From: Oscillospiraceae bacterium | GTDB lineage: Bacteria; Bacillota; Clostridia; Oscillospirales; Acutalibacteraceae | Direction of reading: 5' to 3' | Length of the DNA: 64,000 bases | NCBI GenBank assembly: GCA_015066015.1 | Contig: SVPE01000007.1 | Location: 1 to 64,000, forward strand | Part shown: positions 1 to 64,000 of the stretch, piece by piece | Numbering within the stretch: position 1 is the first letter of the stretch | Layout of the letters: every line of letters begins with the position of its first letter | Notes under the pieces: model-generated | Told to the model about the DNA's origin: nothing | Seen by the model: only the letters and a program-made list of their open reading frames with translations | Databases searched by the model: none | Position numbers and translations under genes: made by a program

Positions 1-148
1 ACGAAAGAATCCAACTGAAAACAAAACTGACTCCGCTTGAAAAACGAAGTCAGTATGTCGCTTAATTTTTAATATTCTATCATTAAGGTCTGTTTTTGTG
101 CTGTCCGCACAAATTGGGGCAGTTCATGATATTACATCAGCCCCTATT

Positions 149-931
149 TTATATTGAAATATTTCTGTGACTTTTGATTCTGTCCATGGCACCTTTTTCA
201 AGTCTTGAAACCTGAGCTTGGGAAATGCCTATTTCTTTGGCTACCTCTGTCTGGGTCATACCATTCATAAACCGCATTGAGAGAATTGTCTTTTCCCTTT
301 CGGGAAGCTCCTTCATTGACTTTTTTAGCAGGATTTCATCTATCCAGTTGACATCGCTGTTGTTGTCGCCGATCTGATCCATTACATAAATGGTATCACC
401 TGCATCGTAATAAACCGGGTCATATAGGGAAACAGGGTCAACGATTGCTTCCAGTGCCAGAACAACGCTTTCTTTTTTTATCCCCATTTCTTTTGCAATT
501 TCTTCGGGTGCAGGCTCTCTTTGTTGTTCGTTCATTATCCGTTCCTTTATCTGCATTGCATGATAGGCAGTATCTCTTACAGAGCGGCTTACACGTATAG
601 GATTGTAATCTCTCAGGTAGCGCCTTATTTCGCCGATTATCATCGGAACTGCATAGGTGGAAAAACGTACATTCTGACTGATGTCAAAATTGTCTATAGC
701 CTTTATAAGGCCGATGCAGCCTACCTGAAAAAGGTCATCGCAGTTTTCGCCTCTTGATGAAAATCGCTGAATTACAGACAGCACGAGCTTGAGATTACCG
801 TTTATCAGCTTGTCTCTTGCGACGGTGTCCCCCTGAAGACTTTTAATCAGCAGCTCGTGTTTTTCTTTTTCTTTCAGTACCTTAAGCTTACTTGTGTCAA
901 TTCCGCATATTTCAACTTTATTGTAGTACAA
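149..931 (-). CDS. sigG: RNA polymerase sporulation sigma factor SigG (sigma-G)
   Basis: This 260-residue protein is the late forespore sigma factor. The N-terminus NKVEICGIDTSKL is the characteristic SigG leader. It is followed by sigma region 2 (residues about 45-110, with DDLFQVGCIGL and STYAVPMIIGEIRRYLRD), region 3, and region 4 ending in a helix-turn-helix with GISQAQVSRLEKGA. The start is TTG at 929-931, preceded on the minus strand by AAGGGGG at good spacing. Unlike Bacillus, no spoIIGA or sigE lies directly upstream; the next gene is the divergent lacZ. I could not find a convincing sigma-F/G promoter in the 106-base gap. Family assignment is very secure. Confidence 0.96.
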   Translation of the reverse strand: MYYNKVEICGIDTSKLKVLKEKEKHELLIKSLQGDTVARDKLINGNLKLVLSVIQRFSSRGENCDDLFQVGCIGLIKAIDNFDISQNVRFSTYAVPMIIGEIRRYLRDYNPIRVSRSVRDTAYHAMQIKERIMNEQQREPAPEEIAKEMGIKKESVVLALEAIVDPVSLYDPVYYDAGDTIYVMDQIGDNNSDVNWIDEILLKKSMKELPEREKTILSMRFMNGMTQTEVAKEIGISQAQVSRLEKGAMDRIKSHRNISI

Positions 932-981
932 GCTATAACCCCCTTGAAATAATTATTGACAAAGGGTTTTATTTTTAACAA

Positions 982-1010
982 TTGAAAAATCTGTAATTAT
1001 ATGCTATAAT
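982..1010 (+). promoter_or_regulatory. Sigma-A promoter of lacZ
   Basis: TTGAAA (982-987), a 17-base spacer, and TATAAT (1005-1010) preceded by TG at 1002-1003 (extended -10). It lies 28 bases before the lacZ start, with the RBS GGAGGT between. Confidence 0.8.
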
Positions 1011-1034
1011 GTACAAAATTTCTTTGGAGGTTGA

Positions 1035-4037
<3,003 letters not shown>

Positions 4038-4080
4038 TGTTGCTAAATTGTACAATAATTTAACTTAATATTCGTAAAAA

Positions 4081-4115
4081 TGACCAACTAAGTTTTTCTT
4101 GAACATAGTTGGTCA
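4081..4115 (+). promoter_or_regulatory. Perfect inverted repeat overlapping the iolG promoter (candidate operator)
   Basis: TGACCAACTA (4081-4090) and TAGTTGGTCA (4106-4115) are perfect 10-base inverted repeats with a 15-base gap. The -35 box of the iolG promoter sits in the gap and the right arm fills the -35/-10 spacer. A bound dimer would block polymerase. No T-tract follows, so it is not a terminator. The regulator is not in the window. Confidence 0.65.
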
Positions 4116-4127
4116 TTGTGTTATAAT
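4099..4127 (+). promoter_or_regulatory. Sigma-A promoter of the iolG-iolD-iolE genes
   Basis: TTGAAC (4099-4104), a 17-base spacer, and TATAAT (4122-4127) with TG at 4119-4120. The expected transcription start is near 4134, giving a leader of about 50 bases before iolG. Confidence 0.78.
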
Positions 4128-4183
4128 GTGAAATGAATAATGCGGTTTAGTGTCGCAAAATTTTAAATTTTGGAGGAATTTCC

Positions 4184-5197
4184 ATGAAACAGTTAAACAT
4201 CGGCATCATCGGTGCCGGCCGTATCGGTAAGGTACATATGCAGTCCATTACTTACAATGTGCCATCAGCAAGAGTGCTTGGTATCACAGACGTTTTCAAA
4301 GACGGTCTTCAGGAGCTTGCTGACAAGTACGGTATTGAAAAGGTATATGAAGATTATAAAGAAATGCTTGCAGATAAGGATATCGACGCAGTTCTTGTTT
4401 GTTCTTCAACAGATACACATGCTGACATCTCGATTGAGGCTGCCAAGGCCGGTAAGCACGTATTCTGCGAAAAGCCTGTTGACCTTACTCCCGAAAAGGT
4501 AAAGGCAGTTATCGAGGCCGTTGAAAAGGCAGGCGTTAAGCTTCAGGTAGGCTTCAACAGACGCTTTGACCACAACTTTGCACAGGTCCGTTCACTTATC
4601 AATGAAGGTAAGGTAGGCGACCTTGAGCTTATCAAAATCACTTCACGTGATCCGGCTCCTCCGTCAGCAGAATATGCAGCTGTTTCAGGTGGTATGTTCC
4701 TTGATATGACAATTCACGATTTTGATATGGCACGCTTCCTTGCAGGCTGCGATGTTACAGAGGTTTATGTTAATGCTACATGCCTTGTTGACCCCGCAAT
4801 CGGTGAAGCAGGCGATGTTGATACAGCTATCATCAACCTTAAGTTTGAAAACGGCGCCCTCGGTGTAATCGACAACAGCCGCCGTGCTGCTTACGGCTAT
4901 GACCAGAGAATCGAAGTTTTCGGCTCACTCGGTGCTGCAATGGCTGCAAACGATACACCAACCAATGTTACTGTTATGAATGCTGACGGTGTAACAACCG
5001 ATAAGCCTCTCTATTTCTTCCTTGAGAGATATATGCAGTCCTTCCGTGATGAAATGATTCAGTTCGTTGATGCAGTTCAGAACGACAAGCCCACTCCTAC
5101 AACAGGTCTTGACGGACTTAATTCAATTCTCGTTGCTCTTGCTGCAAAGAAATCTGTAGCAGAAGGCAGAGCTGTTAAAATTTCAGAAATAGGCTGA
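4184..5197 (+). CDS. iolG: Inositol 2-dehydrogenase-like oxidoreductase (Gfo/Idh/MocA family)
   Basis: A 337-residue NAD-dependent dehydrogenase, probably oxidising myo-inositol to scyllo-inosose. An N-terminal Rossmann fold carries GAGRIG (residues 10-15). The family EKP motif is at 96-98, with Lys97 the expected catalytic lysine, and Asp174 and His178 in DMTIHDF complete the usual triad. The length is typical. The start follows GGAGG. It is first in a cluster with iolD and iolE, which supports the inositol assignment. Related Gfo/Idh/MocA enzymes act on other polyols, so exact substrate specificity is inferred. A hairpin terminator just after the stop would reduce expression of the next gene. 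Confidence 0.88.
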   Translation: MKQLNIGIIGAGRIGKVHMQSITYNVPSARVLGITDVFKDGLQELADKYGIEKVYEDYKEMLADKDIDAVLVCSSTDTHADISIEAAKAGKHVFCEKPVDLTPEKVKAVIEAVEKAGVKLQVGFNRRFDHNFAQVRSLINEGKVGDLELIKITSRDPAPPSAEYAAVSGGMFLDMTIHDFDMARFLAGCDVTEVYVNATCLVDPAIGEAGDVDTAIINLKFENGALGVIDNSRRAAYGYDQRIEVFGSLGAAMAANDTPTNVTVMNADGVTTDKPLYFFLERYMQSFRDEMIQFVDAVQNDKPTPTTGLDGLNSILVALAAKKSVAEGRAVKISEIG

Positions 5198-5200
5198 TAA

Positions 5201-5246
5201 ACTTTAAGGAGTGCTTCGTAAGTTGCACTCCTCAAAGTGTTTTTTA
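5201..5246 (+). terminator. Internal hairpin terminator/attenuator between iolG and iolD
   Basis: The arms beginning ACTTTAAGGAGTGC (5201) and ending at 5238 form a 14-pair stem with one mismatch, followed by a run of T at 5240-5246. It lies inside the apparent operon, between iolG and iolD. Confidence 0.7.
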
Positions 5247-5277
5247 TAAGAAATCTACATCGAAAGGATGATTCATA

Positions 5278-7125
5278 ATGAAACTTACAATGGCTCAGGC
5301 TCTTGTTAAATTCCTTGATAATCAGTACATCTGTTTTGACGGTAAGGAATCAAAATTTGTAGACGGAATTTTCGGTATCTTCGGTCACGGATGTGTTGTA
5401 GGTATAGGTCAGGCTCTCGAACAGGGTGGTCACAGCCTCACATATTATCAGGGTCATAATGAGCAGGGTATGGCTCACGCGGCCATTGCCTTTGCAAAGC
5501 AGAATAACAGAAGAAAGATTATTCCCTGCACATCGTCAATCGGTCCCGGTGCACTCAATATGGTGACTGCCTGCGGTACTGCAACTGCAAACAGAATTCC
5601 TCTTCTTGTTTTACCCGGTGATACCTTTGCCTGCCGTCAGCCCGACCCCGTGCTTCAGCAGATTGAGCAGTACGACAGCTGTGCAATCACTGCCAATGAT
5701 GCGTTCAAGCCGGTGTGTAAATATTGGGACAGAATCAGCCGTCCCGAGCAGCTTATGACTGCTTGTATCAATGCAATGCGTGTGCTTACTGACCCTGCAG
5801 ATACAGGTGCAGTATGTATTGCTATGCCTCAGGATGTTGAGGCTGAAGCTTTCGACTATCCTGACTATTTCCTTCAGAAGAGAGTTTGGTATGTGGACAG
5901 ACGCCTTCCTTCTGAAAGAGAGTTTGATACTGCCGTAAAAATGATTAAAGAGGCAAAGAAGCCTATGATTATTGTCGGTGGCGGTGTTACATATTCTGTA
6001 AGCGCAGATTCAGTTCTTGCTATGGCAGAAAAGTACAATATTCCCATCGGTGAAACTCAGGCAGGTAAGGGACAGATTCCGTTTGATCATCCTCTTAATA
6101 TGGGAGGCTGCGGTGTAACCGGCGGTCCTGCAGCAAATGCAATTGCAAAAGAAACAGATCTTGTTATTGCAGTCGGCACAAGACTTACCGACTTTACAAC
6201 CTGCTCAAAGTGGGGCTTCCATAATCCTGATGTAAAGATGCTTTCAATTAATGTTTGCTCATTTGATGCTTTCAAAATGGATGCAACTGCAGTGATTGCC
6301 GATGCAAAGGCAGCCTGTGATGCAATTACTTTAAAGCTTGACGGCTACAAATCAGCCTGGGCAGATGAGATTTCAGACGCTAAAGCTGCTTATATTGAAG
6401 AAATTGACCGTTGCCACAATGAAAAGCTTGACGGTGTCCTTTCACAGAAGAGAGCTCTCGGTATTATCAACGAGGTTGTTGCCGACGATTCAATTATTAT
6501 CGGCTCATCAGGCTCACTTCCCGGTTGTCTTCAGAGAATCTGGAAGACAAAGGCTCCTTATACATATCACGTAGAATACGGCTTCTCATGTATGGGTTAT
6601 GAAATCTGCGGTGCCCTTGGTGCAAAACTTGCACGTCCCGGAAGCGAAGTTTACTCAATGGTCGGTGACGGCAGCTTCCTTATGCTTCACAGTGAGCTTT
6701 ACACCGCAATTCAGGAGGATAAGAAAATTAATGTAATGCTCTTTGACAACAGCGGTTGGGGTTGCATTGAAAATCTTCAGAACAATCAGGGTACAGATAC
6801 CTTCGGTACACGCTTTACAAGAAGAAACACCGCAAGCGGACTTCTTGACGGCGAGGTTATTATGACAGATTATGCTAAAATTGCTGAAGGCTACGGCTGC
6901 AAGGCTTACAGCATCTACACAGAAGAAGAGCTTTATGCGGCTCTCGAAGACAGTAAGAAGCAGACTGTATCAACACTGTTTGACATCAAGGTCGGCCACA
7001 AGTCAATGACTGACGGCTATGACTCATGGTGGAGAGTCGGTGTTGCTGAGGTTTCCGAAAGTGAAACTGTTCAGGCTTGCTACGAAGAAATGAAGGCCAA
7101 TATTGAAAAGGCACGACTTTATTAA
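5278..7125 (+). CDS. iolD: 3D-(3,5/4)-trihydroxycyclohexane-1,2-dione hydrolase (IolD)
   Basis: A 615-residue thiamine diphosphate enzyme that opens the inositol-derived diketone ring. The N-terminus (LTMAQALVKFLDNQYICFDG, FGIFGHGCVVGIGQALE) is diagnostic for IolD within the acetolactate-synthase-like superfamily. The three-domain layout is present: PYR domain (1-180), central domain (200-340), and PP domain (about 400-560) with the ThDP/Mg motif beginning GDGSFLM. The length matches the family. The RBS GAAAGGATG precedes the ATG. It follows the attenuator after iolG and sits 23 bases before iolE. Confidence 0.94.
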   Translation: MKLTMAQALVKFLDNQYICFDGKESKFVDGIFGIFGHGCVVGIGQALEQGGHSLTYYQGHNEQGMAHAAIAFAKQNNRRKIIPCTSSIGPGALNMVTACGTATANRIPLLVLPGDTFACRQPDPVLQQIEQYDSCAITANDAFKPVCKYWDRISRPEQLMTACINAMRVLTDPADTGAVCIAMPQDVEAEAFDYPDYFLQKRVWYVDRRLPSEREFDTAVKMIKEAKKPMIIVGGGVTYSVSADSVLAMAEKYNIPIGETQAGKGQIPFDHPLNMGGCGVTGGPAANAIAKETDLVIAVGTRLTDFTTCSKWGFHNPDVKMLSINVCSFDAFKMDATAVIADAKAACDAITLKLDGYKSAWADEISDAKAAYIEEIDRCHNEKLDGVLSQKRALGIINEVVADDSIIIGSSGSLPGCLQRIWKTKAPYTYHVEYGFSCMGYEICGALGAKLARPGSEVYSMVGDGSFLMLHSELYTAIQEDKKINVMLFDNSGWGCIENLQNNQGTDTFGTRFTRRNTASGLLDGEVIMTDYAKIAEGYGCKAYSIYTEEELYAALEDSKKQTVSTLFDIKVGHKSMTDGYDSWWRVGVAEVSESETVQACYEEMKANIEKARLY

Positions 7126-7148
7126 TAAACAAATAAGGAGAAATTAAA

Positions 7149-8042
7149 ATGCTTAACAAAGAAAAAGTAAATCTTGCCATTGCACCTATTGCATGGACAA
7201 ACGACGATATGCCCGACCTCGGTGCAGAAAACACCTTTGAGCAGTGTGTCAGTGAAATGGCACTTGCAGGCTTTACCGGCAGTGAAATCGGTAACAAGTA
7301 TCCCAAGGATGTGGAAACTCTTAAGCATAAGCTTGAAGTAAGAGGAATGAGAATCTGTAATGCCTGGTTCTCATCACTTCTTCTTTCCGAGGGTTATGAG
7401 GCAACAATCGAAGCATTCATCAAGCACAGAGATTTCCTTCACGCTCTCGGTGCAAAGGTTATCGGCGCATCAGAGCAGGGTAACAGCATCCAGGGAAAGG
7501 ATCTCAGCATCTTCGGCGCAAAGCCCGTTTACACAGACGAGCAGTGGGAGCTTATTGCAAAGGGCTTCAACGAAATGGGCAGACTTGCTAAGGAAAAGGG
7601 TATGTACTTTACCGTTCATCATCATATGGGTACAGGTGTACAGACTGAGGAAGAAATCGATAAGCTTATGGAGCTCACCGACCCTGACCTTGTATATCTT
7701 CTTTTCGATACAGGCCATCTATCATTCAGTGGTGAGGACGTTGTAGGTGTACTTAAGAAGTATGTTCACAGAGTAAAACATGTTCATCTCAAGAGCATCC
7801 GTCAGAGCGTTATCGACGATGCAAAGGTAAAGGGTTACAGCTTCCTTGACTGTGTACGTGCAGGCTCATTCACAGTTCCCGGTGACGGCGACTTCGATTT
7901 TACTCCTGTTTTTGATATTCTCGACGAAGCAGGCTATGAAGGCTGGGTAGTTGTTGAAGCTGAGCAGGATCCCGCAATCGCAAATCCCTATGAATATGCT
8001 GTTCTTGCAAGAAATTATATCAGAGAGAAGACAGGTCTTTAA
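7149..8042 (+). CDS. iolE: Myo-inosose-2 dehydratase (IolE), xylose isomerase-like TIM barrel
   Basis: A 297-residue enzyme expected to dehydrate 2-keto-myo-inositol to the diketone consumed by IolD. The N-terminal stretch [14 protein letters not shown], then [20 protein letters not shown], is characteristic of IolE. Metal-binding residues of the sugar-isomerase fold are seen in [27 protein letters not shown] and [18 protein letters not shown]. iolG, iolE and iolD supply the first three steps of myo-inositol catabolism, but iolB, iolC, iolJ, iolA and a transporter are absent here, so the pathway is either completed elsewhere or modified. Confidence 0.92.
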
Positions 8043-8051
8043 TTAAAGAAC

Positions 8052-8091
8052 GCACAGTATAGGGCAGAAAACCTTATACTGTGCTGTTTTT
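8052..8091 (+). terminator. Intrinsic terminator after iolE
   Basis: GCACAGTATA (8052-8061) pairs with TATACTGTGC (8075-8084), extended by GG/CC across a bulge and followed by a T run to 8091. The SD of the next gene starts immediately after the T run, so the phosphoesterase gene is expressed either by read-through or from an unseen promoter. Confidence 0.8.
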
Positions 8092-8101
8092 GAGGTGAAA
8101 T

Positions 8102-9469
8102 ATGGAGAAACTTAAATTTTATCATCTTACAGATTTGCATTATTATGCAAACGAAAGAATCGGCTCAAGCGGTGATGCATACAAACTCAAATGTGAACTT
8201 GACCAGAAGTGTATGGCTGAAAGCGGCGCAATTATTGATGCAGCATTCAAAAGCGTAAGTGAGGACAAGGACACAGAAATTGTGCTGATTTCCGGTGACC
8301 TTACCTTTGACGGAGAGCAGCAGAGTCATGATGCACTTGTTGAAAAGCTTACTGCGCTGAAAAAAAGCGGTAAGCGTATTTTCACAACCTTTGCAACTCA
8401 TGACTTTTATATGCACGCAAGAAAATATACCGATGAAGAGGGGGAGACAGAGCTTCCCAAATATACCCGTGCAGAGCTTCGTCAGCTTTATAACGATTTC
8501 GGCTACAGTGAGGCTATTGCCGAGCACGGGAATTCTTATTCTTACTGCGTTCAGCTTTCCGATGATGTGCGCCTTCTCTGTCTTAATGATGACGGCGACT
8601 TTGATGAATTCTGCGGCTTTTACAACGATTTACTTTTCTGGATTAAGGAGCAGGTTGAGTCTGCAGAGGCAGCGGGCTGCAAGATTTTTGCCATGACTCA
8701 TCATCCGGTTGTAGAGCCTTCACCGGTTTACCCGCTTTTCTCACATAAGGCAATGCTCGGTGGCTATGAGTTTACCGGACCTTATCTTGCTGATCTCGGA
8801 ATCCGCTATATTTTCACGGGACATACACATATTCACGACATTGATTTCATTGAAAGTAAAAGGGGCAACCGTCTCTATCATATCAATACCGCTTCACTTA
8901 TTGCGTATCCTCTTGCTTACCGTAAGGTCGAATTCAGTGATAAGGGAATGGATGTAAAAACTGTTCAGGTAACAGAAATCGACTGGGATCTTGGCGGAAG
9001 AGATGTGCTTGATTACGCTAAAGAGCATTTCACTTATATGATTAAGAGCGTCTTTGATTCCATTGAAAACGATTATGAAAAATTCATTGTGCTTTCTCAG
9101 GGCTTCAGCGGAGAAGGGGAGAAGCTCCGTAAGCTTCAGCCTGTTGTGCAGAAAATCGGCAAGATTGCAAACCGTCTTACCTTCAGGAATCTCTGTACCT
9201 TCTTCGGTTGCGGTAAGTATGTAGATGAAAGCATCGCAAAAAGAAGTATTATTGATTTTATATGTCAGGTTATCCTGAATATGTACAGCGGCAGAGAGGT
9301 TTATTCTCCCGACACACCTGAGCACAGAGCCTTTGTTGCCCTTTGCAAGCGTCTCGGAGTGTTTATAAAACTCAAGGATTATCAGGGTAATCCCGTAAAG
9401 CTCGAGGATGTTATTGCCGGTGTACTTTATGATGGCGGATACGACGACTGGAACGCATTTTTACATTGA
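8102..9469 (+). CDS. Calcineurin-like metallophosphoesterase
   Basis: A 455-residue protein of the binuclear-metal phosphoesterase superfamily. Motifs in order are TDLHYY (D11, H13), SGDLTFDGE (D66), FATHDFY (H100, D101; the usual GNHD is ATHD here), MTHHP and GHTHIHD. The C-terminal 180 residues are family-specific and not recognised. No signal peptide is seen. The substrate is unknown. The position after iolGDE makes a phosphorylated or phosphodiester polyol possible, but this is only context. It is preceded by a terminator and GAGGTG RBS, and is followed with almost no gap by a DUF6125-like gene, so those two are likely co-expressed. Confidence 0.85.
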   Translation: MEKLKFYHLTDLHYYANERIGSSGDAYKLKCELDQKCMAESGAIIDAAFKSVSEDKDTEIVLISGDLTFDGEQQSHDALVEKLTALKKSGKRIFTTFATHDFYMHARKYTDEEGETELPKYTRAELRQLYNDFGYSEAIAEHGNSYSYCVQLSDDVRLLCLNDDGDFDEFCGFYNDLLFWIKEQVESAEAAGCKIFAMTHHPVVEPSPVYPLFSHKAMLGGYEFTGPYLADLGIRYIFTGHTHIHDIDFIESKRGNRLYHINTASLIAYPLAYRKVEFSDKGMDVKTVQVTEIDWDLGGRDVLDYAKEHFTYMIKSVFDSIENDYEKFIVLSQGFSGEGEKLRKLQPVVQKIGKIANRLTFRNLCTFFGCGKYVDESIAKRSIIDFICQVILNMYSGREVYSPDTPEHRAFVALCKRLGVFIKLKDYQGNPVKLEDVIAGVLYDGGYDDWNAFLH

Positions 9470-9474
9470 GAGAT

Positions 9475-9993
9475 ATGATTAATTCTGAGTATTTGTCATC
9501 CTTTTCAAAGGATGAGCTTGTCAGGTTGATAGAGATTTATTCTAAAAACTGGCTTGCGATGGACGGAGTGTGGTTTCAGTCAGTCGAGAAAAAGCACGGT
9601 ATGTCTGAGGCTATGTATCACGATGAGCAGGCGTGGAAGCGTTTTACCGTCATTGAGGCAAAAAGAATAAAGGAATTTCTCGGCCTTGCCGATAATCCGG
9701 GTCTTGGAGGTCTCGAGAAGGCTTTACGGCTCAGATTTTATGCAAACATCAATCGCGATATTATCGAAATTTCCGGAAATACACTGATTTACACTGTTTC
9801 CGAGTGCCGTGTCCAGAGCGCGAGAATTCGCAAGGGTATGGAGCTTCATCCATGCAGAAGTGTCGGTATTATCGAATACAGTGAGTTTGCTAAAGTGATA
9901 GATCCGCGTTTCACCTGTGAGTGCGTCAGCTGCTATCCCGATATAACGGATAAAAGCTGCTGCTGTAAGTGGAAATTTACACTTAATAAATAA
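9475..9993 (+). CDS. Small cytosolic protein resembling DUF6125, Cys-rich C-terminus
   Basis: A protein of 172 residues of unknown function. The N-terminal half (SKNWLAMDGVWFQSVEKKHG, then IEAKRIKEFLG) matches my recollection of the DUF6125 family. The C-terminal 45 residues hold many cysteines (CECVSCYP, then SCCCKWKF), suggesting metal or cluster binding. I chose ATG at 9475, with a weak GAGAG upstream. An in-frame TTG at 9466 overlapping the preceding stop is the alternative. It is tightly linked to the phosphoesterase and ends at a bidirectional terminator. The family name is from memory and should be treated as moderate. Confidence 0.7.
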   Translation: MINSEYLSSFSKDELVRLIEIYSKNWLAMDGVWFQSVEKKHGMSEAMYHDEQAWKRFTVIEAKRIKEFLGLADNPGLGGLEKALRLRFYANINRDIIEISGNTLIYTVSECRVQSARIRKGMELHPCRSVGIIEYSEFAKVIDPRFTCECVSCYPDITDKSCCCKWKFTLNK

Positions 9994-9998
9994 AAAGG

Positions 9999-10036
9999 GG
10001 CTGTTGCATCATCTGTGCAACAGCCGTATTTTTATT
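9999..10036. terminator. Bidirectional terminator between convergent genes
   Basis: GGCTGTTGCA (9999-10008) and TGCAACAGCC (10016-10025) form a perfect 10-pair stem with a 7-base loop. T-rich sequence follows on the plus strand, and the complement of AAAAA follows on the minus strand. It serves the DUF6125-like gene and tarJ. Confidence 0.9.
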
Positions 10037-11057
10037 TTTCCCACTTCATAACTGTCTTGCCGAAGGGATTCTGAATGTCAAAGTCAAAAGCCTCCATAAT
10101 ATCCTTGATGTTTCTTACGGGTTTTACCTGACCGACCATTCTGCCGAGGCGTTCAACAATGTCGGGATGCCTATAGTAAAGCTCAACGGTTTTCCGGAAG
10201 TCATCGCGTCCGCTTCTTGATGAGCCGAAAATACGAAGACCCTTTTCAAGTACCATTCTTGTGTTTATGGGTACGGGATATTCGCTTACACCGAGAATTG
10301 AAATTGTACCTTCAGGATTGATGTAGTCAATAATCTGGTTGATTGCAATCTGTGAAGCGTTACCGCCGACACATTCGAAGGCATGGTCAATCTTGAGATC
10401 CTCGGGAATCTGTGTTGTAAGAAAGGTTTCATCAACGAAGGTGAAATCTGCAAGTTTTTTGGGAACGATGCCGAAGACATAGATTTTACTTTCGGGAAAC
10501 ATCTTCTTGAAGAAAAGACTTGTTATATAGCTTAAAATTCCGTCGCCCCATATGCCGATAACATCTCTTCTTGAATGAGCGATTTTATCAAAACGCGAAA
10601 TGGCGTGAACGCTTACGGAAACGATTTCCGTAAATGCGGCAACTGCCGGGTCAATACCTTCGGGCAGAAGAACAAGTCTGTCAGCAGGCATCTGAACATA
10701 TTCCTGCATAAATCCGTCAAAGCCACTGGCTCGGAATTTACTTGAGCGAAGATAGTTTTCAGCGATAATATCGTCGTTTTCGGTAGGTGTGTTAGGAATC
10801 ATAACAACCTTGTCACCGGGCTTGAAGGTGCCGCTGGGGTCGTGAACAACCTCACCGGTAGCCTCATGAATAAGAGCCATGGGAAGCTTCTGTGCAAGCA
10901 CCTTTGCATCGCGGTTGCCCTGGAAGTATCGCTGGTCTGCGTGACAGATGGAAAGATATCTGGGGCGCACGATAACGTCGGAGCTGAAAATATCAATTTC
11001 GGAAAACTCAATCTCTATTTTTCTCGGTTGAGTCAATCTGTAAACTGTATTAAGCAT
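10032..11057 (-). CDS. tarJ: Ribulose-5-phosphate reductase (TarJ), zinc alcohol dehydrogenase family
   Basis: A 341-residue NADPH-dependent enzyme that reduces ribulose 5-phosphate to ribitol 5-phosphate, the precursor of CDP-ribitol. It is recognised by the TarJ-type N-terminus and blocks such as RPRYLSICHADQRYFQGNRD (catalytic-zinc Cys and ring), PMALIHEATGEVV, MIPNTP, GIWGDGILSYITSL (nucleotide fold), DHAFECVGG and ILGVSEYPVPINTRMVLEKG. RBS AGAGGTAA. It lies 12 bases downstream of tarI, in the same order as the Gram-positive wall teichoic acid gene pair. It has no other dehydrogenase-like neighbour. Confidence 0.93.
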   Translation of the reverse strand: MLNTVYRLTQPRKIEIEFSEIDIFSSDVIVRPRYLSICHADQRYFQGNRDAKVLAQKLPMALIHEATGEVVHDPSGTFKPGDKVVMIPNTPTENDDIIAENYLRSSKFRASGFDGFMQEYVQMPADRLVLLPEGIDPAVAAFTEIVSVSVHAISRFDKIAHSRRDVIGIWGDGILSYITSLFFKKMFPESKIYVFGIVPKKLADFTFVDETFLTTQIPEDLKIDHAFECVGGNASQIAINQIIDYINPEGTISILGVSEYPVPINTRMVLEKGLRIFGSSRSGRDDFRKTVELYYRHPDIVERLGRMVGQVKPVRNIKDIMEAFDFDIQNPFGKTVMKWEK

Positions 11058-11069
11058 TTAATTTACCTC

Positions 11070-11780
11070 TTATTTGATTTCTTCGTCAAGAAGAGCTTTG
11101 GCAACACGAAGGTCATATGGGTAGGTGATTTTGATGTTGTGTACTTCACCTTCGATCATGTGCACGTTATAGCCTTTCATACTAAAAATCTTACATGCAT
11201 CAGTGAGTATATTCTTTTCATCTTCTGTCAGACTGAAATAAAGCTCCTTAAGAGTTTTTGCCCTGAAGGCCTGGGGAGTCTGTCCCTGATAAAGCTTACT
11301 TCTGTCGGGGATGGAGCTGATTGTTTCTCCGTTCTGACTTTCAACAATGGTGTCTGTTGCGGGAACGACTGTATCTGTTGCACCGTATTTGAGTGCAGCA
11401 TTGATGTTTTCTTCAATGATTCTTGCGGAAACGAAGGGGCGTACTGCGTCGTGAGTAACGATGATTGTTTCATCGTCAAGACCGTCTGTTTCCTCAATGT
11501 ATTTTATGGAGTTCATAATGGTTTCGTTTCTCGTGCTTCCGCCCTTGAGAACGATAACCTTATCATTTTCGGGAAGGTACTTTGCAAGAATCTCTTTGGT
11601 ATAGTTTACCCACTGATCGGGGCAAAGGATAATTACTTTTTTGAAATTTGCATTGACAAAAAACTTTTCTACCGTGTGAACGATAATGGGCTTATCCTTG
11701 ATTTTGAGATATTGCTTGGGTTTTTCCATGTTGCCCATTCTGCTGCCGATTCCGCCGGCGGCGATTACTGCGTACGTCAT
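11070..11780 (-). CDS. tarI: Ribitol-5-phosphate cytidylyltransferase (TarI/IspD family)
   Basis: A 236-residue nucleotidyltransferase that activates ribitol 5-phosphate with CTP to CDP-ribitol. The signature AAGGIGSRMG and KPKQYLKI form the CTP-binding N-terminus; THDAVRPFVS and QTPQAF are typical of the IspD/TarI family. IspD (isoprenoid pathway) is the alternative, but overlap with TarJ in one operon strongly favours TarI. The start follows GAGGTG. Transcription is from a near-consensus promoter with palindromes at the start site. The product is expected to feed teichoic-acid-like or other ribitol-phosphate modification, possibly through the divergent LicD. Confidence 0.9.
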   Translation of the reverse strand: MTYAVIAAGGIGSRMGNMEKPKQYLKIKDKPIIVHTVEKFFVNANFKKVIILCPDQWVNYTKEILAKYLPENDKVIVLKGGSTRNETIMNSIKYIEETDGLDDETIIVTHDAVRPFVSARIIEENINAALKYGATDTVVPATDTIVESQNGETISSIPDRSKLYQGQTPQAFRAKTLKELYFSLTEDEKNILTDACKIFSMKGYNVHMIEGEVHNIKITYPYDLRVAKALLDEEIK

Positions 11781-11801
11781 AAATTTTCACCTCATATAAA
11801 T

Positions 11802-11823
11802 TATACTGGACAGTATATACTGT
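11802..11823 (-). promoter_or_regulatory. Nested palindromes at the tarI transcription start (candidate operator)
   Basis: ACAGTATATACTGT (11810-11823) is a perfect 14-base palindrome. TATACTG (11802-11808) also forms an inverted repeat with CAGTATA (11811-11817) and a direct repeat with TATACTG (11816-11822). The cluster covers about -4 to +19 of the predicted tarI transcript, an ideal repressor position. Confidence 0.55.
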
Positions 11824-11826
11824 TAT

Positions 11827-11854
11827 ATTATACCTTTTATTCCGTTTTTGTCAA
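11827..11854 (-). promoter_or_regulatory. Sigma-A promoter of tarI-tarJ
   Basis: Read on the minus strand: TTGACA (plus 11849-11854), a 16-base spacer, and TATAAT (plus 11827-11832). Predicted start is near 11820, with a leader of about 40 bases. Confidence 0.85.
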
Positions 11855-11878
11855 CTGAATATCCTTTTATGTAACAAG

Positions 11879-11907
11879 TTGACAAAAATGTTGCAGGGGA
11901 GTATAAT
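11879..11907 (+). promoter_or_regulatory. Consensus sigma-A promoter of the licD operon
   Basis: TTGACA (11879-11884), a 17-base spacer, and TATAAT (11902-11907) are a perfect consensus match. Transcription should begin near 11914. It is back-to-back with the tarI promoter, with 24 bases between the two -35 boxes. Confidence 0.9.
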
Positions 11908-11941
11908 ATTTGGGAATATGAAAAAAAGGATTGATAAATTA

Positions 11942-13912
11942 ATGAATCAGTTTTTTATTGATGAGTTGAGATGTATTTCAACAGACCTCAACTCCAAAAA
12001 GAAAAATCCGCGTTTTTATTGCGGAAACGAGATAAATATTATCGGTGATGAAAACGGTCTGGCAGCTTACCTTGCAGGCTTCAATATGTCAGTTATAACT
12101 GCTGAAGATAAGGGTGCAGTCAACGTAATTGCAGAAGGAAAATGGCGCAATAAAGCACTCTACGACGAGATTCAGGGCGAGTTCGGTCACAAGGAGTGTA
12201 TGTGTCTTCTCGATAGTTTTGACGACTATCTCAAGGTGACTGATAATAAGCGTATCAAACGTTTTTATTATATTGCAAATCTTCAGCTTGAAGAATACAA
12301 GGACGAAGCCTTTGCAAATGAAAAAATCGCTAATCTTGCTAAGTGGCTTGACTATGCAATGAAAAACGACGGCAGATTCATTTTTATTCCTGTTTTCAAC
12401 TTTGCAAAGCCTTTCCCGTACGGTGTTGCCGCCTGCTCGGAAAGAGAGCTTGAGGCTTTTGCCGAATACGACAGTGGCTTTTATCAGGGCAGAATCCTCG
12501 GCAAAATGGAGGATGTCTGCAGAAAATACTTCAAGGGTAAGAAAAATTACATCAAGGAAATCCGTTTTGATAATATTTTCGGACCTCTTGTTGACAGTAC
12601 ATCAAACATCAACCTTGACGGCATCATTGATGAGCTCGTTAAGGAGAACAAGGTTACATTCTACACCTCCGACGGTGTTACTTACCATACGGGCTGCTAT
12701 ATCAGACAGGCGGTAACTGCAGTTTACTATGTAGATTTTATGGGTAAAATCGGTAATATCTACAACGCTTCGAATTACAGATTCACCCTTCACGATATAA
12801 AGAGTGATCTTTATAAAAAATTCCGCCATAAGAATCCCTCAGTCAGCTTTGTAAACGATACTGACGGAATCATTCCCGAAAACAATTACGATTGCCTCGG
12901 TAATATCAAAATCAAAAATCTCGGCTGGTCTAAAATCACACCTCTTGCTGAGGCTGTCTACAGAACAGCTCTTGCACGATGCGATGAGGAGTATATGGCA
13001 GATTTCTATGTGTCCGTATATCAGGGTAAGCTTGAAAGAATCAAGCAGATTGAAATGGATATTATGGCAGAAATTGACCGTATCTGTAAGGAAAATGATA
13101 TTACATATTTCCTCGTAGGAGGTACGCTTCTCGGTGCAGTAAGACATAAGGGCTTTATTCCCTGGGACGACGATATTGATATCGGTATGCTCCGTGACGA
13201 TTATGATAAGTTCAGAAGGGTTTGTCCCGATTCACTCAAACCCCATCTCAGCTATCAGTCACACCTTAAGGAAACTACTTCTCACTACATTTTTGATAAG
13301 GTCAGACTCAAGGATACCTACTTCAACACAAAGTTCTCAAACAGATTCGATGATATCCAGAACGGTATTTTCATTGACGTGCTTGTTTTTGATAAAACCG
13401 GCAATACAAAGGCGAGTCAGAGGGTACACATAAAGCTTGTCAAGATTTTCCGCAGACTTATCAATGTCCGTTGGGTAAACGTTGCAAGAAGGGGAATTCA
13501 CTACAGAGCCTCAAAGCTTTTCCTTCCCTTTATGAGACTTGTTCCTTACAAGCTGTATCACCGTTGCCTCGACAAGGCTCTTACGCTTTACCATAAGAAC
13601 AAAAAGAGCGCTTACCTTATTGACGGCGTAGGACTTAATCTTGATAAGGGTGCATTCCCGGCTGAGTGGTTTGGTGAGTTTATCGATATGCCTTATGAAA
13701 ATATGACCTTCAAGGTGCCTGTAGGCTATGATAATTACCTTCGTATGTGGTACGGTGACCGTTATATGGAGCTGCTTCCTCTTTCGGCACGTTTCTCCGG
13801 TCACAAGCTGCTGCGACTTGACCTTGGTAAATATATCATTCCCGAAACAGAAAACAAACAGCTTCACGAAAATCATCTTCTCGGTGAGCTTTACGAAGAG
13901 CCTCTCAATTGA
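11942..13912 (+). CDS. Epimerase-like/LicD fusion, predicted phospho-polyol transferase
   Basis: A protein of 656 residues. The C-terminal part (about 370-640) is a LicD domain: GGTLLGAVRHKGFIPWDDDI with the metal-binding Asp cluster D409-D411 and D413, then IFIDVLVFD, GLNLDKGAFPAEWFG and YLRMWYGDRYM. LicD-family proteins transfer phosphocholine or, in the fukutin branch, ribitol phosphate. The N-terminal ~300 residues resemble an extended SDR epimerase (EDVCRKYF, RFDNIFGPLVD) but lack a clear glycine motif and YxxxK, so it is probably non-catalytic. I chose ATG 11942 (AAAGGA upstream) because earlier in-frame TTG 11879 is the -35 box. It is divergent from tarIJ and co-transcribed with the LCAT-like gene. 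Confidence 0.85.
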   Translation: MNQFFIDELRCISTDLNSKKKNPRFYCGNEINIIGDENGLAAYLAGFNMSVITAEDKGAVNVIAEGKWRNKALYDEIQGEFGHKECMCLLDSFDDYLKVTDNKRIKRFYYIANLQLEEYKDEAFANEKIANLAKWLDYAMKNDGRFIFIPVFNFAKPFPYGVAACSERELEAFAEYDSGFYQGRILGKMEDVCRKYFKGKKNYIKEIRFDNIFGPLVDSTSNINLDGIIDELVKENKVTFYTSDGVTYHTGCYIRQAVTAVYYVDFMGKIGNIYNASNYRFTLHDIKSDLYKKFRHKNPSVSFVNDTDGIIPENNYDCLGNIKIKNLGWSKITPLAEAVYRTALARCDEEYMADFYVSVYQGKLERIKQIEMDIMAEIDRICKENDITYFLVGGTLLGAVRHKGFIPWDDDIDIGMLRDDYDKFRRVCPDSLKPHLSYQSHLKETTSHYIFDKVRLKDTYFNTKFSNRFDDIQNGIFIDVLVFDKTGNTKASQRVHIKLVKIFRRLINVRWVNVARRGIHYRASKLFLPFMRLVPYKLYHRCLDKALTLYHKNKKSAYLIDGVGLNLDKGAFPAEWFGEFIDMPYENMTFKVPVGYDNYLRMWYGDRYMELLPLSARFSGHKLLRLDLGKYIIPETENKQLHENHLLGELYEEPLN

Positions 13913-13941
13913 GAGATAAAAACAGAAAAGGAGCAAGGTTT

Positions 13942-15444
13942 ATGAAAAAGTTCAGTAAGATTATTTCTCTTATACTTTCTGTTATTCTCACATTTGTTTT
14001 AGTTGTGCCTGCCTTTGCAGCAGACACCGACAAACAGACCTGCCCGGTAATTTTCATCCCGGGATTTGCTACAAGTCATATTTATACAGACAAGGATAAT
14101 CCTGTAGAAGAAATACAGCCCATCAGCTCGGATGTACTGCTTGAAATTGTCAAGGAAACACTTATTCCTTCGCTGATTATTTTTTCTGCTGACCGCGATT
14201 ACGACAAGCTCGCTTCAAGTCTTTGCGATGCAATCAACAGTAAGTTTTCAACATGGTTCAATAATCTTGACGGAAGCGCTATGGGTAATTCAGGTGTGCT
14301 CCGTGTTTATCCTGAAGCAACATCAGTAAATTCTTCTTCAGACCTTCGTTTCGACTATGACTGGAGAGGCGACCCGATTGCAATAGCAGCCGAGCTTAAT
14401 GACTATATCAATTACATCACTCAGAGCTGTGGTTGCGATAAGGTATCACTTACGGCTCACTCTCTCGGTAACGTCATTACGCTTACATATCTTTCAATTT
14501 ACGGCTTTGATAAGGTGCAGGGTGCAGTTTTCGACACACCGGCAATTGACGGTGTTGATTATATCGGAGATCTTATGTGCGGCGAGTTTGAGTTTACAGA
14601 CGGCTCGGTGGATGCACTTTTCCGTCTTATTCTCGGCAGTACAGAATATGAGCAGCTTCTTTCAAGTGTTGCAGATGCTTTCGGTATTGCAGGTATTCCC
14701 GGAATGCTTGCATTGTTTCTCAACGATATACTCGAAAAGATAGCTCCTACAGTTTTCAGAGAAACTCTTGTGCCTGTTTTCGGCACCTGGCCGACAATCT
14801 GGGCAATGACTCCCGATGACCGTATTGACGAGTCTATGGATTACATATTCAGCACATACTTTACAACTGAAGATTCATTGGTGCTCAGATCAAAAGTCGA
14901 GGCTTATAACACAGCCGTAAGAGAGAACAAGTATCAGACATTGCTTGCTTTCGACGGGGTTGCACGGGTTGCCGTAATTTCAAGATACGGAGCATCTTCT
15001 ATTCCCATAACATCCTCGTGGAATAATCTCAGTGACGGTGTTATTGACACAAAGCATAGCTCACTCGGAGCAACAACGGCTTCTTATGGTGAGATTTTAA
15101 GCAGTGAATACCTTGAAGGTAAGGATTCTGCATATATTTCACCTGATAAAACGGTTGATGCATCAACCTGTCTTTTCCCGGAGAAAACCTGGTTTATTAA
15201 AAATCTCGGTCATCAGGACTTCCTTTGTACTCAGGTGTATTATGAGTCATTCCTTTTTGCACAGCAGGAGCCTACAACCGAAAATCACGCTCTTTCACGT
15301 TTCAGCATTCTGAATCCGGAGACGGGCGGATTTGATGTAGACGAGTCTGTTCCCGACCCTGTGGAAAAGCTTTCACCCTGGCAGGTTCTCATAAAATTTC
15401 TTAAGTCAATTTTGGCAAAGTTTCTTGAGCTTTTCAAAAAATAA
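13942..15444 (+). CDS. Secreted LCAT-like alpha/beta hydrolase, Ser nucleophile
   Basis: A 500-residue exported protein. A signal peptide (residues 1-28, ending PAFAA) precedes VIFIPGF, a strand and oxyanion-hole loop like those of lecithin:cholesterol acyltransferase/PGAP1-type lipases. RFDYDWRGDP and SLTAHSLGN follow, with Ser174 the nucleophile; His424 in LGHQDF is a candidate catalytic His. The C-terminus (SPWQVLIKFLKSILAKF) is an amphipathic helix that may hold the membrane surface. The ATG follows AAAGGAG; it is 29 bases after licD, so they form an operon. A clear paralogue lies at 34399-36054. The substrate is unknown; a lipid or lipid-linked glycan ester is plausible. Confidence 0.8.
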   Translation: MKKFSKIISLILSVILTFVLVVPAFAADTDKQTCPVIFIPGFATSHIYTDKDNPVEEIQPISSDVLLEIVKETLIPSLIIFSADRDYDKLASSLCDAINSKFSTWFNNLDGSAMGNSGVLRVYPEATSVNSSSDLRFDYDWRGDPIAIAAELNDYINYITQSCGCDKVSLTAHSLGNVITLTYLSIYGFDKVQGAVFDTPAIDGVDYIGDLMCGEFEFTDGSVDALFRLILGSTEYEQLLSSVADAFGIAGIPGMLALFLNDILEKIAPTVFRETLVPVFGTWPTIWAMTPDDRIDESMDYIFSTYFTTEDSLVLRSKVEAYNTAVRENKYQTLLAFDGVARVAVISRYGASSIPITSSWNNLSDGVIDTKHSSLGATTASYGEILSSEYLEGKDSAYISPDKTVDASTCLFPEKTWFIKNLGHQDFLCTQVYYESFLFAQQEPTTENHALSRFSILNPETGGFDVDESVPDPVEKLSPWQVLIKFLKSILAKFLELFKK

Positions 15445-15452
15445 CACCTATG

Positions 15453-15485
15453 GCGGCATGGTTTGACTGTGCCGCTTATTTTATT
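15453..15485 (+). terminator. Terminator of the licD/LCAT-like operon
   Basis: GCGGCA (15453-15458) pairs with TGCCGC (15470-15475), followed by a T-rich run to about 15485. Confidence 0.7.
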
Positions 15486-15521
15486 TCATGGGATATAATA
15501 ATTAAAAATAAAGCGTATTCC

Positions 15522-15550
15522 TTGACATAAGTTTTAAAAAATAGTATTAT
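15522..15550 (+). promoter_or_regulatory. Promoter of the rnj-gdpP-rplI-dnaB operon
   Basis: TTGACA (15522-15527), a 17-base spacer, and TATTAT (15545-15550). The -10 lies in an inverted repeat, GTATTAT (15544-15550) and ATAATAC (15556-15562), which might be an operator. The predicted leader is about 90 bases. Confidence 0.65.
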
Positions 15551-15644
15551 GTACTATAATACCATTATTATGGGTTAATATCGTCTTATGATTTTGAACG
15601 GAATATATATTAAAAATATCAGTAAAGGAGTGTTCAGTAATTAA

Positions 15645-17576
15645 ATGAGTGAAAACAAACAGTCTCAATCAAAGACAGTTAAAAAATCTCAGCACAAGTC
15701 TTCCCCGAAAAACAGTGTGAATTCAAAAAGCGAAAAGAAGACTGCAGCTGCTACGGAAAAAAAGAAGACTAAAAATACACAGCAGAATAAAAAGCAGCAG
15801 ATAAAGAAAAACAGCAATACCGGAAAACAGAGCACAAAGACCGCGGCAAAACAGTCCAAAAAGGGGCTGTTAACATCTGAAAAGACTCAGAAAAGAAAGT
15901 CAAAGAAAAAAGTAAATACTCAGCCGGTTAAAATTGCCTTTCTCGGCGGACTTAACGAGGTAGGAAAGAATATCACACTGTTTGAGTACAAGGATGATAT
16001 TCTCATTATTGACAGCGGACTTGCATTTCCTGATGAGGATATGCCGGGCATTGACCTTGTAATACCTGATTTCACATATCTGGAAAAGAATGCAGACCGA
16101 ATCAAGGGTATATGTATAACTCACGGTCACGAGGACCATATAGGCTCACTTGCATATCTTCTTAAAAAGGTGAATGTTCCCGTTTACAGTACAAGACTTA
16201 CCAACGGTCTTATTGAAGGAAAGCTTAAGGAGCACGGACTTTTAAACAGTGTAAAGCTTAATGTTGTAAAAGCAGGCGACAGTGCAAAAATCGGCGAATT
16301 TACCGTCGAATTCATTCACGTGAACCACTCAATTCCCGATGCAGTCGGATTTGCAATCAGGTGTGAGGGCGGAACAATTGTCCACACCGGTGACTTTAAG
16401 ATTGACACTACACCCATTGACGGCGGAATGATTGATCTTGCAAGGTTTGCCGAGCTCGGAAAAGAGGGTGTGCTGTGTATGATGGCAGACTCCACCAATG
16501 CTGAAAGACCCGGATATACCGAAAGCGAAAGCAAGGTGGGTGCATCCTTTGAGCTTCTTTTCAGAAAAGCCGGTAAAAGACGTATCATAGTTGCAACCTT
16601 TGCTTCAAATATTCACCGCGTTCAGCAGATAATCAATGTCGCAGCTCAGCTTGGCAGAAAGGTTGCTCTTTCGGGACGAAGCCTTGAAAATGTTGTTGCT
16701 GTTGCAGCAGAGCTCGGTTATCTCAAGGTGCCCGAAGGAATTCTTGTAAAGCTTGATATGATAAACAAGTATTCCGATCATGAAATTGTTCTTATAACGA
16801 CGGGCAGCCAGGGCGAGCCTATGTCCGCGCTTACAAGAATGGCTTTTTCCGACCACCGAAAGGTTGCAGTCGGTCCTAATGATTACGTGATTATTTCTGC
16901 TACACCGATTCCCGGTAATGAAAAAACCGTAAGCCGGGTTGTAAACGAGCTTATGAAGCTTGGCGCTGAGGTTGTTTATGAAAAAATGTACGATGTCCAC
17001 GTTTCGGGTCACGCTTGCCGTGAAGAGCTTAAGCTTATGCTCGGAATTGTGAAGCCTCAGTATTTTCTTCCCGTTCACGGTGAGCAGAAGCATCTTCTCA
17101 AGCATGCTGAGCTGGCAGAATCTATAGGTATTCCTTCAAAAAACATCGTAATTGCTGACAACGGCGTTATGGTTGAGGTTTCAGCAGAGGGAATCAAAAA
17201 GTCAGGTACCGTACCTGCAGGGAGAGTTTTTGTTGACGGCTATGGCGTAGGTGATGTTGGTTCTGTCGTACTTAAGGACAGAAAGCATCTTGCAGAGGAC
17301 GGCATCATCATTGTCGTTGCAACGCTCGATTCTGTTTCGGGTAACCTTGTGTCAGGTCCGGACGTTGTTTCAAGGGGCTTTGTATTTGTTAAAGAAAACG
17401 AGGCTCTTATTGATGAGGCAAAAGAAACTGCATACAATGCAATAATGCGTTGCTTTGACAGAAATATATATGATTGGGGTACTATCAAGGGAAGAGTCAG
17501 GGATGATGTTTCAAGACTTATGTATGAAAGGACCAAGAGAAGTCCTATGATTTTACCCATACTCATGGAGATTTAA
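15645..17576 (+). CDS. rnj: Ribonuclease J with lysine-rich N-terminal extension
   Basis: A 643-residue metallo-beta-lactamase/beta-CASP ribonuclease for mRNA decay and rRNA maturation. The catalytic core starts near residue 93 (VKIAFLGGLNEVGKN); THGHEDHIG gives zinc ligands H160, H162, D164 and H165, and VNHSIPDAVG, HTGDFKID and SGHACREE follow. The C-terminal RNase J domain is present. The first ~90 residues are a low-complexity Lys/Ser/Thr/Gln tract, absent from typical ~555-residue RNase J, and may bind RNA or ribosomes. The SD AAAGGAG (15624-15630) is 14 bases from the ATG, unusually far; a stop codon just upstream in frame excludes an earlier start. Confidence 0.94.
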   Translation: MSENKQSQSKTVKKSQHKSSPKNSVNSKSEKKTAAATEKKKTKNTQQNKKQQIKKNSNTGKQSTKTAAKQSKKGLLTSEKTQKRKSKKKVNTQPVKIAFLGGLNEVGKNITLFEYKDDILIIDSGLAFPDEDMPGIDLVIPDFTYLEKNADRIKGICITHGHEDHIGSLAYLLKKVNVPVYSTRLTNGLIEGKLKEHGLLNSVKLNVVKAGDSAKIGEFTVEFIHVNHSIPDAVGFAIRCEGGTIVHTGDFKIDTTPIDGGMIDLARFAELGKEGVLCMMADSTNAERPGYTESESKVGASFELLFRKAGKRRIIVATFASNIHRVQQIINVAAQLGRKVALSGRSLENVVAVAAELGYLKVPEGILVKLDMINKYSDHEIVLITTGSQGEPMSALTRMAFSDHRKVAVGPNDYVIISATPIPGNEKTVSRVVNELMKLGAEVVYEKMYDVHVSGHACREELKLMLGIVKPQYFLPVHGEQKHLLKHAELAESIGIPSKNIVIADNGVMVEVSAEGIKKSGTVPAGRVFVDGYGVGDVGSVVLKDRKHLAEDGIIIVVATLDSVSGNLVSGPDVVSRGFVFVKENEALIDEAKETAYNAIMRCFDRNIYDWGTIKGRVRDDVSRLMYERTKRSPMILPILMEI

Positions 17577-17580
17577 AAAA

Positions 17581-19539
17581 ATGAAAAAGCTATGGAAAAT
17601 TTACGATTTTTCCCTTCCGTTTGCTCTTGTGGCATTGATTTTTTCATTGTTCATTTTTATGAAGGACAGAGCGCTCGGAATAATAGGGATTGTGCTTGTT
17701 ATTGCTGCACTTGTTGGAAAATTCGTTTATTACAAGACTAAAAAGGAAAAGCTTCTCAACCGTATCAAAGCAGTTTCCGACGAGCTTGACTTTGAACAGG
17801 GTAAAGCTTTTGAGACTCTGACTGTGCCTTGCTGTGTTGTTGAGGAAGACGGAGCTTTCACCTGGTTCAATCCTGCTTTCAGAGAGTATTTCAACATCTC
17901 AGATGATTGCAATGTCAAAAGCATAGGAGAGCTTGTCAATAAGGAAAGCATAGAGAAGATACTTGTCGGCAGAGGTTACCGTATACGTATAGGAAATCAG
18001 TATTTTGCAATCTATTCAAATGAGATTACTGCCGATGATGAAAAAGTATATCTGCTTTACTTCTTTGATGAAACAAGGCTTCGCCAGACTGAAAAGGAGT
18101 TTTACGAAACAAGACCCTCAATAATGCTTTTTGTTATTGACAATATCGATGAAATCTATCAGAATTTCAAGGACAGTGAGTGCACTGCAATTGTCGGATC
18201 AATTGAGCAGCTTATTGAAGAATGGGTAGGCTCTTACGGAGGACTTTGCCGTAAGTTTTCAAGTGACCGTATTATGGTTTTTGTTGAAGAAAGAGGTCTT
18301 CAGCGTATGATAACCGATAAATTCAGCATTCTTGACAAGGTAAGAGAATTTACCTTTGACGGCAGGAATGTTGACATAACACTTTCTGTAGGTGTCGGTA
18401 AGGACGATAAGCTTGCCGAATCCCATAATGCAGCAAAGCTTGCACTTGATATGGCGCAAAGCCGCGGCGGTGATCAGGTCGCCGTCAAGCATGAGGTGCA
18501 GTATAAATTTTACGGCGGCGTTTCCGCGGGACACGAAAAGAAAAACAAGGCAAAAACCCGTCTTATTGCAAAGAGTATTGCTGAGATTATACGCGACAGT
18601 GAAAACGTTGTGGTTATGGGACACCGATTCTCGGATTTCGACTCTTTCGGAAGTGCCGTAGGTGTTTTTGCAATTGCAAAACATTTTGAAAAAAGAGTGA
18701 ACATTGTACTTAACAGAAGGAACACTCTTGCGGCGCCTCTTGTTGACCGCTTTATTGCTCAGTATGGTGAAGAATATATCACTGCGCCTGAAAAGGCAGC
18801 TGCGCTTTTCGGCAAAAATACGCTTCTTGTGGTTGTTGATACCCATAAGAGGGAGGTTACCGAAGCTCCTGAGCTTCTTGACCTTACAGAAAAGGTAATG
18901 GTTATTGACCATCACCGAAAGAGCGTCGGCTTTATTGAAAATACTGTTATGTTCTATCATATGCCTAATTCTTCTTCAGCAAGTGAAATGGTATCAGAGC
19001 TTGTACAGTATGTCGACACCAAGCCTGTTATAAATCAGTTTGAATCTCTTGCTCTTTTTGCAGGCATATTGCTCGATACGAGAAACTTCATCATCAGAGC
19101 AGGTGTGCGTACATTTGAAGCGGCAGCTTATCTGCGCTCAAGGGGTGCAAATACCGTTGAAACAAAGAAGCTTTTCTCAAATGATATGGAGATATTCCGT
19201 CACCGCAATCTTATTATCGACTCTGCGAAAGAGTACAGAAGCTGTGCGATTTCCGTTGCCCCCGATAATATTGAAAATGTCAGGCTTGTAACATCTCAGG
19301 CAGCTGATGAAATGCTTAATATCGAAGGCGTCAAGGCATCCTTTGTGCTTTACAGAAACGGCAACGGTGTTAATATTTCAGCAAGAAGCTACGGTGAAAT
19401 CAATGTTCAGCTTGTTATGGAATCAATGGGCGGAGGAGGACATCAGACGATGTCGGCCTGTCAGCTTAACGATATTGCCTCTGATGAGGCGGTAGCTATG
19501 CTTGAAAAAGCAATAGACGAATTTTATGAGAATAATTAA
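17581..19539 (+). CDS. gdpP: Cyclic-di-AMP phosphodiesterase GdpP (DHH/DHHA1)
   Basis: A membrane enzyme of 652 residues that degrades c-di-AMP to pApA. Two N-terminal transmembrane segments (about 7-27 and 32-50) are followed by a PAS-like domain (75-165), a degenerate GGDEF domain (about 175-300), and a DHH domain with VMGHRFSDFDSFGS, VVVDTHKRE and VIDHHRKSV. The C-terminal DHHA1 domain has GGGGHQTMSA. The first motif is slightly divergent from GHRNPDMDS but keeps the metal-binding His and Asp residues. It begins 4 bases after rnj, with GGAG in the end of rnj serving as SD. gdpP-rplI-dnaB is a conserved Firmicute order. Confidence 0.93.
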   Translation: MKKLWKIYDFSLPFALVALIFSLFIFMKDRALGIIGIVLVIAALVGKFVYYKTKKEKLLNRIKAVSDELDFEQGKAFETLTVPCCVVEEDGAFTWFNPAFREYFNISDDCNVKSIGELVNKESIEKILVGRGYRIRIGNQYFAIYSNEITADDEKVYLLYFFDETRLRQTEKEFYETRPSIMLFVIDNIDEIYQNFKDSECTAIVGSIEQLIEEWVGSYGGLCRKFSSDRIMVFVEERGLQRMITDKFSILDKVREFTFDGRNVDITLSVGVGKDDKLAESHNAAKLALDMAQSRGGDQVAVKHEVQYKFYGGVSAGHEKKNKAKTRLIAKSIAEIIRDSENVVVMGHRFSDFDSFGSAVGVFAIAKHFEKRVNIVLNRRNTLAAPLVDRFIAQYGEEYITAPEKAAALFGKNTLLVVVDTHKREVTEAPELLDLTEKVMVIDHHRKSVGFIENTVMFYHMPNSSSASEMVSELVQYVDTKPVINQFESLALFAGILLDTRNFIIRAGVRTFEAAAYLRSRGANTVETKKLFSNDMEIFRHRNLIIDSAKEYRSCAISVAPDNIENVRLVTSQAADEMLNIEGVKASFVLYRNGNGVNISARSYGEINVQLVMESMGGGGHQTMSACQLNDIASDEAVAMLEKAIDEFYENN

Positions 19540-19554
19540 CGGAGGATATATACA

Positions 19555-19995
19555 ATGAAAGTAGTATTAAAACAGGACGTAAAAGGTCTTGGCAAAAAAG
19601 GTGAGCTTGTAAACACATCTGACGGTTATGCAAGAAATTTCCTTTTCCCAAAGGGTCTTGCCGTTGAGGCAAACGCTCAGAGCATAACCGAGCTTAAAAA
19701 CCGTGAGCAGTCACAGAAGTATAAGATTGAAACTGAAACTGCTGCAGCTAAGAAGGCGGCTTCTGAGATTCAGGGAAAAACAATTAAAATCAAGGCTAAA
19801 GCAGGTCAGAACGGAAAGCTTTTCGGTTCTGTAACCAGCAAGGAAATTGCAGAAAAGCTCAAGGAAGAGTTTAAGCTTGATGTAGACAAGAGAAAAGTTG
19901 TTGTTGAAGATATCAAGCAGTTCGGTACATATGAATTTGAGGTTAAGCTTTATCAGGGAATTTCCGCAAAGCTTTTTGTATCGGTTGGAGAATAA
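19555..19995 (+). CDS. rplI: 50S ribosomal protein L9
   Basis: A 146-residue large-subunit protein binding 23S rRNA. The N-terminal domain begins MKVVLKQDVKGLGKKGE and has DGYARNFLFPKGLA, which is diagnostic. A long connecting helix (about 40-75) leads to the C-terminal domain ending LFVSVGE. The length is normal. The RBS GGAGG precedes ATG. It lies between gdpP and dnaB, as in many Firmicutes. Confidence 0.98.
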   Translation: MKVVLKQDVKGLGKKGELVNTSDGYARNFLFPKGLAVEANAQSITELKNREQSQKYKIETETAAAKKAASEIQGKTIKIKAKAGQNGKLFGSVTSKEIAEKLKEEFKLDVDKRKVVVEDIKQFGTYEFEVKLYQGISAKLFVSVGE

Positions 19996-20017
19996 ACTTT
20001 ATTTGGAGTGAAAAAAC

Positions 20018-21403
20018 ATGGACAGAGTAAATTCATTTTCCTCTTTTGATGATGTGAATATGCCTTACTCTCTCGAAGCTGAGCAGGCAGTGCTCGGTTC
20101 GGTGCTTATTGACCCTGCCTGTATCACTCAGGTGCTTATTCTTGTAAAGCCGGAATATTTTTATCTTCCTCAGCATAAGGCAATTTTCACCATTATGCAG
20201 GAAATTGACGCTTTCGGCGGAAAAATTGACCCTCTCATTGTTCTTGAAAAGCTTAAAAGTGAGAAGGTTTACGATGATTCCAACGGTAAGCAGTATCTGC
20301 TTCAGCTTTCACAGCTTGTGCCTTCAACAGAGAATGTTGAGGCCTATGCCAAGATTATCCGTGAGAAGTATTATATCAGATCTCTCATCACCGTTTCAAA
20401 GAACATTATAGATGAGGCATCCTCTTCTACGGAGCAGGCAGATATTCTGCTTGAGGCTGCTGAGCAGAAGATTTACGATATCCGTCAGGGCAGAGTGTCA
20501 AAAGGCCCTACAAAAATCGGTGACATCATAGTGAATGAGGTTTACGACAAGCTTCAGAAGCTCAGCTCACCTGACAAGGATAAGTATAAGGGCTATACAA
20601 CAGGCTTTGTTGATCTTGATAAGGCAATTACGGGTCTTAACCGATCAGATCTACTTATTATCGGCGCCCGTCCTGCTATGGGTAAAACGAGTCTTGCGCT
20701 TAACCTTGCAAGAAATACTGCGATGATGGGTCATAAGAAGGTGTTGTTCTTCTCTCTCGAAATGACCAAGGAGCAGCTGGCGCAGAGAGTTCTTTCCACA
20801 GAAGCAAGAGTTGAAAGTACCAAGATGAGAACGGGTAATATAACAAGCGATGAGTGGGCAAAGCTTGCTACGGCAACGGGTCTTCTCAGTAACTGTGAGC
20901 TTTATTTTGACGATACATCCAATCTTACGGTTTCGGAGATGAAATCAATCATCCGCCGACTTAAGAATGTTGATGCCGTTTTTGTTGATTACCTTCAGCT
21001 TATGAAAAGTGGCTCAAGATCGGAAAGTCGCGTTCAGGAGGTTTCGGAAATCACACGAAATCTCAAGCTGATGGCAAAGGATCTCAACATTCCCGTTGTA
21101 GTTCTTGCTCAGCTTGCAAGAAGCACTGAAGGCAGAGGCAGGTCACACAGACCTCAGCTTTCCGACCTTCGAGAATCCGGCTCTATCGAGCAGGATGCCG
21201 ACATCGTAATTATGCTTTACAGAGATGAATATTACGCTACGGAAAAGGAGCCCGGTGATTCCTATGAGGAAAGACCGGCCATAAACGAAGCGGAATTCAT
21301 TATTGCAAAAAACAGACACGGTCCCACAACAACCGTAAAGGTTGCCTGGAACGGTGATTACACTCTCTTCTCAAATCTGGAGACAATCAGAAATGATATG
21401 TAA
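20018..21403 (+). CDS. dnaB: Replicative DNA helicase DnaB
   Basis: A hexameric helicase subunit of 461 residues (called DnaC in Bacillus). The N-terminal domain begins with PYSLEAEQAVLGS; the RecA-like C-terminal domain carries Walker A GARPAMGKTSL, Walker B DAVFVDYLQLM, and LSDLRESGSIEQDAD with the family arginine finger region. No intein is present. RBS TTTGGAGTG. Its 3' end overlaps the start of tilS by 11 bases, suggesting translational coupling. Confidence 0.97.
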   Translation: MDRVNSFSSFDDVNMPYSLEAEQAVLGSVLIDPACITQVLILVKPEYFYLPQHKAIFTIMQEIDAFGGKIDPLIVLEKLKSEKVYDDSNGKQYLLQLSQLVPSTENVEAYAKIIREKYYIRSLITVSKNIIDEASSSTEQADILLEAAEQKIYDIRQGRVSKGPTKIGDIIVNEVYDKLQKLSSPDKDKYKGYTTGFVDLDKAITGLNRSDLLIIGARPAMGKTSLALNLARNTAMMGHKKVLFFSLEMTKEQLAQRVLSTEARVESTKMRTGNITSDEWAKLATATGLLSNCELYFDDTSNLTVSEMKSIIRRLKNVDAVFVDYLQLMKSGSRSESRVQEVSEITRNLKLMAKDLNIPVVVLAQLARSTEGRGRSHRPQLSDLRESGSIEQDADIVIMLYRDEYYATEKEPGDSYEERPAINEAEFIIAKNRHGPTTTVKVAWNGDYTLFSNLETIRNDM

Positions 21404-22700
21404 AGTTAAAAGGACTATTAAAAAGTACGGCCTTATTACAGAAGACACAAGGACAGTTGCCGTCGGATTTTCCGGTGGAGCAGATTCTGTCTGCCTTTTG
21501 CATATTTTAAGTTTATTAAAGGAAGAATATGGTATTATACTGAAAGCCGTTCATGTTAACCATAATATCCGCGGCATCGAGGCAAAGCGCGATGAGGATT
21601 TTGTACGCAGCTTTTGCGAAGAGTTGGGTGTTGAGCTTTCGGTCTACAGTGTTGACGTGCCCTCGGTTGCAAAGGAAAAAAAACTCAGCCTCGAAGAGTG
21701 CGGCAGACTCGTGAGATACGAATGCTTTGAAAAAGAGAGCTGCGATGCGGTAGCTGTCGCACACACTCTTTCTGACAGTATAGAAACCTTACTTTTTAAT
21801 CTTGCAAGGGGTACTGGTACCAAGGGGCTTTCAGGTATCAGTCCGAAAAGAGAGCCCGACATAATCAGACCTCTTATTGATTGCTCAAGGCGGGAAATTG
21901 AAGCTTACTGCAGTGAAAACGGACTTTCCTACGTCACAGACTCAACCAATTTTTGCGACGATTATACAAGAAATCACATAAGACATAATCTCGTGCCCGC
22001 GTTTTCTCATATCAACTCTGAGTTTGAAGCGTCGTTCAGCAGAGCTATGGAGGCAGTAAGGCAGCAGGACAGTTTTATTGAGCAATGTGCTTTAAAGCTG
22101 ATTGAAGAAGGAAGAGTCGCTGACTCATACAGCGCTGAGGTGTTTTTATCCTCTCACGAATCAGTACTTAAGCGTGCGATTCTTATTCTCCTCAAAGAAA
22201 GAATGACAAAGCCTCCCGAGGCAAAGCATGTTGAATGTGTATTTGATTCAATTGTTGCAGGAAACGGCAAAACAGAGCTAAGTAAGGACTTGTATATTTC
22301 AGTCAATGGTGATATAATAACCTTCTGTCGCGGTGGAACTGCCGTAAAAGAGTGGAAAAGCACCTTTGAAAAAGGTGTTGCAGTAACTCCTTACGGAAGA
22401 TTTGTTCTTGAAAAAAGTTCAGATATTCAGGAAAATTCTTTTGATGCAGATAAACTGAACGATGAGCTTTTTATCTCATCGAGACTTCCGTCAGACAGAT
22501 TCACCTTTGCTGACAGAAAAATTTCAAAAAGCCTTAAAAAGCTTTTCAATGAGAAAAAAATCCCCGTAGAAAAAAGAAACAGTATTGCTGTTCTTCACGA
22601 CGGAGAAAACGTTGTATGGGTTGAAGATATTGGAGTAAATTCAGTGTACATACCCGATGAAAATTCACAAAAAATAATTACAGTAAAAAAGGAAGAATAA
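21393..22700 (+). CDS. tilS: tRNA(Ile)-lysidine synthetase TilS
   Basis: A 435-residue enzyme that converts C34 of the AUA-reading tRNA-Ile to lysidine. The N-terminal PP-loop ATPase domain has FSGGADSVCLL near residue 27-37, with VAHTLSDSIETLLFNLARGTG and RPLIDCSRREIEAYC typical of TilS. The C-terminal TilS domains are present (SSRLPSDRFTF, then IPVEKRNSI). I chose ATG at 21393, overlapping the dnaB stop with GGAGA nine bases upstream. The longer frame from 21342 has no SD. It is followed by hpt and ftsH in the classical tilS-hpt-ftsH order. Confidence 0.95.
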   Translation: MICKVKRTIKKYGLITEDTRTVAVGFSGGADSVCLLHILSLLKEEYGIILKAVHVNHNIRGIEAKRDEDFVRSFCEELGVELSVYSVDVPSVAKEKKLSLEECGRLVRYECFEKESCDAVAVAHTLSDSIETLLFNLARGTGTKGLSGISPKREPDIIRPLIDCSRREIEAYCSENGLSYVTDSTNFCDDYTRNHIRHNLVPAFSHINSEFEASFSRAMEAVRQQDSFIEQCALKLIEEGRVADSYSAEVFLSSHESVLKRAILILLKERMTKPPEAKHVECVFDSIVAGNGKTELSKDLYISVNGDIITFCRGGTAVKEWKSTFEKGVAVTPYGRFVLEKSSDIQENSFDADKLNDELFISSRLPSDRFTFADRKISKSLKKLFNEKKIPVEKRNSIAVLHDGENVVWVEDIGVNSVYIPDENSQKIITVKKEE

Positions 22701-22703
22701 AAT

Positions 22704-23249
22704 ATGTTAAACGATATCAGAGAGGTTCTTGTTTCAGAGCAGGAAATTGAGGACATTGTTGACAGAATTGCGGCTGAGATTAACGAGGATTACAAGGGTA
22801 AAAATCTTCTTCTCGTGTGCATTCTTAAGGGCTCAGTATGCTTTATGTCAGATCTTATGAAAAAGATAACCCTTCCCTGTGCAATTGATTTTATGGTAGC
22901 AAAGAGCTACTATGCGTGCACTGAGTCAAAGGGTGAAATCAAAATATATAAGGATCTCGATATTGATATACAGGATTATGATGTTCTTCTTATTGAGGAT
23001 ATTTATGACAGTGGCAGAACTCTCAATCTTCTTGTAAACAAGCTTAAAGAGAGAAATCCCCGTTCAATTGAGTGTTGTTCCTTACTTGATAAACCTGACA
23101 GAAGAGATCCGAACATTACTATGCAGCTTAAATATGTCGGCAAGAATGTTCCCGATGAGTTTGTTGTAGGCTACGGTCTTGACTATGATGAGGCTTATCG
23201 TAATCTTCCTTTTGTCGGTGTGCTCAAGCGTGAGGTTTACGATAAATAA
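22704..23249 (+). CDS. hpt: Hypoxanthine phosphoribosyltransferase
   Basis: A 181-residue purine-salvage enzyme converting hypoxanthine (and guanine) plus PRPP to nucleotides. The PRPP-binding loop is [27 protein letters not shown] and [10 protein letters not shown] are typical of HPRT. The length is normal. It starts 3 bases after tilS, with AAGGAAG at the tilS end acting as SD. In Bacillus the TilS-Hpt pair also regulates ftsH, its downstream neighbour here. Confidence 0.96.
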
Positions 23250-23263
23250 GGAGTGATTTAATA

Positions 23264-25255
23264 TTGGATAATAACAGCAATAAAAATGACAACAAAAACA
23301 GTAACAGCTACAATGTGAAGTTTACAAGCTCCCGTTGGGGCAATCTTCTTTACGTTCTTGTAGCTGCATGCTTTGTTCTCGGCCTTGCCTTTATGGTAGG
23401 TCAGAGAACAGAAAAAAAGGAAACAAAGTACTACGAAATCGTTCAGCAGTTCAGACAGGGTGAGGTAACAGAGTATAATCTCAATCTCGGCACAGGTGTA
23501 ATGATTTATAAGCTGGGCGATGATGTCGAATACAGATACGTTGTTCCGAATGTTGAGATTTTTCTTAACGATGTACATGTGTACGTGACACAGTACAATA
23601 TAGAAAACAGTGATGCTCCCATTAAATACGATTACAAGAGGGGATCAAACAGCTCATTGTGGGCAAGTATGCTTCCCACAATGCTTGTAAGTCTTCTTGT
23701 TGTGGTTGCTTTGTTCTATATGTACAGAAAAATGGGACAGAACATTATGAATGAAAACAACCGCACCCTTGCTTTCGGTAAGGCACGAGTTAAGCTTGGT
23801 AAGGACGAAAAGCGAAAGACAACCTTCAAGGATGTTGCAGGTGCCGATGAAGAAAAAGAGGAGCTTGCGGAAATCGTTGAATTTCTCCGCACTCCCGAAA
23901 CCTTCCGTGAGCTTGGAGCAAGAATTCCCAAGGGTGTGCTTCTTGTAGGCCCTCCGGGTACAGGTAAAACTCTTCTCGCAAGAGCCGTTGCAGGAGAGGC
24001 GGGTGTACCTTTCTTCTCAATTTCAGGCTCTGACTTCGTTGAAATGTATGTAGGCGTCGGTGCTTCAAGAGTAAGGGATCTCTTTTCACAGGCCAAGAAG
24101 AATTCGCCTTCAATTCTTTTCATTGATGAGATTGATGCCGTAGGCCGTCACCGCGGTGCCGGTATGGGCGGCGGACACGATGAAAGAGAGCAGACTCTCA
24201 ATCAGCTTCTTATTGAAATGGATGGCTTTGGCGAAAACGAGGGTGTTATCATTATTGCAGCTACTAACCGTCCCGATATTCTTGATCCCGCACTTTTAAG
24301 ACCGGGCAGATTTGACCGTCAGCTTACGGTTGGCTATCCCGATGTCAAGGGAAGAGAGGAAATCCTTAAGGTGCATGCAAGAAACAAGCCTATTGCACCT
24401 GATGTAAAGCTTTCTGTAATAGCACAGTCAACGGCAGGCTTTACCGGTGCAGACCTTGAAAACCTTCTTAATGAGGCTGCTCTTCTTTCTGCCAGAAGAA
24501 AGAAAAAGGCTATCACAATGGAGGAAATAGAGGAGGCAACCGTCAAGTGTGTCGTAGGTACTGAAAAGAAGAGTAGGAAAATCAGTGACAAGGAAAAGAA
24601 GCTTACCGCATATCATGAGGCGGGACATGCTCTTGCAACCTATTTTCTTCCCGGTCAGGATCCTGTACATCAGATTTCCATTATCCCCAGAGGTATGGCG
24701 GGCGGCTATACTATGTCTCTTCCTTCTGAGGATAAAAGCTACCGCGCAAAGGGCGATATGCTTGATGACATTGTTGTGCTTCTTGGCGGACGTGTTGCAG
24801 AGGCAACCGTTTTGGGTGATATTTCAACGGGTGCGTCAAATGACATCGAAAGAGCTACGGATATTGCTCGTAAAATGGTTACCCGTTACGGTATGAGTGA
24901 GTCGCTCGGACCGATTGTTTACGGCAGCGGAGACCACGAGGTGTTCCTTGGTAAAGATTACGGCAGTGTACGCAACTATTCAGAAACAGTTGCAGCGGAT
25001 ATTGATGCAGAGGTTAAAAAGATCATCGCATCCTCATATGACAGATGTGAAGAAATTATCAGAAGCAATATCGATAAGCTTACAGTTGTCGCAGAATATC
25101 TTATCATCAACGAGAAAGTTGACGGTGCAGGCTTCGAAAAGCTTATGAAGGGTGAATCCCTTGCAGAAGAAAAAGCCGAAGATATTCCGGAAGAAAAATC
25201 TGCTGACAGCTCTGTTGCTGAGCCTTCAGCTCCGGCAGAAAACGAAAACTTATAA
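23264..25255 (+). CDS. ftsH: ATP-dependent zinc metalloprotease FtsH
   Basis: A 663-residue membrane AAA protease that removes misfolded membrane and regulatory proteins. Two transmembrane segments (about residues 28-48 and 130-150) flank a small outer domain. The AAA domain has Walker [13 protein letters not shown], Walker [13 protein letters not shown] and the second region of homology ([11 protein letters not shown]). The zinc site is HEAGH at 451-455. The acidic Ser/Glu/Ala-rich tail (about 625-663) is probably disordered. It starts with TTG, ten bases after AAGGAG. It ends the rnj operon before a strong terminator. Confidence 0.97.
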
Positions 25256-25265
25256 GTTAATATTT

Positions 25266-25304
25266 TCTCCGATGAAATCTTTGAATTTTGTCGGAGATTT
25301 TTTT
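25266..25304 (+). terminator. Terminator after ftsH
   Basis: TCTCCGA (25266-25272) and TCGGAGA (25291-25297) form the stem, followed directly by seven T. Confidence 0.85.
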
Positions 25305-25312
25305 GTTTTTAC

Positions 25313-25341
25313 TTGCCCAACGGATAAAGATGTGATATAAT
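25313..25341 (+). promoter_or_regulatory. Promoter of the UppP-like/ftsK operon
   Basis: TTGCCC (25313-25318), a 17-base spacer, and TATAAT (25336-25341) with an upstream TG (extended -10). Confidence 0.7.
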
Positions 25342-25383
25342 TTATTATGTATATTTGTATCTTAAACAACGGAGGCACAATAA

Positions 25384-26241
25384 ATGGCAGAGTATATTAA
25401 AACCTTGATTACGGCGATATTTTCGGGCTTGACAGCACCGTTGCCTGTTTCATCAGCGGCACATTTTAATTTTTTCTCTAATGTTGTAGGAATCTCAACT
25501 GACGGGGCGAGAATGTCTCTTTATTACAATGCATTTATGATGATGTTCGCACTTGTAATTTTTGTTTCCTTCAGAAAAATTTATGCAGGCTGTATAACTG
25601 CTGCCTTTATATCGAAAAAGAATGAAGAAAAATACAATAAAACAAAAGGCTTCAGGATGGTTCTGAGAAATACTGCCGTCAGCATTATTCCGACACTGCT
25701 TCTTTTTGTTCCTGTTTCAAAGGGCAGGCTCCTTATTGATTTTTTTGATTCTTTTCTTAATATCAGCAGCCTTATTCTTACCGGTTTTGCCTGTATAATC
25801 ACATCGTGTGTACTCATTATCGCTTTGTGGTATACGAGAAAGAGAAACGTTGAAGGCTCAACATCTGACATAAAGAGTGTGCTGAGATATTCCTTCTATC
25901 AGCTTCCCTGCTACATAATTCCGGGCTTCTCACATATTGCCGCAGGCTCATCAAATCTTCTTATAAGTGACGTCAAACTTAAAACCTTTGCCAGTGAGGT
26001 CTATGTATATCTTGCACCGTCACTGTTTATTGTAAGCACAGTAAAGCTTATCAGAGCAATTGCAGCCGGAGTTCTTTTTGATCCGATTGCCCTTTTGCTC
26101 GGTATGATAGCCTTCGGTATTGCTGCAAAGCTTGTTATGAGTATAGTTTCAAAGCTTAATCTTCGCCGTCTGTTTGTTGTATTCAGTGTTTATTCTGCAA
26201 TATTCGGTGTATTTATAGCTTTAATTTCATTTTATATCTGA
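25384..26241 (+). CDS. Divergent UppP/BacA-like membrane protein, catalytic residues altered
   Basis: A 285-residue polytopic protein with about seven or eight hydrophobic segments, related to undecaprenyl-diphosphate phosphatase. The first family motif, normally EGLTEFLPVSS, reads SGLTAPLPVSS (residues 14-24), so both conserved Glu are replaced (S14, A18), while His27 remains. The second motif, normally PGTSRS, reads PGFSH (180-184), replacing the key Arg. It is therefore probably inactive in the classical reaction, or acts on another lipid phosphate. RBS GGAGG. It is co-directional with ftsK 19 bases downstream. Homology is moderately sure; function is open. Confidence 0.72.
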   Translation: MAEYIKTLITAIFSGLTAPLPVSSAAHFNFFSNVVGISTDGARMSLYYNAFMMMFALVIFVSFRKIYAGCITAAFISKKNEEKYNKTKGFRMVLRNTAVSIIPTLLLFVPVSKGRLLIDFFDSFLNISSLILTGFACIITSCVLIIALWYTRKRNVEGSTSDIKSVLRYSFYQLPCYIIPGFSHIAAGSSNLLISDVKLKTFASEVYVYLAPSLFIVSTVKLIRAIAAGVLFDPIALLLGMIAFGIAAKLVMSIVSKLNLRRLFVVFSVYSAIFGVFIALISFYI

Positions 26242-26260
26242 TTAATGGAGAATTTTTATT

Positions 26261-29158
26261 ATGGCTGAAAATAAAAACAAAAAGCGCGATACCTCGTCGG
26301 GCGCTAAAGGTAATAAAGCAGGCAAAAAGAACGGTAAGACTGCCACGACAGTAAAGCGTGTCGGCAAAGATAAAAGCAAGCAGCTTTCCTTCTATGACCG
26401 CAATAACAATGCTGTAATGCTCGGTTATATTGTTGCTACAGTTCTGCTTTTCTTTATTGCGATAATTCCGGGCTACAATCTCTGGCAGAAGTTCAGATCG
26501 GCCCTTCTTGCCGTTTTCGGAATCGGATTTTTCCTTCTTGTTGTTGAGCTTGTAATTATTTCTGTCAGGCTTTGCCTTAAGAATCTTAAAAGAAGTCTTC
26601 TTATAACGAACATCTCTGCCTTTGCTCTTCTCGGCACATTCTGCGGAATTCTTCACCTTATCAGCTTCAGCGTTGTTGAGGGTGGCTTCGAGGAGTGGAA
26701 GCTGCAGTTTATTGACGCATGCAAAAACGGTTGGGGAGTAGGAATGGGCTACTTCAATCTTTCGGGCGGTATGCTTGGTGCAATTTTCGGTGGAGTACCT
26801 CTTTTCGCTTTCGGTAAAAAAGGCTCACTTGTAGTTCTGATTCTTCTCTTTTTCGCAAGTCTCATATTCTATCTTAACAGTGATATCAATGCAATCGGTG
26901 ACAAAATTTCCGAAATTGCAGTTCGCGGTAAGGAAAAGGTCGATGACACCAATTCTCAGAGAAAAGAGCGCTCAGAAGAAAAAAGACGTGCAAGACAGGA
27001 AGAAAAGATTGCACGTAAGCAGCGCGAGCTTGAGGAAAAGGAAAAAGAGGCAGCAGAGGCTGACGATGAGGAAAATGCCGATGACTGTAATGATGCGGCT
27101 GATGACGAGGACGAAAACAGCTTTATTCTTCCTGCCGCCGCAGAAATCGACATAAACACAACCCCTTCGGAGAGTCTGCCGTTTACAAAGTCCGATGCTT
27201 TTGACTTTGATAAAACTGAAATTGAATATGATCCTATAAACAAGGATAATGTTACTTTTGCTGAGCCTGTGAAGCACATTTACCCGCAAAACGGAGTCTT
27301 CACATATCCCGATAAGGATTCGGCTATGAAATCTGCAGAAAAAGCTCCTGCCGGAAGCTCTGCACCTGCACCGCGTACCGGAACTTTGGGAGAAGACCTG
27401 ATTTCCTTCGGCAGAGGTGCAACAAAGCCGTCAGCAGCCTTTAAGGTAGACATTCCCGAGGAATACGAGGAAATTGATGTTCCTGACGATGATTTCAGCG
27501 AGGTTGTCAATGATAAAGTAAAGCCTGAGGTGAAGCTTTCCGAAAACGACAAGGCAGTTGTCAGCGAAGCCGTAAAGGACGCCGAAATAAAAATTGAAAA
27601 GAATAAGTCTGAGGTCAAAAACTACAAAGAAAACCGTAAGTCAAGACCGACTTATAAGCTTCCGAGTATAGATTTTCTCAATAAACCAACCTTTGATTTG
27701 AGTTTCGACAGTGAAGAAGAAATGCGCGCAACTGCAAAGAAGCTAGTAGACATTCTCAGAAGCTTCGGCGTGGAAACAACGCTTGTCGGTGCTTCAAGAG
27801 GTCCCACGGTAACACGTTATGAGCTTTCACCCGCTCTCGGTGTTAAAATCAGCCGTATCACAACCCTGGCTGATGATATTGCTCTCGGTCTTGCTACGAC
27901 GGACGTACGTATAGCTCCCATTCCGAATAAGGCTGCTGTAGGTATCGAGGTTCCCAACAAGACAAGCTCTATGGTTACACTAAGAGAAATCATTTCTTCT
28001 GCAGAATACAGAGAAAGTCAGAAAAAACTGCTTACAGTTGCTCTCGGTAAGGATATTGCAGGTAACATCCGTTGCACTAACATTGCAAAGATGCCTCATC
28101 TTCTAATTGCAGGTACTACAGGCTCAGGTAAATCAGTTTGCCTTAACTGTATGATTGTAAGTATTCTTTATAATGCAACTCCCGATCAGGTCAAGCTTCT
28201 TATGATTGACCCGAAGCAGGTTGAATTCAGCGTGTACAACGGAATTCCGCATCTTCTTGTACCTGTTATCACCGATGCAAGAAAGGCTGCGGGCTCACTT
28301 GCCTGGGCGGTAGGGGAAATGGATTCCCGTTACAAGACCTTCTCTACCTGCGGTGTACGTGATATTCAATCCTATAACGAACTTATCAAGGAGCATCCTG
28401 AGCTTCCCTTTATGCCTCAGGTGGTTATTTTCATCGACGAGCTTAATGACCTTATGATGGTTTCACCAAAGGAGGTTGAAGACTCAATCTGCCGTCTTGC
28501 ACAGAAGGCCAGAGCGGCGGGTATGCACCTTGTTGTTGCCACACAGCGCCCCTCAGTTGACGTTATAACAGGTCTTATCAAGTCAAATATTCCTTCACGA
28601 CTTTCACTTGCAGTTTCTTCGCAGATTGACTCACGAACAATTCTTAACTCGGTCGGTGCAGAAAAGCTTCTTGGTAACGGTGATATGCTCTTTGATGCCT
28701 TCGGTACTTCAAAGCCGGTGAGAATTCAGGGTGCTTATCTTTCAGACGGTGAAATTGAAAAAATAGTTACCTTCATCAAAAATCAGGGCACTGTTTCTTA
28801 TGATGATGAAATTATGCAGGAAATTGAAAAGAATGCAGTTGCCGATAATAAAAAGAAGGGAGCTTCAGCTTCATCGGGTGGTGACGGTGACGCCGGTCAG
28901 CTTGATGCTTTTATTGAGGAAGCAATGAATATTGTAACTGAGCTGAATTCAGCATCAACTACAGTTCTTCAGCGCAAGCTTTCTGTCGGATACGCGAGAG
29001 CTGCAAGAATTATGGATCAGCTTGAGCAGATAGGCTTTGTCAGCCCCGCCGAAGGCAATAAGCCGAGAAAGGTACTTGTTTCGAGGGCGCAGTTCCTTGA
29101 AATGCAGGCGGCAGGCGGTGTAGAGGAAAGCGGAGATTATGATGTCCTTTCTGATTAA
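26261..29158 (+). CDS. ftsK: DNA translocase FtsK/SpoIIIE
   Basis: A 965-residue membrane-anchored DNA pump for chromosome segregation at division or into the forespore. A Lys-rich cytoplasmic N-terminus is followed by about four transmembrane segments (residues 45-210). A long charged and acidic linker (about 220-480, coiled-coil rich) follows. The motor has LIAGTTGSGKSVCLN (Walker A) and VVIFIDELNDLM (Walker B). The C-terminal winged-helix gamma domain (YARAARIMDQLEQIGFVS) reads the orienting DNA sequences. Whether it is the vegetative FtsK or SpoIIIE cannot be decided from sequence alone. RBS TGGAGAA. Confidence 0.93.
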   Translation: MAENKNKKRDTSSGAKGNKAGKKNGKTATTVKRVGKDKSKQLSFYDRNNNAVMLGYIVATVLLFFIAIIPGYNLWQKFRSALLAVFGIGFFLLVVELVIISVRLCLKNLKRSLLITNISAFALLGTFCGILHLISFSVVEGGFEEWKLQFIDACKNGWGVGMGYFNLSGGMLGAIFGGVPLFAFGKKGSLVVLILLFFASLIFYLNSDINAIGDKISEIAVRGKEKVDDTNSQRKERSEEKRRARQEEKIARKQRELEEKEKEAAEADDEENADDCNDAADDEDENSFILPAAAEIDINTTPSESLPFTKSDAFDFDKTEIEYDPINKDNVTFAEPVKHIYPQNGVFTYPDKDSAMKSAEKAPAGSSAPAPRTGTLGEDLISFGRGATKPSAAFKVDIPEEYEEIDVPDDDFSEVVNDKVKPEVKLSENDKAVVSEAVKDAEIKIEKNKSEVKNYKENRKSRPTYKLPSIDFLNKPTFDLSFDSEEEMRATAKKLVDILRSFGVETTLVGASRGPTVTRYELSPALGVKISRITTLADDIALGLATTDVRIAPIPNKAAVGIEVPNKTSSMVTLREIISSAEYRESQKKLLTVALGKDIAGNIRCTNIAKMPHLLIAGTTGSGKSVCLNCMIVSILYNATPDQVKLLMIDPKQVEFSVYNGIPHLLVPVITDARKAAGSLAWAVGEMDSRYKTFSTCGVRDIQSYNELIKEHPELPFMPQVVIFIDELNDLMMVSPKEVEDSICRLAQKARAAGMHLVVATQRPSVDVITGLIKSNIPSRLSLAVSSQIDSRTILNSVGAEKLLGNGDMLFDAFGTSKPVRIQGAYLSDGEIEKIVTFIKNQGTVSYDDEIMQEIEKNAVADNKKKGASASSGGDGDAGQLDAFIEEAMNIVTELNSASTTVLQRKLSVGYARAARIMDQLEQIGFVSPAEGNKPRKVLVSRAQFLEMQAAGGVEESGDYDVLSD

Positions 29159-29172
29159 AAAAGGAGTTTATT

Positions 29173-31038
29173 GTGGTTAATAATTTTTTACCTCTGAGCA
29201 AAAAAGAAGCCCTTGAAAGGGGATGGGATGAGGTCGATTTCGTATATGTTATCGGCGATGCTTATGTCGACCATCCCTCTTTCGGCCCGGCTATAATATC
29301 ACGTGTTCTTGAAAATAACGGCTTTACGGTTGGAATTATTTCTCAGCCCGACTGGCGCAGTGCCGAAGCTTTCAAGGAATTCGGAAAGCCCCGACTGGGC
29401 TTTTTCGTTTCGTCAGGAAACATTGATTCAATGGTTGCACATTACACTGCAGCCAAAAAGAAGCGCAGCGATGATGCATACACACCCGGGGGAAAAGCCG
29501 GGGCACGACCTGACAGAGCCGTAATTGTCTATTGTAACCGCATACGTGAGGCTTACGGTGATGTTCCGATTATTATCGGCGGACTTGAGGCGTCGCTCAG
29601 ACGCTTTGCGCATTACGATTATTGGGACGATAAAATCCGTCGTTCGATAATTTTTGATGCACAGGCCGATCTGATTTCTTACGGTATGGGTGAAAAGCAG
29701 ACTGTAGAAATTGCAGAAAGACTCCGTAACGGTGAACACATTTCACAGCTTCGTGACATAAGAGGCACCTGCTATGTCTGCGATGTTACAGAAACACCTC
29801 TTACAGGCGCTGAATGTCCCTCTTATGAGAATGTGGTAAAAAATAAAAAAGAATATGCAGTTTCATGCCGTATTCAGCAGGATGAGCAGGACCATATACG
29901 CGGCAAAATTATCAAGCAGCGTCACGGAAACAAAATGCTTGTACAGAATCCTCCTATGGCTCCGCTTACAACCTCTGAGCTTGACGAGGTGTATGCTTTA
30001 CCTTATATGCGCACTTACCATCCATCCTACGAGGTGCTCGGCGGCGTACCGGGGATAGAGGAAGTAAGATTTTCCGTTATACATAACAGAGGCTGCTTTG
30101 GCGGATGCAATTTCTGTTCGATAGCACTTCATCAGGGCAGATATGTCACCTCAAGAAGCAAGGAGTCAATTGTTAATGAAGTTAAGCTTCTGACAGAACT
30201 CCCGGATTTCAAAGGTTATATCCACGATATCGGCGGTCCTACTGCGAATTTTCGCCAGCCCTCCTGCGAAAAGCAGAAGGAGCTGGGCTTATGCAAGGGT
30301 AAGAAATGCCTTGCACCTAAGGTGTGTCCCGCACTTAAGGCAGACCACAGTGAATACATTGATATTCTGAGAAGCGTGAGAAATATTGATAAGGTTAAAA
30401 AGGTATTCATCCGTTCAGGCATCCGTTATGATTATATGCTTCGGGATGAAAACGAAACTTTTTTCAAGGAGCTTATCCGTTTCCATGTAAGCGGTCAGCT
30501 CAAGGTCGCTCCTGAGCACTGCTCAGCGCAGGTACTTGAAAAAATGGGCAAACCTTATATTGACACCTATGTTAATTTTTCGAAACGCTATTTCGAGCTT
30601 AGTAAGAGTGCCGGCAAAGAGCAGTATCTTGTGCCTTATCTTATGTCCTCTCATCCGGGATCAAAACTTGAGGACGCTATAGAGCTTGCACTTTTCCTGA
30701 AAAAAAGAAATATACGTCCCGAGCAGGTTCAGGATTTCTATCCTACACCCGGTACGGTTTCTACGTGTATGTTTTACACAGGTCTTGACCCATATACAAT
30801 GAAAGAGGTCTACTCTGCAAAAACACCTGAGGAAAAGGCAATGCAGAGAGCTCTTTTGCAGTATTACAATCCGAAAAACAGAGAGCTTATTACTAAAGCT
30901 CTGAAAAAGGCGGGCAGATATGACCTTATCGGTAAGGGCGACAAGTGCCTCGTAGATTTTCCTAAAGGTGCAAATCCCGCAAACAAACATAAAAATATGA
31001 ACGGTGGTAAGCATTATGGCAAGAAAAGGCAAAAATAG
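29173..31038 (+). CDS. YgiQ-family radical SAM protein
   Basis: A 621-residue protein of the YgiQ family, whose biochemical role is not established. The N-terminal B12-binding-like region (YVIGDAYVDHPSFG, IIIGGLEASLRRFAHYDYWD) precedes a radical SAM core with CFGGCNFC (C308, C312, C315). A further Cys group (CEKQKELGLCKGKKC) and a C-terminal DUF3362-type region with VQDFYPTPGT follow. It starts with GTG, six bases after AAGGAG. It overlaps the next gene's start by 23 bases. Confidence 0.92.
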   Translation: MVNNFLPLSKKEALERGWDEVDFVYVIGDAYVDHPSFGPAIISRVLENNGFTVGIISQPDWRSAEAFKEFGKPRLGFFVSSGNIDSMVAHYTAAKKKRSDDAYTPGGKAGARPDRAVIVYCNRIREAYGDVPIIIGGLEASLRRFAHYDYWDDKIRRSIIFDAQADLISYGMGEKQTVEIAERLRNGEHISQLRDIRGTCYVCDVTETPLTGAECPSYENVVKNKKEYAVSCRIQQDEQDHIRGKIIKQRHGNKMLVQNPPMAPLTTSELDEVYALPYMRTYHPSYEVLGGVPGIEEVRFSVIHNRGCFGGCNFCSIALHQGRYVTSRSKESIVNEVKLLTELPDFKGYIHDIGGPTANFRQPSCEKQKELGLCKGKKCLAPKVCPALKADHSEYIDILRSVRNIDKVKKVFIRSGIRYDYMLRDENETFFKELIRFHVSGQLKVAPEHCSAQVLEKMGKPYIDTYVNFSKRYFELSKSAGKEQYLVPYLMSSHPGSKLEDAIELALFLKKRNIRPEQVQDFYPTPGTVSTCMFYTGLDPYTMKEVYSAKTPEEKAMQRALLQYYNPKNRELITKALKKAGRYDLIGKGDKCLVDFPKGANPANKHKNMNGGKHYGKKRQK

Positions 31039-31906
31039 TATATCCAAGGTTGTCGCAGTTGCAATAGTAGCATTGATGGTATTCCTTGTAGGTTTTTTAC
31101 AGGACAAGGATGCTATTCCCGAAAATGTCAATCCCGTAAGCAACGGAGAGATTTTTCTGCATATAATTGATGTCGGTCAGGGCTCATCAACTCTTATCCA
31201 GAAGGGCAATGAGGGAATACTTATTGATGCCGGTGAGGCCGATTACGCGCAGACTGTCATAGATTACATAAATTCCTGCGGAATAACAAATCTCAGTTAT
31301 GTTGTTGCATCGCATCCTCACTCGGACCACATAGGAGGTCTCCCCAAGGTGCTTGACGCCTTTAAGGTCGGTGAGGTGCTTATGCCCGAAATTGCTGAAG
31401 AAAACCTCCCGACAACAAAGGTTTACGAGCGTTTCCTTGACGCAATTGTAAATAATGATATTTCAGCATCCTACTGTGAGGTGGGTGACGTTTATTCACT
31501 CGACGGAATCTCTATGGAGATTCTCGGTCCTGTTAAACAGATTGACGACCTTAACAATATGTCGGCAATATGCAAGGTTACCTACGGTGAAATTGATACA
31601 ATAATTCTCGGTGACGCTGAGGTGAAGGAAATCAAGAGTGTTTATAGCAACGGCGGCGACTTTGAAAGTGAAATTCTTGTTATGGGTCATCACGGAAGCC
31701 GCACATCAATCCACGACGAATTTCTCAAGGCAGTCAACCCTGAGGTCGCACTTATCTCCTGCGGTAAGGACAACTCCTACGGACATCCTCACAAGGAGAC
31801 AATCTCTTATCTTGAAACAAACGGTATAGACTATCTTCGCACCGATGAGGTTGGCAGTATAGTTTACCGCCTTGATATTTACGGCTATGAAAGGACGGAG
31901 AAATAA
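31016..31906 (+). CDS. Membrane-anchored ComEC-like metallo-beta-lactamase fold protein
   Basis: A 296-residue protein. One N-terminal hydrophobic segment (about residues 12-30, VVAVAIVALMVFLVGF) is a membrane anchor or signal. The rest is the MBL domain of the ComEC type: LHIIDVGQGSSTLIQ, VASHPHSDHIGGL (metal ligands), LGDAE, MGHHGSRTS and SYGHPHKET. ComEC-type MBL domains are DNA or phosphoester hydrolases; the competence channel itself is absent. I chose ATG at 31016 over GTG 31004. It is followed with one-base overlap by a DUF3006 protein, its usual partner. Confidence 0.88.
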   Translation: MARKGKNSISKVVAVAIVALMVFLVGFLQDKDAIPENVNPVSNGEIFLHIIDVGQGSSTLIQKGNEGILIDAGEADYAQTVIDYINSCGITNLSYVVASHPHSDHIGGLPKVLDAFKVGEVLMPEIAEENLPTTKVYERFLDAIVNNDISASYCEVGDVYSLDGISMEILGPVKQIDDLNNMSAICKVTYGEIDTIILGDAEVKEIKSVYSNGGDFESEILVMGHHGSRTSIHDEFLKAVNPEVALISCGKDNSYGHPHKETISYLETNGIDYLRTDEVGSIVYRLDIYGYERTEK

Positions 31907-32124
31907 TGAAGCTGACAGTTGACAGAATCGAAGAGGACTTTGCCGTACTCGAAAAAGAAGATATGTCCCACGAAAGCATCCCTGTTTCACTTTTACCTGC
32001 AGGCACAAAAGAGGGGAGTGTGCTTACATTTGACGGTACAACCTACACACTTGACCCTGACGCTGAAGCAGAGGCAAGAGCGAGAATAATTTCAAAACAA
32101 AGAAGTATTTTTAAGAAGAAATAA
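31906..32124 (+). CDS. DUF3006 domain protein
   Basis: A 72-residue protein with the DUF3006 pattern: LTVDRIEEDFAVLE, a short beta-rich middle (SVLTFDGTTYTLD), and a charged C-terminal helix (EAEARARII to KKK). Its function is unknown. The gene overlaps the stop of the ComEC-like MBL gene by one base, and this pairing recurs in Firmicutes (from general knowledge), suggesting that the two act together. Confidence 0.82.
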   Translation: MKLTVDRIEEDFAVLEKEDMSHESIPVSLLPAGTKEGSVLTFDGTTYTLDPDAEAEARARIISKQRSIFKKK

Positions 32125-32176
32125 TTTCTGTTTGAAAGGAATATACATAAAATTTCAAAAAATTCACCGATACCCC

Positions 32177-32205
32177 TTGCATTTTGCATTTTCTTGTGAT
32201 ATACT
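32177..32205 (+). promoter_or_regulatory. Promoter of rpsB
   Basis: TTGCAT (32177-32182), a 17-base spacer, and TATACT (32200-32205) with TG upstream. Predicted start near 32212, giving a leader of about 100 bases. Confidence 0.72.
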
Positions 32206-32211
32206 ATCGCA

Positions 32212-32313
32212 GATAACGCACGCAAGGGGATTGGTATGCCCGTTTCGCTCCGTCCGGAGTGTTGCACACCTTTGAACCGGCGGTGGTTAAAAAACATTAA
32301 GGAGGACATTAAC
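32212..32313 (+). promoter_or_regulatory. Structured rpsB 5' leader (candidate S2 autoregulatory RNA)
   Basis: The roughly 100-base leader can fold. CCGTCCGG (32250-32257) pairs with CCGGCGG (32277-32283) across a one-base bulge, enclosing a small GTGT/ACAC hairpin with loop TGC. No T-run follows, so it is not a terminator. The RBS AAGGAGG is at 32299-32305. Ribosomal protein S2 represses its own mRNA in other bacteria; extension to this leader is inference. Confidence 0.4.
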
Positions 32314-33042
32314 ATGTCAGTAGTATCAATGAAACAGCTTCTTGAAGCCGGTGTACACTTCGGTCATCAGACAAGACGCTGGAACCCCAAAATGAGCGAG
32401 TACATCTTCGCTGAAAGAAACGGAATTTACATCATCGACCTTCAGAAGACAGTGAAGAAGCTTGAAGAAGCTTATTCCTTCATCCGTGAAGTATCAATCA
32501 ATGGCGGTGAAGTCCTTTTCGTAGGCACAAAGAAGCAGGCTATGGATTCAATCAAGGAAGAAGCTATCCGTTGCGGTATGCCCTTCGTTAATGCACGTTG
32601 GCTCGGCGGTATGCTTACAAACTTCCAGACAATCCAGAAGAGAATCAAGAGACTTGCTCAGCTCAAGGCTATGGAGCAGGACGGCACATTTGCTCTTCTT
32701 CCCAAGAAGGAAGTTATCAAGCTCAACCTCGAAATTGAAAAGCTTGAAAAGTTTATGGGCGGTATCACAGAAATGAAGAAGCAGCCCGCTGCACTCTTCA
32801 TCGTTGACCCCAGAAAAGAAAGAATCGCAGTTGCAGAAGCTCACAAGCTCGGTATCCCCATCGTAGCTATCGTTGACACAAACTGTGATCCCGATGAAGT
32901 TGATTACGTAATTCCCGGTAACGATGACGCTATCAGAGCTGTAAGACTTATCGCAGGTGCAATGGCTGACGCTATCATCGAAGGCAGACAGGGCGAATCA
33001 AACGCTCCCGCAGTAGAAGCTGCTGAAGAAGCTGCTGAATAA
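32314..33042 (+). CDS. rpsB: 30S ribosomal protein S2
   Basis: A 242-residue small-subunit protein. The N-terminus [20 protein letters not shown], then [17 protein letters not shown], and the C-terminal block [12 protein letters not shown] with [18 protein letters not shown], are diagnostic. The ATG at 32314 lies nine bases after AAGGAGG; the longer frame from 32236 runs through the leader and lacks an SD. It is followed by tsf, the universal rpsB-tsf order. Codon use is strongly biased, as in highly expressed genes. Confidence 0.98.
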
Positions 33043-33052
33043 TTTTGATTTT

Positions 33053-33082
33053 AAACCCCGTTATATTTCATTGACGGGGTTT
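33053..33082 (+). terminator. Hairpin between rpsB and tsf (partial terminator)
   Basis: AAACCCCGT (33053-33061) and ACGGGGTTT (33074-33082) form a perfect 9-pair stem, but the T tract afterwards is interrupted. It is likely a leaky terminator that lowers tsf expression relative to rpsB, or an mRNA-processing site. Confidence 0.6.
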
Positions 33083-33119
33083 CTTTAAAATTTACATTTA
33101 TTTCTAGGAGGAATTTATT

Positions 33120-34223
33120 ATGGCATTTACAGCTAAAGACGTTCAGGCTCTTCGTGAGAAGACAGGCGTTGGTATGATGGATTGTAAGAAGGCTCTTGTT
33201 GAAACCGACGGTGATATCGACAAGGCTATTGATATTCTCAGAGAAAAGGGACTTGCTTCTGCTGCTAAGAAGGCAAGCCGTGTTGCTGCTGAAGGCGTAG
33301 TTGCAGCTTACAATGATGCTAACGCAGGTGCTCTTGTTGAAATTAACTGCGAAACAGACTTCGTTGCTAAGGGTGCTCCCTTCGTAGAGCTTGCAGCAAA
33401 GGTTGTTAAGACTGTTGTTGCTTCAAAGCCCGCTGACCTTGAAGCTCTTCTTGCTACAAAGGCAGTTGATTCAGATATGACAGTTGAAGAAGAGGTTCAG
33501 GAGGTATTCCTTGCTCTTCGTGAGAATATGAAGGTTCGTCGCTTTGCTCTTCTCGAGGGTCACACAACATCATACATCCATGCAGGCGGTTCCGTTGGTG
33601 TTCTTGCTGCATTCGATGTTGACGATGCAACAGCTGCTAACGATGAGTTCATTGCAATGAGCAAGAACGTTGCTATGCAGATTGCTGCTATGAGCCCCGA
33701 GTATCTCAGCAAGGCTGACATTTCAGAGGAAGAGTTTGCTAAGATGAAGTCAATCACAATTGACAGCGCTCTCAATAAGCCCGATTCACTTCCCGTACCT
33801 ATCCTTAACAGCCTCACAGAAGAAGCTATTTCTTCAAAGAAGTGGAGCGACGAGGATGCAGAGATCTTCAAGGGTCTCGATCAGAAGCAGAAGAAGAACT
33901 TCCCCAACTTCATTTCAAAGGAAGCTATGGCTACTCTTGCTGAAATTGCAGTTTCACACAAGGCTGAAATCGTTGAGAATAAGATCTTCGCCGGTCTCGT
34001 TCAGGGCCGTCTTGCAAAGCAGGTTAAGGAAGTTTGTCTCCTTGAGCAGACATTCGTTCGTTCAGACCTCTTTGAAGGCGATGTCAACGGTTACATCAAT
34101 TCAGTAGCTAAGGCTCTCGGCGCAGACATCAAGCTCAGGGAGTTTGTACGCTTTGCAAAGGGCGAAGGCATTGAGAAGAAGGTTGACGATTTCGCAGCAG
34201 AAATCGCTTCAATGGTTAAATAA
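33120..34223 (+). CDS. tsf: Translation elongation factor Ts with an insertion
   Basis: A 367-residue nucleotide-exchange factor for EF-Tu. The N-terminal UBA-like domain (ALREKTGVGMMDCKKAL) and core motif ALVEINCETDFVAK are canonical; the C-terminal LLEQTFVRS is present. The protein is longer than the usual 200-300 residues. Roughly residues 218-280 (around SKKWSDEDAEIFKGLDQ) appear to be an extra segment in the C-terminal core domain. RBS TAGGAGG. It follows the partial terminator after rpsB and ends at a strong terminator. Confidence 0.96.
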   Translation: MAFTAKDVQALREKTGVGMMDCKKALVETDGDIDKAIDILREKGLASAAKKASRVAAEGVVAAYNDANAGALVEINCETDFVAKGAPFVELAAKVVKTVVASKPADLEALLATKAVDSDMTVEEEVQEVFLALRENMKVRRFALLEGHTTSYIHAGGSVGVLAAFDVDDATAANDEFIAMSKNVAMQIAAMSPEYLSKADISEEEFAKMKSITIDSALNKPDSLPVPILNSLTEEAISSKKWSDEDAEIFKGLDQKQKKNFPNFISKEAMATLAEIAVSHKAEIVENKIFAGLVQGRLAKQVKEVCLLEQTFVRSDLFEGDVNGYINSVAKALGADIKLREFVRFAKGEGIEKKVDDFAAEIASMVK

Positions 34224-34238
34224 TAAAAAAATCAATGT

Positions 34239-34280
34239 AATGTTCTGTAATTTTCTTAGTGGAATTACAGAACATTTTTT
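34239..34280 (+). terminator. Strong terminator after tsf
   Basis: AATGTTCTGTAATT (34239-34252) and AATTACAGAACATT (34263-34276) are perfect 14-base arms, followed by a T run. Confidence 0.93.
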
Positions 34281-34307
34281 GTTTTTATTTAAAAACGTAT
34301 TTTAAAG

Positions 34308-34336
34308 TTGACACTCTATTTTTTTTATATTATAAT
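34308..34336 (+). promoter_or_regulatory. Consensus promoter of the second LCAT-like gene
   Basis: TTGACA (34308-34313), a 17-base spacer, and TATAAT (34331-34336) are a perfect match. The AT-rich leader is about 56 bases. Confidence 0.88.
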
Positions 34337-34398
34337 ATAATTTAACAAATAATTAATTTATATTTGAGCAATTATTTTATAAAAAAGGTGATGCAGAA

Positions 34399-36054
34399 AT
34401 GAAAAAAATCATATCAGTTGTACTCGTTTTATTGATGATTTTTGCTATGTCAGTGCCGTGCTTTGCTCAGACGGGTGAAAAGGTTGCGATAGCACAGAAC
34501 ACCAGCGATATTCCCGTTGTTGTGATTTACGGTGACGGTGAAGCACTTTACAATCGGGAAGGGGAAAAGGTATTTAAGTTTTCCGAGATTCTTTCTCTTT
34601 TCGGTGGAGGAGAAGACGGAGCGATAGCGGAAGCTTCAATCAATATCCTTATGCCATTTCTTATTGAAGGCCTTCTTAATGATAAATGGGATAACTATTA
34701 TAAGGCTCTCGAAAAGGAAATAGGTGATATTTTTGCAGAGGTGCGCCTTGATAATAATGGTGAAGACCCTGAAAATAAAGTCGATATTTCTGCTGAAAAA
34801 AGAGCTGAAATGGAAAACAAGCTCACTGTTGATTCCTATGATTCTAAGGGCTATTACGGTTTTGAAGATTATCTCTTTTTATACGATTGGCGTCTGGATC
34901 CTTATGCTGTTGCCGATCTTTTCCACGAGCATATTGAAAAGGTAAAAGAAGTAACCGGTCAGGACAAGGTTTCAATTGTTATCAGATGCCTTGGTTCATC
35001 AGTCGTTTTTGCTTATATTGAGAAGTATGGTCTTGATTCAATTCACGGCATTTCGATGAATTCAACCGTTTCAAACGGTGCTGAGATTATAAGTGAGCCC
35101 ATCAGCGGAAAATTCAAGATTGACGGCGATGCAATAAACCGTTTTCTTTATGATATGCAGGCTCTTGGTATGCTCAATATCGATTCTTTCGTAAATGATA
35201 CAATCAACATGCTTGAGAAAACAGAGCTTGTATATATGTTGACTGACAGCGTCAAGCGTGAGCTTTACGGAAAAATAGTAAAGGGTGTAACCTCAGCGCT
35301 GAGTATTTCAACCTTCTTTACATGGCCTTCATATTGGTCCTGCGTTGCACAGGAGGATCTTGACGATGCACTTCTTTATGTTTTCGGTCCGCAGGGCAGC
35401 GAAAAAAGAACAGAGTATTCCGGCTTGATTGATAAGATTGAAAACTATCACGAGAAGGTCGGCTCAAAGACATATGAGATTGTCAATCGAATAAAGAGTG
35501 AAGGTAAGAATCTTTGTATCATCTCAAAATACGGTTTCCAGATTGCACCTATCTGTGAATCCAGAAACGAAATCGGTGACCAGTTTGTTTCTACGAAGCG
35601 CTCTTCATTTGGCGCAACAACCTCGGATGTTTTTTCTCCTCTTGATGATGCATACATTCAGCAACAAACGGCTCTTGGGCTTGAGCGATACATTTCTCCC
35701 GACAATATTGTTGACGCTTCAACCTGCCTTTTCCCTGATTACACGTGGTTTATGAAGGGTAGCAGTCACTCGGTGTGGAGCGATTTCGAGAACAGTCTTA
35801 TGTATACCGTTGCGACTGCCGATAAGCAGCTCACAGTAAATGATTTCGATTGCACACAGTTTGTTTACCGAAATAATGCCACCGGTGAGGCTTATCCTCT
35901 TACTAAGGAAAACTGTAATACTGAGTCCTGGTCCGAGGATTCAAAAACTGATACATATGATAAACCTTACGGTAAGTATATTGTTATGCTCAGAGTACTT
36001 ATAGATTGGCTGATAAAGCTTTTCAGACTGATTTCAAATCTTTTTCCCGCATAA
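34399..36054 (+). CDS. Secreted LCAT-like hydrolase paralogue with Cys in the nucleophile position
   Basis: A 551-residue exported protein with a signal peptide (residues 1-25, ending PCFAQ). It is clearly paralogous to the protein at 13942-15444: FLYDWRLDP against RFDYDWRGDP, TKRSSFGATT against TKHSSLGATT, and SPDNIVDASTCLFPD against SPDKTVDASTCLFPE. The elbow AHSLGN becomes IRCLGS, so the nucleophile Ser is Cys197 and the preceding His is Arg; the His region (His457 in GSSHSV) and the Asp-containing motif are kept. The oxyanion loop IPGF is also lost (VIYGDGEAL). The C-terminus is again an amphipathic helix. It may be a thiol enzyme or a binding protein. It is monocistronic, with RBS AAGGTGATG. 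Confidence 0.78.
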   Translation: MKKIISVVLVLLMIFAMSVPCFAQTGEKVAIAQNTSDIPVVVIYGDGEALYNREGEKVFKFSEILSLFGGGEDGAIAEASINILMPFLIEGLLNDKWDNYYKALEKEIGDIFAEVRLDNNGEDPENKVDISAEKRAEMENKLTVDSYDSKGYYGFEDYLFLYDWRLDPYAVADLFHEHIEKVKEVTGQDKVSIVIRCLGSSVVFAYIEKYGLDSIHGISMNSTVSNGAEIISEPISGKFKIDGDAINRFLYDMQALGMLNIDSFVNDTINMLEKTELVYMLTDSVKRELYGKIVKGVTSALSISTFFTWPSYWSCVAQEDLDDALLYVFGPQGSEKRTEYSGLIDKIENYHEKVGSKTYEIVNRIKSEGKNLCIISKYGFQIAPICESRNEIGDQFVSTKRSSFGATTSDVFSPLDDAYIQQQTALGLERYISPDNIVDASTCLFPDYTWFMKGSSHSVWSDFENSLMYTVATADKQLTVNDFDCTQFVYRNNATGEAYPLTKENCNTESWSEDSKTDTYDKPYGKYIVMLRVLIDWLIKLFRLISNLFPA

Positions 36055-36094
36055 CCTGTTCTGATACCGATGATGTATGTTTATAAACACAGTT

Positions 36095-36118
36095 CCCCGC
36101 AGTCCAATGACTGCGGGG
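36095..36118 (+). terminator. GC-rich hairpin downstream of the second LCAT-like gene (possible terminator)
   Basis: CCCCGCAGT (36095-36103) and ACTGCGGGG (36110-36118) form a perfect stem with a six-base loop, 40 bases after the stop codon. The following ATTCCTTGTCC has no T run, so termination is uncertain. Confidence 0.4.
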
Positions 36119-36314
36119 ATTCCTTGTCCTTGCCTCTATGAACAAGGACACTCCGTTGATAAAATCCTTCCTTGCCCTCTCGGCACAGCCTTTGCCGTGC
36201 CGTCCTACCAAATCCGTCGTGGATTTACACGTTGGCGGTGAGGATTTTATCCATATCTGAAAGTCCACACCAATGTGTGAACTGCTTTCCGCACGATGCA
36301 ATGCTTTGCGTTGA

Positions 36315-36403
36315 ATGAAATATCTACTTCGCAGATGTGAAATTTTCCTTGCGGAAAACGAAATACCTGGCGGTATGAAATATTTGCCTTTGGCAAATAT
36401 TAA
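36315..36403. repeat. Tandem mini-hairpins with GAAAT linkers
   Basis: Four consecutive stems separated by GAAAT: ATCT/AGAT (36322-36336, loop ACTTCGC), TTTTCC/GGAAAA (36343-36358), ATACC/GGTAT (36363-36376), and AAATATTTGCC/GGCAAATATT (36378-36401). Linkers are TGAAAT, GTGAAAT, CGAAAT and ATGAAAT. Stem sequences differ while linkers are kept, suggesting that structure rather than sequence is selected. Confidence 0.65.
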
Positions 36404-36580
36404 GGGTCTGCGACGCTATTTATATTTTGCAACGCATTGCATTATCCGTGCGGCGTAAATTCCGACAGCGTCAGGCTTCCCCACGCATATCGGGCGCGGA
36501 GAAGCCGCAAACGCCATTGCTTATCCGCTGAAAATAGTATGGCATTTGCGGCTTATATAATTCATATGAATCGGTGGAAA

Positions 36581-37951
36581 TTATTTCAATTTCTGAACCA
36601 TAATCTTTGCGCACTTGTAAATGTCACCGCAACCGAGAGTGATTATAATGTCACCTTTTTTTGCATTGGCAAGTACATAGTCGGCAATTTCCTCAAAGCT
36701 GTTGAACCAGACGCTTCCGGGAATCTTCTCTGCAAGGTCCTTTGTGTAAATTCCGTAGGTGTTTACCTCTCTTGAACCCATAATCTCTGTCATAACACAT
36801 TTATCGGGAATCTGAAGAGCTTTAACGAAATCATCGAAAAGCAGCTTTGTTCTCGAGAAGGTGAAGGGCTGAAAAACAGCCCAGACTGTATTGTATCCCA
36901 TTTTCATAACGGCATTGAGAGTTACTTCAAGCTCACCGGGATGGTGTGCATAGTCATCGGCAATTGTAATGCCGTTAAATTCACCGTGAACCTCAAAACG
37001 TCTGCCTGCACCGCCAAAAGCAGAAATGCCTTTTTCACATTCCTCGTCGGAGCAGCCGCCGTTCTTAGCAGCGGCAAAAGCGGCAAGAGCATTTACAATG
37101 TTGTGTTCACCGGGGATGTTGAGCTTAAGGTGAGCGATCTTTTCGCCCTTGTGCATAACATCAAATTCACCGAAAGCACCACGGTTATATGTAACATTGT
37201 CAGCGTAATAATCATTGGTTTCGTTTCTTCCGAAAGAAATGAGCTTTTTATCAATACCGTTAACAGTCTTAACTGTGTTTTCGTCGTCACCGTTATAAAT
37301 AACAGTATCCGTAGTCATATTTGCAAACTTTCTGAAGGATGCAATGATGTTGTCGAGGTTTTTGAAATATTCAAGATGATCCTCGTCAACGTTGAGAATA
37401 ACTGCAACGTTGGGGTCGAGCTCGTGATAATGATCGTTGAATTCGCAGGCCTCACAAATGAGAGTGTTGCTCTTTCCGGCAATGCCGTGACTGTCAATGA
37501 GGGGAAGTCTGCCGCCGATAACAGCCGAGGGATCTTTTTCAGCCATAACAAAAACCTGAGTCAGCATAGCGGTAACTGTTGTTTTTCCGTGTGTGCCACA
37601 GATTGCAATACAGTCTGAATACATTCTTGAAATCGCACCGAAAAGGGCGGCTCTTTCAAAGCAGGGAATACCGCTTGAGAGGGCAGCAATAAGCTCGGGA
37701 TTATCCTTCAGAATTGCGGCTGTATAAACAATGATTTCAGCGCCTTCGATATTTTCAGCCTTCTGACCGAGAATGACATTCATACCGAGAGCACGGAGCT
37801 TATCGATATTGTCGCCGGGATTGTTATCCGAACCGCTTACTTCGTAGCCCCAGGTGTGGAGTATTTCAGCAAGAGGGCACATGCCTGAACCTCCGATACC
37901 GATAAAATGTATCCTCTTTTTTTCTTTTAAAAGTCTATCTATTTCGTACAT
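36581..37951 (-). CDS. murC: UDP-N-acetylmuramate--L-alanine ligase
   Basis: A 456-residue cytoplasmic ligase that adds the first residue of the peptidoglycan stem peptide. The N-terminal Rossmann-like domain has IHFIGIGGSGMCPLAEIL; the P-loop is CGTHGKTTV; ADDYAHHPGE and FQPFTFSRT are MurC markers. I placed the start at ATG 37949-37951, preceded on the minus strand by GAGGTGC; the frame is open further upstream but has no SD. It is transcribed toward the hairpin-dense region and has its own promoter. Confidence 0.96.
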   Translation of the reverse strand: MYEIDRLLKEKKRIHFIGIGGSGMCPLAEILHTWGYEVSGSDNNPGDNIDKLRALGMNVILGQKAENIEGAEIIVYTAAILKDNPELIAALSSGIPCFERAALFGAISRMYSDCIAICGTHGKTTVTAMLTQVFVMAEKDPSAVIGGRLPLIDSHGIAGKSNTLICEACEFNDHYHELDPNVAVILNVDEDHLEYFKNLDNIIASFRKFANMTTDTVIYNGDDENTVKTVNGIDKKLISFGRNETNDYYADNVTYNRGAFGEFDVMHKGEKIAHLKLNIPGEHNIVNALAAFAAAKNGGCSDEECEKGISAFGGAGRRFEVHGEFNGITIADDYAHHPGELEVTLNAVMKMGYNTVWAVFQPFTFSRTKLLFDDFVKALQIPDKCVMTEIMGSREVNTYGIYTKDLAEKIPGSVWFNSFEEIADYVLANAKKGDIIITLGCGDIYKCAKIMVQKLK

Positions 37952-37991
37952 TTTAAGCACCTCATAATTGCATAGTAATCTATAATATAAT

Positions 37992-38020
37992 ATTATATTG
38001 CAAAATTGCGAATTAGTAAA
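37992..38020 (-). promoter_or_regulatory. Promoter of murC, overlapped by a 16-base palindrome
   Basis: On the minus strand: TTTACT (plus 38015-38020), a 17-base spacer, and TATAAT (plus 37992-37997). The -10 lies in the perfect palindrome AATATAATATTATATT (37984-37999), which may be operator or only AT-rich chance. Confidence 0.6.
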
Positions 38021-38036
38021 CACTTTTTGAAAATTA

Positions 38037-38063
38037 ACCTAAATTTTTTTGTTTCATATAATA
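38037..38063 (+). promoter_or_regulatory. Sigma-K-like promoter of dpaA-dpaB
   Basis: AC (38037-38038), a 16-base spacer, and CATATAATA (38055-38063) match the mother-cell sigma-K pattern AC-N16/17-CATAnnnTA. The Bacillus spoVF operon is under sigma-K control. CATATAAT also suits a sigma-E -10, but no good sigma-E -35 is seen. Confidence 0.6.
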
Positions 38064-38108
38064 ATTATCGGGAAGGTTTAACCGTACTTTTCAGAAAGAA
38101 GGTATAGT

Positions 38109-38921
38109 ATGAATAACAGTGTTGCAGTTATCGGAAAAAATGCCGTGCAGACGGCTCTGCAAAGAATATTTATATCAAAGGGTGTTTGCAGTGAGCTTAT
38201 TGACCCTTCGGAGCCTTTGACTTTAAGCGGTCGTTTGCAAAGCTTTGACAGCGTGGTACTCCCTTTTCCGTCAAAGGATGATAATATCTCTTTTATAAAA
38301 GAACATGAACGTGAGGGCCTTTTTGAAAAAAATCAACTTATAATCGGAGGAATGATACCCGAAAAAGTTATAAATCATCTTGAAAAGGCCTATGTGAGAG
38401 TAGCTGATTATTTTCTTGACGAGGCTTATGTGTTGAAAAATGCATATCTGACTTATCAGGGAGTCCTGAGGCTTTTATCTGAAAATACTGATTCTTTTCT
38501 CGCGGAAAAAACTGTCCTTGTGACGGGCTACGGCCGAATTGCAAAGCCTCTTTGTCTTGCCCTGAGAACACTCGGAATGAAGGTATATGTTGCCGTAAGA
38601 AGTGATATACAAAGCGCGGAAGCCGGGATGATGGGTTTTAATACTCTTAAAATAAACAGTATGAAAGGAGCGCTTTTTTACTTTGATTATATTTTCAATA
38701 CAGTGCCGTTTAATATATTTGATGAGAAGGATATCAGACACCTGAAAAACAGCTGCGTATATTTTGAAATTGCTTCATTTCCTTACGGAGCATTGTCGGA
38801 GCATTTTGGCTTTTACGGTAAGAAATACATTCTGTCTTCGGCACTTCCGGGTAAATTTTATCCTTCGGGAGTTGCTGAAAATATAGCTGAATATCTCAGC
38901 AGAAAGGGGATAATTAAATGA
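38109..38921 (+). CDS. dpaA: Dipicolinate synthase subunit A (SpoVFA)
   Basis: A 270-residue subunit of the mother-cell enzyme that makes dipicolinic acid, the spore-core chelator, from dihydrodipicolinate. It has an N-terminal domain and a Rossmann fold with VLVTGYGRIAKPL (residues about 137-149). FEIASFPYG and LPGKFYPSGVAENIA, typical of DpaA, are visible. RBS GAAGGTA. It overlaps dpaB by four bases (ATGA). Presence of spoVF rather than EtfA-dependent synthesis is informative, because some clostridia lack it. Confidence 0.94.
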   Translation: MNNSVAVIGKNAVQTALQRIFISKGVCSELIDPSEPLTLSGRLQSFDSVVLPFPSKDDNISFIKEHEREGLFEKNQLIIGGMIPEKVINHLEKAYVRVADYFLDEAYVLKNAYLTYQGVLRLLSENTDSFLAEKTVLVTGYGRIAKPLCLALRTLGMKVYVAVRSDIQSAEAGMMGFNTLKINSMKGALFYFDYIFNTVPFNIFDEKDIRHLKNSCVYFEIASFPYGALSEHFGFYGKKYILSSALPGKFYPSGVAENIAEYLSRKGIIK

Positions 38922-39490
38922 AAAAAATCAATGTCGGTTACGCCTTGACCGGTTCATTCTGCACCTTTGACAAATCGCTTCTTCAGATGGAAAAGCTTGT
39001 AAACGGTGGAAAGAATCTTCTCCCCATAATGTCCTTTAATGCTTATTCGCTTGACACCCGTTTCGGTACAGCCGAATCCTTCAGAGAAAAAATACGACTG
39101 ATTACAGGCAACGATATAATTTCGACCATTGCGGACGCAGAGCCTCTCGGTCCCAAAAAGCTTACAGATGTGCTTGTTGTGTTGCCCTGTACAGGTAACA
39201 CCCTGGCAAAGCTTGCTGCAGGAATTTATGATACCCCCGTAACGCTTGCCGTGAAGTCACATCTGAGAAATCAGCGACCGGTTGTAATTGGTGTATCCTC
39301 GAATGATTCATTGAGTGCAACTGCAAAAAATATAGGCTTGCTTTTAAATAATAAGCATTATTATTTTATCCCGATGAGTCAGGATGACCCGCAGAAAAAG
39401 CCTTTTTCTGTTGTGTGTGATTTCGGAAAAGTCGATGAAACAATAGAAGCTGCCCTCTACGGAAAGCAGCTTCAGCCGATTCTGATATAA
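38918..39490 (+). CDS. dpaB: Dipicolinate synthase subunit B (SpoVFB), flavoprotein-like
   Basis: A 190-residue partner of DpaA belonging to the flavoprotein (HFCD) fold. The N-terminus VGYALTGSFCTFDKSL, then LPCTGNTLAKLAAGIYDTPV and KSHLRNQRPVVIGVSSND, are characteristic. The length is normal. It is translationally coupled to dpaA by an ATGA overlap and shares its sporulation promoter. It ends at a bidirectional hairpin that faces thyX. Confidence 0.94.
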   Translation: MKKINVGYALTGSFCTFDKSLLQMEKLVNGGKNLLPIMSFNAYSLDTRFGTAESFREKIRLITGNDIISTIADAEPLGPKKLTDVLVVLPCTGNTLAKLAAGIYDTPVTLAVKSHLRNQRPVVIGVSSNDSLSATAKNIGLLLNNKHYYFIPMSQDDPQKKPFSVVCDFGKVDETIEAALYGKQLQPILI

Positions 39491-39528
39491 AAATACCCGA
39501 CACTTTTCTTAACAGAAGGTGTCGGGTA
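39489..39528. terminator. Terminator between dpaB and the ThyX-like gene
   Basis: TACCCGACAC (39494-39503) and GTGTCGGGTA (39519-39528) are perfect arms. On the minus strand a five-T run follows, giving a strong terminator for the ThyX-like gene; on the plus strand the T content is weaker. Confidence 0.85.
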
Positions 39529-39532
39529 AGCT

Positions 39533-40897
39533 TTATAATTTTGAAAATTTCTCTTTCATTTCAAGTATACGTCCGCAGGAAAATTTTCCTTCGGGACACT
39601 TGCCTGAAATATAGCAGCTGGGACCGTAATTGACAAAGAGTAAAGGAGCAATCTCGCGGAGCTTTCCGAGAAGCTCAAGACAGTAGGCCTGAATTTCCCA
39701 TTGAGCTCTTGTGCAGGAGCGAAGACGGAAGAAAAGCTGAAGCTCTCTGCCGTTGAGAGTGCTTACAAAATCGAGGGTATTACCGCTTAAAACGCAGTAT
39801 ACAAGCTCACTGTCAGCAGCCCCGTTTTCTTTCATTTCTTCGTAGAAACTCTTCATTCTGTCAAAGCATGAAACGTAGACGTCAAGGAGAGTTTCATCAC
39901 TCTTTACGGTATCGGGAATGATGTAATTCTCTCTTGAAGCCTTAAGCAGATTAGGAATACAGATGCTCTGCATCCTGTGACGTGCAAAATGAGTAAGGCA
40001 GGCAAGAGAAACCCCGTTGAAGCGTACTGTGCAGTTAAAGCTTTCGAGTGCTCTTGGTCTGGATGAATCAAAAACGGTCTTGATGATTTTCTGAAGGTTT
40101 TCTTTATCACTGACTGTTTTTTCTGCGTCTTCGTTCGAGCAGTTATAGTTTTCAATGAGAGCAGTAACCGCTACATTCTTTTCACCGTCAGCCGAGTAGG
40201 AGAGTATGTCACAGAGGCTGTCGCTTTTTTTATTTGCAAAGCTGAAGCCGAGATCGATTTCGTCGCTGTAGTTCTTGTTTTTTTCTTCAAAATCGATGAA
40301 AAGTCCGGGGGTAAGCTCTCTGCATTGCTTGAGAAGGCTTTCACCGAGAGTCTTTATTTCATCTATCTTACTGCCTCTGCCGTAAATCATAGCTCTTAAA
40401 ACATTGATTATCTCTCTGCCGTTAAGCGAGCAGTAGAAGTTACTGTAGAAGCAATAGGGAAGAACAAATCTTGCATCCTCTTTAGGAACACCGTTTTCTG
40501 TAAGGAACGAGTAAGCGCCGAAAAAGCTGTCCATATTATCTTTGTAGATCTTTTCTGTTTTTTCGTCAGCAAATTCAGGAACAAAATAGCCGCAGTCAGC
40601 GAAGTCAACATAACGGCGTGACTTCACGGTGAAGGATGCGAGACGGAACTCGATCATAAACTGTTCAACCACGACGGAAACATTTTCGAATGCAAGGTTA
40701 AAGAAAACATGTTCAACAGTCGAAGTGTGACCCGAACGGGTAACCTTGTCAATAAGCTTTGTATTTTTTTCCTCGTCGTGACTTTTTTCAAATATTTCAA
40801 GGGCGGTTCCGTTCTGTGTGGAAATTCTGCCCGAAGCAGCACAGACCTCCTGTTTGCAGTCGGATACACCGATAACAAATACGCCTGATTTCTTCAT
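39533..40897 (-). CDS. Tandem two-domain ThyX-like (FAD-dependent thymidylate synthase) protein
   Basis: A 454-residue protein made of two ThyX-like repeats; normal ThyX is 210-260 residues. The N-terminal copy (about 1-205) has HTSTVEH, then EFRLASFTVKSRRY where RHR would be expected (EFR at 83-85), and ARFVLPYCF plus LNGREIINVL. The C-terminal copy (about 265-430) keeps RHRMQS (R306, R308, S311), LNGRELQLFFRLRSCTRAQW and EIQ, ending with three Cys (428, 434, 441). One intact and one degenerate site are likely. The start is ATG 40895-40897 after AAAGGAAG. Divergent from the cupin-tmk operon, which fits dTMP supply. Confidence 0.85.
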   Translation of the reverse strand: MKKSGVFVIGVSDCKQEVCAASGRISTQNGTALEIFEKSHDEEKNTKLIDKVTRSGHTSTVEHVFFNLAFENVSVVVEQFMIEFRLASFTVKSRRYVDFADCGYFVPEFADEKTEKIYKDNMDSFFGAYSFLTENGVPKEDARFVLPYCFYSNFYCSLNGREIINVLRAMIYGRGSKIDEIKTLGESLLKQCRELTPGLFIDFEEKNKNYSDEIDLGFSFANKKSDSLCDILSYSADGEKNVAVTALIENYNCSNEDAEKTVSDKENLQKIIKTVFDSSRPRALESFNCTVRFNGVSLACLTHFARHRMQSICIPNLLKASRENYIIPDTVKSDETLLDVYVSCFDRMKSFYEEMKENGAADSELVYCVLSGNTLDFVSTLNGRELQLFFRLRSCTRAQWEIQAYCLELLGKLREIAPLLFVNYGPSCYISGKCPEGKFSCGRILEMKEKFSKL

Positions 40898-40939
40898 ATC
40901 ATTTCTTCCTTTCGGCAAAAAACTTATAACTTTTCTTCT

Positions 40940-40968
40940 ATTGTAAGATATTAAGTCTCTTTTGTCAA
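40940..40968 (-). promoter_or_regulatory. Promoter of the ThyX-like gene
   Basis: On the minus strand: TTGACA (plus 40963-40968), a 17-base spacer, and TACAAT (plus 40940-40945). Confidence 0.78.
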
Positions 40969-41008
40969 ATAAATTGCAGAAAAATTGCAAAAAGATTTTG
41001 AAAAAACA

Positions 41009-41037
41009 TTGATTATAAATTAAAAAGTTGGTATAAT
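41009..41037 (+). promoter_or_regulatory. Promoter of the long cupin-tmk-...-HAD gene array
   Basis: TTGATT (41009-41014), a 17-base spacer, and TATAAT (41032-41037) with TG at 41029-41030. It is the only clear promoter I see before the 23-gene co-directional run. Confidence 0.75.
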
Positions 41038-41069
41038 CTTATAGACTATGAAAATGGGGGTACCATGTG

Positions 41070-41420
41070 ATGATTAAAAGAGCAAGCGAAATGAAGGACA
41101 ATATCAAAGTAAATATGCGCGGCGGTGACGGTCAGGTTTCAATAAGAGAAATCCTGCTTAAAGGTGAATACAAAGGAAATGCCCGCCTTGTAGGAACAAT
41201 CACTCTTGAGCCCGGTTGTTCAATCGGTGCACATGTTCACGAAAACGAAGAAGAAATTTTTTACATCATCAAGGGTACAGCTACTTATGACGATAACGGC
41301 ACCGAGGTTATACTTAATGAAGGCGACAGCTGTCTTTGTCTCGGCGGTGAGAAGCATTCAGTTGCAAACCGTATGAGTGAAGGTACAGTTCAGCTCTTTG
41401 CCGTAATTCTTACTTATTAA
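41070..41420 (+). CDS. Small cupin-domain protein
   Basis: A single-domain cupin of 116 residues. Cupin motif 1 (GCSIGAHVHENEEEIFYIIKG) supplies His/His/Glu metal ligands; motif 2 (GDSCLCLGGEKHSV) supplies the last His. Such proteins bind a metal and small ligand, and no specific function can be assigned. I placed the start at ATG 41070, nine bases after GGGGG; GTG at 41067 is the alternative. It heads the long operon, ten bases before tmk. Confidence 0.82.
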   Translation: MIKRASEMKDNIKVNMRGGDGQVSIREILLKGEYKGNARLVGTITLEPGCSIGAHVHENEEEIFYIIKGTATYDDNGTEVILNEGDSCLCLGGEKHSVANRMSEGTVQLFAVILTY

Positions 41421-41429
41421 GAGGTTGCT

Positions 41430-42104
41430 ATGGGAAGAATGATAGTAATTGACGGCCTCGACGGCAGCGGAAAGGCCACACAGGCAGAAATGCTCAAAAA
41501 CAGACTCAGGGAAAAAGGTTATGGAATCTATTCCCTTGATCTGCCCTGTTACAACGATCCTTCCAGCACACTTGTAAGGATGTATCTTTCAGGCGAGCTC
41601 GGTGACAAGCCCGGTGATGTAAACTGCTTTGCTGCATCAACATTTTTCGGTGTTGACCGTTATGCAAGCTATAAAAAGCACTGGGAAAAAGAATACAACA
41701 GTAACAAAATTGTTGTTGCAAACAGATACACAACATCAAATGCCTGCCATCAGATGACAAAGCTCCCTGAAGAAAACTGGGATTCTTATATGGACTGGCT
41801 CTTTGATTTTGAATACAACAAACTCGGAATTCCCGAGCCTGACCTTGTAATCTTTCTTGAGATGCCCGTTGAGATTTCACAACGGCTTCTTTCAGAAAGA
41901 TACTGCGGCGATGAGGATAAGAAGGATGTTCACGAAAGGGACACCGAATATCTTTCAAATTGCCACAGGGCAGCAGTTTATGCTGCGGACAAGCTGGGCT
42001 GGACAACGGTAAATTGTTCGCGTGACGGCGAAATAAGAAGCCGAGAGGATATTGCTGACGAGTTGTTCAGTATAGTTGAAAGGAAATTTCTTTTTAATGA
42101 TTGA
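41430..42104 (+). CDS. tmk: Thymidylate kinase (dTMP kinase family)
   Basis: A 224-residue kinase that converts dTMP to dTDP, fitting the ThyX-like gene across the divergent promoter. The P-loop region is DGLDGSGKATQ, where the usual Ser/Thr directly after the lysine is Ala. The DRY-type motif reads ANRYTTSNACHQ, with Asp replaced by Asn. Lid residues (LSERY) are present. These changes suggest a divergent clade of deoxynucleotide kinases; dTMP specificity is probable, not certain. It overlaps the next gene by eight bases. Confidence 0.82.
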   Translation: MGRMIVIDGLDGSGKATQAEMLKNRLREKGYGIYSLDLPCYNDPSSTLVRMYLSGELGDKPGDVNCFAASTFFGVDRYASYKKHWEKEYNSNKIVVANRYTTSNACHQMTKLPEENWDSYMDWLFDFEYNKLGIPEPDLVIFLEMPVEISQRLLSERYCGDEDKKDVHERDTEYLSNCHRAAVYAADKLGWTTVNCSRDGEIRSREDIADELFSIVERKFLFND

Positions 42105-42993
42105 TTTTCGTACACCTGTAATCGGTGACAGGGACTGGATTAGAAAGCGTACGGCTGAAATGGGTTGTCCGAGCTGTGAATATACATTCGGCAACATTTT
42201 TTCCTACACTGCAAAAATGGATATAAAGGTTGCTGAGATTTACGGTTGTCTTGTTACCAGATGCATTTTCGGTGACAGTGTACTGTATTGCTATCCGATG
42301 GGAAACGGTGACAGAAAAAAAGCTGTTGAAGAGCTTGTTCAGGACGGACTCGGCAGCGGAAAGGATTTTGTATTTTTCGGTCTCACGAGAGATTTCGCTG
42401 AAGAGCTTGAATCCTTTTACCCGGGAAGATTCAATATAGAGTTTGACCGCGACGGATCCGATTATCTTTATTACAGTGAGGATCTTATAAACCTCAGCGG
42501 TAAAAAATACCAACCCAAAAGAAACCACATTTCTTATTTTGAGAAAAATTACAACTGGGAATATGAAGTAATAACAAATGACAATATACCCGAATGTATA
42601 GATATGAACAGCAGGTGGATTGAGACCGCTCTTGCTGAATTCCGCGAGGACCTGGAGTACGAGTTTGAAATTATAAAACTCGCTTTTGCAAATTATGATG
42701 CACTCGGACTTAAAGGCGGACTTATCCGTGTTGACGGTGAAGTAATTGCTTTCACTGTAGGTGAAGAGATGAACGAGAACACATTCTGCGTGCACTTTGA
42801 AAAGGCTTTTTCTTCATACAGAGGCGCCTATCCGATAATAAACCGCGAATTCTGCAAAAGAGAGCTTTCGTCATATAAATACATTGACCGCGAGGACGAT
42901 GTCGGTGCGGAAAATCTCCGCAAAGCAAAACTTTCTTATCATCCCGCAATAATAAGGGAAGAGTATGAGGCTAAGCTGAAAAATGTTGATTGA
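42097..42993 (+). CDS. DUF2156 (phosphatidylglycerol lysyltransferase C-terminal-like) protein
   Basis: A soluble protein of 298 residues related to the DUF2156/LPG-synthase C-terminal domain, a double GNAT-like fold. Relevant blocks are KKYQPKRNHISYFEKNYNWE, GGLIRVDGEVIAFTVGE and VHFEKAFSSYRGAYPIIN. In MprF this fold transfers amino acids from tRNA to lipids, but free-standing versions like this have no established role. I used ATG 42097, overlapping tmk; an upstream TTG at 42076 is less likely. It overlaps the next acetyltransferase gene by 11 bases, so the two may be functionally linked. Confidence 0.82.
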   Translation: MIDFRTPVIGDRDWIRKRTAEMGCPSCEYTFGNIFSYTAKMDIKVAEIYGCLVTRCIFGDSVLYCYPMGNGDRKKAVEELVQDGLGSGKDFVFFGLTRDFAEELESFYPGRFNIEFDRDGSDYLYYSEDLINLSGKKYQPKRNHISYFEKNYNWEYEVITNDNIPECIDMNSRWIETALAEFREDLEYEFEIIKLAFANYDALGLKGGLIRVDGEVIAFTVGEEMNENTFCVHFEKAFSSYRGAYPIINREFCKRELSSYKYIDREDDVGAENLRKAKLSYHPAIIREEYEAKLKNVD

Positions 42994-43714
42994 CAGATTT
43001 AAATATAAAGCTTCTCTGACTGAGCTCTGGAGCAAGGTTTTCAAAGATGAAAAAAGCTATATAGAGCTTATCTTTTCTGAAGGTAGCGCTGACAGTATCC
43101 TTTGCTTTGCTGAGACAGACGGTGATAATGTTGTATCGGCTTTTTATCTTCTTAAAACTTATCTTTATTTTAACAATAAGTGCTATAACGGCTATTATCT
43201 TTATGCCGCTGCAACCGATAACAGCTACAGAGGCAAGGGTATAATGTCAAAGCTTATAAAGGAAGCTCAGGACTGTTGTGAAAAAAGCGGTTCCGACTTT
43301 ATTTCTCTCGTACCTTCCGAAGCAAGTCTTTACTCATATTACAAAAGATCCGGCTTTATAGGTTCAATGTACTGTGTCGAAAAAGCAGTAACCGCGCCTG
43401 AGGCTGAGAGAGCTATTTCCGCGGATGAGTATTACAGCCGTCGGAAGCTACAGATAAATTATTTTAATTTTGATGAGAAATCTTTTTCTTATGCTGCTGA
43501 CTGTCTCAAAGCTGCCGGATTCGGCTTCTTTTCGGACAAGGAAAGCATTTATATCAAAGATAACGGCGGTGAAATCATCGAGCATATTTCCTTTGCTGAC
43601 GCTGAGTTCGCCGACTGTAAAAAATATCCGTTCGGTATGCTTTATCCTATAAATCCTGAGCTCAACAGGGAATGGAAGCATACGGATATATATATGAATA
43701 TTGCACTCGATTAG
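42983..43714 (+). CDS. GNAT-family N-acetyltransferase
   Basis: A 243-residue protein with an N-terminal GNAT domain (residues 1-135). YYLYAAATDNSYRGKGIMSK contains the acetyl-CoA-binding R-G-K-G turn, and YYKRSGFIG is the following strand-helix. The C-terminal 100 residues form a second, weaker GNAT-like half. The substrate is unknown. It overlaps the DUF2156 gene by 11 bases, consistent with translational coupling. Confidence 0.82.
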   Translation: MLIDRFKYKASLTELWSKVFKDEKSYIELIFSEGSADSILCFAETDGDNVVSAFYLLKTYLYFNNKCYNGYYLYAAATDNSYRGKGIMSKLIKEAQDCCEKSGSDFISLVPSEASLYSYYKRSGFIGSMYCVEKAVTAPEAERAISADEYYSRRKLQINYFNFDEKSFSYAADCLKAAGFGFFSDKESIYIKDNGGEIIEHISFADAEFADCKKYPFGMLYPINPELNREWKHTDIYMNIALD

Positions 43715-43727
43715 GAGGAACAGAAAA

Positions 43728-44270
43728 ATGGTATACTGTTTTTTAGCAGACGGCTTTGAGGAGCTTGAGGCAATTGCGCCGATTGATATGCTTAAAAGGG
43801 CAGGTGTAGAGGTAATCACCGTAGGTGTTACCGGCAAGAATGTCACCGGCTCTCACAATATAACATTTGTTGCGGATATAACCGCAGATGAAATTACACT
43901 TACCGATAATCTTGAAGCGGTAATTCTTCCCGGAGGAATGCCCGGCACAATCAATCTTGAAAAGAGCGAAAGGGTTCAGCAGGCAATTGATTTTGCAGCA
44001 GGAAACGGCAGATACCTTTGTGCTATCTGTGCGGCTCCTTCAATTTTAGGTCACAAGGGACTTCTCAGAGAAAGAAATGCTACAGCCTTCCCCGGCTTTG
44101 AAAAAGACCTTGAAGGTGCAAACACTGAGGGTGACTTCGTTGTTACCGACGGTACATTTGTAACTGCAAAAGGTGCAGGTGTTGCAACAGAATTCGGACT
44201 TGAAATTGTCCGCCTTCTTGTAAGTGAAGAAAAGAGCAATGAAATAAGAAAAGCAATACAGTCAAGATGA
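43728..44270 (+). CDS. DJ-1/PfpI family protein
   Basis: A 180-residue protein of the DJ-1/ThiJ type. It shows FLADGFEELEAIAPIDMLKR with the conserved Glu, VILPGGMPGT, and the nucleophile elbow YLCAICAAPSILG with the reactive Cys. Members act as glyoxalase/deglycase-type or oxidative-stress proteins; specific activity here is unknown. ATG at 43728 follows TTAGGAGGAA; an earlier in-frame start lies inside the acetyltransferase gene. It overlaps the folate gene by four bases. Confidence 0.9.
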   Translation: MVYCFLADGFEELEAIAPIDMLKRAGVEVITVGVTGKNVTGSHNITFVADITADEITLTDNLEAVILPGGMPGTINLEKSERVQQAIDFAAGNGRYLCAICAAPSILGHKGLLRERNATAFPGFEKDLEGANTEGDFVVTDGTFVTAKGAGVATEFGLEIVRLLVSEEKSNEIRKAIQSR

Positions 44271-44842
44271 AATCAGATTTAAGATTACAGCTGAAAGCTT
44301 TTCGTGACAGACTTGATAACAAGGCTGAATACGACAGAAAAATAGCCGAGCAGTTTATTACTTCACCTTTGTTTGAAGAAGCCGAAACCGTACTTCTGTA
44401 TTATTCTTTAGGAAGTGAGATTTCAACCAATGAAATTTTCCGTGTCTGTCTTGAAAAAGGCAAAAAAGTTGCCTTTCCTGTTTGTCTTGACAAAGACGGA
44501 ACAATGGAGTTTTTCACCGTAAGAGATGAGCATGACCTCGCTGAAGGAATGTACGGAATTAAAGCTCCCGCAGAGGGTTGCCCGAGACTTATATGCGATG
44601 AGAAGTGCCTTTGTGCAGTACCGGGACTTGCCTTTGACAGAAAAGGCTACAGAATCGGATACGGAAAAGGGTATTACGACAGATATCTTGCCTGTTTTCC
44701 GGGAGTCAGCGTCGGTCTTTGTTATGACGCGCTCTTATGTGAAGAGCTGCCTGTAAATGAATATGATATTAAAGTTAATTATCTTATCACCGATAAGACT
44801 ACATACAACTACAACTCAAAGGAGGATTTGAAAAATGGATGA
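44267..44842 (+). CDS. 5-formyltetrahydrofolate cyclo-ligase (MTHFS)
   Basis: A 191-residue ATP-dependent enzyme that recycles 5-formyl-THF to 5,10-methenyl-THF, relevant to one-carbon supply near the thymidylate genes. The N-terminal LRLQLKAFRDRL, VAFPVCL, the folate-binding VPGLAFDRKGYRIGYGKGYYD and DRYLA motifs are clear. The length is normal. It starts with an ATGA overlap of the DJ-1 stop and overlaps mltG by eight bases. Confidence 0.94.
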   Translation: MKSDLRLQLKAFRDRLDNKAEYDRKIAEQFITSPLFEEAETVLLYYSLGSEISTNEIFRVCLEKGKKVAFPVCLDKDGTMEFFTVRDEHDLAEGMYGIKAPAEGCPRLICDEKCLCAVPGLAFDRKGYRIGYGKGYYDRYLACFPGVSVGLCYDALLCEELPVNEYDIKVNYLITDKTTYNYNSKEDLKNG

Positions 44843-46562
44843 CCGTATCCGCCGTGATGCTTCTTCAGAAAAAGAAGAAGGCGCAAGTTCAAATTCAATA
44901 AGAGAAGATTTGCCTGAGAATAACAGCACACCGAAGGTGAATACTGTTACACCCGATGCAGGTAAAATAAATCCCACAGGGCATAAGGTTAAGAGATTTG
45001 AGGTACATATTCCCGAATCTTCGGATTTTTATGCAGGTGAGGAAAAGAAGAACGATGTTCCTGCCCGTATTCCTGCGCCTCAGACGAGACCAGCACAGCA
45101 GGGACAGCCTCCCAGAAGACCTGTGCGTCCCGCCGGTCAGCAAGGAAGACCCGTGCAGCCGGGACGTCCTGCGGGAAGACCCGCTCCGGGTGGCAATATG
45201 CCTATCAAAAAGACTGCTACGGGCGTACCCAGTCCCGTTTCTCCTAAAACACAGCAGGCTGCACAGAAGGCTGCTGAAAAAAAGGCTAAAGAAACGGAAA
45301 AAATGAAAAAGAAGAATGCCCGTACAGCCGAGAAGCTCGAGGCAAAAAAGGCAAAAAATCTTGAGCGTGCCGAGAAGAAAAAAGAAAAGAACAAGAATTT
45401 CGGCTATAATTTTGCAAAAGGAATTCTTGTCACCTGTCTTTGTCTTATATTTATAGGTACAATTGTAACAGTTGTATCTTCCGTTGCATTCGGATTTATT
45501 AATGATGTTCTTGTGGTTGACGACGAAAACAAGAATTATTCTGTAACAGTTGAAATTCCTGAGGGAGCAACTTATGATGAAATTTTTGATATTCTTGTTG
45601 ATAAGGGTGTTGTAACTCAGCCTCTTCTTACTGATTTCTTCTGCAGATTCAGACACTATGATCTTCAGACCGTATATGACGAGGAAACCTGGGAGCCCCT
45701 GATTGACGAGGCTACCGGCAAGGTTGTCAAGGAGCCTGTTGAATATCTTCCCGGTGTATACCATATAGATGCAGACAGCGGCATCGAGACCATTCTTGAC
45801 AGTATGCTTGCAAATAATTATACCGAAAAGGATACTGTAAGACTTACCTTCCCCGAAGGCTGGACTATCGCTGAGGTATTCGAAAAGATTGAAAAATATG
45901 AAGTATGTGAAGCAGAAAAGCTCTATGCAAACCTTGATATAGTTGCAAATCAGTATCCCTTCCTCAGCAGCATTCCCGATAATGAAGGCAGATACAGTAA
46001 GGCTGAGGGATATCTTTTCCCGGATACCTATGATTTCTATATCGGTGAAAATGCAAGCTCTGTTCTTGAAAAGCTTTTCACAAACTTCAAGGACAGATGG
46101 ACTGCTGATTATACTGCCCGTCTTAAAGAACTTGGACTTACTGTTGATCAGGTAATTACAATTGCATCTATAATTCAGAGTGAAGCAAAGGACGGCTCTC
46201 AGATGGCTGATGTATCATCTGTTATTCATAACCGTCTCAATAACAGTGCATCTTATCCGACTCTTGATATGGACTCAACTGCAGACTACATCAAGATTCT
46301 CAGAAGCTACAACCTTCTTTCTGATGTTCACTATTCAATGTATATTGAATCCTACAATACCTATAGCCAGATCGGTATTCCTCCCGGACCCATCTGTAAT
46401 CCGGGCGAAACCGCAATCAAGGCAGCTCTTTATCCCAATGAAACAAATTATTATTTCTTCTGTCACGACTCAAACGGTGAAATCTATCTTGCTTCAACGG
46501 CTTCTGCACATCAGGCAAACGTTGAAAAAGTAATTTACGGAAACGTTGAAGGTACTAACTGA
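44835..46562 (+). CDS. mltG: Endolytic murein transglycosylase MltG (YceG) with disordered N-terminus
   Basis: A 575-residue membrane enzyme that cleaves nascent glycan strands. The first ~190 residues are cytoplasmic and disordered: acidic, then Pro/Arg/Gln/Gly rich (about 75-125), then a Lys/Glu coiled coil (about 140-190). One transmembrane segment (about 198-222, LVTCLCLIFIGTIVTVV) follows. The YceG domain (about 240-575) has the LysM-like start and IASIIQSEAKDG with the catalytic Glu, HNRLNN, and YSQIGIPPGPICNPG. Its stop overlaps the next ATG by one base. Confidence 0.92.
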   Translation: MDDRIRRDASSEKEEGASSNSIREDLPENNSTPKVNTVTPDAGKINPTGHKVKRFEVHIPESSDFYAGEEKKNDVPARIPAPQTRPAQQGQPPRRPVRPAGQQGRPVQPGRPAGRPAPGGNMPIKKTATGVPSPVSPKTQQAAQKAAEKKAKETEKMKKKNARTAEKLEAKKAKNLERAEKKKEKNKNFGYNFAKGILVTCLCLIFIGTIVTVVSSVAFGFINDVLVVDDENKNYSVTVEIPEGATYDEIFDILVDKGVVTQPLLTDFFCRFRHYDLQTVYDEETWEPLIDEATGKVVKEPVEYLPGVYHIDADSGIETILDSMLANNYTEKDTVRLTFPEGWTIAEVFEKIEKYEVCEAEKLYANLDIVANQYPFLSSIPDNEGRYSKAEGYLFPDTYDFYIGENASSVLEKLFTNFKDRWTADYTARLKELGLTVDQVITIASIIQSEAKDGSQMADVSSVIHNRLNNSASYPTLDMDSTADYIKILRSYNLLSDVHYSMYIESYNTYSQIGIPPGPICNPGETAIKAALYPNETNYYFFCHDSNGEIYLASTASAHQANVEKVIYGNVEGTN

Positions 46563-47818
46563 TGAATAAAAAAATTAAAAAGCCGGAGCTTCTTGCTCCG
46601 GCGGGAGATATGGAAAGGCTCATTGCCGCCTGCAAATACGGAGCTGATGCAGTGTATATCGGCGGAAAAACCTTCGGTATGAGAGCAGGTCCTGCAAACT
46701 TTACTGACAGTGAGCTTTACGAAGCAGTGAGATATGCTCATGAAAGAGGTGTAAAGGTTTACCTTACCTGCAATGTCCTTCCCAGAAATGATGAGCTTTC
46801 CGGATTGCCCGATTTTCTTATAAATGCTGCAGATGCAGGTGTTGATGCTTTTATTATATCTGATCTGGGTGTGCTTGAATATGCTAAAAAGTATGCACCT
46901 GAGGTTGAGATTCATATTTCTACTCAGTCGGGTATAGTTAATTACGCAGCAGCAAATGTGTTTTACAATATGGGTGCAAAGCGTGTTGTCACTGCGAGAG
47001 AGCTCAAAATGGGTGAAATCCGCACTATGAGAGAAAATATTCCCGAGGATATGGATATCGAGTGCTTTGTTCACGGTGCAATGTGTGTTTCATTTTCCGG
47101 AAGATGTCTCATTTCCAATTATCTTGTAAACAGAGATGCAAACCGCGGCGAGTGTGCTCAGCCTTGCCGTTGGAATTACCGTCTTGTTGAAGAAAAGCGT
47201 CCGGGACAGTATTTTCCCATAGGTGAGGACGAGGGAGGTACATATATTCTTAATTCAAAGGATATGTGTATGATTGAACATATTCCCGAAATGATTGATG
47301 CAGGTATAACCAGCTTTAAAATCGAAGGCAGAGCTAAATCCGCTTACTATGTTGCCGTAGTTACAAATGCTTACAGAATGGCAATTGATGCATATTTCGA
47401 TAATCCTTCTGAGAATTACACTCCCGAAAAGTGGATTCTTGATGAGATGACTAAGGTAAGCTACCGTGATTACTGTACGGGTTTTTATTACGGTGATGTT
47501 GCAGATGATGCACATATCAGCTATAAGGGTGGTTATAACCGCGAGTGGGATGTAATGGCTGTTGTTGAAAAATGGGAAAACGGCATTGCCTACTGCTCAC
47601 AGAGGAACAGATTTTTTGACGGTGACACTCTTGAGGCTATGATTGCAGGCGAGAAGCCTTTTGAAATTAAAGTTACGGGACTGAGAAACGAAGACGGTGA
47701 AGAAATTCCCGACACGAGACACCCTATGATGAAATTCAGCTTCAGCTGTGAAACACCGCTTAAGGCTGATACGCTTCTTCGTAAATGCCGTGAAGAAGCC
47801 GCAAGAGTCATAATATAA
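46562..47818 (+). CDS. Peptidase U32-family protein (TrhP/RlhA type)
   Basis: A 418-residue protein. It begins PELLAPAGDMERLIAACKYG, the U32 N-terminal motif, and has FVHGAMCVSFSGRCLISNYL and NRGECAQPCRW with the conserved cysteines. Despite the historical peptidase name, this branch hydroxylates tRNA or rRNA (TrhP/RlhA in E. coli). I infer the RNA-modification role; prephenate or iron-sulfur dependence cannot be judged here. The neighbourhood with mltG and miaB is common in clostridia. Confidence 0.9.
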   Translation: MNKKIKKPELLAPAGDMERLIAACKYGADAVYIGGKTFGMRAGPANFTDSELYEAVRYAHERGVKVYLTCNVLPRNDELSGLPDFLINAADAGVDAFIISDLGVLEYAKKYAPEVEIHISTQSGIVNYAAANVFYNMGAKRVVTARELKMGEIRTMRENIPEDMDIECFVHGAMCVSFSGRCLISNYLVNRDANRGECAQPCRWNYRLVEEKRPGQYFPIGEDEGGTYILNSKDMCMIEHIPEMIDAGITSFKIEGRAKSAYYVAVVTNAYRMAIDAYFDNPSENYTPEKWILDEMTKVSYRDYCTGFYYGDVADDAHISYKGGYNREWDVMAVVEKWENGIAYCSQRNRFFDGDTLEAMIAGEKPFEIKVTGLRNEDGEEIPDTRHPMMKFSFSCETPLKADTLLRKCREEAARVII

Positions 47819-47833
47819 AAATGGAGGAAAACA

Positions 47834-48799
47834 ATGGCAACTTATTCAGTTTCACTTGCTAAAATATTGAAAGACCATCAGTTTGATCCTTTGTATTTAC
47901 CAAAGGATCCTTCGGAAATCTTTATCACTACTCCCGACGTTCACAGACCGGGTCTTACAATTGCGGGTTTTGATAATTTCTTTGACTGCACAAGAATCAA
48001 CTTTCTCGGTAAGGCGGAGGTTGAGTTTATCAACAGTCTTGTAGATGAGGAAGGCTACAAAAAGGTTGAAAAATATATTTCAAAGCAGCCGGCCTGCATT
48101 ATCATTGCAAGAAATCTTGACTGTCCGAAGTATATTATCGAGCTTGCTCCGAAGTACGGTGTGCCCGTACTCAAGACAAATGATTCAACCTCACGCTCTA
48201 TGGCTGCAATCATTGCTTATCTTAATGTTGAGCTGGCTGAAAGAATCACCCGTCACGGTGTATTTGTTGAAGTATACGGTGAAGGTGTGCTTATTCTCGG
48301 TGACAGCGGTGTAGGTAAGAGTGAAACTGCCGTTGAGCTTATAAAAAGAGGACATCGTCTTATCGCTGACGATGCCGTTGAAATCAAAAAAACAGGATCA
48401 AAAACTATTGTCGGCTCGGCTCCCGATAACATCCGCCATTTTATTGAACTGCGCGGTATCGGTATTATAAATGCCAGAAGAATTTTCGGTATGGGCTCTG
48501 TCAAGCTCAACGAAAAGATTGATATGGTCATTCAGCTTGAGCCCTGGGACAGTGAAAAGGTATATGACAGAATGGGTATAGAAAACGAATATACCGATAT
48601 TCTTGGCGTGCATGTACCTCACACGGTAGTACCTGTCAAGCCGGGACGTAACCTCGCGGTAATTATTGAGGTTGCCGCTATGAATAACAGACAAAAGAAA
48701 ATGGGCTACAATGCCGCAAGAGAGCTTATGCATAATCTCGGTATGGTAGATGATATTATTCCTCAGGATGATGAAATCAAGCTTTGGGGTAATTTTTAA
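47834..48799 (+). CDS. hprK: HPr kinase/phosphorylase
   Basis: A 321-residue bifunctional enzyme that phosphorylates Ser46 of HPr and controls carbon catabolite repression. The N-terminal domain (1-130) precedes VLILGDSGVGKSETAVELIK (P-loop) and RLIADDAVEIKK; the signature IIEVAAMNNRQKKMG is near the C-terminus. RBS ATGGAGG. It stands beside a ROK glucokinase, which suggests co-regulated sugar metabolism. Confidence 0.96.
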   Translation: MATYSVSLAKILKDHQFDPLYLPKDPSEIFITTPDVHRPGLTIAGFDNFFDCTRINFLGKAEVEFINSLVDEEGYKKVEKYISKQPACIIIARNLDCPKYIIELAPKYGVPVLKTNDSTSRSMAAIIAYLNVELAERITRHGVFVEVYGEGVLILGDSGVGKSETAVELIKRGHRLIADDAVEIKKTGSKTIVGSAPDNIRHFIELRGIGIINARRIFGMGSVKLNEKIDMVIQLEPWDSEKVYDRMGIENEYTDILGVHVPHTVVPVKPGRNLAVIIEVAAMNNRQKKMGYNAARELMHNLGMVDDIIPQDDEIKLWGNF

Positions 48800-48811
48800 G
48801 AGGTGAATAAA

Positions 48812-49762
48812 ATGTATAGAATTGGTGTAGATTTAGGCGGTACAAATATTGCAGTAGGTGTTATAAACGGTGATAATAAAATTATCGGACTTTCGAAGAG
48901 AAAGACAAACACACCGAGACCTGCTAAGGAAATTTTTGATGATATCAACATTTGCATTGCCGAAGCAGTTGAGTCAGCGGGCCTTAAAATTGATGATATA
49001 ACAAGTATAGGTATCGGTACTCCCGGTTCGGTAGACCACGAAACAGGTGTAATTCTTTATGCAAACAACCTTGATTTTTATAATGTTCCTGCAGTGGAGT
49101 ATGTTAACAGTAAATTCCCCGGTGTAAAGGTTTATATTGATAACGATGCAAACTGTGCAGCTCTCGGTGAGGCTCTTGCAGGCTGCGGTAAGGGCAAGAA
49201 AAGCTTTATTGCAGTTACACTCGGTACAGGTGTAGGCGGCGGCATTGTTCTTGACGGAAAGCTTCTTGTCGGCTGCAACGATGCGGGCGGAGAAATCGGT
49301 CATATGGTTATTTCCGTTGATGGTGAACCCTGCAACTGCGGCAGAATCGGCTGTTGGGAAAGATACGCATCTGCTACTGCTCTTGTTAATCAGACTAAAG
49401 CAGCAATGCTTAGAAACAAGGATAGTAAAATGTGGGAGCTTTGTGAAGGTGACATTGAAAAAGCAGGAGGCAGAACCGCATTTGACGGTATGAGACTCGG
49501 CGACGAATGTGCAACTGAGGTCTGCAACACCTATATTGATTACATTGCAATCGGTACTGCAAATCTTGTTAACATTTTTCAGCCTGACCTCGTTTGCTTC
49601 GGCGGAGGTATCTGTAATGAGGGTGAAACACTTCTTGAGCCTATCAGAAAGCTTGTAGCAACTTACCGATACAGTAAGTATCAGCAAAAGCAGACAGAGT
49701 TCTGCCGTGCTACCCTCGGAAACGATGCGGGTATTATCGGTGCAGCTCTTGTTGAATATTAA
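48812..49762 (+). CDS. glk: ROK-family glucokinase
   Basis: A 316-residue sugar kinase. The ATP site is RIGVDLGGTNIAVG; DNDANCAALGEA carries the catalytic Asp; the ROK zinc motif is CNCGRIGCWERYAS after GGEIGHMVIS. Glucose is the probable substrate. ATG at 48812 lies behind AGAGGTG; the in-frame GTG at 48803 is inside that SD and is rejected. It is 16 bases upstream of murB. Confidence 0.93.
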   Translation: MYRIGVDLGGTNIAVGVINGDNKIIGLSKRKTNTPRPAKEIFDDINICIAEAVESAGLKIDDITSIGIGTPGSVDHETGVILYANNLDFYNVPAVEYVNSKFPGVKVYIDNDANCAALGEALAGCGKGKKSFIAVTLGTGVGGGIVLDGKLLVGCNDAGGEIGHMVISVDGEPCNCGRIGCWERYASATALVNQTKAAMLRNKDSKMWELCEGDIEKAGGRTAFDGMRLGDECATEVCNTYIDYIAIGTANLVNIFQPDLVCFGGGICNEGETLLEPIRKLVATYRYSKYQQKQTEFCRATLGNDAGIIGAALVEY

Positions 49763-49777
49763 TCTGGGGGTTATCCT

Positions 49778-50677
49778 TTGAATAAACTTATTAATCTGCT
49801 TTCCGAAAGAAAAATTCCTTTCCTTCAGGATGAGCCTATGAAAAATCACACCACCTTCAAAACGGGGGGTAATGCAAGTGTTTTCATTTCACCTGAAAAT
49901 GAGGAGCAACTTACGGAAACGCTTACTATAATCAGTAGTCTCGGTCTCAGACCCTTTATTCTCGGCAACGGAAGCAATCTTCTTGTAAGTGATGACGGAA
50001 TAAAGGACAGACCGGTCATCTTCATCGACAAGGGCTTTGACAGTATTGAGCTTATCGGTGAAACAACAATCAAAGCAGGCGCAGGTGTGCTTCTTACCTC
50101 GCTTTGCAGATTTGCTATGGAAAACTGTCTTACGGGTCTTGAATTTGCTTTCGGAATTCCCGGCTCATGCGGTGGTGCTGCATTTATGAATGCGGGAGCT
50201 TACGGCGGTGAGATGAAAGACGTTGTTGTAAGCTGCAATCATATGGATTTCAGCGGAAATACCGGTTCTTTCGGTATTGACGAGCTTGATTTCGGCTACA
50301 GACACAGTGTTTATTCCGACAAGGACTGTGTAATTACAAGCATTGTAGTTAAGCTTGAAAAGGGCAACAAGGAAGAAATTCAGACACAGATGAAAGAATT
50401 TCTTCAGCGCAGAAAAGATAAGCAGCCGCTTGAATATCCCAGCGCAGGCAGTGTTTTTAAACGTCCTGAGGGATATTATGCAGGTGCGCTTATTGAGCAG
50501 TCCGGTCTTAAGGGCAAAAGGATAGGCGGTGCTATGGTCAGCGAAAAGCACGCAGGCTTCATCATCAACTATGATAATGCAACCACAAAGGATGTCCTTG
50601 ACCTTGTAAAATTCTGCCAGGACACTGTTATGGAAAAATTCGGTGTAATGCTTGAAAGAGAAATTAAATCAGTCTGA
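49778..50677 (+). CDS. murB: UDP-N-acetylenolpyruvoylglucosamine reductase
   Basis: A 299-residue FAD enzyme giving UDP-MurNAc. HTTFKTGGNASVFISP and LGNGSNLLVSDDG bind FAD; FGIPGSCGGAAFMNAGAYG and SAGSVFKRPEG (catalytic Ser) are MurB type II hallmarks. The start is TTG, seven bases after GGGGG; the conserved N-terminus supports it. The hprK-murB-whiA association is common in Firmicutes. Confidence 0.96.
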   Translation: MNKLINLLSERKIPFLQDEPMKNHTTFKTGGNASVFISPENEEQLTETLTIISSLGLRPFILGNGSNLLVSDDGIKDRPVIFIDKGFDSIELIGETTIKAGAGVLLTSLCRFAMENCLTGLEFAFGIPGSCGGAAFMNAGAYGGEMKDVVVSCNHMDFSGNTGSFGIDELDFGYRHSVYSDKDCVITSIVVKLEKGNKEEIQTQMKEFLQRRKDKQPLEYPSAGSVFKRPEGYYAGALIEQSGLKGKRIGGAMVSEKHAGFIINYDNATTKDVLDLVKFCQDTVMEKFGVMLEREIKSV

Positions 50678-50721
50678 CGGCTTTGCATCAGAAGAAATAA
50701 TGAATAAAAGGGAGGGCACAC

Positions 50722-51642
50722 ATGTCTTTTTCAGCTGAAATCAAGGAAGAACTTATAAAAATTGAAGAAATGCCGGACTGTTGTGCTCACGCTATGACTT
50801 ACGGTATGCTTCTTTTCGGAAGAAACTTCGACTCCAAGGATATTTCCCTTCTTACGGATAATTCGGCAGTAGGTAAAAAATATGCACTTATGACAGAGCG
50901 AGTCTGCGGCATAATGCCTGACATACAGATTTCCGATGCCGGTAAGATGACCTGTGAAATCCGCGATGAGTCCGACATTGAAAAAGTACTTTCCTGTTTT
51001 TCAACTACAGGAAACGAACGTGTAAAGCGTATTGACAGAGGCAACCTTCTTAATGAATGCTGTGAAGGTGACGACGGTATGAGTTGTTGTAATGCGGCTT
51101 TTCTGCGAGGCGCCTTTCTTTCCTGCGGTACGGCAAGTGATCCGAATAAAAGCTATCATATTGAATTCGTTGTTCCCTACAGGACGCTCAGTATGGACTT
51201 GCTGAAGTTGCTCACCGATTATGGTCTGAAAGCAAAGCATATGGTAAGAAGATATATAAACGTCATTTATATAAAAGACAGTGAGAGTGTCGAGGACTTG
51301 CTTACAATTATGGGTGCTACTAATGCCTCACTTTCTATTATGGGAATAAAGATTTATAAGGATATGCGTAACCGAACAAACCGTATTATTAATTTTGAAA
51401 ACGCAAATCTCCTTAAAACGGCTTCTGCGGCATATGATCAGATCAGCGCTATTGAAAAGCTGAAGGAAAAGGGCGGCTTTGAACATCTCAGTCCTGACCT
51501 CAAGCAGGTTGCTGAGCTTCGCATTGAAAATGAAGAGGCAAGTCTCAGAGAGATAGGTGAGATGTGTACTCCTGCACTCAGCAGATCTGCCGTAAATCAC
51601 AGACTGAAGAAGCTTATAGCGCTTTCTGATGCTGGGAAATAA
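50722..51642 (+). CDS. whiA: DNA-binding protein WhiA
   Basis: A 306-residue regulator required for division or sporulation in Gram-positives. The N-terminus SFSAEIKEELIKIE leads into the LAGLIDADG-like domain (FLRGAFLSCGTASDPNKSYH, EFVVPYRTLSMDL), and the C-terminal WhiA helix-turn-helix is LREIGEMCTPALSRSAVNHR. RBS GGGAGG. The usual upstream partners rapZ and gluP/yvcK are not adjacent; murB is upstream instead. Confidence 0.94.
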   Translation: MSFSAEIKEELIKIEEMPDCCAHAMTYGMLLFGRNFDSKDISLLTDNSAVGKKYALMTERVCGIMPDIQISDAGKMTCEIRDESDIEKVLSCFSTTGNERVKRIDRGNLLNECCEGDDGMSCCNAAFLRGAFLSCGTASDPNKSYHIEFVVPYRTLSMDLLKLLTDYGLKAKHMVRRYINVIYIKDSESVEDLLTIMGATNASLSIMGIKIYKDMRNRTNRIINFENANLLKTASAAYDQISAIEKLKEKGGFEHLSPDLKQVAELRIENEEASLREIGEMCTPALSRSAVNHRLKKLIALSDAGK

Positions 51643-51666
51643 TATTCGTTCACGGAGGGCGAAGTT

Positions 51667-53088
51667 TTGGAAAAACCAATGAATAAGTTTTCGGTTCCTG
51701 CATCGGAGCTGAACAAACAAAAAGAATATACTGAGCTTGTGCGCACAGTGCTTTCTTCAAGGTTTCCGTCCGGGAAGCCGAGGGCCTTTGTCCACACCTA
51801 CGGTTGTCAGGGCAATGTTGCCGACGGAGAAAAACTTCAGGGTATGCTCTATGAGATGGGCTTTGATTTTACTTCTGATGTTAACAGTGCAGATCTCGTT
51901 CTTTATAATACCTGTGCCATACGTGAACACGCTGAGGACAGAGTTTTCGGTAATGTTGGCGCACTCAAGCCTATAAAAAAGCAAAATCCCGATATGATAA
52001 TCGCTCTTTGCGGTTGTATGACACAGCAACAGAGAGTTGCTGATAAAATCAAAAACAGCTATCCGTTTGTTGATATCGTTTTCGGAACACACGTAGCTCA
52101 CAGACTGCCTGAGTTTATTTACAGAAGTCTGTGTCTCGGAAAGCGTGTTTTTGAAACCGCTGACAGTGACGGCAATATCGTTGAAGGACTTCCCGTTAAG
52201 CGTGACGGCACCTTCAGAGCATGGGTTCCGATTATGTACGGATGCAATAATTTCTGTTCATACTGTATCGTGCCTTATGTCAGAGGCAGAGAGCGAAGCC
52301 GTGATTTTGACACGGTTGTCTCCGAGGTCAGATCACTTGTTGCTTCAGGCTATAAGGAAATCAACCTTCTCGGACAGAATGTTAATTCTTACAATAAGGA
52401 GCTCACAGCGGACAGACAGTTCCCTGCACTTCTCAGAGCAATCAATGAAATTGAAGGGGAGTTTATCATACGATTTATGACATCTCACCCGAAAGACTGC
52501 ACAAGAGACCTTATTGAAGCTATGGCTGACTGTAAAAAGGTTGCAAAGCATCTACATCTTCCCGTTCAGTCAGGTAACAACAGAGTGCTTTCGGAAATGA
52601 ACAGACATTATACCCGTGAAAAATACCTTTCGCTTATTGAATATGCTTATGAGCTGATGCCTGAGCTTTCAATAACAAGTGATATAATTGTTGGCTTCCC
52701 CGGTGAAACCTACGATGAGTTCAAGGATACTCTCAGTCTTGTTGAAAGTGTTAAATACACGTCTCTTTTCACCTTTATTTTCTCACCGCGCTACGGCACG
52801 AAGGCATATGATATGGATGATCCCGTGTCAAGGCAGGAAAAGGGTGAATGGTTTAACAAGCTTGTTGCATTGCAGGAAAAGATTGCAGGCGAAAGAACCT
52901 CGTCTATGAAGGGAAGATCCTACCGTGTTCTTGTTGAGGATAAAGCAAAGCACGACGGCATCCTTTCAGGCAGAACTCAGGGAAATGTCATCATTGAATT
53001 TGAAGGTGACGAAGGACTTATCGGCAGCTTTGCCGATGTCAGAGTAACCAATCCGCGCACATGGATTGTTTACGGTGAACTTGTATAA
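51667..53088 (+). CDS. miaB: tRNA-2-methylthio-N6-dimethylallyladenosine synthase MiaB
   Basis: A 473-residue methylthiotransferase acting on A37 of tRNA. The N-terminal UPF0004 domain has VHTYGCQGNVADGEKL, NTCAIREHAEDR and ALCGCMTQQQ with three cluster cysteines. The radical SAM motif CNNFCSYC, then VPYVRGRERSR, follow, with a C-terminal TRAM domain. The start is TTG, eight bases after GGAGG; ATG 51679 is the alternative. Its partner enzyme MiaA is encoded four genes downstream in the same array. Confidence 0.96.
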   Translation: MEKPMNKFSVPASELNKQKEYTELVRTVLSSRFPSGKPRAFVHTYGCQGNVADGEKLQGMLYEMGFDFTSDVNSADLVLYNTCAIREHAEDRVFGNVGALKPIKKQNPDMIIALCGCMTQQQRVADKIKNSYPFVDIVFGTHVAHRLPEFIYRSLCLGKRVFETADSDGNIVEGLPVKRDGTFRAWVPIMYGCNNFCSYCIVPYVRGRERSRDFDTVVSEVRSLVASGYKEINLLGQNVNSYNKELTADRQFPALLRAINEIEGEFIIRFMTSHPKDCTRDLIEAMADCKKVAKHLHLPVQSGNNRVLSEMNRHYTREKYLSLIEYAYELMPELSITSDIIVGFPGETYDEFKDTLSLVESVKYTSLFTFIFSPRYGTKAYDMDDPVSRQEKGEWFNKLVALQEKIAGERTSSMKGRSYRVLVEDKAKHDGILSGRTQGNVIIEFEGDEGLIGSFADVRVTNPRTWIVYGELV

Positions 53089-53144
53089 ATTTACTTCAGA
53101 TGAAGTATGTTATAAATAATATTTATTTTAAGGAGTGTACAGAA

Positions 53145-53561
53145 ATGGACATTATCAAACTTACACGTGAGCTTGGTGCAGCTATTCAGCAGGACGAGCG
53201 TTACATCAACTTTGCCAAGGCCAGAGAAGAAAACGAAAATGACGCTGAACTCAACGAGCTTATGGCACAGATTCAGATGGTTCAGATGAACTATCAGATG
53301 GAAGCATCAAAGGAAACTCCTGACAGTGACAAAATGCACGCATACGAGGAGCAGTTTAACGATGTTTATACAAAGTTTATGGACAGTGACAAGATGAAGA
53401 ATTATGAAGCTGCCAGAGCTGAAATTGATAGCCTTATGAACTATGTTATGCAGATTCTCGGCCTTTGTGTAAACGGTGCAGACCCTGCTACTTGCGAGCC
53501 CGAAATTCCCGAAGAGCACAGCTGTGGCGGTTCATGCTCAAGCTGCAGCGGTTGCCACTGA
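53145..53561 (+). CDS. YlbF/YmcA-family (RicA/RicF-like) protein with Cys-rich tail
   Basis: A 138-residue helical protein. KLTRELGAAIQQDERYINF and LNELMAQIQMVQMNYQME are typical of YlbF/YmcA. In Bacillus the RicA-RicF-RicT complex carries iron-sulfur clusters and affects RNA processing, biofilm and sporulation; ymcA there also lies beside miaB and near mutS, as here. The C-terminal tail has SCGGSCSSCSGCH plus two nearby Cys, a likely cluster or metal site. I started at ATG 53145 (AAGGAG upstream) because the earlier in-frame ATG has no SD. Confidence 0.85.
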   Translation: MDIIKLTRELGAAIQQDERYINFAKAREENENDAELNELMAQIQMVQMNYQMEASKETPDSDKMHAYEEQFNDVYTKFMDSDKMKNYEAARAEIDSLMNYVMQILGLCVNGADPATCEPEIPEEHSCGGSCSSCSGCH

Positions 53562-53600
53562 TAAAACACATTAAGTCTTAAAACAGGAGGAAAAACAAAA

Positions 53601-56231
53601 ATGTCTGAAATGACGCCAATGATGGCACAGTACTTTGAAATTAAAAAGGATTATCCGGACGCTATTTTGTTTTTCCGCCTGGGTGACTTTTATGAAATGT
53701 TTTTTGAGGATGCCAAAATTGCTTCCTCAGTGCTTGAGCTTACTCTTACGGGCAGAGCCTGCGGTAACGGTGAAAGAGCACCTATGTGCGGTGTGCCGTT
53801 CCATTCATCGGACAACTATATTGCAAAGCTTGTCAAAAACGGCTATAAGGTAGCTATATGTGAGCAGGTTGAAGACCCGGCGCTCGCAAAAGGAATAGTA
53901 AGGCGTGACGTTGTAAGAATTGTTACAAAGGGCAGTATCATTGAAAATGAAATGCTTGACGAAAACAAGAACAACTATCTTACATCAATTTATCTTTCTG
54001 ATGAAGGCTGCGGCATATGCTTCGTTGACGTTTCAACGGGCAGTCTCAATCTTACATCTGTTGAAAGCAATGACGAAACCGAGTCAAACATAATAAATGA
54101 GCTTGGTGTTTTTTCACCGAGTGAGGTTATTATCAACAGAAAATGCGCCGGTATAAAAAGCATTGCTGATTTCATTTCAAAAAAAACAGAGGCAACCTGT
54201 GAGGTGCCTGACGATTCCTACTTCAGTTTTGATGAATCGCTGGATATCTGTAACCGTCACTTTACAAAGGAAAAGATTGCATCATTCAATCTTGATAATC
54301 AGCCCGAAGCTCTTATCGCAGTAGGTACTGCAATAAAATATCTTAAAAACGTACAGAAAAACGACCTTGATAACATCAGGGATATTAATTTTTATTCCGA
54401 GAGTCAGTATATGAAAATCGGTTATTCCACAAAGCGTGACCTTGAAATTGTGGAAACCATGAGAAGCCGTGAAAAGAAGGGCTCACTTTTGTGGGTGCTT
54501 GACAATACAGGTACATCCATGGGTAAAAGGTTACTGCGTTCATGGCTTGAAAAGCCCCTTATAAATCTCGCACAGATTTCCCGCAGACACAATGCGGTTG
54601 ACGAGCTTTATAATGATAATATGAAACTCAATGAGCTAAGTGTAGCTCTTAAAAATATATTTGATATGGAACGGCTTCTTACAAGAATCGTTTATGAGTC
54701 GGCAACTGCCAAGGATCTCAATGCCCTCAAGCAGACCATTGCCGCACTTCCCGATATCAAAGCACTTCTTTCAGACTGTAATAGCGCTTACCTTGTAAGT
54801 CAGTACAATGCTCTTGACTGTCTTGAGGATGTGTATAATCTTATTGATTCCGCTATCCGTGAGGATGCTCCCTTTACTTTGAGGGAGGGTGACATCATCC
54901 GCGAGGGCTTCAGTGAAGAGCTTGACAGTCTTACGGATATTAAAAATAACGGCAAAAAGTACATTGCCGAAATCGAAGCACGCGAAAAGGAGCTTACGGG
55001 TATTCCCAAGCTTCGTATAGGTTATAACAGGGTTTTCGGTTATTATATTGAGGTTACGAATTCCTACAAGGAGCTTGTCCCCGAAACCTACATAAGAAAG
55101 CAGACCCTCTCAAATTGCGAAAGATATATCACTCAGGAGCTTAAAGACCTTGAAAGTAAGGTCCTCGGCGCTCAGGAGAGAATCGTAAAGCTGGAGTATG
55201 AGATTTTCTGTCAGGTAAGAAAGTCTGTTGCCGCAGAATTCAACAGAATCAGTGCCACTGCATCGGCAGTTGCCGTAACAGACGTGCTTTGTTCGCTTGC
55301 TTCAGCTGCACTCAAGAATAATTATGTCCGTCCTGCGATGGTGGATTCGTCAGCACTTAAAATTACTGACGGAAGACATCCTGTTGTTGAGCTTATGCTC
55401 AAGGACAGTCCCTTTGTACCGAATGATACGAATATGGACTGCGACAGTAACAGATGTGCTATCATAACAGGACCTAATATGGCCGGTAAATCGACCTATA
55501 TGCGTCAGGTTGCACTTATTTGCCTTATGGCGCAGGTGGGCTCATTTGTGCCTGCAAGAAGTGCTGAGCTTGGTATAGTTGGCAGCATATTTACCCGTGT
55601 CGGTGCTTCAGATGACCTTGCAACAGGTCAGTCAACCTTTATGGTAGAAATGAGCGAGGTTTCCGATATACTCAGAAATGCCGACAGAAACAGTCTTATC
55701 ATCCTCGATGAGGTCGGTAGAGGGACATCAACCTTTGACGGTATGAGTATAGCAAGGGCTGTGCTCGAGTACATTGTCGATAAGAAGAAAATTGGTGCAA
55801 AAACTCTTTTCTCCACTCATTATCATGAGCTCACTGAAATTGAAAATCAGCTTGAAGGCATAAAGAATTACAACATTTCCGTTAAAAAGAGGGGAGAAGA
55901 TGTAATCTTCCTTCGCCGCATTGTACGCGGTTGCGCCGACGGAAGCTACGGTATAGAGGTTGCAAAGCTTGCTGACCTTCCGCAGACAGTACTTACCAGA
56001 GCCAGAAAAATCCTCAAATATCTTGAGGCAAACCGTCCCGATGCTTCTCAGCTTATGAAGGCACTTCCCCAGAAGGAGGAAAAGGTGGAGACACAGCTGT
56101 CTCTTTCATCCCGATTCAACAGTGAGTTAGCCGAGAAGCTCAAGGAAATCGACGTTAACACATTAACACCTATTGAAGCACTCACTACACTTCACGAGCT
56201 TGTTGCTTTTGCAAAAAGCACAGATGTATAA
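53601..56231 (+). CDS. mutS: DNA mismatch repair protein MutS
   Basis: An 876-residue mismatch sensor. The N-terminal domain I has the FYEMFFEDA mismatch-reading motif (Phe-X-Glu). The connector, core and clamp domains follow, then the ATPase with Walker A GPNMAGKSTYM (from residue 624), ILDEVGRGTSTFDG and STHYHELT. The length is normal and RBS AGGAGG. It is followed 28 bases later by mutL. Confidence 0.98.
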   Translation: MSEMTPMMAQYFEIKKDYPDAILFFRLGDFYEMFFEDAKIASSVLELTLTGRACGNGERAPMCGVPFHSSDNYIAKLVKNGYKVAICEQVEDPALAKGIVRRDVVRIVTKGSIIENEMLDENKNNYLTSIYLSDEGCGICFVDVSTGSLNLTSVESNDETESNIINELGVFSPSEVIINRKCAGIKSIADFISKKTEATCEVPDDSYFSFDESLDICNRHFTKEKIASFNLDNQPEALIAVGTAIKYLKNVQKNDLDNIRDINFYSESQYMKIGYSTKRDLEIVETMRSREKKGSLLWVLDNTGTSMGKRLLRSWLEKPLINLAQISRRHNAVDELYNDNMKLNELSVALKNIFDMERLLTRIVYESATAKDLNALKQTIAALPDIKALLSDCNSAYLVSQYNALDCLEDVYNLIDSAIREDAPFTLREGDIIREGFSEELDSLTDIKNNGKKYIAEIEAREKELTGIPKLRIGYNRVFGYYIEVTNSYKELVPETYIRKQTLSNCERYITQELKDLESKVLGAQERIVKLEYEIFCQVRKSVAAEFNRISATASAVAVTDVLCSLASAALKNNYVRPAMVDSSALKITDGRHPVVELMLKDSPFVPNDTNMDCDSNRCAIITGPNMAGKSTYMRQVALICLMAQVGSFVPARSAELGIVGSIFTRVGASDDLATGQSTFMVEMSEVSDILRNADRNSLIILDEVGRGTSTFDGMSIARAVLEYIVDKKKIGAKTLFSTHYHELTEIENQLEGIKNYNISVKKRGEDVIFLRRIVRGCADGSYGIEVAKLADLPQTVLTRARKILKYLEANRPDASQLMKALPQKEEKVETQLSLSSRFNSELAEKLKEIDVNTLTPIEALTTLHELVAFAKSTDV

Positions 56232-56259
56232 ATTATTTTAAAGAAAAGGAGGAAGCACA

Positions 56260-58245
56260 ATGGCAAAAATTAATGTATTGTCGAAGCATCTCGCAGAGCT
56301 TATTGCTGCCGGTGAGGTTGTTGAAAGACCTGCAAGCGTTGTAAAAGAGCTTATGGAAAACTCAATAGATGCGGGTGCAACCTCTGTTACTGTTGAAATC
56401 CGCAACGGCGGTGTCACTTATATCCGAATTACCGACAACGGTTGCGGAATTGAAAAGGACGATGTACCGAAAGCGTTTATCAGCCATGCTACAAGTAAAA
56501 TCGCTGACGAAAACGACCTTAATTCAATCCTTACCCTCGGTTTTCGCGGTGAGGCTCTTGCTTCAATTGCCGCTGTTTCACGTACAGAGCTTCTTACAAG
56601 GGCTGAAAACGAGCAAAGCGGAACATCCTATGCAATCGAAGGCGGTGTACAGACCCGCTACGAGCAGGCAGGCTGTCCTCTCGGAACAACAATAATCGTC
56701 AGAGACCTTTTCTTTAACACCCCTGCCAGAATGAAGTTTCTTAAAAGGGATGTCTCTGAGGCTAATGCAGTTGCCGAGGTTGTTGACAGAATAGCTCTTT
56801 CAAATCCCCACGTCAGCATACGATTTATCCGTGAAGGCAAGCAGGCTTTGCTGACTCCCGGTGACGGAAGACTGATTTCGGCAATTTATTCTGTTTTCGG
56901 CAGAGCTTTTGCCGATTCGCTTATAGAAGTTGATTATGAGCTTGAAGGTATATGTGTCAAGGGTTATGTCTGTAAACCGGCATTTTCAAGACCGTCACGC
57001 TCAATGCAGTATTTCTTCCTTAACGGCAGATATATTAAATCACGCTCCTGTATGGCATCTATGGAAAATGCTTACAAAAACTCTGTTATGGTCGGTAAAT
57101 TTCCAAGCTGCGTGCTCAACGTGATAATTCCGCCTAACTTCGTTGATGTTAATGTGCATCCCGCTAAAACTGAGGTCCGTTTCAGCGATGAGAGAAGAGT
57201 ATCCTCTGCGGTATATTATGCGGTAAAAAGTGCGATCGAAGCTCTTGATACTCCTGTTGCAGTAAATCTTGCCAAGGTTGCAGAGAAAACACGCAAAGAA
57301 TCAAGTCAGCTTTTACTTGCAGTTGAAGATGATGAAAAGCCGGTTAATGTCAAACCTGTTGTTTCACGTACCGAGCCTATCATTTTTCAGTCAAAGCAAC
57401 CGAAAAAGAACGAGAATTTCTGGTCAAGTATGCCTTCTTCTCAATTCAGAACATCGGTCTCTTCGCCGGTACAGGCAACAAATGCTGACCCGGTTTCGGA
57501 CGAGCCTGATCTGGTTTCATCCTTTAAAAAGAAGTCTGATGAATCAATTAACATAAAAATGGCGCCCCAACCTGAACCGGAACAAAAAAAGACAGCTGTT
57601 CCCGGTGAGTACGTACCGCCCTCACATATCTTTGTGCCTGTAAGGACACAGGAAGAAAAGGATTTACCTCCGAAGCCGTTACGACTTCTCGGAGAAGCCT
57701 TCAAAACTTATATAATATGTGAGTATGATGGCAAGGTTTATTTCATTGATAAGCACGCCGCTCACGAAAGAGTTATTTACAATAAAATTAAAAAAGCGGC
57801 AGAAAACAAGGTTTCATCTCAGGTTTTACTTTCACCTGTAACCGTCACGCTCAGTAAAACAGATTACGATACGGTTCTGAGTAATCTTGATGTATTTTCA
57901 AAGGCAGGGTATCTCGTAGAAGATTTCGGCTCAGGTGTTGTTATTGTCAGAGAGTGTCCCATGCTGATTTCGGGTGATGATATTGAGGATACTGTTGTCG
58001 AGATAGCGTCTTATCTTGTGCTTAATAAGACGAATGTTGAAAGTGAAAAGATTGATTATATTCATCATACCTCGGCGTGCAAGGCTGCAATCAAAGCGGG
58101 ATATAAAAATTCTACTGCCGAAATGAAGGTGCTTGCAGAGCAGGTGCTTTATGATGATGAAATCCGTTACTGTCCTCACGGAAGACCCGTAATGATTGAA
58201 ATGAGTAAATACGACCTTGAAAAACAGTTCGGAAGAATACAATAA
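56260..58245 (+). CDS. mutL: DNA mismatch repair endonuclease MutL
   Basis: A 661-residue MutS partner. The GHKL ATPase is clear: VVERPASVVKELMENSIDAG, DNGCGI, LGFRGEALASI. A flexible Ser/Pro/Gln linker (about 365-465) joins the dimerisation domain, which has the endonuclease motif DKHAAHERV, HTSACKAAIKAG and CPHGRPVMIE. It is therefore the nicking type of MutL used by bacteria lacking MutH. RBS AAAGGAGG. Confidence 0.97.
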   Translation: MAKINVLSKHLAELIAAGEVVERPASVVKELMENSIDAGATSVTVEIRNGGVTYIRITDNGCGIEKDDVPKAFISHATSKIADENDLNSILTLGFRGEALASIAAVSRTELLTRAENEQSGTSYAIEGGVQTRYEQAGCPLGTTIIVRDLFFNTPARMKFLKRDVSEANAVAEVVDRIALSNPHVSIRFIREGKQALLTPGDGRLISAIYSVFGRAFADSLIEVDYELEGICVKGYVCKPAFSRPSRSMQYFFLNGRYIKSRSCMASMENAYKNSVMVGKFPSCVLNVIIPPNFVDVNVHPAKTEVRFSDERRVSSAVYYAVKSAIEALDTPVAVNLAKVAEKTRKESSQLLLAVEDDEKPVNVKPVVSRTEPIIFQSKQPKKNENFWSSMPSSQFRTSVSSPVQATNADPVSDEPDLVSSFKKKSDESINIKMAPQPEPEQKKTAVPGEYVPPSHIFVPVRTQEEKDLPPKPLRLLGEAFKTYIICEYDGKVYFIDKHAAHERVIYNKIKKAAENKVSSQVLLSPVTVTLSKTDYDTVLSNLDVFSKAGYLVEDFGSGVVIVRECPMLISGDDIEDTVVEIASYLVLNKTNVESEKIDYIHHTSACKAAIKAGYKNSTAEMKVLAEQVLYDDEIRYCPHGRPVMIEMSKYDLEKQFGRIQ

Positions 58246-58258
58246 TCGGAGATTACCT

Positions 58259-59188
58259 ATGAACAAACCTTTAGTTGCGGTTGTGGTCGGTCCCACAGCT
58301 TCGGGAAAAACCTCTCTTGCAATTGAGCTTGCAAAGCTCTTTGACGGTGAGATTGTCTCTGCCGATTCAATGCAGATTTATAAGGGAATGGACATAGCAA
58401 CCGCTAAGCCTACAAAGAAAGAGCAGGAGGGCATACCTCACCACCTTATAAGTATAATCGGCTCCGATGAGCTTTTCAGCGTCAATGAGTTCAAAAAGTC
58501 TGCAATCGAAGCAATTGACTCGATTCTTTTAAAAAACAAGCTTCCCATAGTTGCAGGAGGTACCGGATTTTACATTGACACACTTGTTAATAATACTGAA
58601 TTTCTCGATTATGAGAAAAACGGTGTACGCTCCGAGCTTGAAAAAAAAGCGGCAGAAGAGGGGATAGCTTCTCTTTACGACGAACTTTCAGAAATAGATC
58701 CCGATACTGCAAGGAAGCTGCATCTCAATGACGAAAAAAGAATCATCCGTGCTCTTGAAGTATATAAAAGCACGGGAATGACAATTTCCGATCAATGTAG
58801 ACTTTCTCATCTTAATGAAAGCGATTACCGATTCTGCATAATCGGCATAAATGCTCGTGACCGACAGATTCTTTATGACAGAATAAACCTGAGAGTTGAC
58901 CTTATGCTTGAGGCGGGACTCGTTGAGGAAGCTAAGCAGTTTTTCTCTTCTGATGTATCGGCAACGGCGAAGCAGGCAATCGGCTATAAGGAGCTCAAGC
59001 CCTGGCTTGACGGTCTTTGCAGCTTTGAAGAGGCTGTTGAAAAGCTGAAAATGGAAAGCCGACGATACGCCAAAAGGCAGCTTACCTGGTTCAGGAAAAG
59101 AGATAATATAAACTGGATATATATTGACGGCAAAAGCAAAGAAGAAACAGTTTCACAGGCGGCTGATATACTCAGAAGCTATATGTGA
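58259..59188 (+). CDS. miaA: tRNA dimethylallyltransferase MiaA
   Basis: A 309-residue enzyme adding the dimethylallyl group to A37 of tRNA before MiaB acts. VVGPTASGKTSLAIEL is the P-loop; DSMQIYKGMDIATAKP, HHLISI, AGGTGFYI and AIGYKEL are family motifs. I used ATG 58259, behind CGGAG; the frame is open upstream into mutL without an SD. It overlaps nothing and is followed by yggS. Confidence 0.97.
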   Translation: MNKPLVAVVVGPTASGKTSLAIELAKLFDGEIVSADSMQIYKGMDIATAKPTKKEQEGIPHHLISIIGSDELFSVNEFKKSAIEAIDSILLKNKLPIVAGGTGFYIDTLVNNTEFLDYEKNGVRSELEKKAAEEGIASLYDELSEIDPDTARKLHLNDEKRIIRALEVYKSTGMTISDQCRLSHLNESDYRFCIIGINARDRQILYDRINLRVDLMLEAGLVEEAKQFFSSDVSATAKQAIGYKELKPWLDGLCSFEEAVEKLKMESRRYAKRQLTWFRKRDNINWIYIDGKSKEETVSQAADILRSYM

Positions 59189-59214
59189 ACTTGATTTACG
59201 AAAGGATAAAGGTT

Positions 59215-59937
59215 ATGCGTGAATTATCTGTGGAAAAGCGTTTTTCTGATATCGATCATAACATTGAAATCATAAGAGAAAAAATATACAAGGCGGCTTC
59301 TTCGGCAGGTCGCAAAGCCGAGGAAGTAACTCTTATGGCAGTTACAAAAACCGTTGATCCGATATTTATTAACCGTGCTATCGAAAACGGCATCACACTT
59401 ATCGGTGAAAACAAGGTGCAGGAGTTTATGTCCAAAAAGCCCTTTTTAAAGCTTGAAAACTGTGAGGCTCATCTTATCGGTCATCTGCAGACAAACAAAG
59501 TAAAGCAAATTGTTTCTGAGGTTTCGATGATACAGTCACTTGACAGTCTGAAGCTTGCAAAAGAGATATCAAAGCGCAGCCTGGAGAAGGGCATTGTTAC
59601 ACCTTGTCTTATTGAAGTTAATATCGGTGAAGAGGAAAGCAAGACCGGACTCGGACTTTCTTCTCTTGAAGAGCTTCTCGCAGAGGTAGCACAGCTTGAA
59701 GGTGTTTCAGTCAGAGGTCTTATGACTATTCCGCCTATCTGTGACGATGAAAAAGAGCTTGACAAATATTTTTCAAAAATGCACAAAATATTTGTTGACA
59801 TAAAGTCTGAAAAGTTAGATAATATAGATATGTCCATTCTCTCAATGGGTATGTCGGCTGACTATGAGGCCGCCGTAAGAAACGGCTCCACTCTTGTAAG
59901 AGTCGGAAGCAGTATCTTTGGCGAAAGAATATATTAA
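59215..59937 (+). CDS. YggS/PipY-family pyridoxal phosphate homeostasis protein
   Basis: A 240-residue PLP-binding TIM-barrel protein that balances the vitamin B6 pool. TLMAVTKTVD holds the PLP lysine; GENKVQEF, HLIGHLQTNKVK, EVNIGEEESKTGL and SMGMSADYEAAVRNGST are family motifs. ATG 59215 has AAAGGA at ideal spacing; the in-frame GTG at 59185 is less likely. yggS next to sepF and divIVA is the conserved Gram-positive division-cluster order. Confidence 0.95.
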   Translation: MRELSVEKRFSDIDHNIEIIREKIYKAASSAGRKAEEVTLMAVTKTVDPIFINRAIENGITLIGENKVQEFMSKKPFLKLENCEAHLIGHLQTNKVKQIVSEVSMIQSLDSLKLAKEISKRSLEKGIVTPCLIEVNIGEEESKTGLGLSSLEELLAEVAQLEGVSVRGLMTIPPICDDEKELDKYFSKMHKIFVDIKSEKLDNIDMSILSMGMSADYEAAVRNGSTLVRVGSSIFGERIY

Positions 59938-59953
59938 AAGGAGTAGTAAAACA

Positions 59954-60544
59954 ATGGATTTTTTCAAAAATTTCAAGGAAAAAATGACTGAGCGTCTGTT
60001 TGCAAATGACGAAGAATATAACGAGGAAGAAACCAACGATCAGGACTATAACAGTGATGATCCTAACGGTGATTCTATGTTTGAAGGTGAGGTAAATCCC
60101 CCTGAATATAACAGCTATTATTCACCTACAGGCGGTATGAAGGCGCCTGAATACGACTTTTCATCAAGACCTGCATCAACAGTGCCCGATTATAATCCGA
60201 CTGCCTTTTCATCAGCATCGGCAGACAAGAAGGTCGGAACCATTTACAGTATGAACAGTGTAAAGCCTCCCAAATTCAAGCTCAGTTCCATCACACTTAC
60301 TGAAATTTACGGTGCAAAAGAGGTTGCAATGCTTATGATGGAGAAGGACACAATCATCATTGTTAACTTTACGCCTCTTTCACCTGAAGATAAGCTCAGA
60401 GCTATGGATTTCCTTGACGGCGCAAGATGTGTAACTAATGCAATTTTTGCTAAGCTCAATGACCACATTGTTGTTTTTGTACCTGAAAATGTTGAGCTTT
60501 GCGGTGATTTCGAAAGCCAGGTTGATTTTGAATCAATCAGATAA
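59954..60544 (+). CDS. sepF: Cell division protein SepF
   Basis: A 196-residue FtsZ-binding protein. The N-terminal amphipathic helix MDFFKNFKEKM anchors it in the membrane. An acidic, Tyr/Pro/Ser-rich linker (about 20-95) leads to the DUF552 core (about 108-190) with SITLTEIYGAKEVAMLMMEK, FLDGARCVTNA and ITHE-type VFVPENV. RBS AAAGGAG. It lies between yggS and divIVA, as in Bacillus. Confidence 0.95.
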   Translation: MDFFKNFKEKMTERLFANDEEYNEEETNDQDYNSDDPNGDSMFEGEVNPPEYNSYYSPTGGMKAPEYDFSSRPASTVPDYNPTAFSSASADKKVGTIYSMNSVKPPKFKLSSITLTEIYGAKEVAMLMMEKDTIIIVNFTPLSPEDKLRAMDFLDGARCVTNAIFAKLNDHIVVFVPENVELCGDFESQVDFESIR

Positions 60545-60575
60545 GCTGACAATTAACAGAAAAGGATGATAATTT

Positions 60576-61676
60576 ATGATGCTTCCAAATCAGATTACCT
60601 CGCAGACCTTTTCACCGACAGGTAAAAACGGATATAAAGCCGACGAGGTCAAGGCATTTTTACAGCGCGTCTTCCAGTCCTATAATAAGCTTTATTATGA
60701 AAACAAGGCTCTCAGTGATAAGCTTGACGAAACCGTGCCTAAGCTTGAAGAGTATGAAAAAACAAAAAGTAAGATTGCTGATGCTCTTATATGGGCAAAG
60801 TCGACTGCCGAGCAGAATATTGAAGAGGCAAAGGGTATTGCCGAAAAAACAATTTCTGATGCAAAATACAGGGCTGAAAAGCATTACGAGGAAACCAAAG
60901 CAAAAGCTGATGCCTATTATGCCGATAAAACTGTTGCCGCAAATGAAAATCTTGAAAAGGCAAGAGCTGAGTTTGAAAACCTCAAAAAGCAGTCTGAGCT
61001 TTATTCCGACAGATATATTGCTGAAATCAACGTCAAGGCACAGACAATTATTGAAGATGCAAACTCAAAATCAGCCTCAATTGTTGCAGCAGCATATTCG
61101 GATGCAAGAGCAGCAAGAGAAAAGGCAGATAAAATTATTGCCGATGCCAATTCTGAGCTTCAGAGGTTACAGGCAGAAGCTATAAATATCAAGGAGCAGA
61201 TTCTTGCATTGATAAGCTTCGCCGAGACCGCCGCGGGAAAAATTGATGTGTCTGTTTTTGAAGAATTTGCAGCTCCTGCAAGTAGCGTTAATCAGGACAT
61301 TCAGGCGAAAACGATTGATACCGAGACTATTGAACAGTTTTCTTTTGACGGTATGCAGAATATAAACGTTGAGGATGTTGAGGCGGTTATTGAGGAAGCC
61401 CCTGAAGAGCCTGAGCAGCAGTCCTTTCAGCAGAATGCTTCCGTGCAGCCCGGATATGTAAGATTCTTCGGTGCTGATATCCCTGATGTCAACGATATAC
61501 TTTCGGGTATTTTCACTGCTGCAAGTGAAAGTGCTGCTGAAGAAGGAGAAGAAAACAGCTTCAGATTTGAAAAGGTGGTTTCCGATTTTGACAGACCTAA
61601 GGCAAATGCATATGCCGTTGAGGACAACTATGACGAAAACGAACCTTTCAGCTTCTTAAGAAAAGACAGTGAGTGA
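60576..61676 (+). CDS. divIVA: DivIVA-domain cell division protein, long form
   Basis: A 366-residue coiled-coil protein that senses curved membrane at the pole or septum. The N-terminal DivIVA motif is QTFSPTGKNGYKADEVKAFL, followed by coiled coil to about residue 215, unusually rich in Ala/Lys/Glu heptads. The C-terminal acidic part (about 220-366) is not conserved in Bacillus DivIVA (about 164 residues) and probably recruits lineage-specific partners. RBS AAAGGATG. Its end overlaps lspA by eight bases. Confidence 0.9.
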   Translation: MMLPNQITSQTFSPTGKNGYKADEVKAFLQRVFQSYNKLYYENKALSDKLDETVPKLEEYEKTKSKIADALIWAKSTAEQNIEEAKGIAEKTISDAKYRAEKHYEETKAKADAYYADKTVAANENLEKARAEFENLKKQSELYSDRYIAEINVKAQTIIEDANSKSASIVAAAYSDARAAREKADKIIADANSELQRLQAEAINIKEQILALISFAETAAGKIDVSVFEEFAAPASSVNQDIQAKTIDTETIEQFSFDGMQNINVEDVEAVIEEAPEEPEQQSFQQNASVQPGYVRFFGADIPDVNDILSGIFTAASESAAEEGEENSFRFEKVVSDFDRPKANAYAVEDNYDENEPFSFLRKDSE

Positions 61677-62199
61677 TTATTTGAAATCAGATAAAAAAAT
61701 AAGCATAAAAGAAAGAATTTTTTCTCTTATCTCAGTTGTGGTTCTCCTTTGTGCTGATCAGCTGATCAAGTATGTCGTTGATCTTAAGCTCAAGGGCAAT
61801 CCTCCTGTTGTGCTGATAAAAAATGTTCTGCAGTTCAATTACCTTGAAAATGACGGTGCCATGATGGGCTTTATGAAAGGTAAAACCGAGCTGATGACAG
61901 TACTTGCAGTTATATGTGTTATAGCAATGCTTGCGGTCATAATTACCGGCAGAATTAAGGACAGAGTTGATTATTGGTGCCTGCTTTTTATGATTACGGG
62001 TGGCTTGGGAAATATAATTGACAGAATTTTCCGCGGCTACGTAATAGATTATATCGAGGCACTGTTTGTTGATTTCTATATTTTCAATTTTGCCGACTGT
62101 CTTATAACAGTAGCTGCCTTTGTGATGATTTTTTATCAGATGTATCTTATTTATAAAGATAACAAAGAGAAGAAAAAAGCTGGTGAAAACGGTGATTGA
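61669..62199 (+). CDS. lspA: Lipoprotein signal peptidase (signal peptidase II)
   Basis: A 176-residue membrane aspartyl protease that cleaves prolipoproteins. Four transmembrane segments are visible. CADQLIKYVV, NYLENDGAMMG, GGLGNIIDR (first catalytic Asp) and FNFADC (second Asp) are the LspA motifs. The start is probably GTG 61669, overlapping divIVA; TTG 61681 is possible, and neither has a strong SD. Confidence 0.93.
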   Translation: MSDYLKSDKKISIKERIFSLISVVVLLCADQLIKYVVDLKLKGNPPVVLIKNVLQFNYLENDGAMMGFMKGKTELMTVLAVICVIAMLAVIITGRIKDRVDYWCLLFMITGGLGNIIDRIFRGYVIDYIEALFVDFYIFNFADCLITVAAFVMIFYQMYLIYKDNKEKKKAGENGD

Positions 62200-63106
62200 T
62201 TCTTTTATTATAACAGTAGATGCTGAATTTTCAGGTGAGCGGATTGATAAGCTTGTTGCACTTAAGTGTGAGCTTAATTCACGTTCGGCTGCACAGAAGC
62301 TTCTTGACGACGGTGCAGTGAAGGTCAACGGCATTATAGTTACAAAAAACTACAAGGTAAAGCTGAACGATAAGATTACAGTGCAGATTCCCGAGGCAAA
62401 GGAGCTTGAGGTTGCAGCTGAAAACATACCGCTTGATATCAGATATGAGGACAGTGACCTCCTTGTTGTAAACAAGCCGAAGGATATGGTTGTTCATCCG
62501 GCCGCAGGAAATTACACAGGCACGCTTGTCAATGCACTTCTTTATCATTGTAAAGACAGCCTTTCCGGAATAAACGGTGTAATCCGTCCCGGTATCGTAC
62601 ACCGTATAGATAAGGATACAAGCGGACTTCTTATTGTTGCTAAAAATGATTTTGCACATATTAATCTTGCTGAGCAGATTAAGGCTCATTCCTTTAAAAG
62701 AGAATATCAGAGTGTTGTTTACGGCAAGATGAAAAACCTTCAGGGAAAAATAGATGCTCCCATTGGCAGACATCCCGTTGACAGAAAGAAAATGACCGTT
62801 ACGGCAAAAAACTCCAAAAATGCCGTTACACACTACGAATTGATTGAGCAGTACGATTCCTTTGCTCATTTGAGATTACGCCTTGAAACAGGCAGAACTC
62901 ATCAGATAAGGGTTCATATGTCATACATAGGTCATCCCGTTGCAGGTGATCCGGTTTACGGCCCCAGAAAGGTAATTACCGAACTTGGCGGTCAGTGCCT
63001 TCATGCAGGACTTATCGGGTTCAGACACCCGCGCAGCGGCAAACATATTGAGCTTGAAAGTGAGCTCCCCGCATATTTTACGGACTTCTTGAGGAGGATA
63101 AGATAA
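62183..63106 (+). CDS. rluD: Large-subunit pseudouridine synthase, RluD-type
   Basis: A 307-residue RNA modification enzyme. The N-terminal S4 RNA-binding domain (ERIDKLVALK to VKVNG) is followed by the catalytic RluA-family domain with VVHPAAGNYTGTLVNALLYH and HRIDKDTSGLLIVAK (catalytic Asp) and RTHQIRVHMSYIGHPV. The start is GTG at 62183 or 62192, both overlapping lspA, whose immediate neighbour it is in many Firmicutes. rRNA target position is inferred from family only. Confidence 0.93.
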   Translation: MKTVIDSFIITVDAEFSGERIDKLVALKCELNSRSAAQKLLDDGAVKVNGIIVTKNYKVKLNDKITVQIPEAKELEVAAENIPLDIRYEDSDLLVVNKPKDMVVHPAAGNYTGTLVNALLYHCKDSLSGINGVIRPGIVHRIDKDTSGLLIVAKNDFAHINLAEQIKAHSFKREYQSVVYGKMKNLQGKIDAPIGRHPVDRKKMTVTAKNSKNAVTHYELIEQYDSFAHLRLRLETGRTHQIRVHMSYIGHPVAGDPVYGPRKVITELGGQCLHAGLIGFRHPRSGKHIELESELPAYFTDFLRRIR

Positions 63107-63107
63107 T

Positions 63108-63938
63108 ATGCAAAATAATAGCAAAAATCGGTCTCATTGGCTTATTGCTTCGGATATTGACGGAACAATCAATAACAAAGCAAGAAAGCTTGTAAAACGC
63201 AATTATGATGCAATTCATAAATTTACTGAGGAATACTCAGGCAATTTTACTCTGGCTTCAGGCAGATCACCCGACTCAATGCGCAAGCATTATAAGCGTC
63301 TTGATATTGCTGACGGTAAGGCAATTGTTATAAACGGTGCAGGTATATACGACTTTGCTGAGGAAAAAATGATATGGTCATCACCGCTGAACGAGCATTG
63401 CATAGATATTGTGAGAAAAACAGTCAAAAGGATGCCTTTGATTGCATTTCAGGTAATAAGTGATAAGGTTGTTTATATTTACAGACCTACACCCTCAGCG
63501 CGTGTTCTTGCAATCAATGCACGCTATCCGATAAAATATTTCTATGATTTTGAAAAAATTCCGAAAGAAAATTGGTATAAGGTGATTTTTACCGGTATTC
63601 CGCCTGCAATGAAAAGCGTTTCAAAGTATGTTGAAAGTCTTTCAGATACAACAGAAAACCTGATGTTTTCATCTCCGTGGAGCTATGAAATGGTGAACGA
63701 ATATACCAACAAGGGTAAGGCAGTGCTGAAACTTGCTGAGATTCTTGGCGTGAAAAAAGAGCATACTGCTGCAATCGGTGATTATTTCAATGACTACGAA
63801 ATGCTCAGGCAGGTTGCACTTCCGGCTTGCTGCGGTCAGGCACCAAAGGGCATGAAGGACATAGCAAAGCTTGTTACATGTCACTGTAATGACGGCGCGG
63901 TTGCTGATCTGATAAACTATATAATTGCAAACGGTTAA
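63108..63938 (+). CDS. Cof-type HAD hydrolase
   Basis: A 276-residue haloacid dehalogenase-superfamily phosphatase. ASDIDGTINNK carries the nucleophile and acid/base Asp; LASGRSPDSM is motif II; NKGKAVLKLAEILG has the motif III Lys; GDYFNDYEML is motif IV. The cap is of the C2B type. Substrates of Cof enzymes are usually sugar or cofactor phosphates and cannot be named here. It starts one base after rluD and ends the long array, before a terminator. Confidence 0.92.
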   Translation: MQNNSKNRSHWLIASDIDGTINNKARKLVKRNYDAIHKFTEEYSGNFTLASGRSPDSMRKHYKRLDIADGKAIVINGAGIYDFAEEKMIWSSPLNEHCIDIVRKTVKRMPLIAFQVISDKVVYIYRPTPSARVLAINARYPIKYFYDFEKIPKENWYKVIFTGIPPAMKSVSKYVESLSDTTENLMFSSPWSYEMVNEYTNKGKAVLKLAEILGVKKEHTAAIGDYFNDYEMLRQVALPACCGQAPKGMKDIAKLVTCHCNDGAVADLINYIIANG

Positions 63939-63951
63939 CTAAGTAAATTTA

Positions 63952-63988
63952 AGATGCAATTTGAGAAAATCTCATTTCGCATCTTTTT
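63952..63988 (+). terminator. Terminator closing the long gene array
   Basis: AGATGC (63952-63957) pairs with GCATCT (63979-63984), with an inner TGAG/CTCA stem and a T run at 63984-63988. AAGGAGG at 63991 onward is the RBS of the next gene, beyond the window. Confidence 0.78.
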
Positions 63989-64000
63989 ATAAGGAGGATT

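Follow-up and report, generated by a model that had tools for sequence, protein, structure and literature searches.

The SDR-LicD fusion gene that lies divergently from tarJ and tarI in the genome of an uncultured Oscillospiraceae bacterium probably encodes an enzyme that transfers ribitol phosphate from the CDP-ribitol made by TarI and TarJ to a teichoic-acid-like glycan, in the place of TarL and TarK. The locus is part of a stretch of 64,000 nucleotides (contig SVPE01000007.1; the window) from a genome that is 91% complete. Gene identities, domain make-up, the state of the motifs, the slot exchange, the promoter-like sites and the negative results for choline kinase and TagD were computed, and the donor, the acceptor, export, the role of the stem and chain extension as opposed to addition of single units are what we infer.

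The tarJ-tarI and SDR-LicD divergon

As an earlier note on this DNA had described, tarJ, tarI and a LicD gene are all present, the last on the opposite strand. On the reverse strand, tarJ (positions 10032–11057; 341 aa) encodes a ribulose-5-phosphate reductase of the zinc alcohol-dehydrogenase family (Pfam ADH_N and ADH_zinc_N), which matched "Ribulose-5-phosphate reductase 1" (PDB 6xh9; E 1.5e-134) over residues 1–339. Similarly, tarI (11070–11780, reverse strand; 236 aa) encodes a D-ribitol-5-phosphate cytidylyltransferase: the product scored 362.7 bits against the NCBIfam model of that name (NF001183; cut-off 166), and its best PDB matches were the ribitol-5-phosphate cytidylyltransferases 4jis, 3f1c and 6xhp, with 2vsh also matched. 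The SDR-LicD gene (11942–13912, forward strand) encodes 656 aa from an ATG. The earlier note had begun this gene at a TTG at 11879, but that TTG starts at the first base of a perfect promoter match, within its −35 box; because the start position common to relatives (MNQ[FY]F) corresponds to the ATG at 11942, the latter is most likely the start codon.

Five genomes (the window genome, G014, G002, G005 and G004) retain the divergon, which is more than chance. In all five, two perfect promoter matches (12/12) stand back to back, TTGACA-N16-TATAAT for tarIJ (11827–11854, reverse strand) and TTGACA-N17-TATAAT for the LicD gene (11879–11907, forward strand). A 16-bp palindrome at 11802–11817 was considered as an operator and rejected, because it was not seen between these genes in G014, G002, G005 or G004 and because a match with ≤2 mismatches arises in 18 of 100 shuffles.

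The C-terminal half of the fusion protein is a LicD domain (13085–13756, forward strand; PF04991, cut-off 22.6 bits; 139.5 bits over residues 403–626 of the 677-aa ORF in one search, 143.5 bits in another), the one LicD that a PF04991 search found in the window genome. The Pfam scan of the protein listed LicD only, and thus no PF04464 domain. FKRP, a human protein linked to muscular dystrophy, was matched by phmmer (1.6e-5) and, as structure 6kaj, was the only PDB match of a LicD profile (E 9e-14), with short stretches alone aligning. In the available part of the FKRP report, the key residues are D360, D362, D364 and D416 together with an hG[GS] glycine motif (PMC6965139). The window LicD has an intact PWDDDID motif and keeps V400-G401-G402, D417, D419, D421 and D487 (664-aa numbering); the first three Asp residues pair with D360, D362 and D364 of FKRP through the aligned PWD.D.D motif, and D487 pairs with D416 by position only, outside the FKRP alignments. 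All of these Asp residues are present in 17 of 20 fused units, and in tandem SDR-LicD forms the second LicD is without catalytic residues. In a quick tree built without authenticated choline-type or FKRP sequences, the fused LicDs grouped in a single clade (SH-aLRT 100).

The N-terminal domain of ∼340 residues (11978–12991, forward strand), overlooked in the earlier note, gave no Pfam match at E ≤ 1. Rows of the fold search for the SDR-LicD protein fell on this half, and the best matches, 8v4h and 8v4g, are the CDP-6-fructose reductase HS5.17 of C. jejuni, named CDP-6-D-glucitol synthase of Campylobacter jejuni HS:5 in the accessible part of its report (PMC10918830). Unlike HS5.17, the window protein and every one of the 20 fused units in the comparison (a set without L096, which has unknown residues, L088, whose SDR part spreads over two ORFs, L116 and L117) lack the nucleotide-binding TGxxGxx(G/A/S/C) and catalytic YxxxK motifs. 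All 11 free SDRs compared have both motifs, with G at the last position of the first motif in six and A, S or C in five. The SDR half is thus an extended-SDR fold closest to a CDP-alditol-making reductase but without its catalytic motifs, a pseudo-CDP-alditol reductase, and we rejected it as an active enzyme because of their loss.

Slot exchange and the donor of SDR-LicD

The slot between iolE and rnj holds tarJ-tarI and two PF04464 genes in three genomes (G010, G016 and G032), and G013 has these genes in the same order across two contigs. In the five divergon genomes the slot holds tarI (with tarJ in three) and SDR-LicD, and in a close relative, G031, it holds tarJI with neither SDR-LicD nor TarL/TarK-type genes, a case that counts against the reading proposed here. 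An RNase J tree covering 30 of the 34 genus genomes placed these genomes in one clade of 14 (98/97), in which nine have SDR-LicD, four have the TarL/TarK slot (100/100) and G031 has neither. Because a TarL/TarK-type pair occupies the same slot in sister species, SDR-LicD looks like an in-place substitute for the two genes.

A smaller role with the same donor has a real, if less than even, chance of being correct: SDR-LicD would add one ribitol phosphate, as primer, linkage or side decoration, and PF04464 proteins would build the chain. Such a single-unit role is compatible with CDP-ribitol as the donor. The earlier note had reported no TarK or TarL in the window, and this holds for the window only: the genome encodes three PF04464 proteins outside it. 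CDP-ribitol therefore has other possible users, and LicD is not the sole candidate. The best named model for these proteins was TarL, far below its cut-off. One of them, of 424 aa at C21:124225 (TarL model, 195.7 bits against a cut-off of 1000), has relatives in G014 (73%) and G002 (53%) and speaks for a single-unit role, as do FKRP and FKTN, each of which adds single units in sequence according to the part of the report available (PMC6965139). However, four genomes with SDR-LicD (G004, G007, G023 and G024; 95, 72, 86 and 87% complete, respectively) have one PF04464 match each, of a ∼950-aa type, and the SDR-LicD slot holds two PF04464 genes in sister species; both points argue against the smaller role.

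With regard to the donor, CDP-ribitol is the best-supported candidate for the window LicD because TarI and TarJ are firmly identified, no choline kinase exceeded the cut-off in the window genome (PF01633, best 18.2 against 29 bits) and TagD had no match in 33 of the 34 genus genomes, the window genome included. The earlier note had named licABC elsewhere in the genome, together with surface phosphocholine, as a sign against its reading; of these genes, the choline kinase LicA, covered by the PF01633 search, did not turn up above the cut-off. Its proposal that LicD uses CDP-ribitol and not CDP-choline remains the best reading, and its interpretation as a whole stands in part. LicD proteins are best known from choline loci; it is very unlikely that the window LicD is an ordinary phosphocholine (or glycerol phosphate) transferase that simply happens to lie beside tarIJ. 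The sole NCBIfam match of the protein is indeed a choline transferase, Mf1, but at 80.7 bits against a cut-off of 225; with this and the choline-kinase result, choline was rejected as the main reading. A motif scan for LicC-like neighbours of LicD pointed to no more than two possible, unproven cases, L150 and L104. G033 has a TagD-like gene next to the gene for a LicD-containing protein, and therefore other LicDs may use glycerol-type donors; CDP-glycerol was rejected for the window LicD because its own genome gave no TagD match. The slot exchange with TarL/TarK-type genes also argues against a choline or glycerol transferase.

The neighbourhoods of related genes further bear on the donor. A TarI-family gene lies ≤4 kb from LicD in 11 of 19 SDR-LicD loci and in 15 of 80 named LicD loci, the 80 being the loci closest to the query, many of them truncated by contig ends. 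TagG/TagH-type genes were found ∼2 kb or less upstream on the same strand in six of nine named loci, and the window genome has such a pair at C16. It is improbable, though worth weighing, that SDR-LicD is a general CDP-pentitol transferase whose true donor is another CDP-alditol, for example one made by a TarI-type protein and an active SDR. Consistent with this, SDR-LicD is accompanied by a TarI-type gene and a free SDR gene at L095 (SDR motifs intact) and L092 (tblastn only), and by TarI-type and hydroxyacid-dehydrogenase-like genes at L056 and L088. Moreover, no TarJ match was found in five SDR-LicD genomes (G004, G005, G007, G023 and G024), and the donor there may therefore be another CDP-pentitol: G004, G007 and G023 carry a TarI-type gene, an SDR gene and an L-ribulose-5-P 4-epimerase-like gene (a family assignment checked in G004 only) in a row, and G005 carries the first two before its contig ends. 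In contrast, the single IspD-family protein of the window genome adjoins TarJ, and CDP-ribitol is therefore the only such donor visible there; SDR-LicD with tarI and tarJ also recurs in another lineage (L090).

TarI and isoprenoid synthesis

The window TarI scored just under the ispD model (TIGR00453; 178.2 bits against a cut-off of 181.3) and is the sole PF01128 (IspD-family) match in its genome. Since the genome has both IspF and Dxr and no second IspD-family protein turned up in it, TarI may serve both the ribitol-5-phosphate and the isoprenoid (MEP) pathways. Across the genus, no IspD-family protein besides TarI exceeded the cut-off in 22 of the 24 genomes having both TarJ and IspF, a count that includes G025 on a partial match at a contig end (69.9 bits); G003, G028 and G031 have additional matches below the cut-off (20.7–24.1 bits). 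ORFs of the TarI family that aligned over <190 residues, for instance the split ORF of L134, do not appear in the IspD-family list of loci.

If TarI were purely the isoprenoid IspD, its adjacency to LicD would be a housekeeping accident. We consider this very unlikely, even though the 22 genomes are in its favour, as is the persistence of TarI, as one clade (99/98), in six species without TarJ. Two of four scored TarJ-less relatives passed TIGR00453 (L050, 188.0 bits; L052, 189.7 bits) and two fell below (L209, 174.4 bits; L203, 167.5 bits). TarJ was not found in nine of the 34 genus genomes; among these, TarI is cut by a contig end in G015, and no IspD-family protein was found in G017 and G024, maybe owing to assembly gaps. 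G007 gave no IspF match. On the other hand, TarJ adjoins tarI in the window genome, NF001183 was far exceeded and TIGR00453 just missed, and the same tarJI accompanies PF04464 genes in sister species; an IspD role accounts for tarI outlasting tarJ but not for the presence of LicD or TarL. A double role of TarI is more likely than a ribitol-only or an IspD-only role. Because TarI may stay for isoprenoid synthesis, the adjacency of tarI and LicD is weaker as evidence for the donor.

The TarI of G044 lies in a 406-aa open frame that was considered as an IspD-IspF fusion and rejected, as no IspF follows in a by-eye reading. Such a fusion would have favoured the double role strongly.

Proposed mechanism and known systems

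In the pathway that we propose, TarJ would reduce ribulose 5-phosphate and TarI would convert the product to CDP-ribitol. SDR-LicD, expressed from a promoter that diverges from the tarIJ promoter, would then transfer ribitol phosphate from CDP-ribitol to a teichoic-acid-like glycan as it grows, and export of the glycan would fall to a TagG/TagH-type exporter. Catalysis would rest with the LicD half and its FKRP-type Asp residues. The SDR half, presumably a descendant of a CDP-alditol-making reductase and no longer an enzyme, probably serves as a stem that promotes oligomerisation or binds the acceptor, like the dead glycosyltransferase-like stem of FKRP. Since SDR-LicD stands in the TarL/TarK place of sister species, it has most likely assumed the job of the two genes, in full or in part. 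The fullest version, in which SDR-LicD is a ribitol-phosphate polymerase replacing TarL and TarK in place, its stem the inactive remnant of the reductase that formerly supplied its donor, and TarI a double-duty enzyme and the only IspD of the genus, is on balance doubtful.

The slot exchange is a natural example of PF04464 and LicD enzymes replacing one another at a single chromosomal location, next to unchanged genes for making an activated alditol. If the proposal holds, bacteria would also have a counterpart of the FKRP plan, with a dead enzyme as stem and LicD as catalyst. Neighbouring TarI, TarJ, SDR and TagGH genes could serve as markers for assigning donors to LicDs that databases may name after choline. 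If TarI also performs the IspD step, one cytidylyltransferase would join cell-wall polymer and isoprenoid synthesis.

The TarIJ-TarL/TarK pathway has the same TarI and TarJ, and the slot of sister species holds its TarL/TarK-type genes, but the enzymes in that slot are of PF04464 and here a LicD. In the Cps7C serotype, the polyol phosphate is glycerol phosphate. According to the available text on Cps7C (CpsC) of the Actinobacillus pleuropneumoniae capsule, this enzyme is likewise a LicD polyol-phosphate polymerase with a CDP-polyol donor, and other systems use PF04464 enzymes where CpsC uses LicD; it differs in serving a Gram-negative capsule and in having TPR instead of SDR in its N-terminal part (PMC11666461). 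In the mammalian ISPD-FKTN/FKRP system, as the accessible parts of two reports describe it, an IspD-family protein makes CDP-ribitol, LicD-family proteins transfer ribitol phosphate, and FKRP has a stem that looks like an enzyme lacking the key motif (PMC6965139, PMC4873967). However, the N-terminal part of FKRP is a dead glycosyltransferase-like domain, whereas the protein here is bacterial, carries a dead SDR and has a predicted activity. The FKTN model is without the zinc-finger loop of FKRP in the portion available (PMC6965139).

A bacterial LicD that uses CDP-ribitol is not new. In the sections available, streptococcal LicD3 is proposed to insert ribitol phosphate into the teichoic acid of S. 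oralis and S. pneumoniae, which differ from the present case in also carrying LicA, B and C (PMC4649388), and for EF2175/EF2168 of E. faecalis EPA, LicD transfer is proposed with CDP-ribitol from a TarI homolog as the donor, while the authors' model has EPA exported through a Wzx flippase (PMC7188991). The available portions of these LicD3 and EPA accounts contain neither an SDR fusion nor a slot exchange (PMC4649388, PMC7188991). Within the literature searched, what appears to be new is the dead-reductase LicD subfamily, its tandem forms with a second LicD without catalytic residues, the slot exchange, and TarI as the sole IspD-family protein of a genome with IspF and Dxr.

The divergent tarIJ and SDR-LicD genes

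In agreement with the earlier note, tarJ and tarI diverge from a LicD gene in the window, all three genes being present and TarI and TarJ being identified by both model and PDB matches. TarJ (10032-11057, minus strand) matches ribulose-5-phosphate reductase 1 (PDB 6xh9) over residues 1-339 (E 1.5e-134), and TarI (11070-11780, minus strand) scores 362.7 bits against NF001183 (cut-off 166) and matches solved ribitol-5-phosphate cytidylyltransferases, e.g. 4jis and 6xhp. The gene on the opposite strand encodes SDR-LicD, a fusion of a dead SDR half with a LicD domain (139.5 bits, cut-off 22.6; residues 403-626 of a 677-aa ORF). The presumed start codon of this ORF, TTG 11879, is the beginning of a promoter-like site facing the LicD gene (11879-11907, TTGACA-N17-TATAAT, 12/12), and a second such site on the other strand faces tarIJ (11854-11827, TTGACA-N16-TATAAT, 12/12). 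Both sites are kept in all five genomes with this arrangement (the window, G014, G002, G005, and G004), where the LicD proteins all start at the equivalent of ATG 11942. Because the promoter match overlaps TTG 11879 and the relatives begin at this ATG, the SDR-LicD protein of the window is most likely 656 aa long. A putative secreted alpha/beta hydrolase gene follows directly (13909-15444); distant relatives adjoin PF04464 (TarL/TarK-type) genes in loci L080 and L084, and in L056 the distance from such a relative to a TarI-type gene is ∼4 kb. A DUF6125 gene (9466-9993) stands between a phosphoesterase gene and tarJ. Neither gene is found at the same place in G014 or G002.

The sole solved relative found for the LicD half is FKRP, the human ribitol-phosphate transferase (1.6e-5 with a single sequence, 9e-14 with a profile). 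In our own pairing, numbered on the 664-residue stretch from 11918 taken for structure prediction, residues 417, 419, 421, and 487 correspond to FKRP D360, D362, D364, and D416, and 17 of 20 fused units have Asp at all four positions. The remaining three are the second copies of SDR-LicD-SDR-LicD fusions of 1314-1331 aa in G007, G023, and G024 (L051:5760-9734, L053:5770-9714, and L054:6918-10913), which carry E (417), T or S (419), D or E (421), and N (487) at these positions. Loss of the Asp set in the second LicD of all three tandem proteins would be as in an enzyme-pseudoenzyme pair.

Exchange with TarL/TarK-type genes at one chromosomal slot

That SDR-LicD and TarL/TarK-type enzymes may have related functions and share a donor is best supported by their exchange, within one RNase J clade, at a single slot bounded by the pfl-iolD-iolE genes and rnj-gdpP. 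The slot holds tarJ-tarI and SDR-LicD in G000 (the genome of the window), G014, and G002; tarI and SDR-LicD in G005 and G004; and tarJ-tarI with two PF04464 genes (468 and 402-411 aa) in G010, G016, and G032, as in G013, where the same order is spread over two contigs. The tandem form adjoins rnj in G023 and G024, and in G007 rnj is on a different contig from the tandem gene. In G021, one contig has, at its end and next to rnj, the C-terminal part of a LicD; a second ends in the N-terminal part of an SDR-LicD; and a third carries tarJI and a TarL-type gene beside iol. In an RNase J tree of 30 of the 34 genomes of the genus, 14 species form one clade (98/97), comprising nine with SDR-LicD, the four with the TarL/TarK slot, which form their own clade (100/100), and G031, whose slot holds tarJ-tarI and neither alternative. 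The G031 slot, with neither transferase type, counts against simple replacement, as do the TarL-type PF04464 genes that G000, G014, and G002 retain elsewhere.

The claim of the earlier note that TarK/TarL are missing is thus true of the window only, because G000 (2.38 Mb, 42 contigs, 91% complete) has three PF04464 proteins elsewhere (C23:17327, C21:124225, and C5:37601, the last within a ∼950-aa protein); of the named models, TarL fits them best, though far below its cut-off. The genome also contains a TagG/TagH-type pair (C16:67699-69305), one LicD, and one IspD-family protein. No choline kinase exceeded the cut-off in this 91%-complete genome (best 18.2 of 29 bits), and TagD gave no match. 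Among the 34 genomes, TagD matched in one, below the cut-off: in G033 (C33; L061:6728-10098), a TagD-like gene (109 bits versus 165.4) lies directly beside a LicD-containing protein, and therefore this other LicD may use a glycerol-type donor.

TarI and the donor pathway

Among 80 named LicD loci, the fusion occurs in L089-L096; the LicD of L088 belongs to the same clade, its SDR part being spread over two ORFs. A quick tree of 130 LicD domains joins the 21 fused rows and L088 in one clade (SH-aLRT 100). A TarI-family gene lies within 4 kb in 11 of 19 SDR-LicD loci and in 15 of all 80 named loci. It is accompanied by TarJ in the window, L048, L049, and L090; by a free SDR gene in L092 (tblastn only) and L095; by a hydroxyacid-dehydrogenase-like gene in L056 and L088; and by none of these in L050, L052, and L089. 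Six of nine named SDR-LicD loci (L088, L089, L090, L093, L095, and L096) have TagG/TagH-type genes upstream on the same strand, no more than ∼2 kb away. LicD, TarI-type, and TarJ-like (26% identity) genes also occur together in a metagenome bin titled Methanobrevibacter (L136:8001-10518), either an archaeal teichoic-like pathway or a binning error.

TarI of the genus probably serves both CDP-ribitol and isoprenoid synthesis, as IspD, because no other IspD-family protein was found in G000, which has IspF and Dxr; tarI adjoining LicD would therefore by itself be no proof of a shared pathway. The MEP-pathway genes looked for were the IspD family, IspF (TIGR00151; in 31 of 34 genomes, including G000 at C25:15532-15993), Dxr (G000; 497 bits, L072), and IspE (present in G014). 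In 22 of 24 genomes with TarJ and IspF, the single IspD-family match over the cut-off is TarI beside TarJ, and the other two (G029 and G030) carry an additional copy within a different cluster of CDP-alditol type. Further, tarI persists in six genomes with no TarJ match (G004, G005, G007, G023, G026, and G033), where it forms one clade (99/98) with longer branches. Of four such TarIs scored against the ispD model TIGR00453 (cut-off 181.3), L050 and L052 pass, and L209 (174.4) and L203 (167.5) fall under it; the window TarI lies just below (178.2). In another genus, G041 has an IspD (229.5) beside a gene judged IspF-like by eye, plus a separate TarIJ cluster. No description of this double role was found among the papers listed by one literature search.

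Four TarJ-less species pair a TarI-type cytidylyltransferase with an intact SDR (L215:6884-9337, L216:281-2035, L217:6952-9414, and L218:3584-6047). In L215, L217, and L218, a gene resembling L-ribulose-5-phosphate 4-epimerase comes next (its family was tested for L215 only). Such modules suggest a CDP-pentitol formed via a CDP-ketose route. In G030 (C28; L208:8129-12989), a TarI-type gene, an intact SDR gene, and one for a 974-aa protein matching PF04464 stand in a row; judged by gene content, this is the same donor module with the other transferase family.

Comparison with known LicD systems

LicD3 of S. oralis and S. pneumoniae is stated to insert ribitol phosphate (PMC4649388), the same activity of LicD is proposed in E. 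faecalis EPA, where a TarI homolog would supply CDP-ribitol (PMC7188991), the LicD enzyme CpsC of A. pleuropneumoniae is described as a polyol-phosphate polymerase (PMC11666461), and bacterial ISPD-LicD fusions are mentioned (PMC4873967). Neither an SDR-LicD fusion nor the TarL/LicD slot exchange was found in the titles and abstract openings of the open-access papers that the searches listed. Overall, because LicD proteins handling ribitol phosphate are published and these two features were not found, the SDR-LicD variant appears to be new within a kind of system that is already known.
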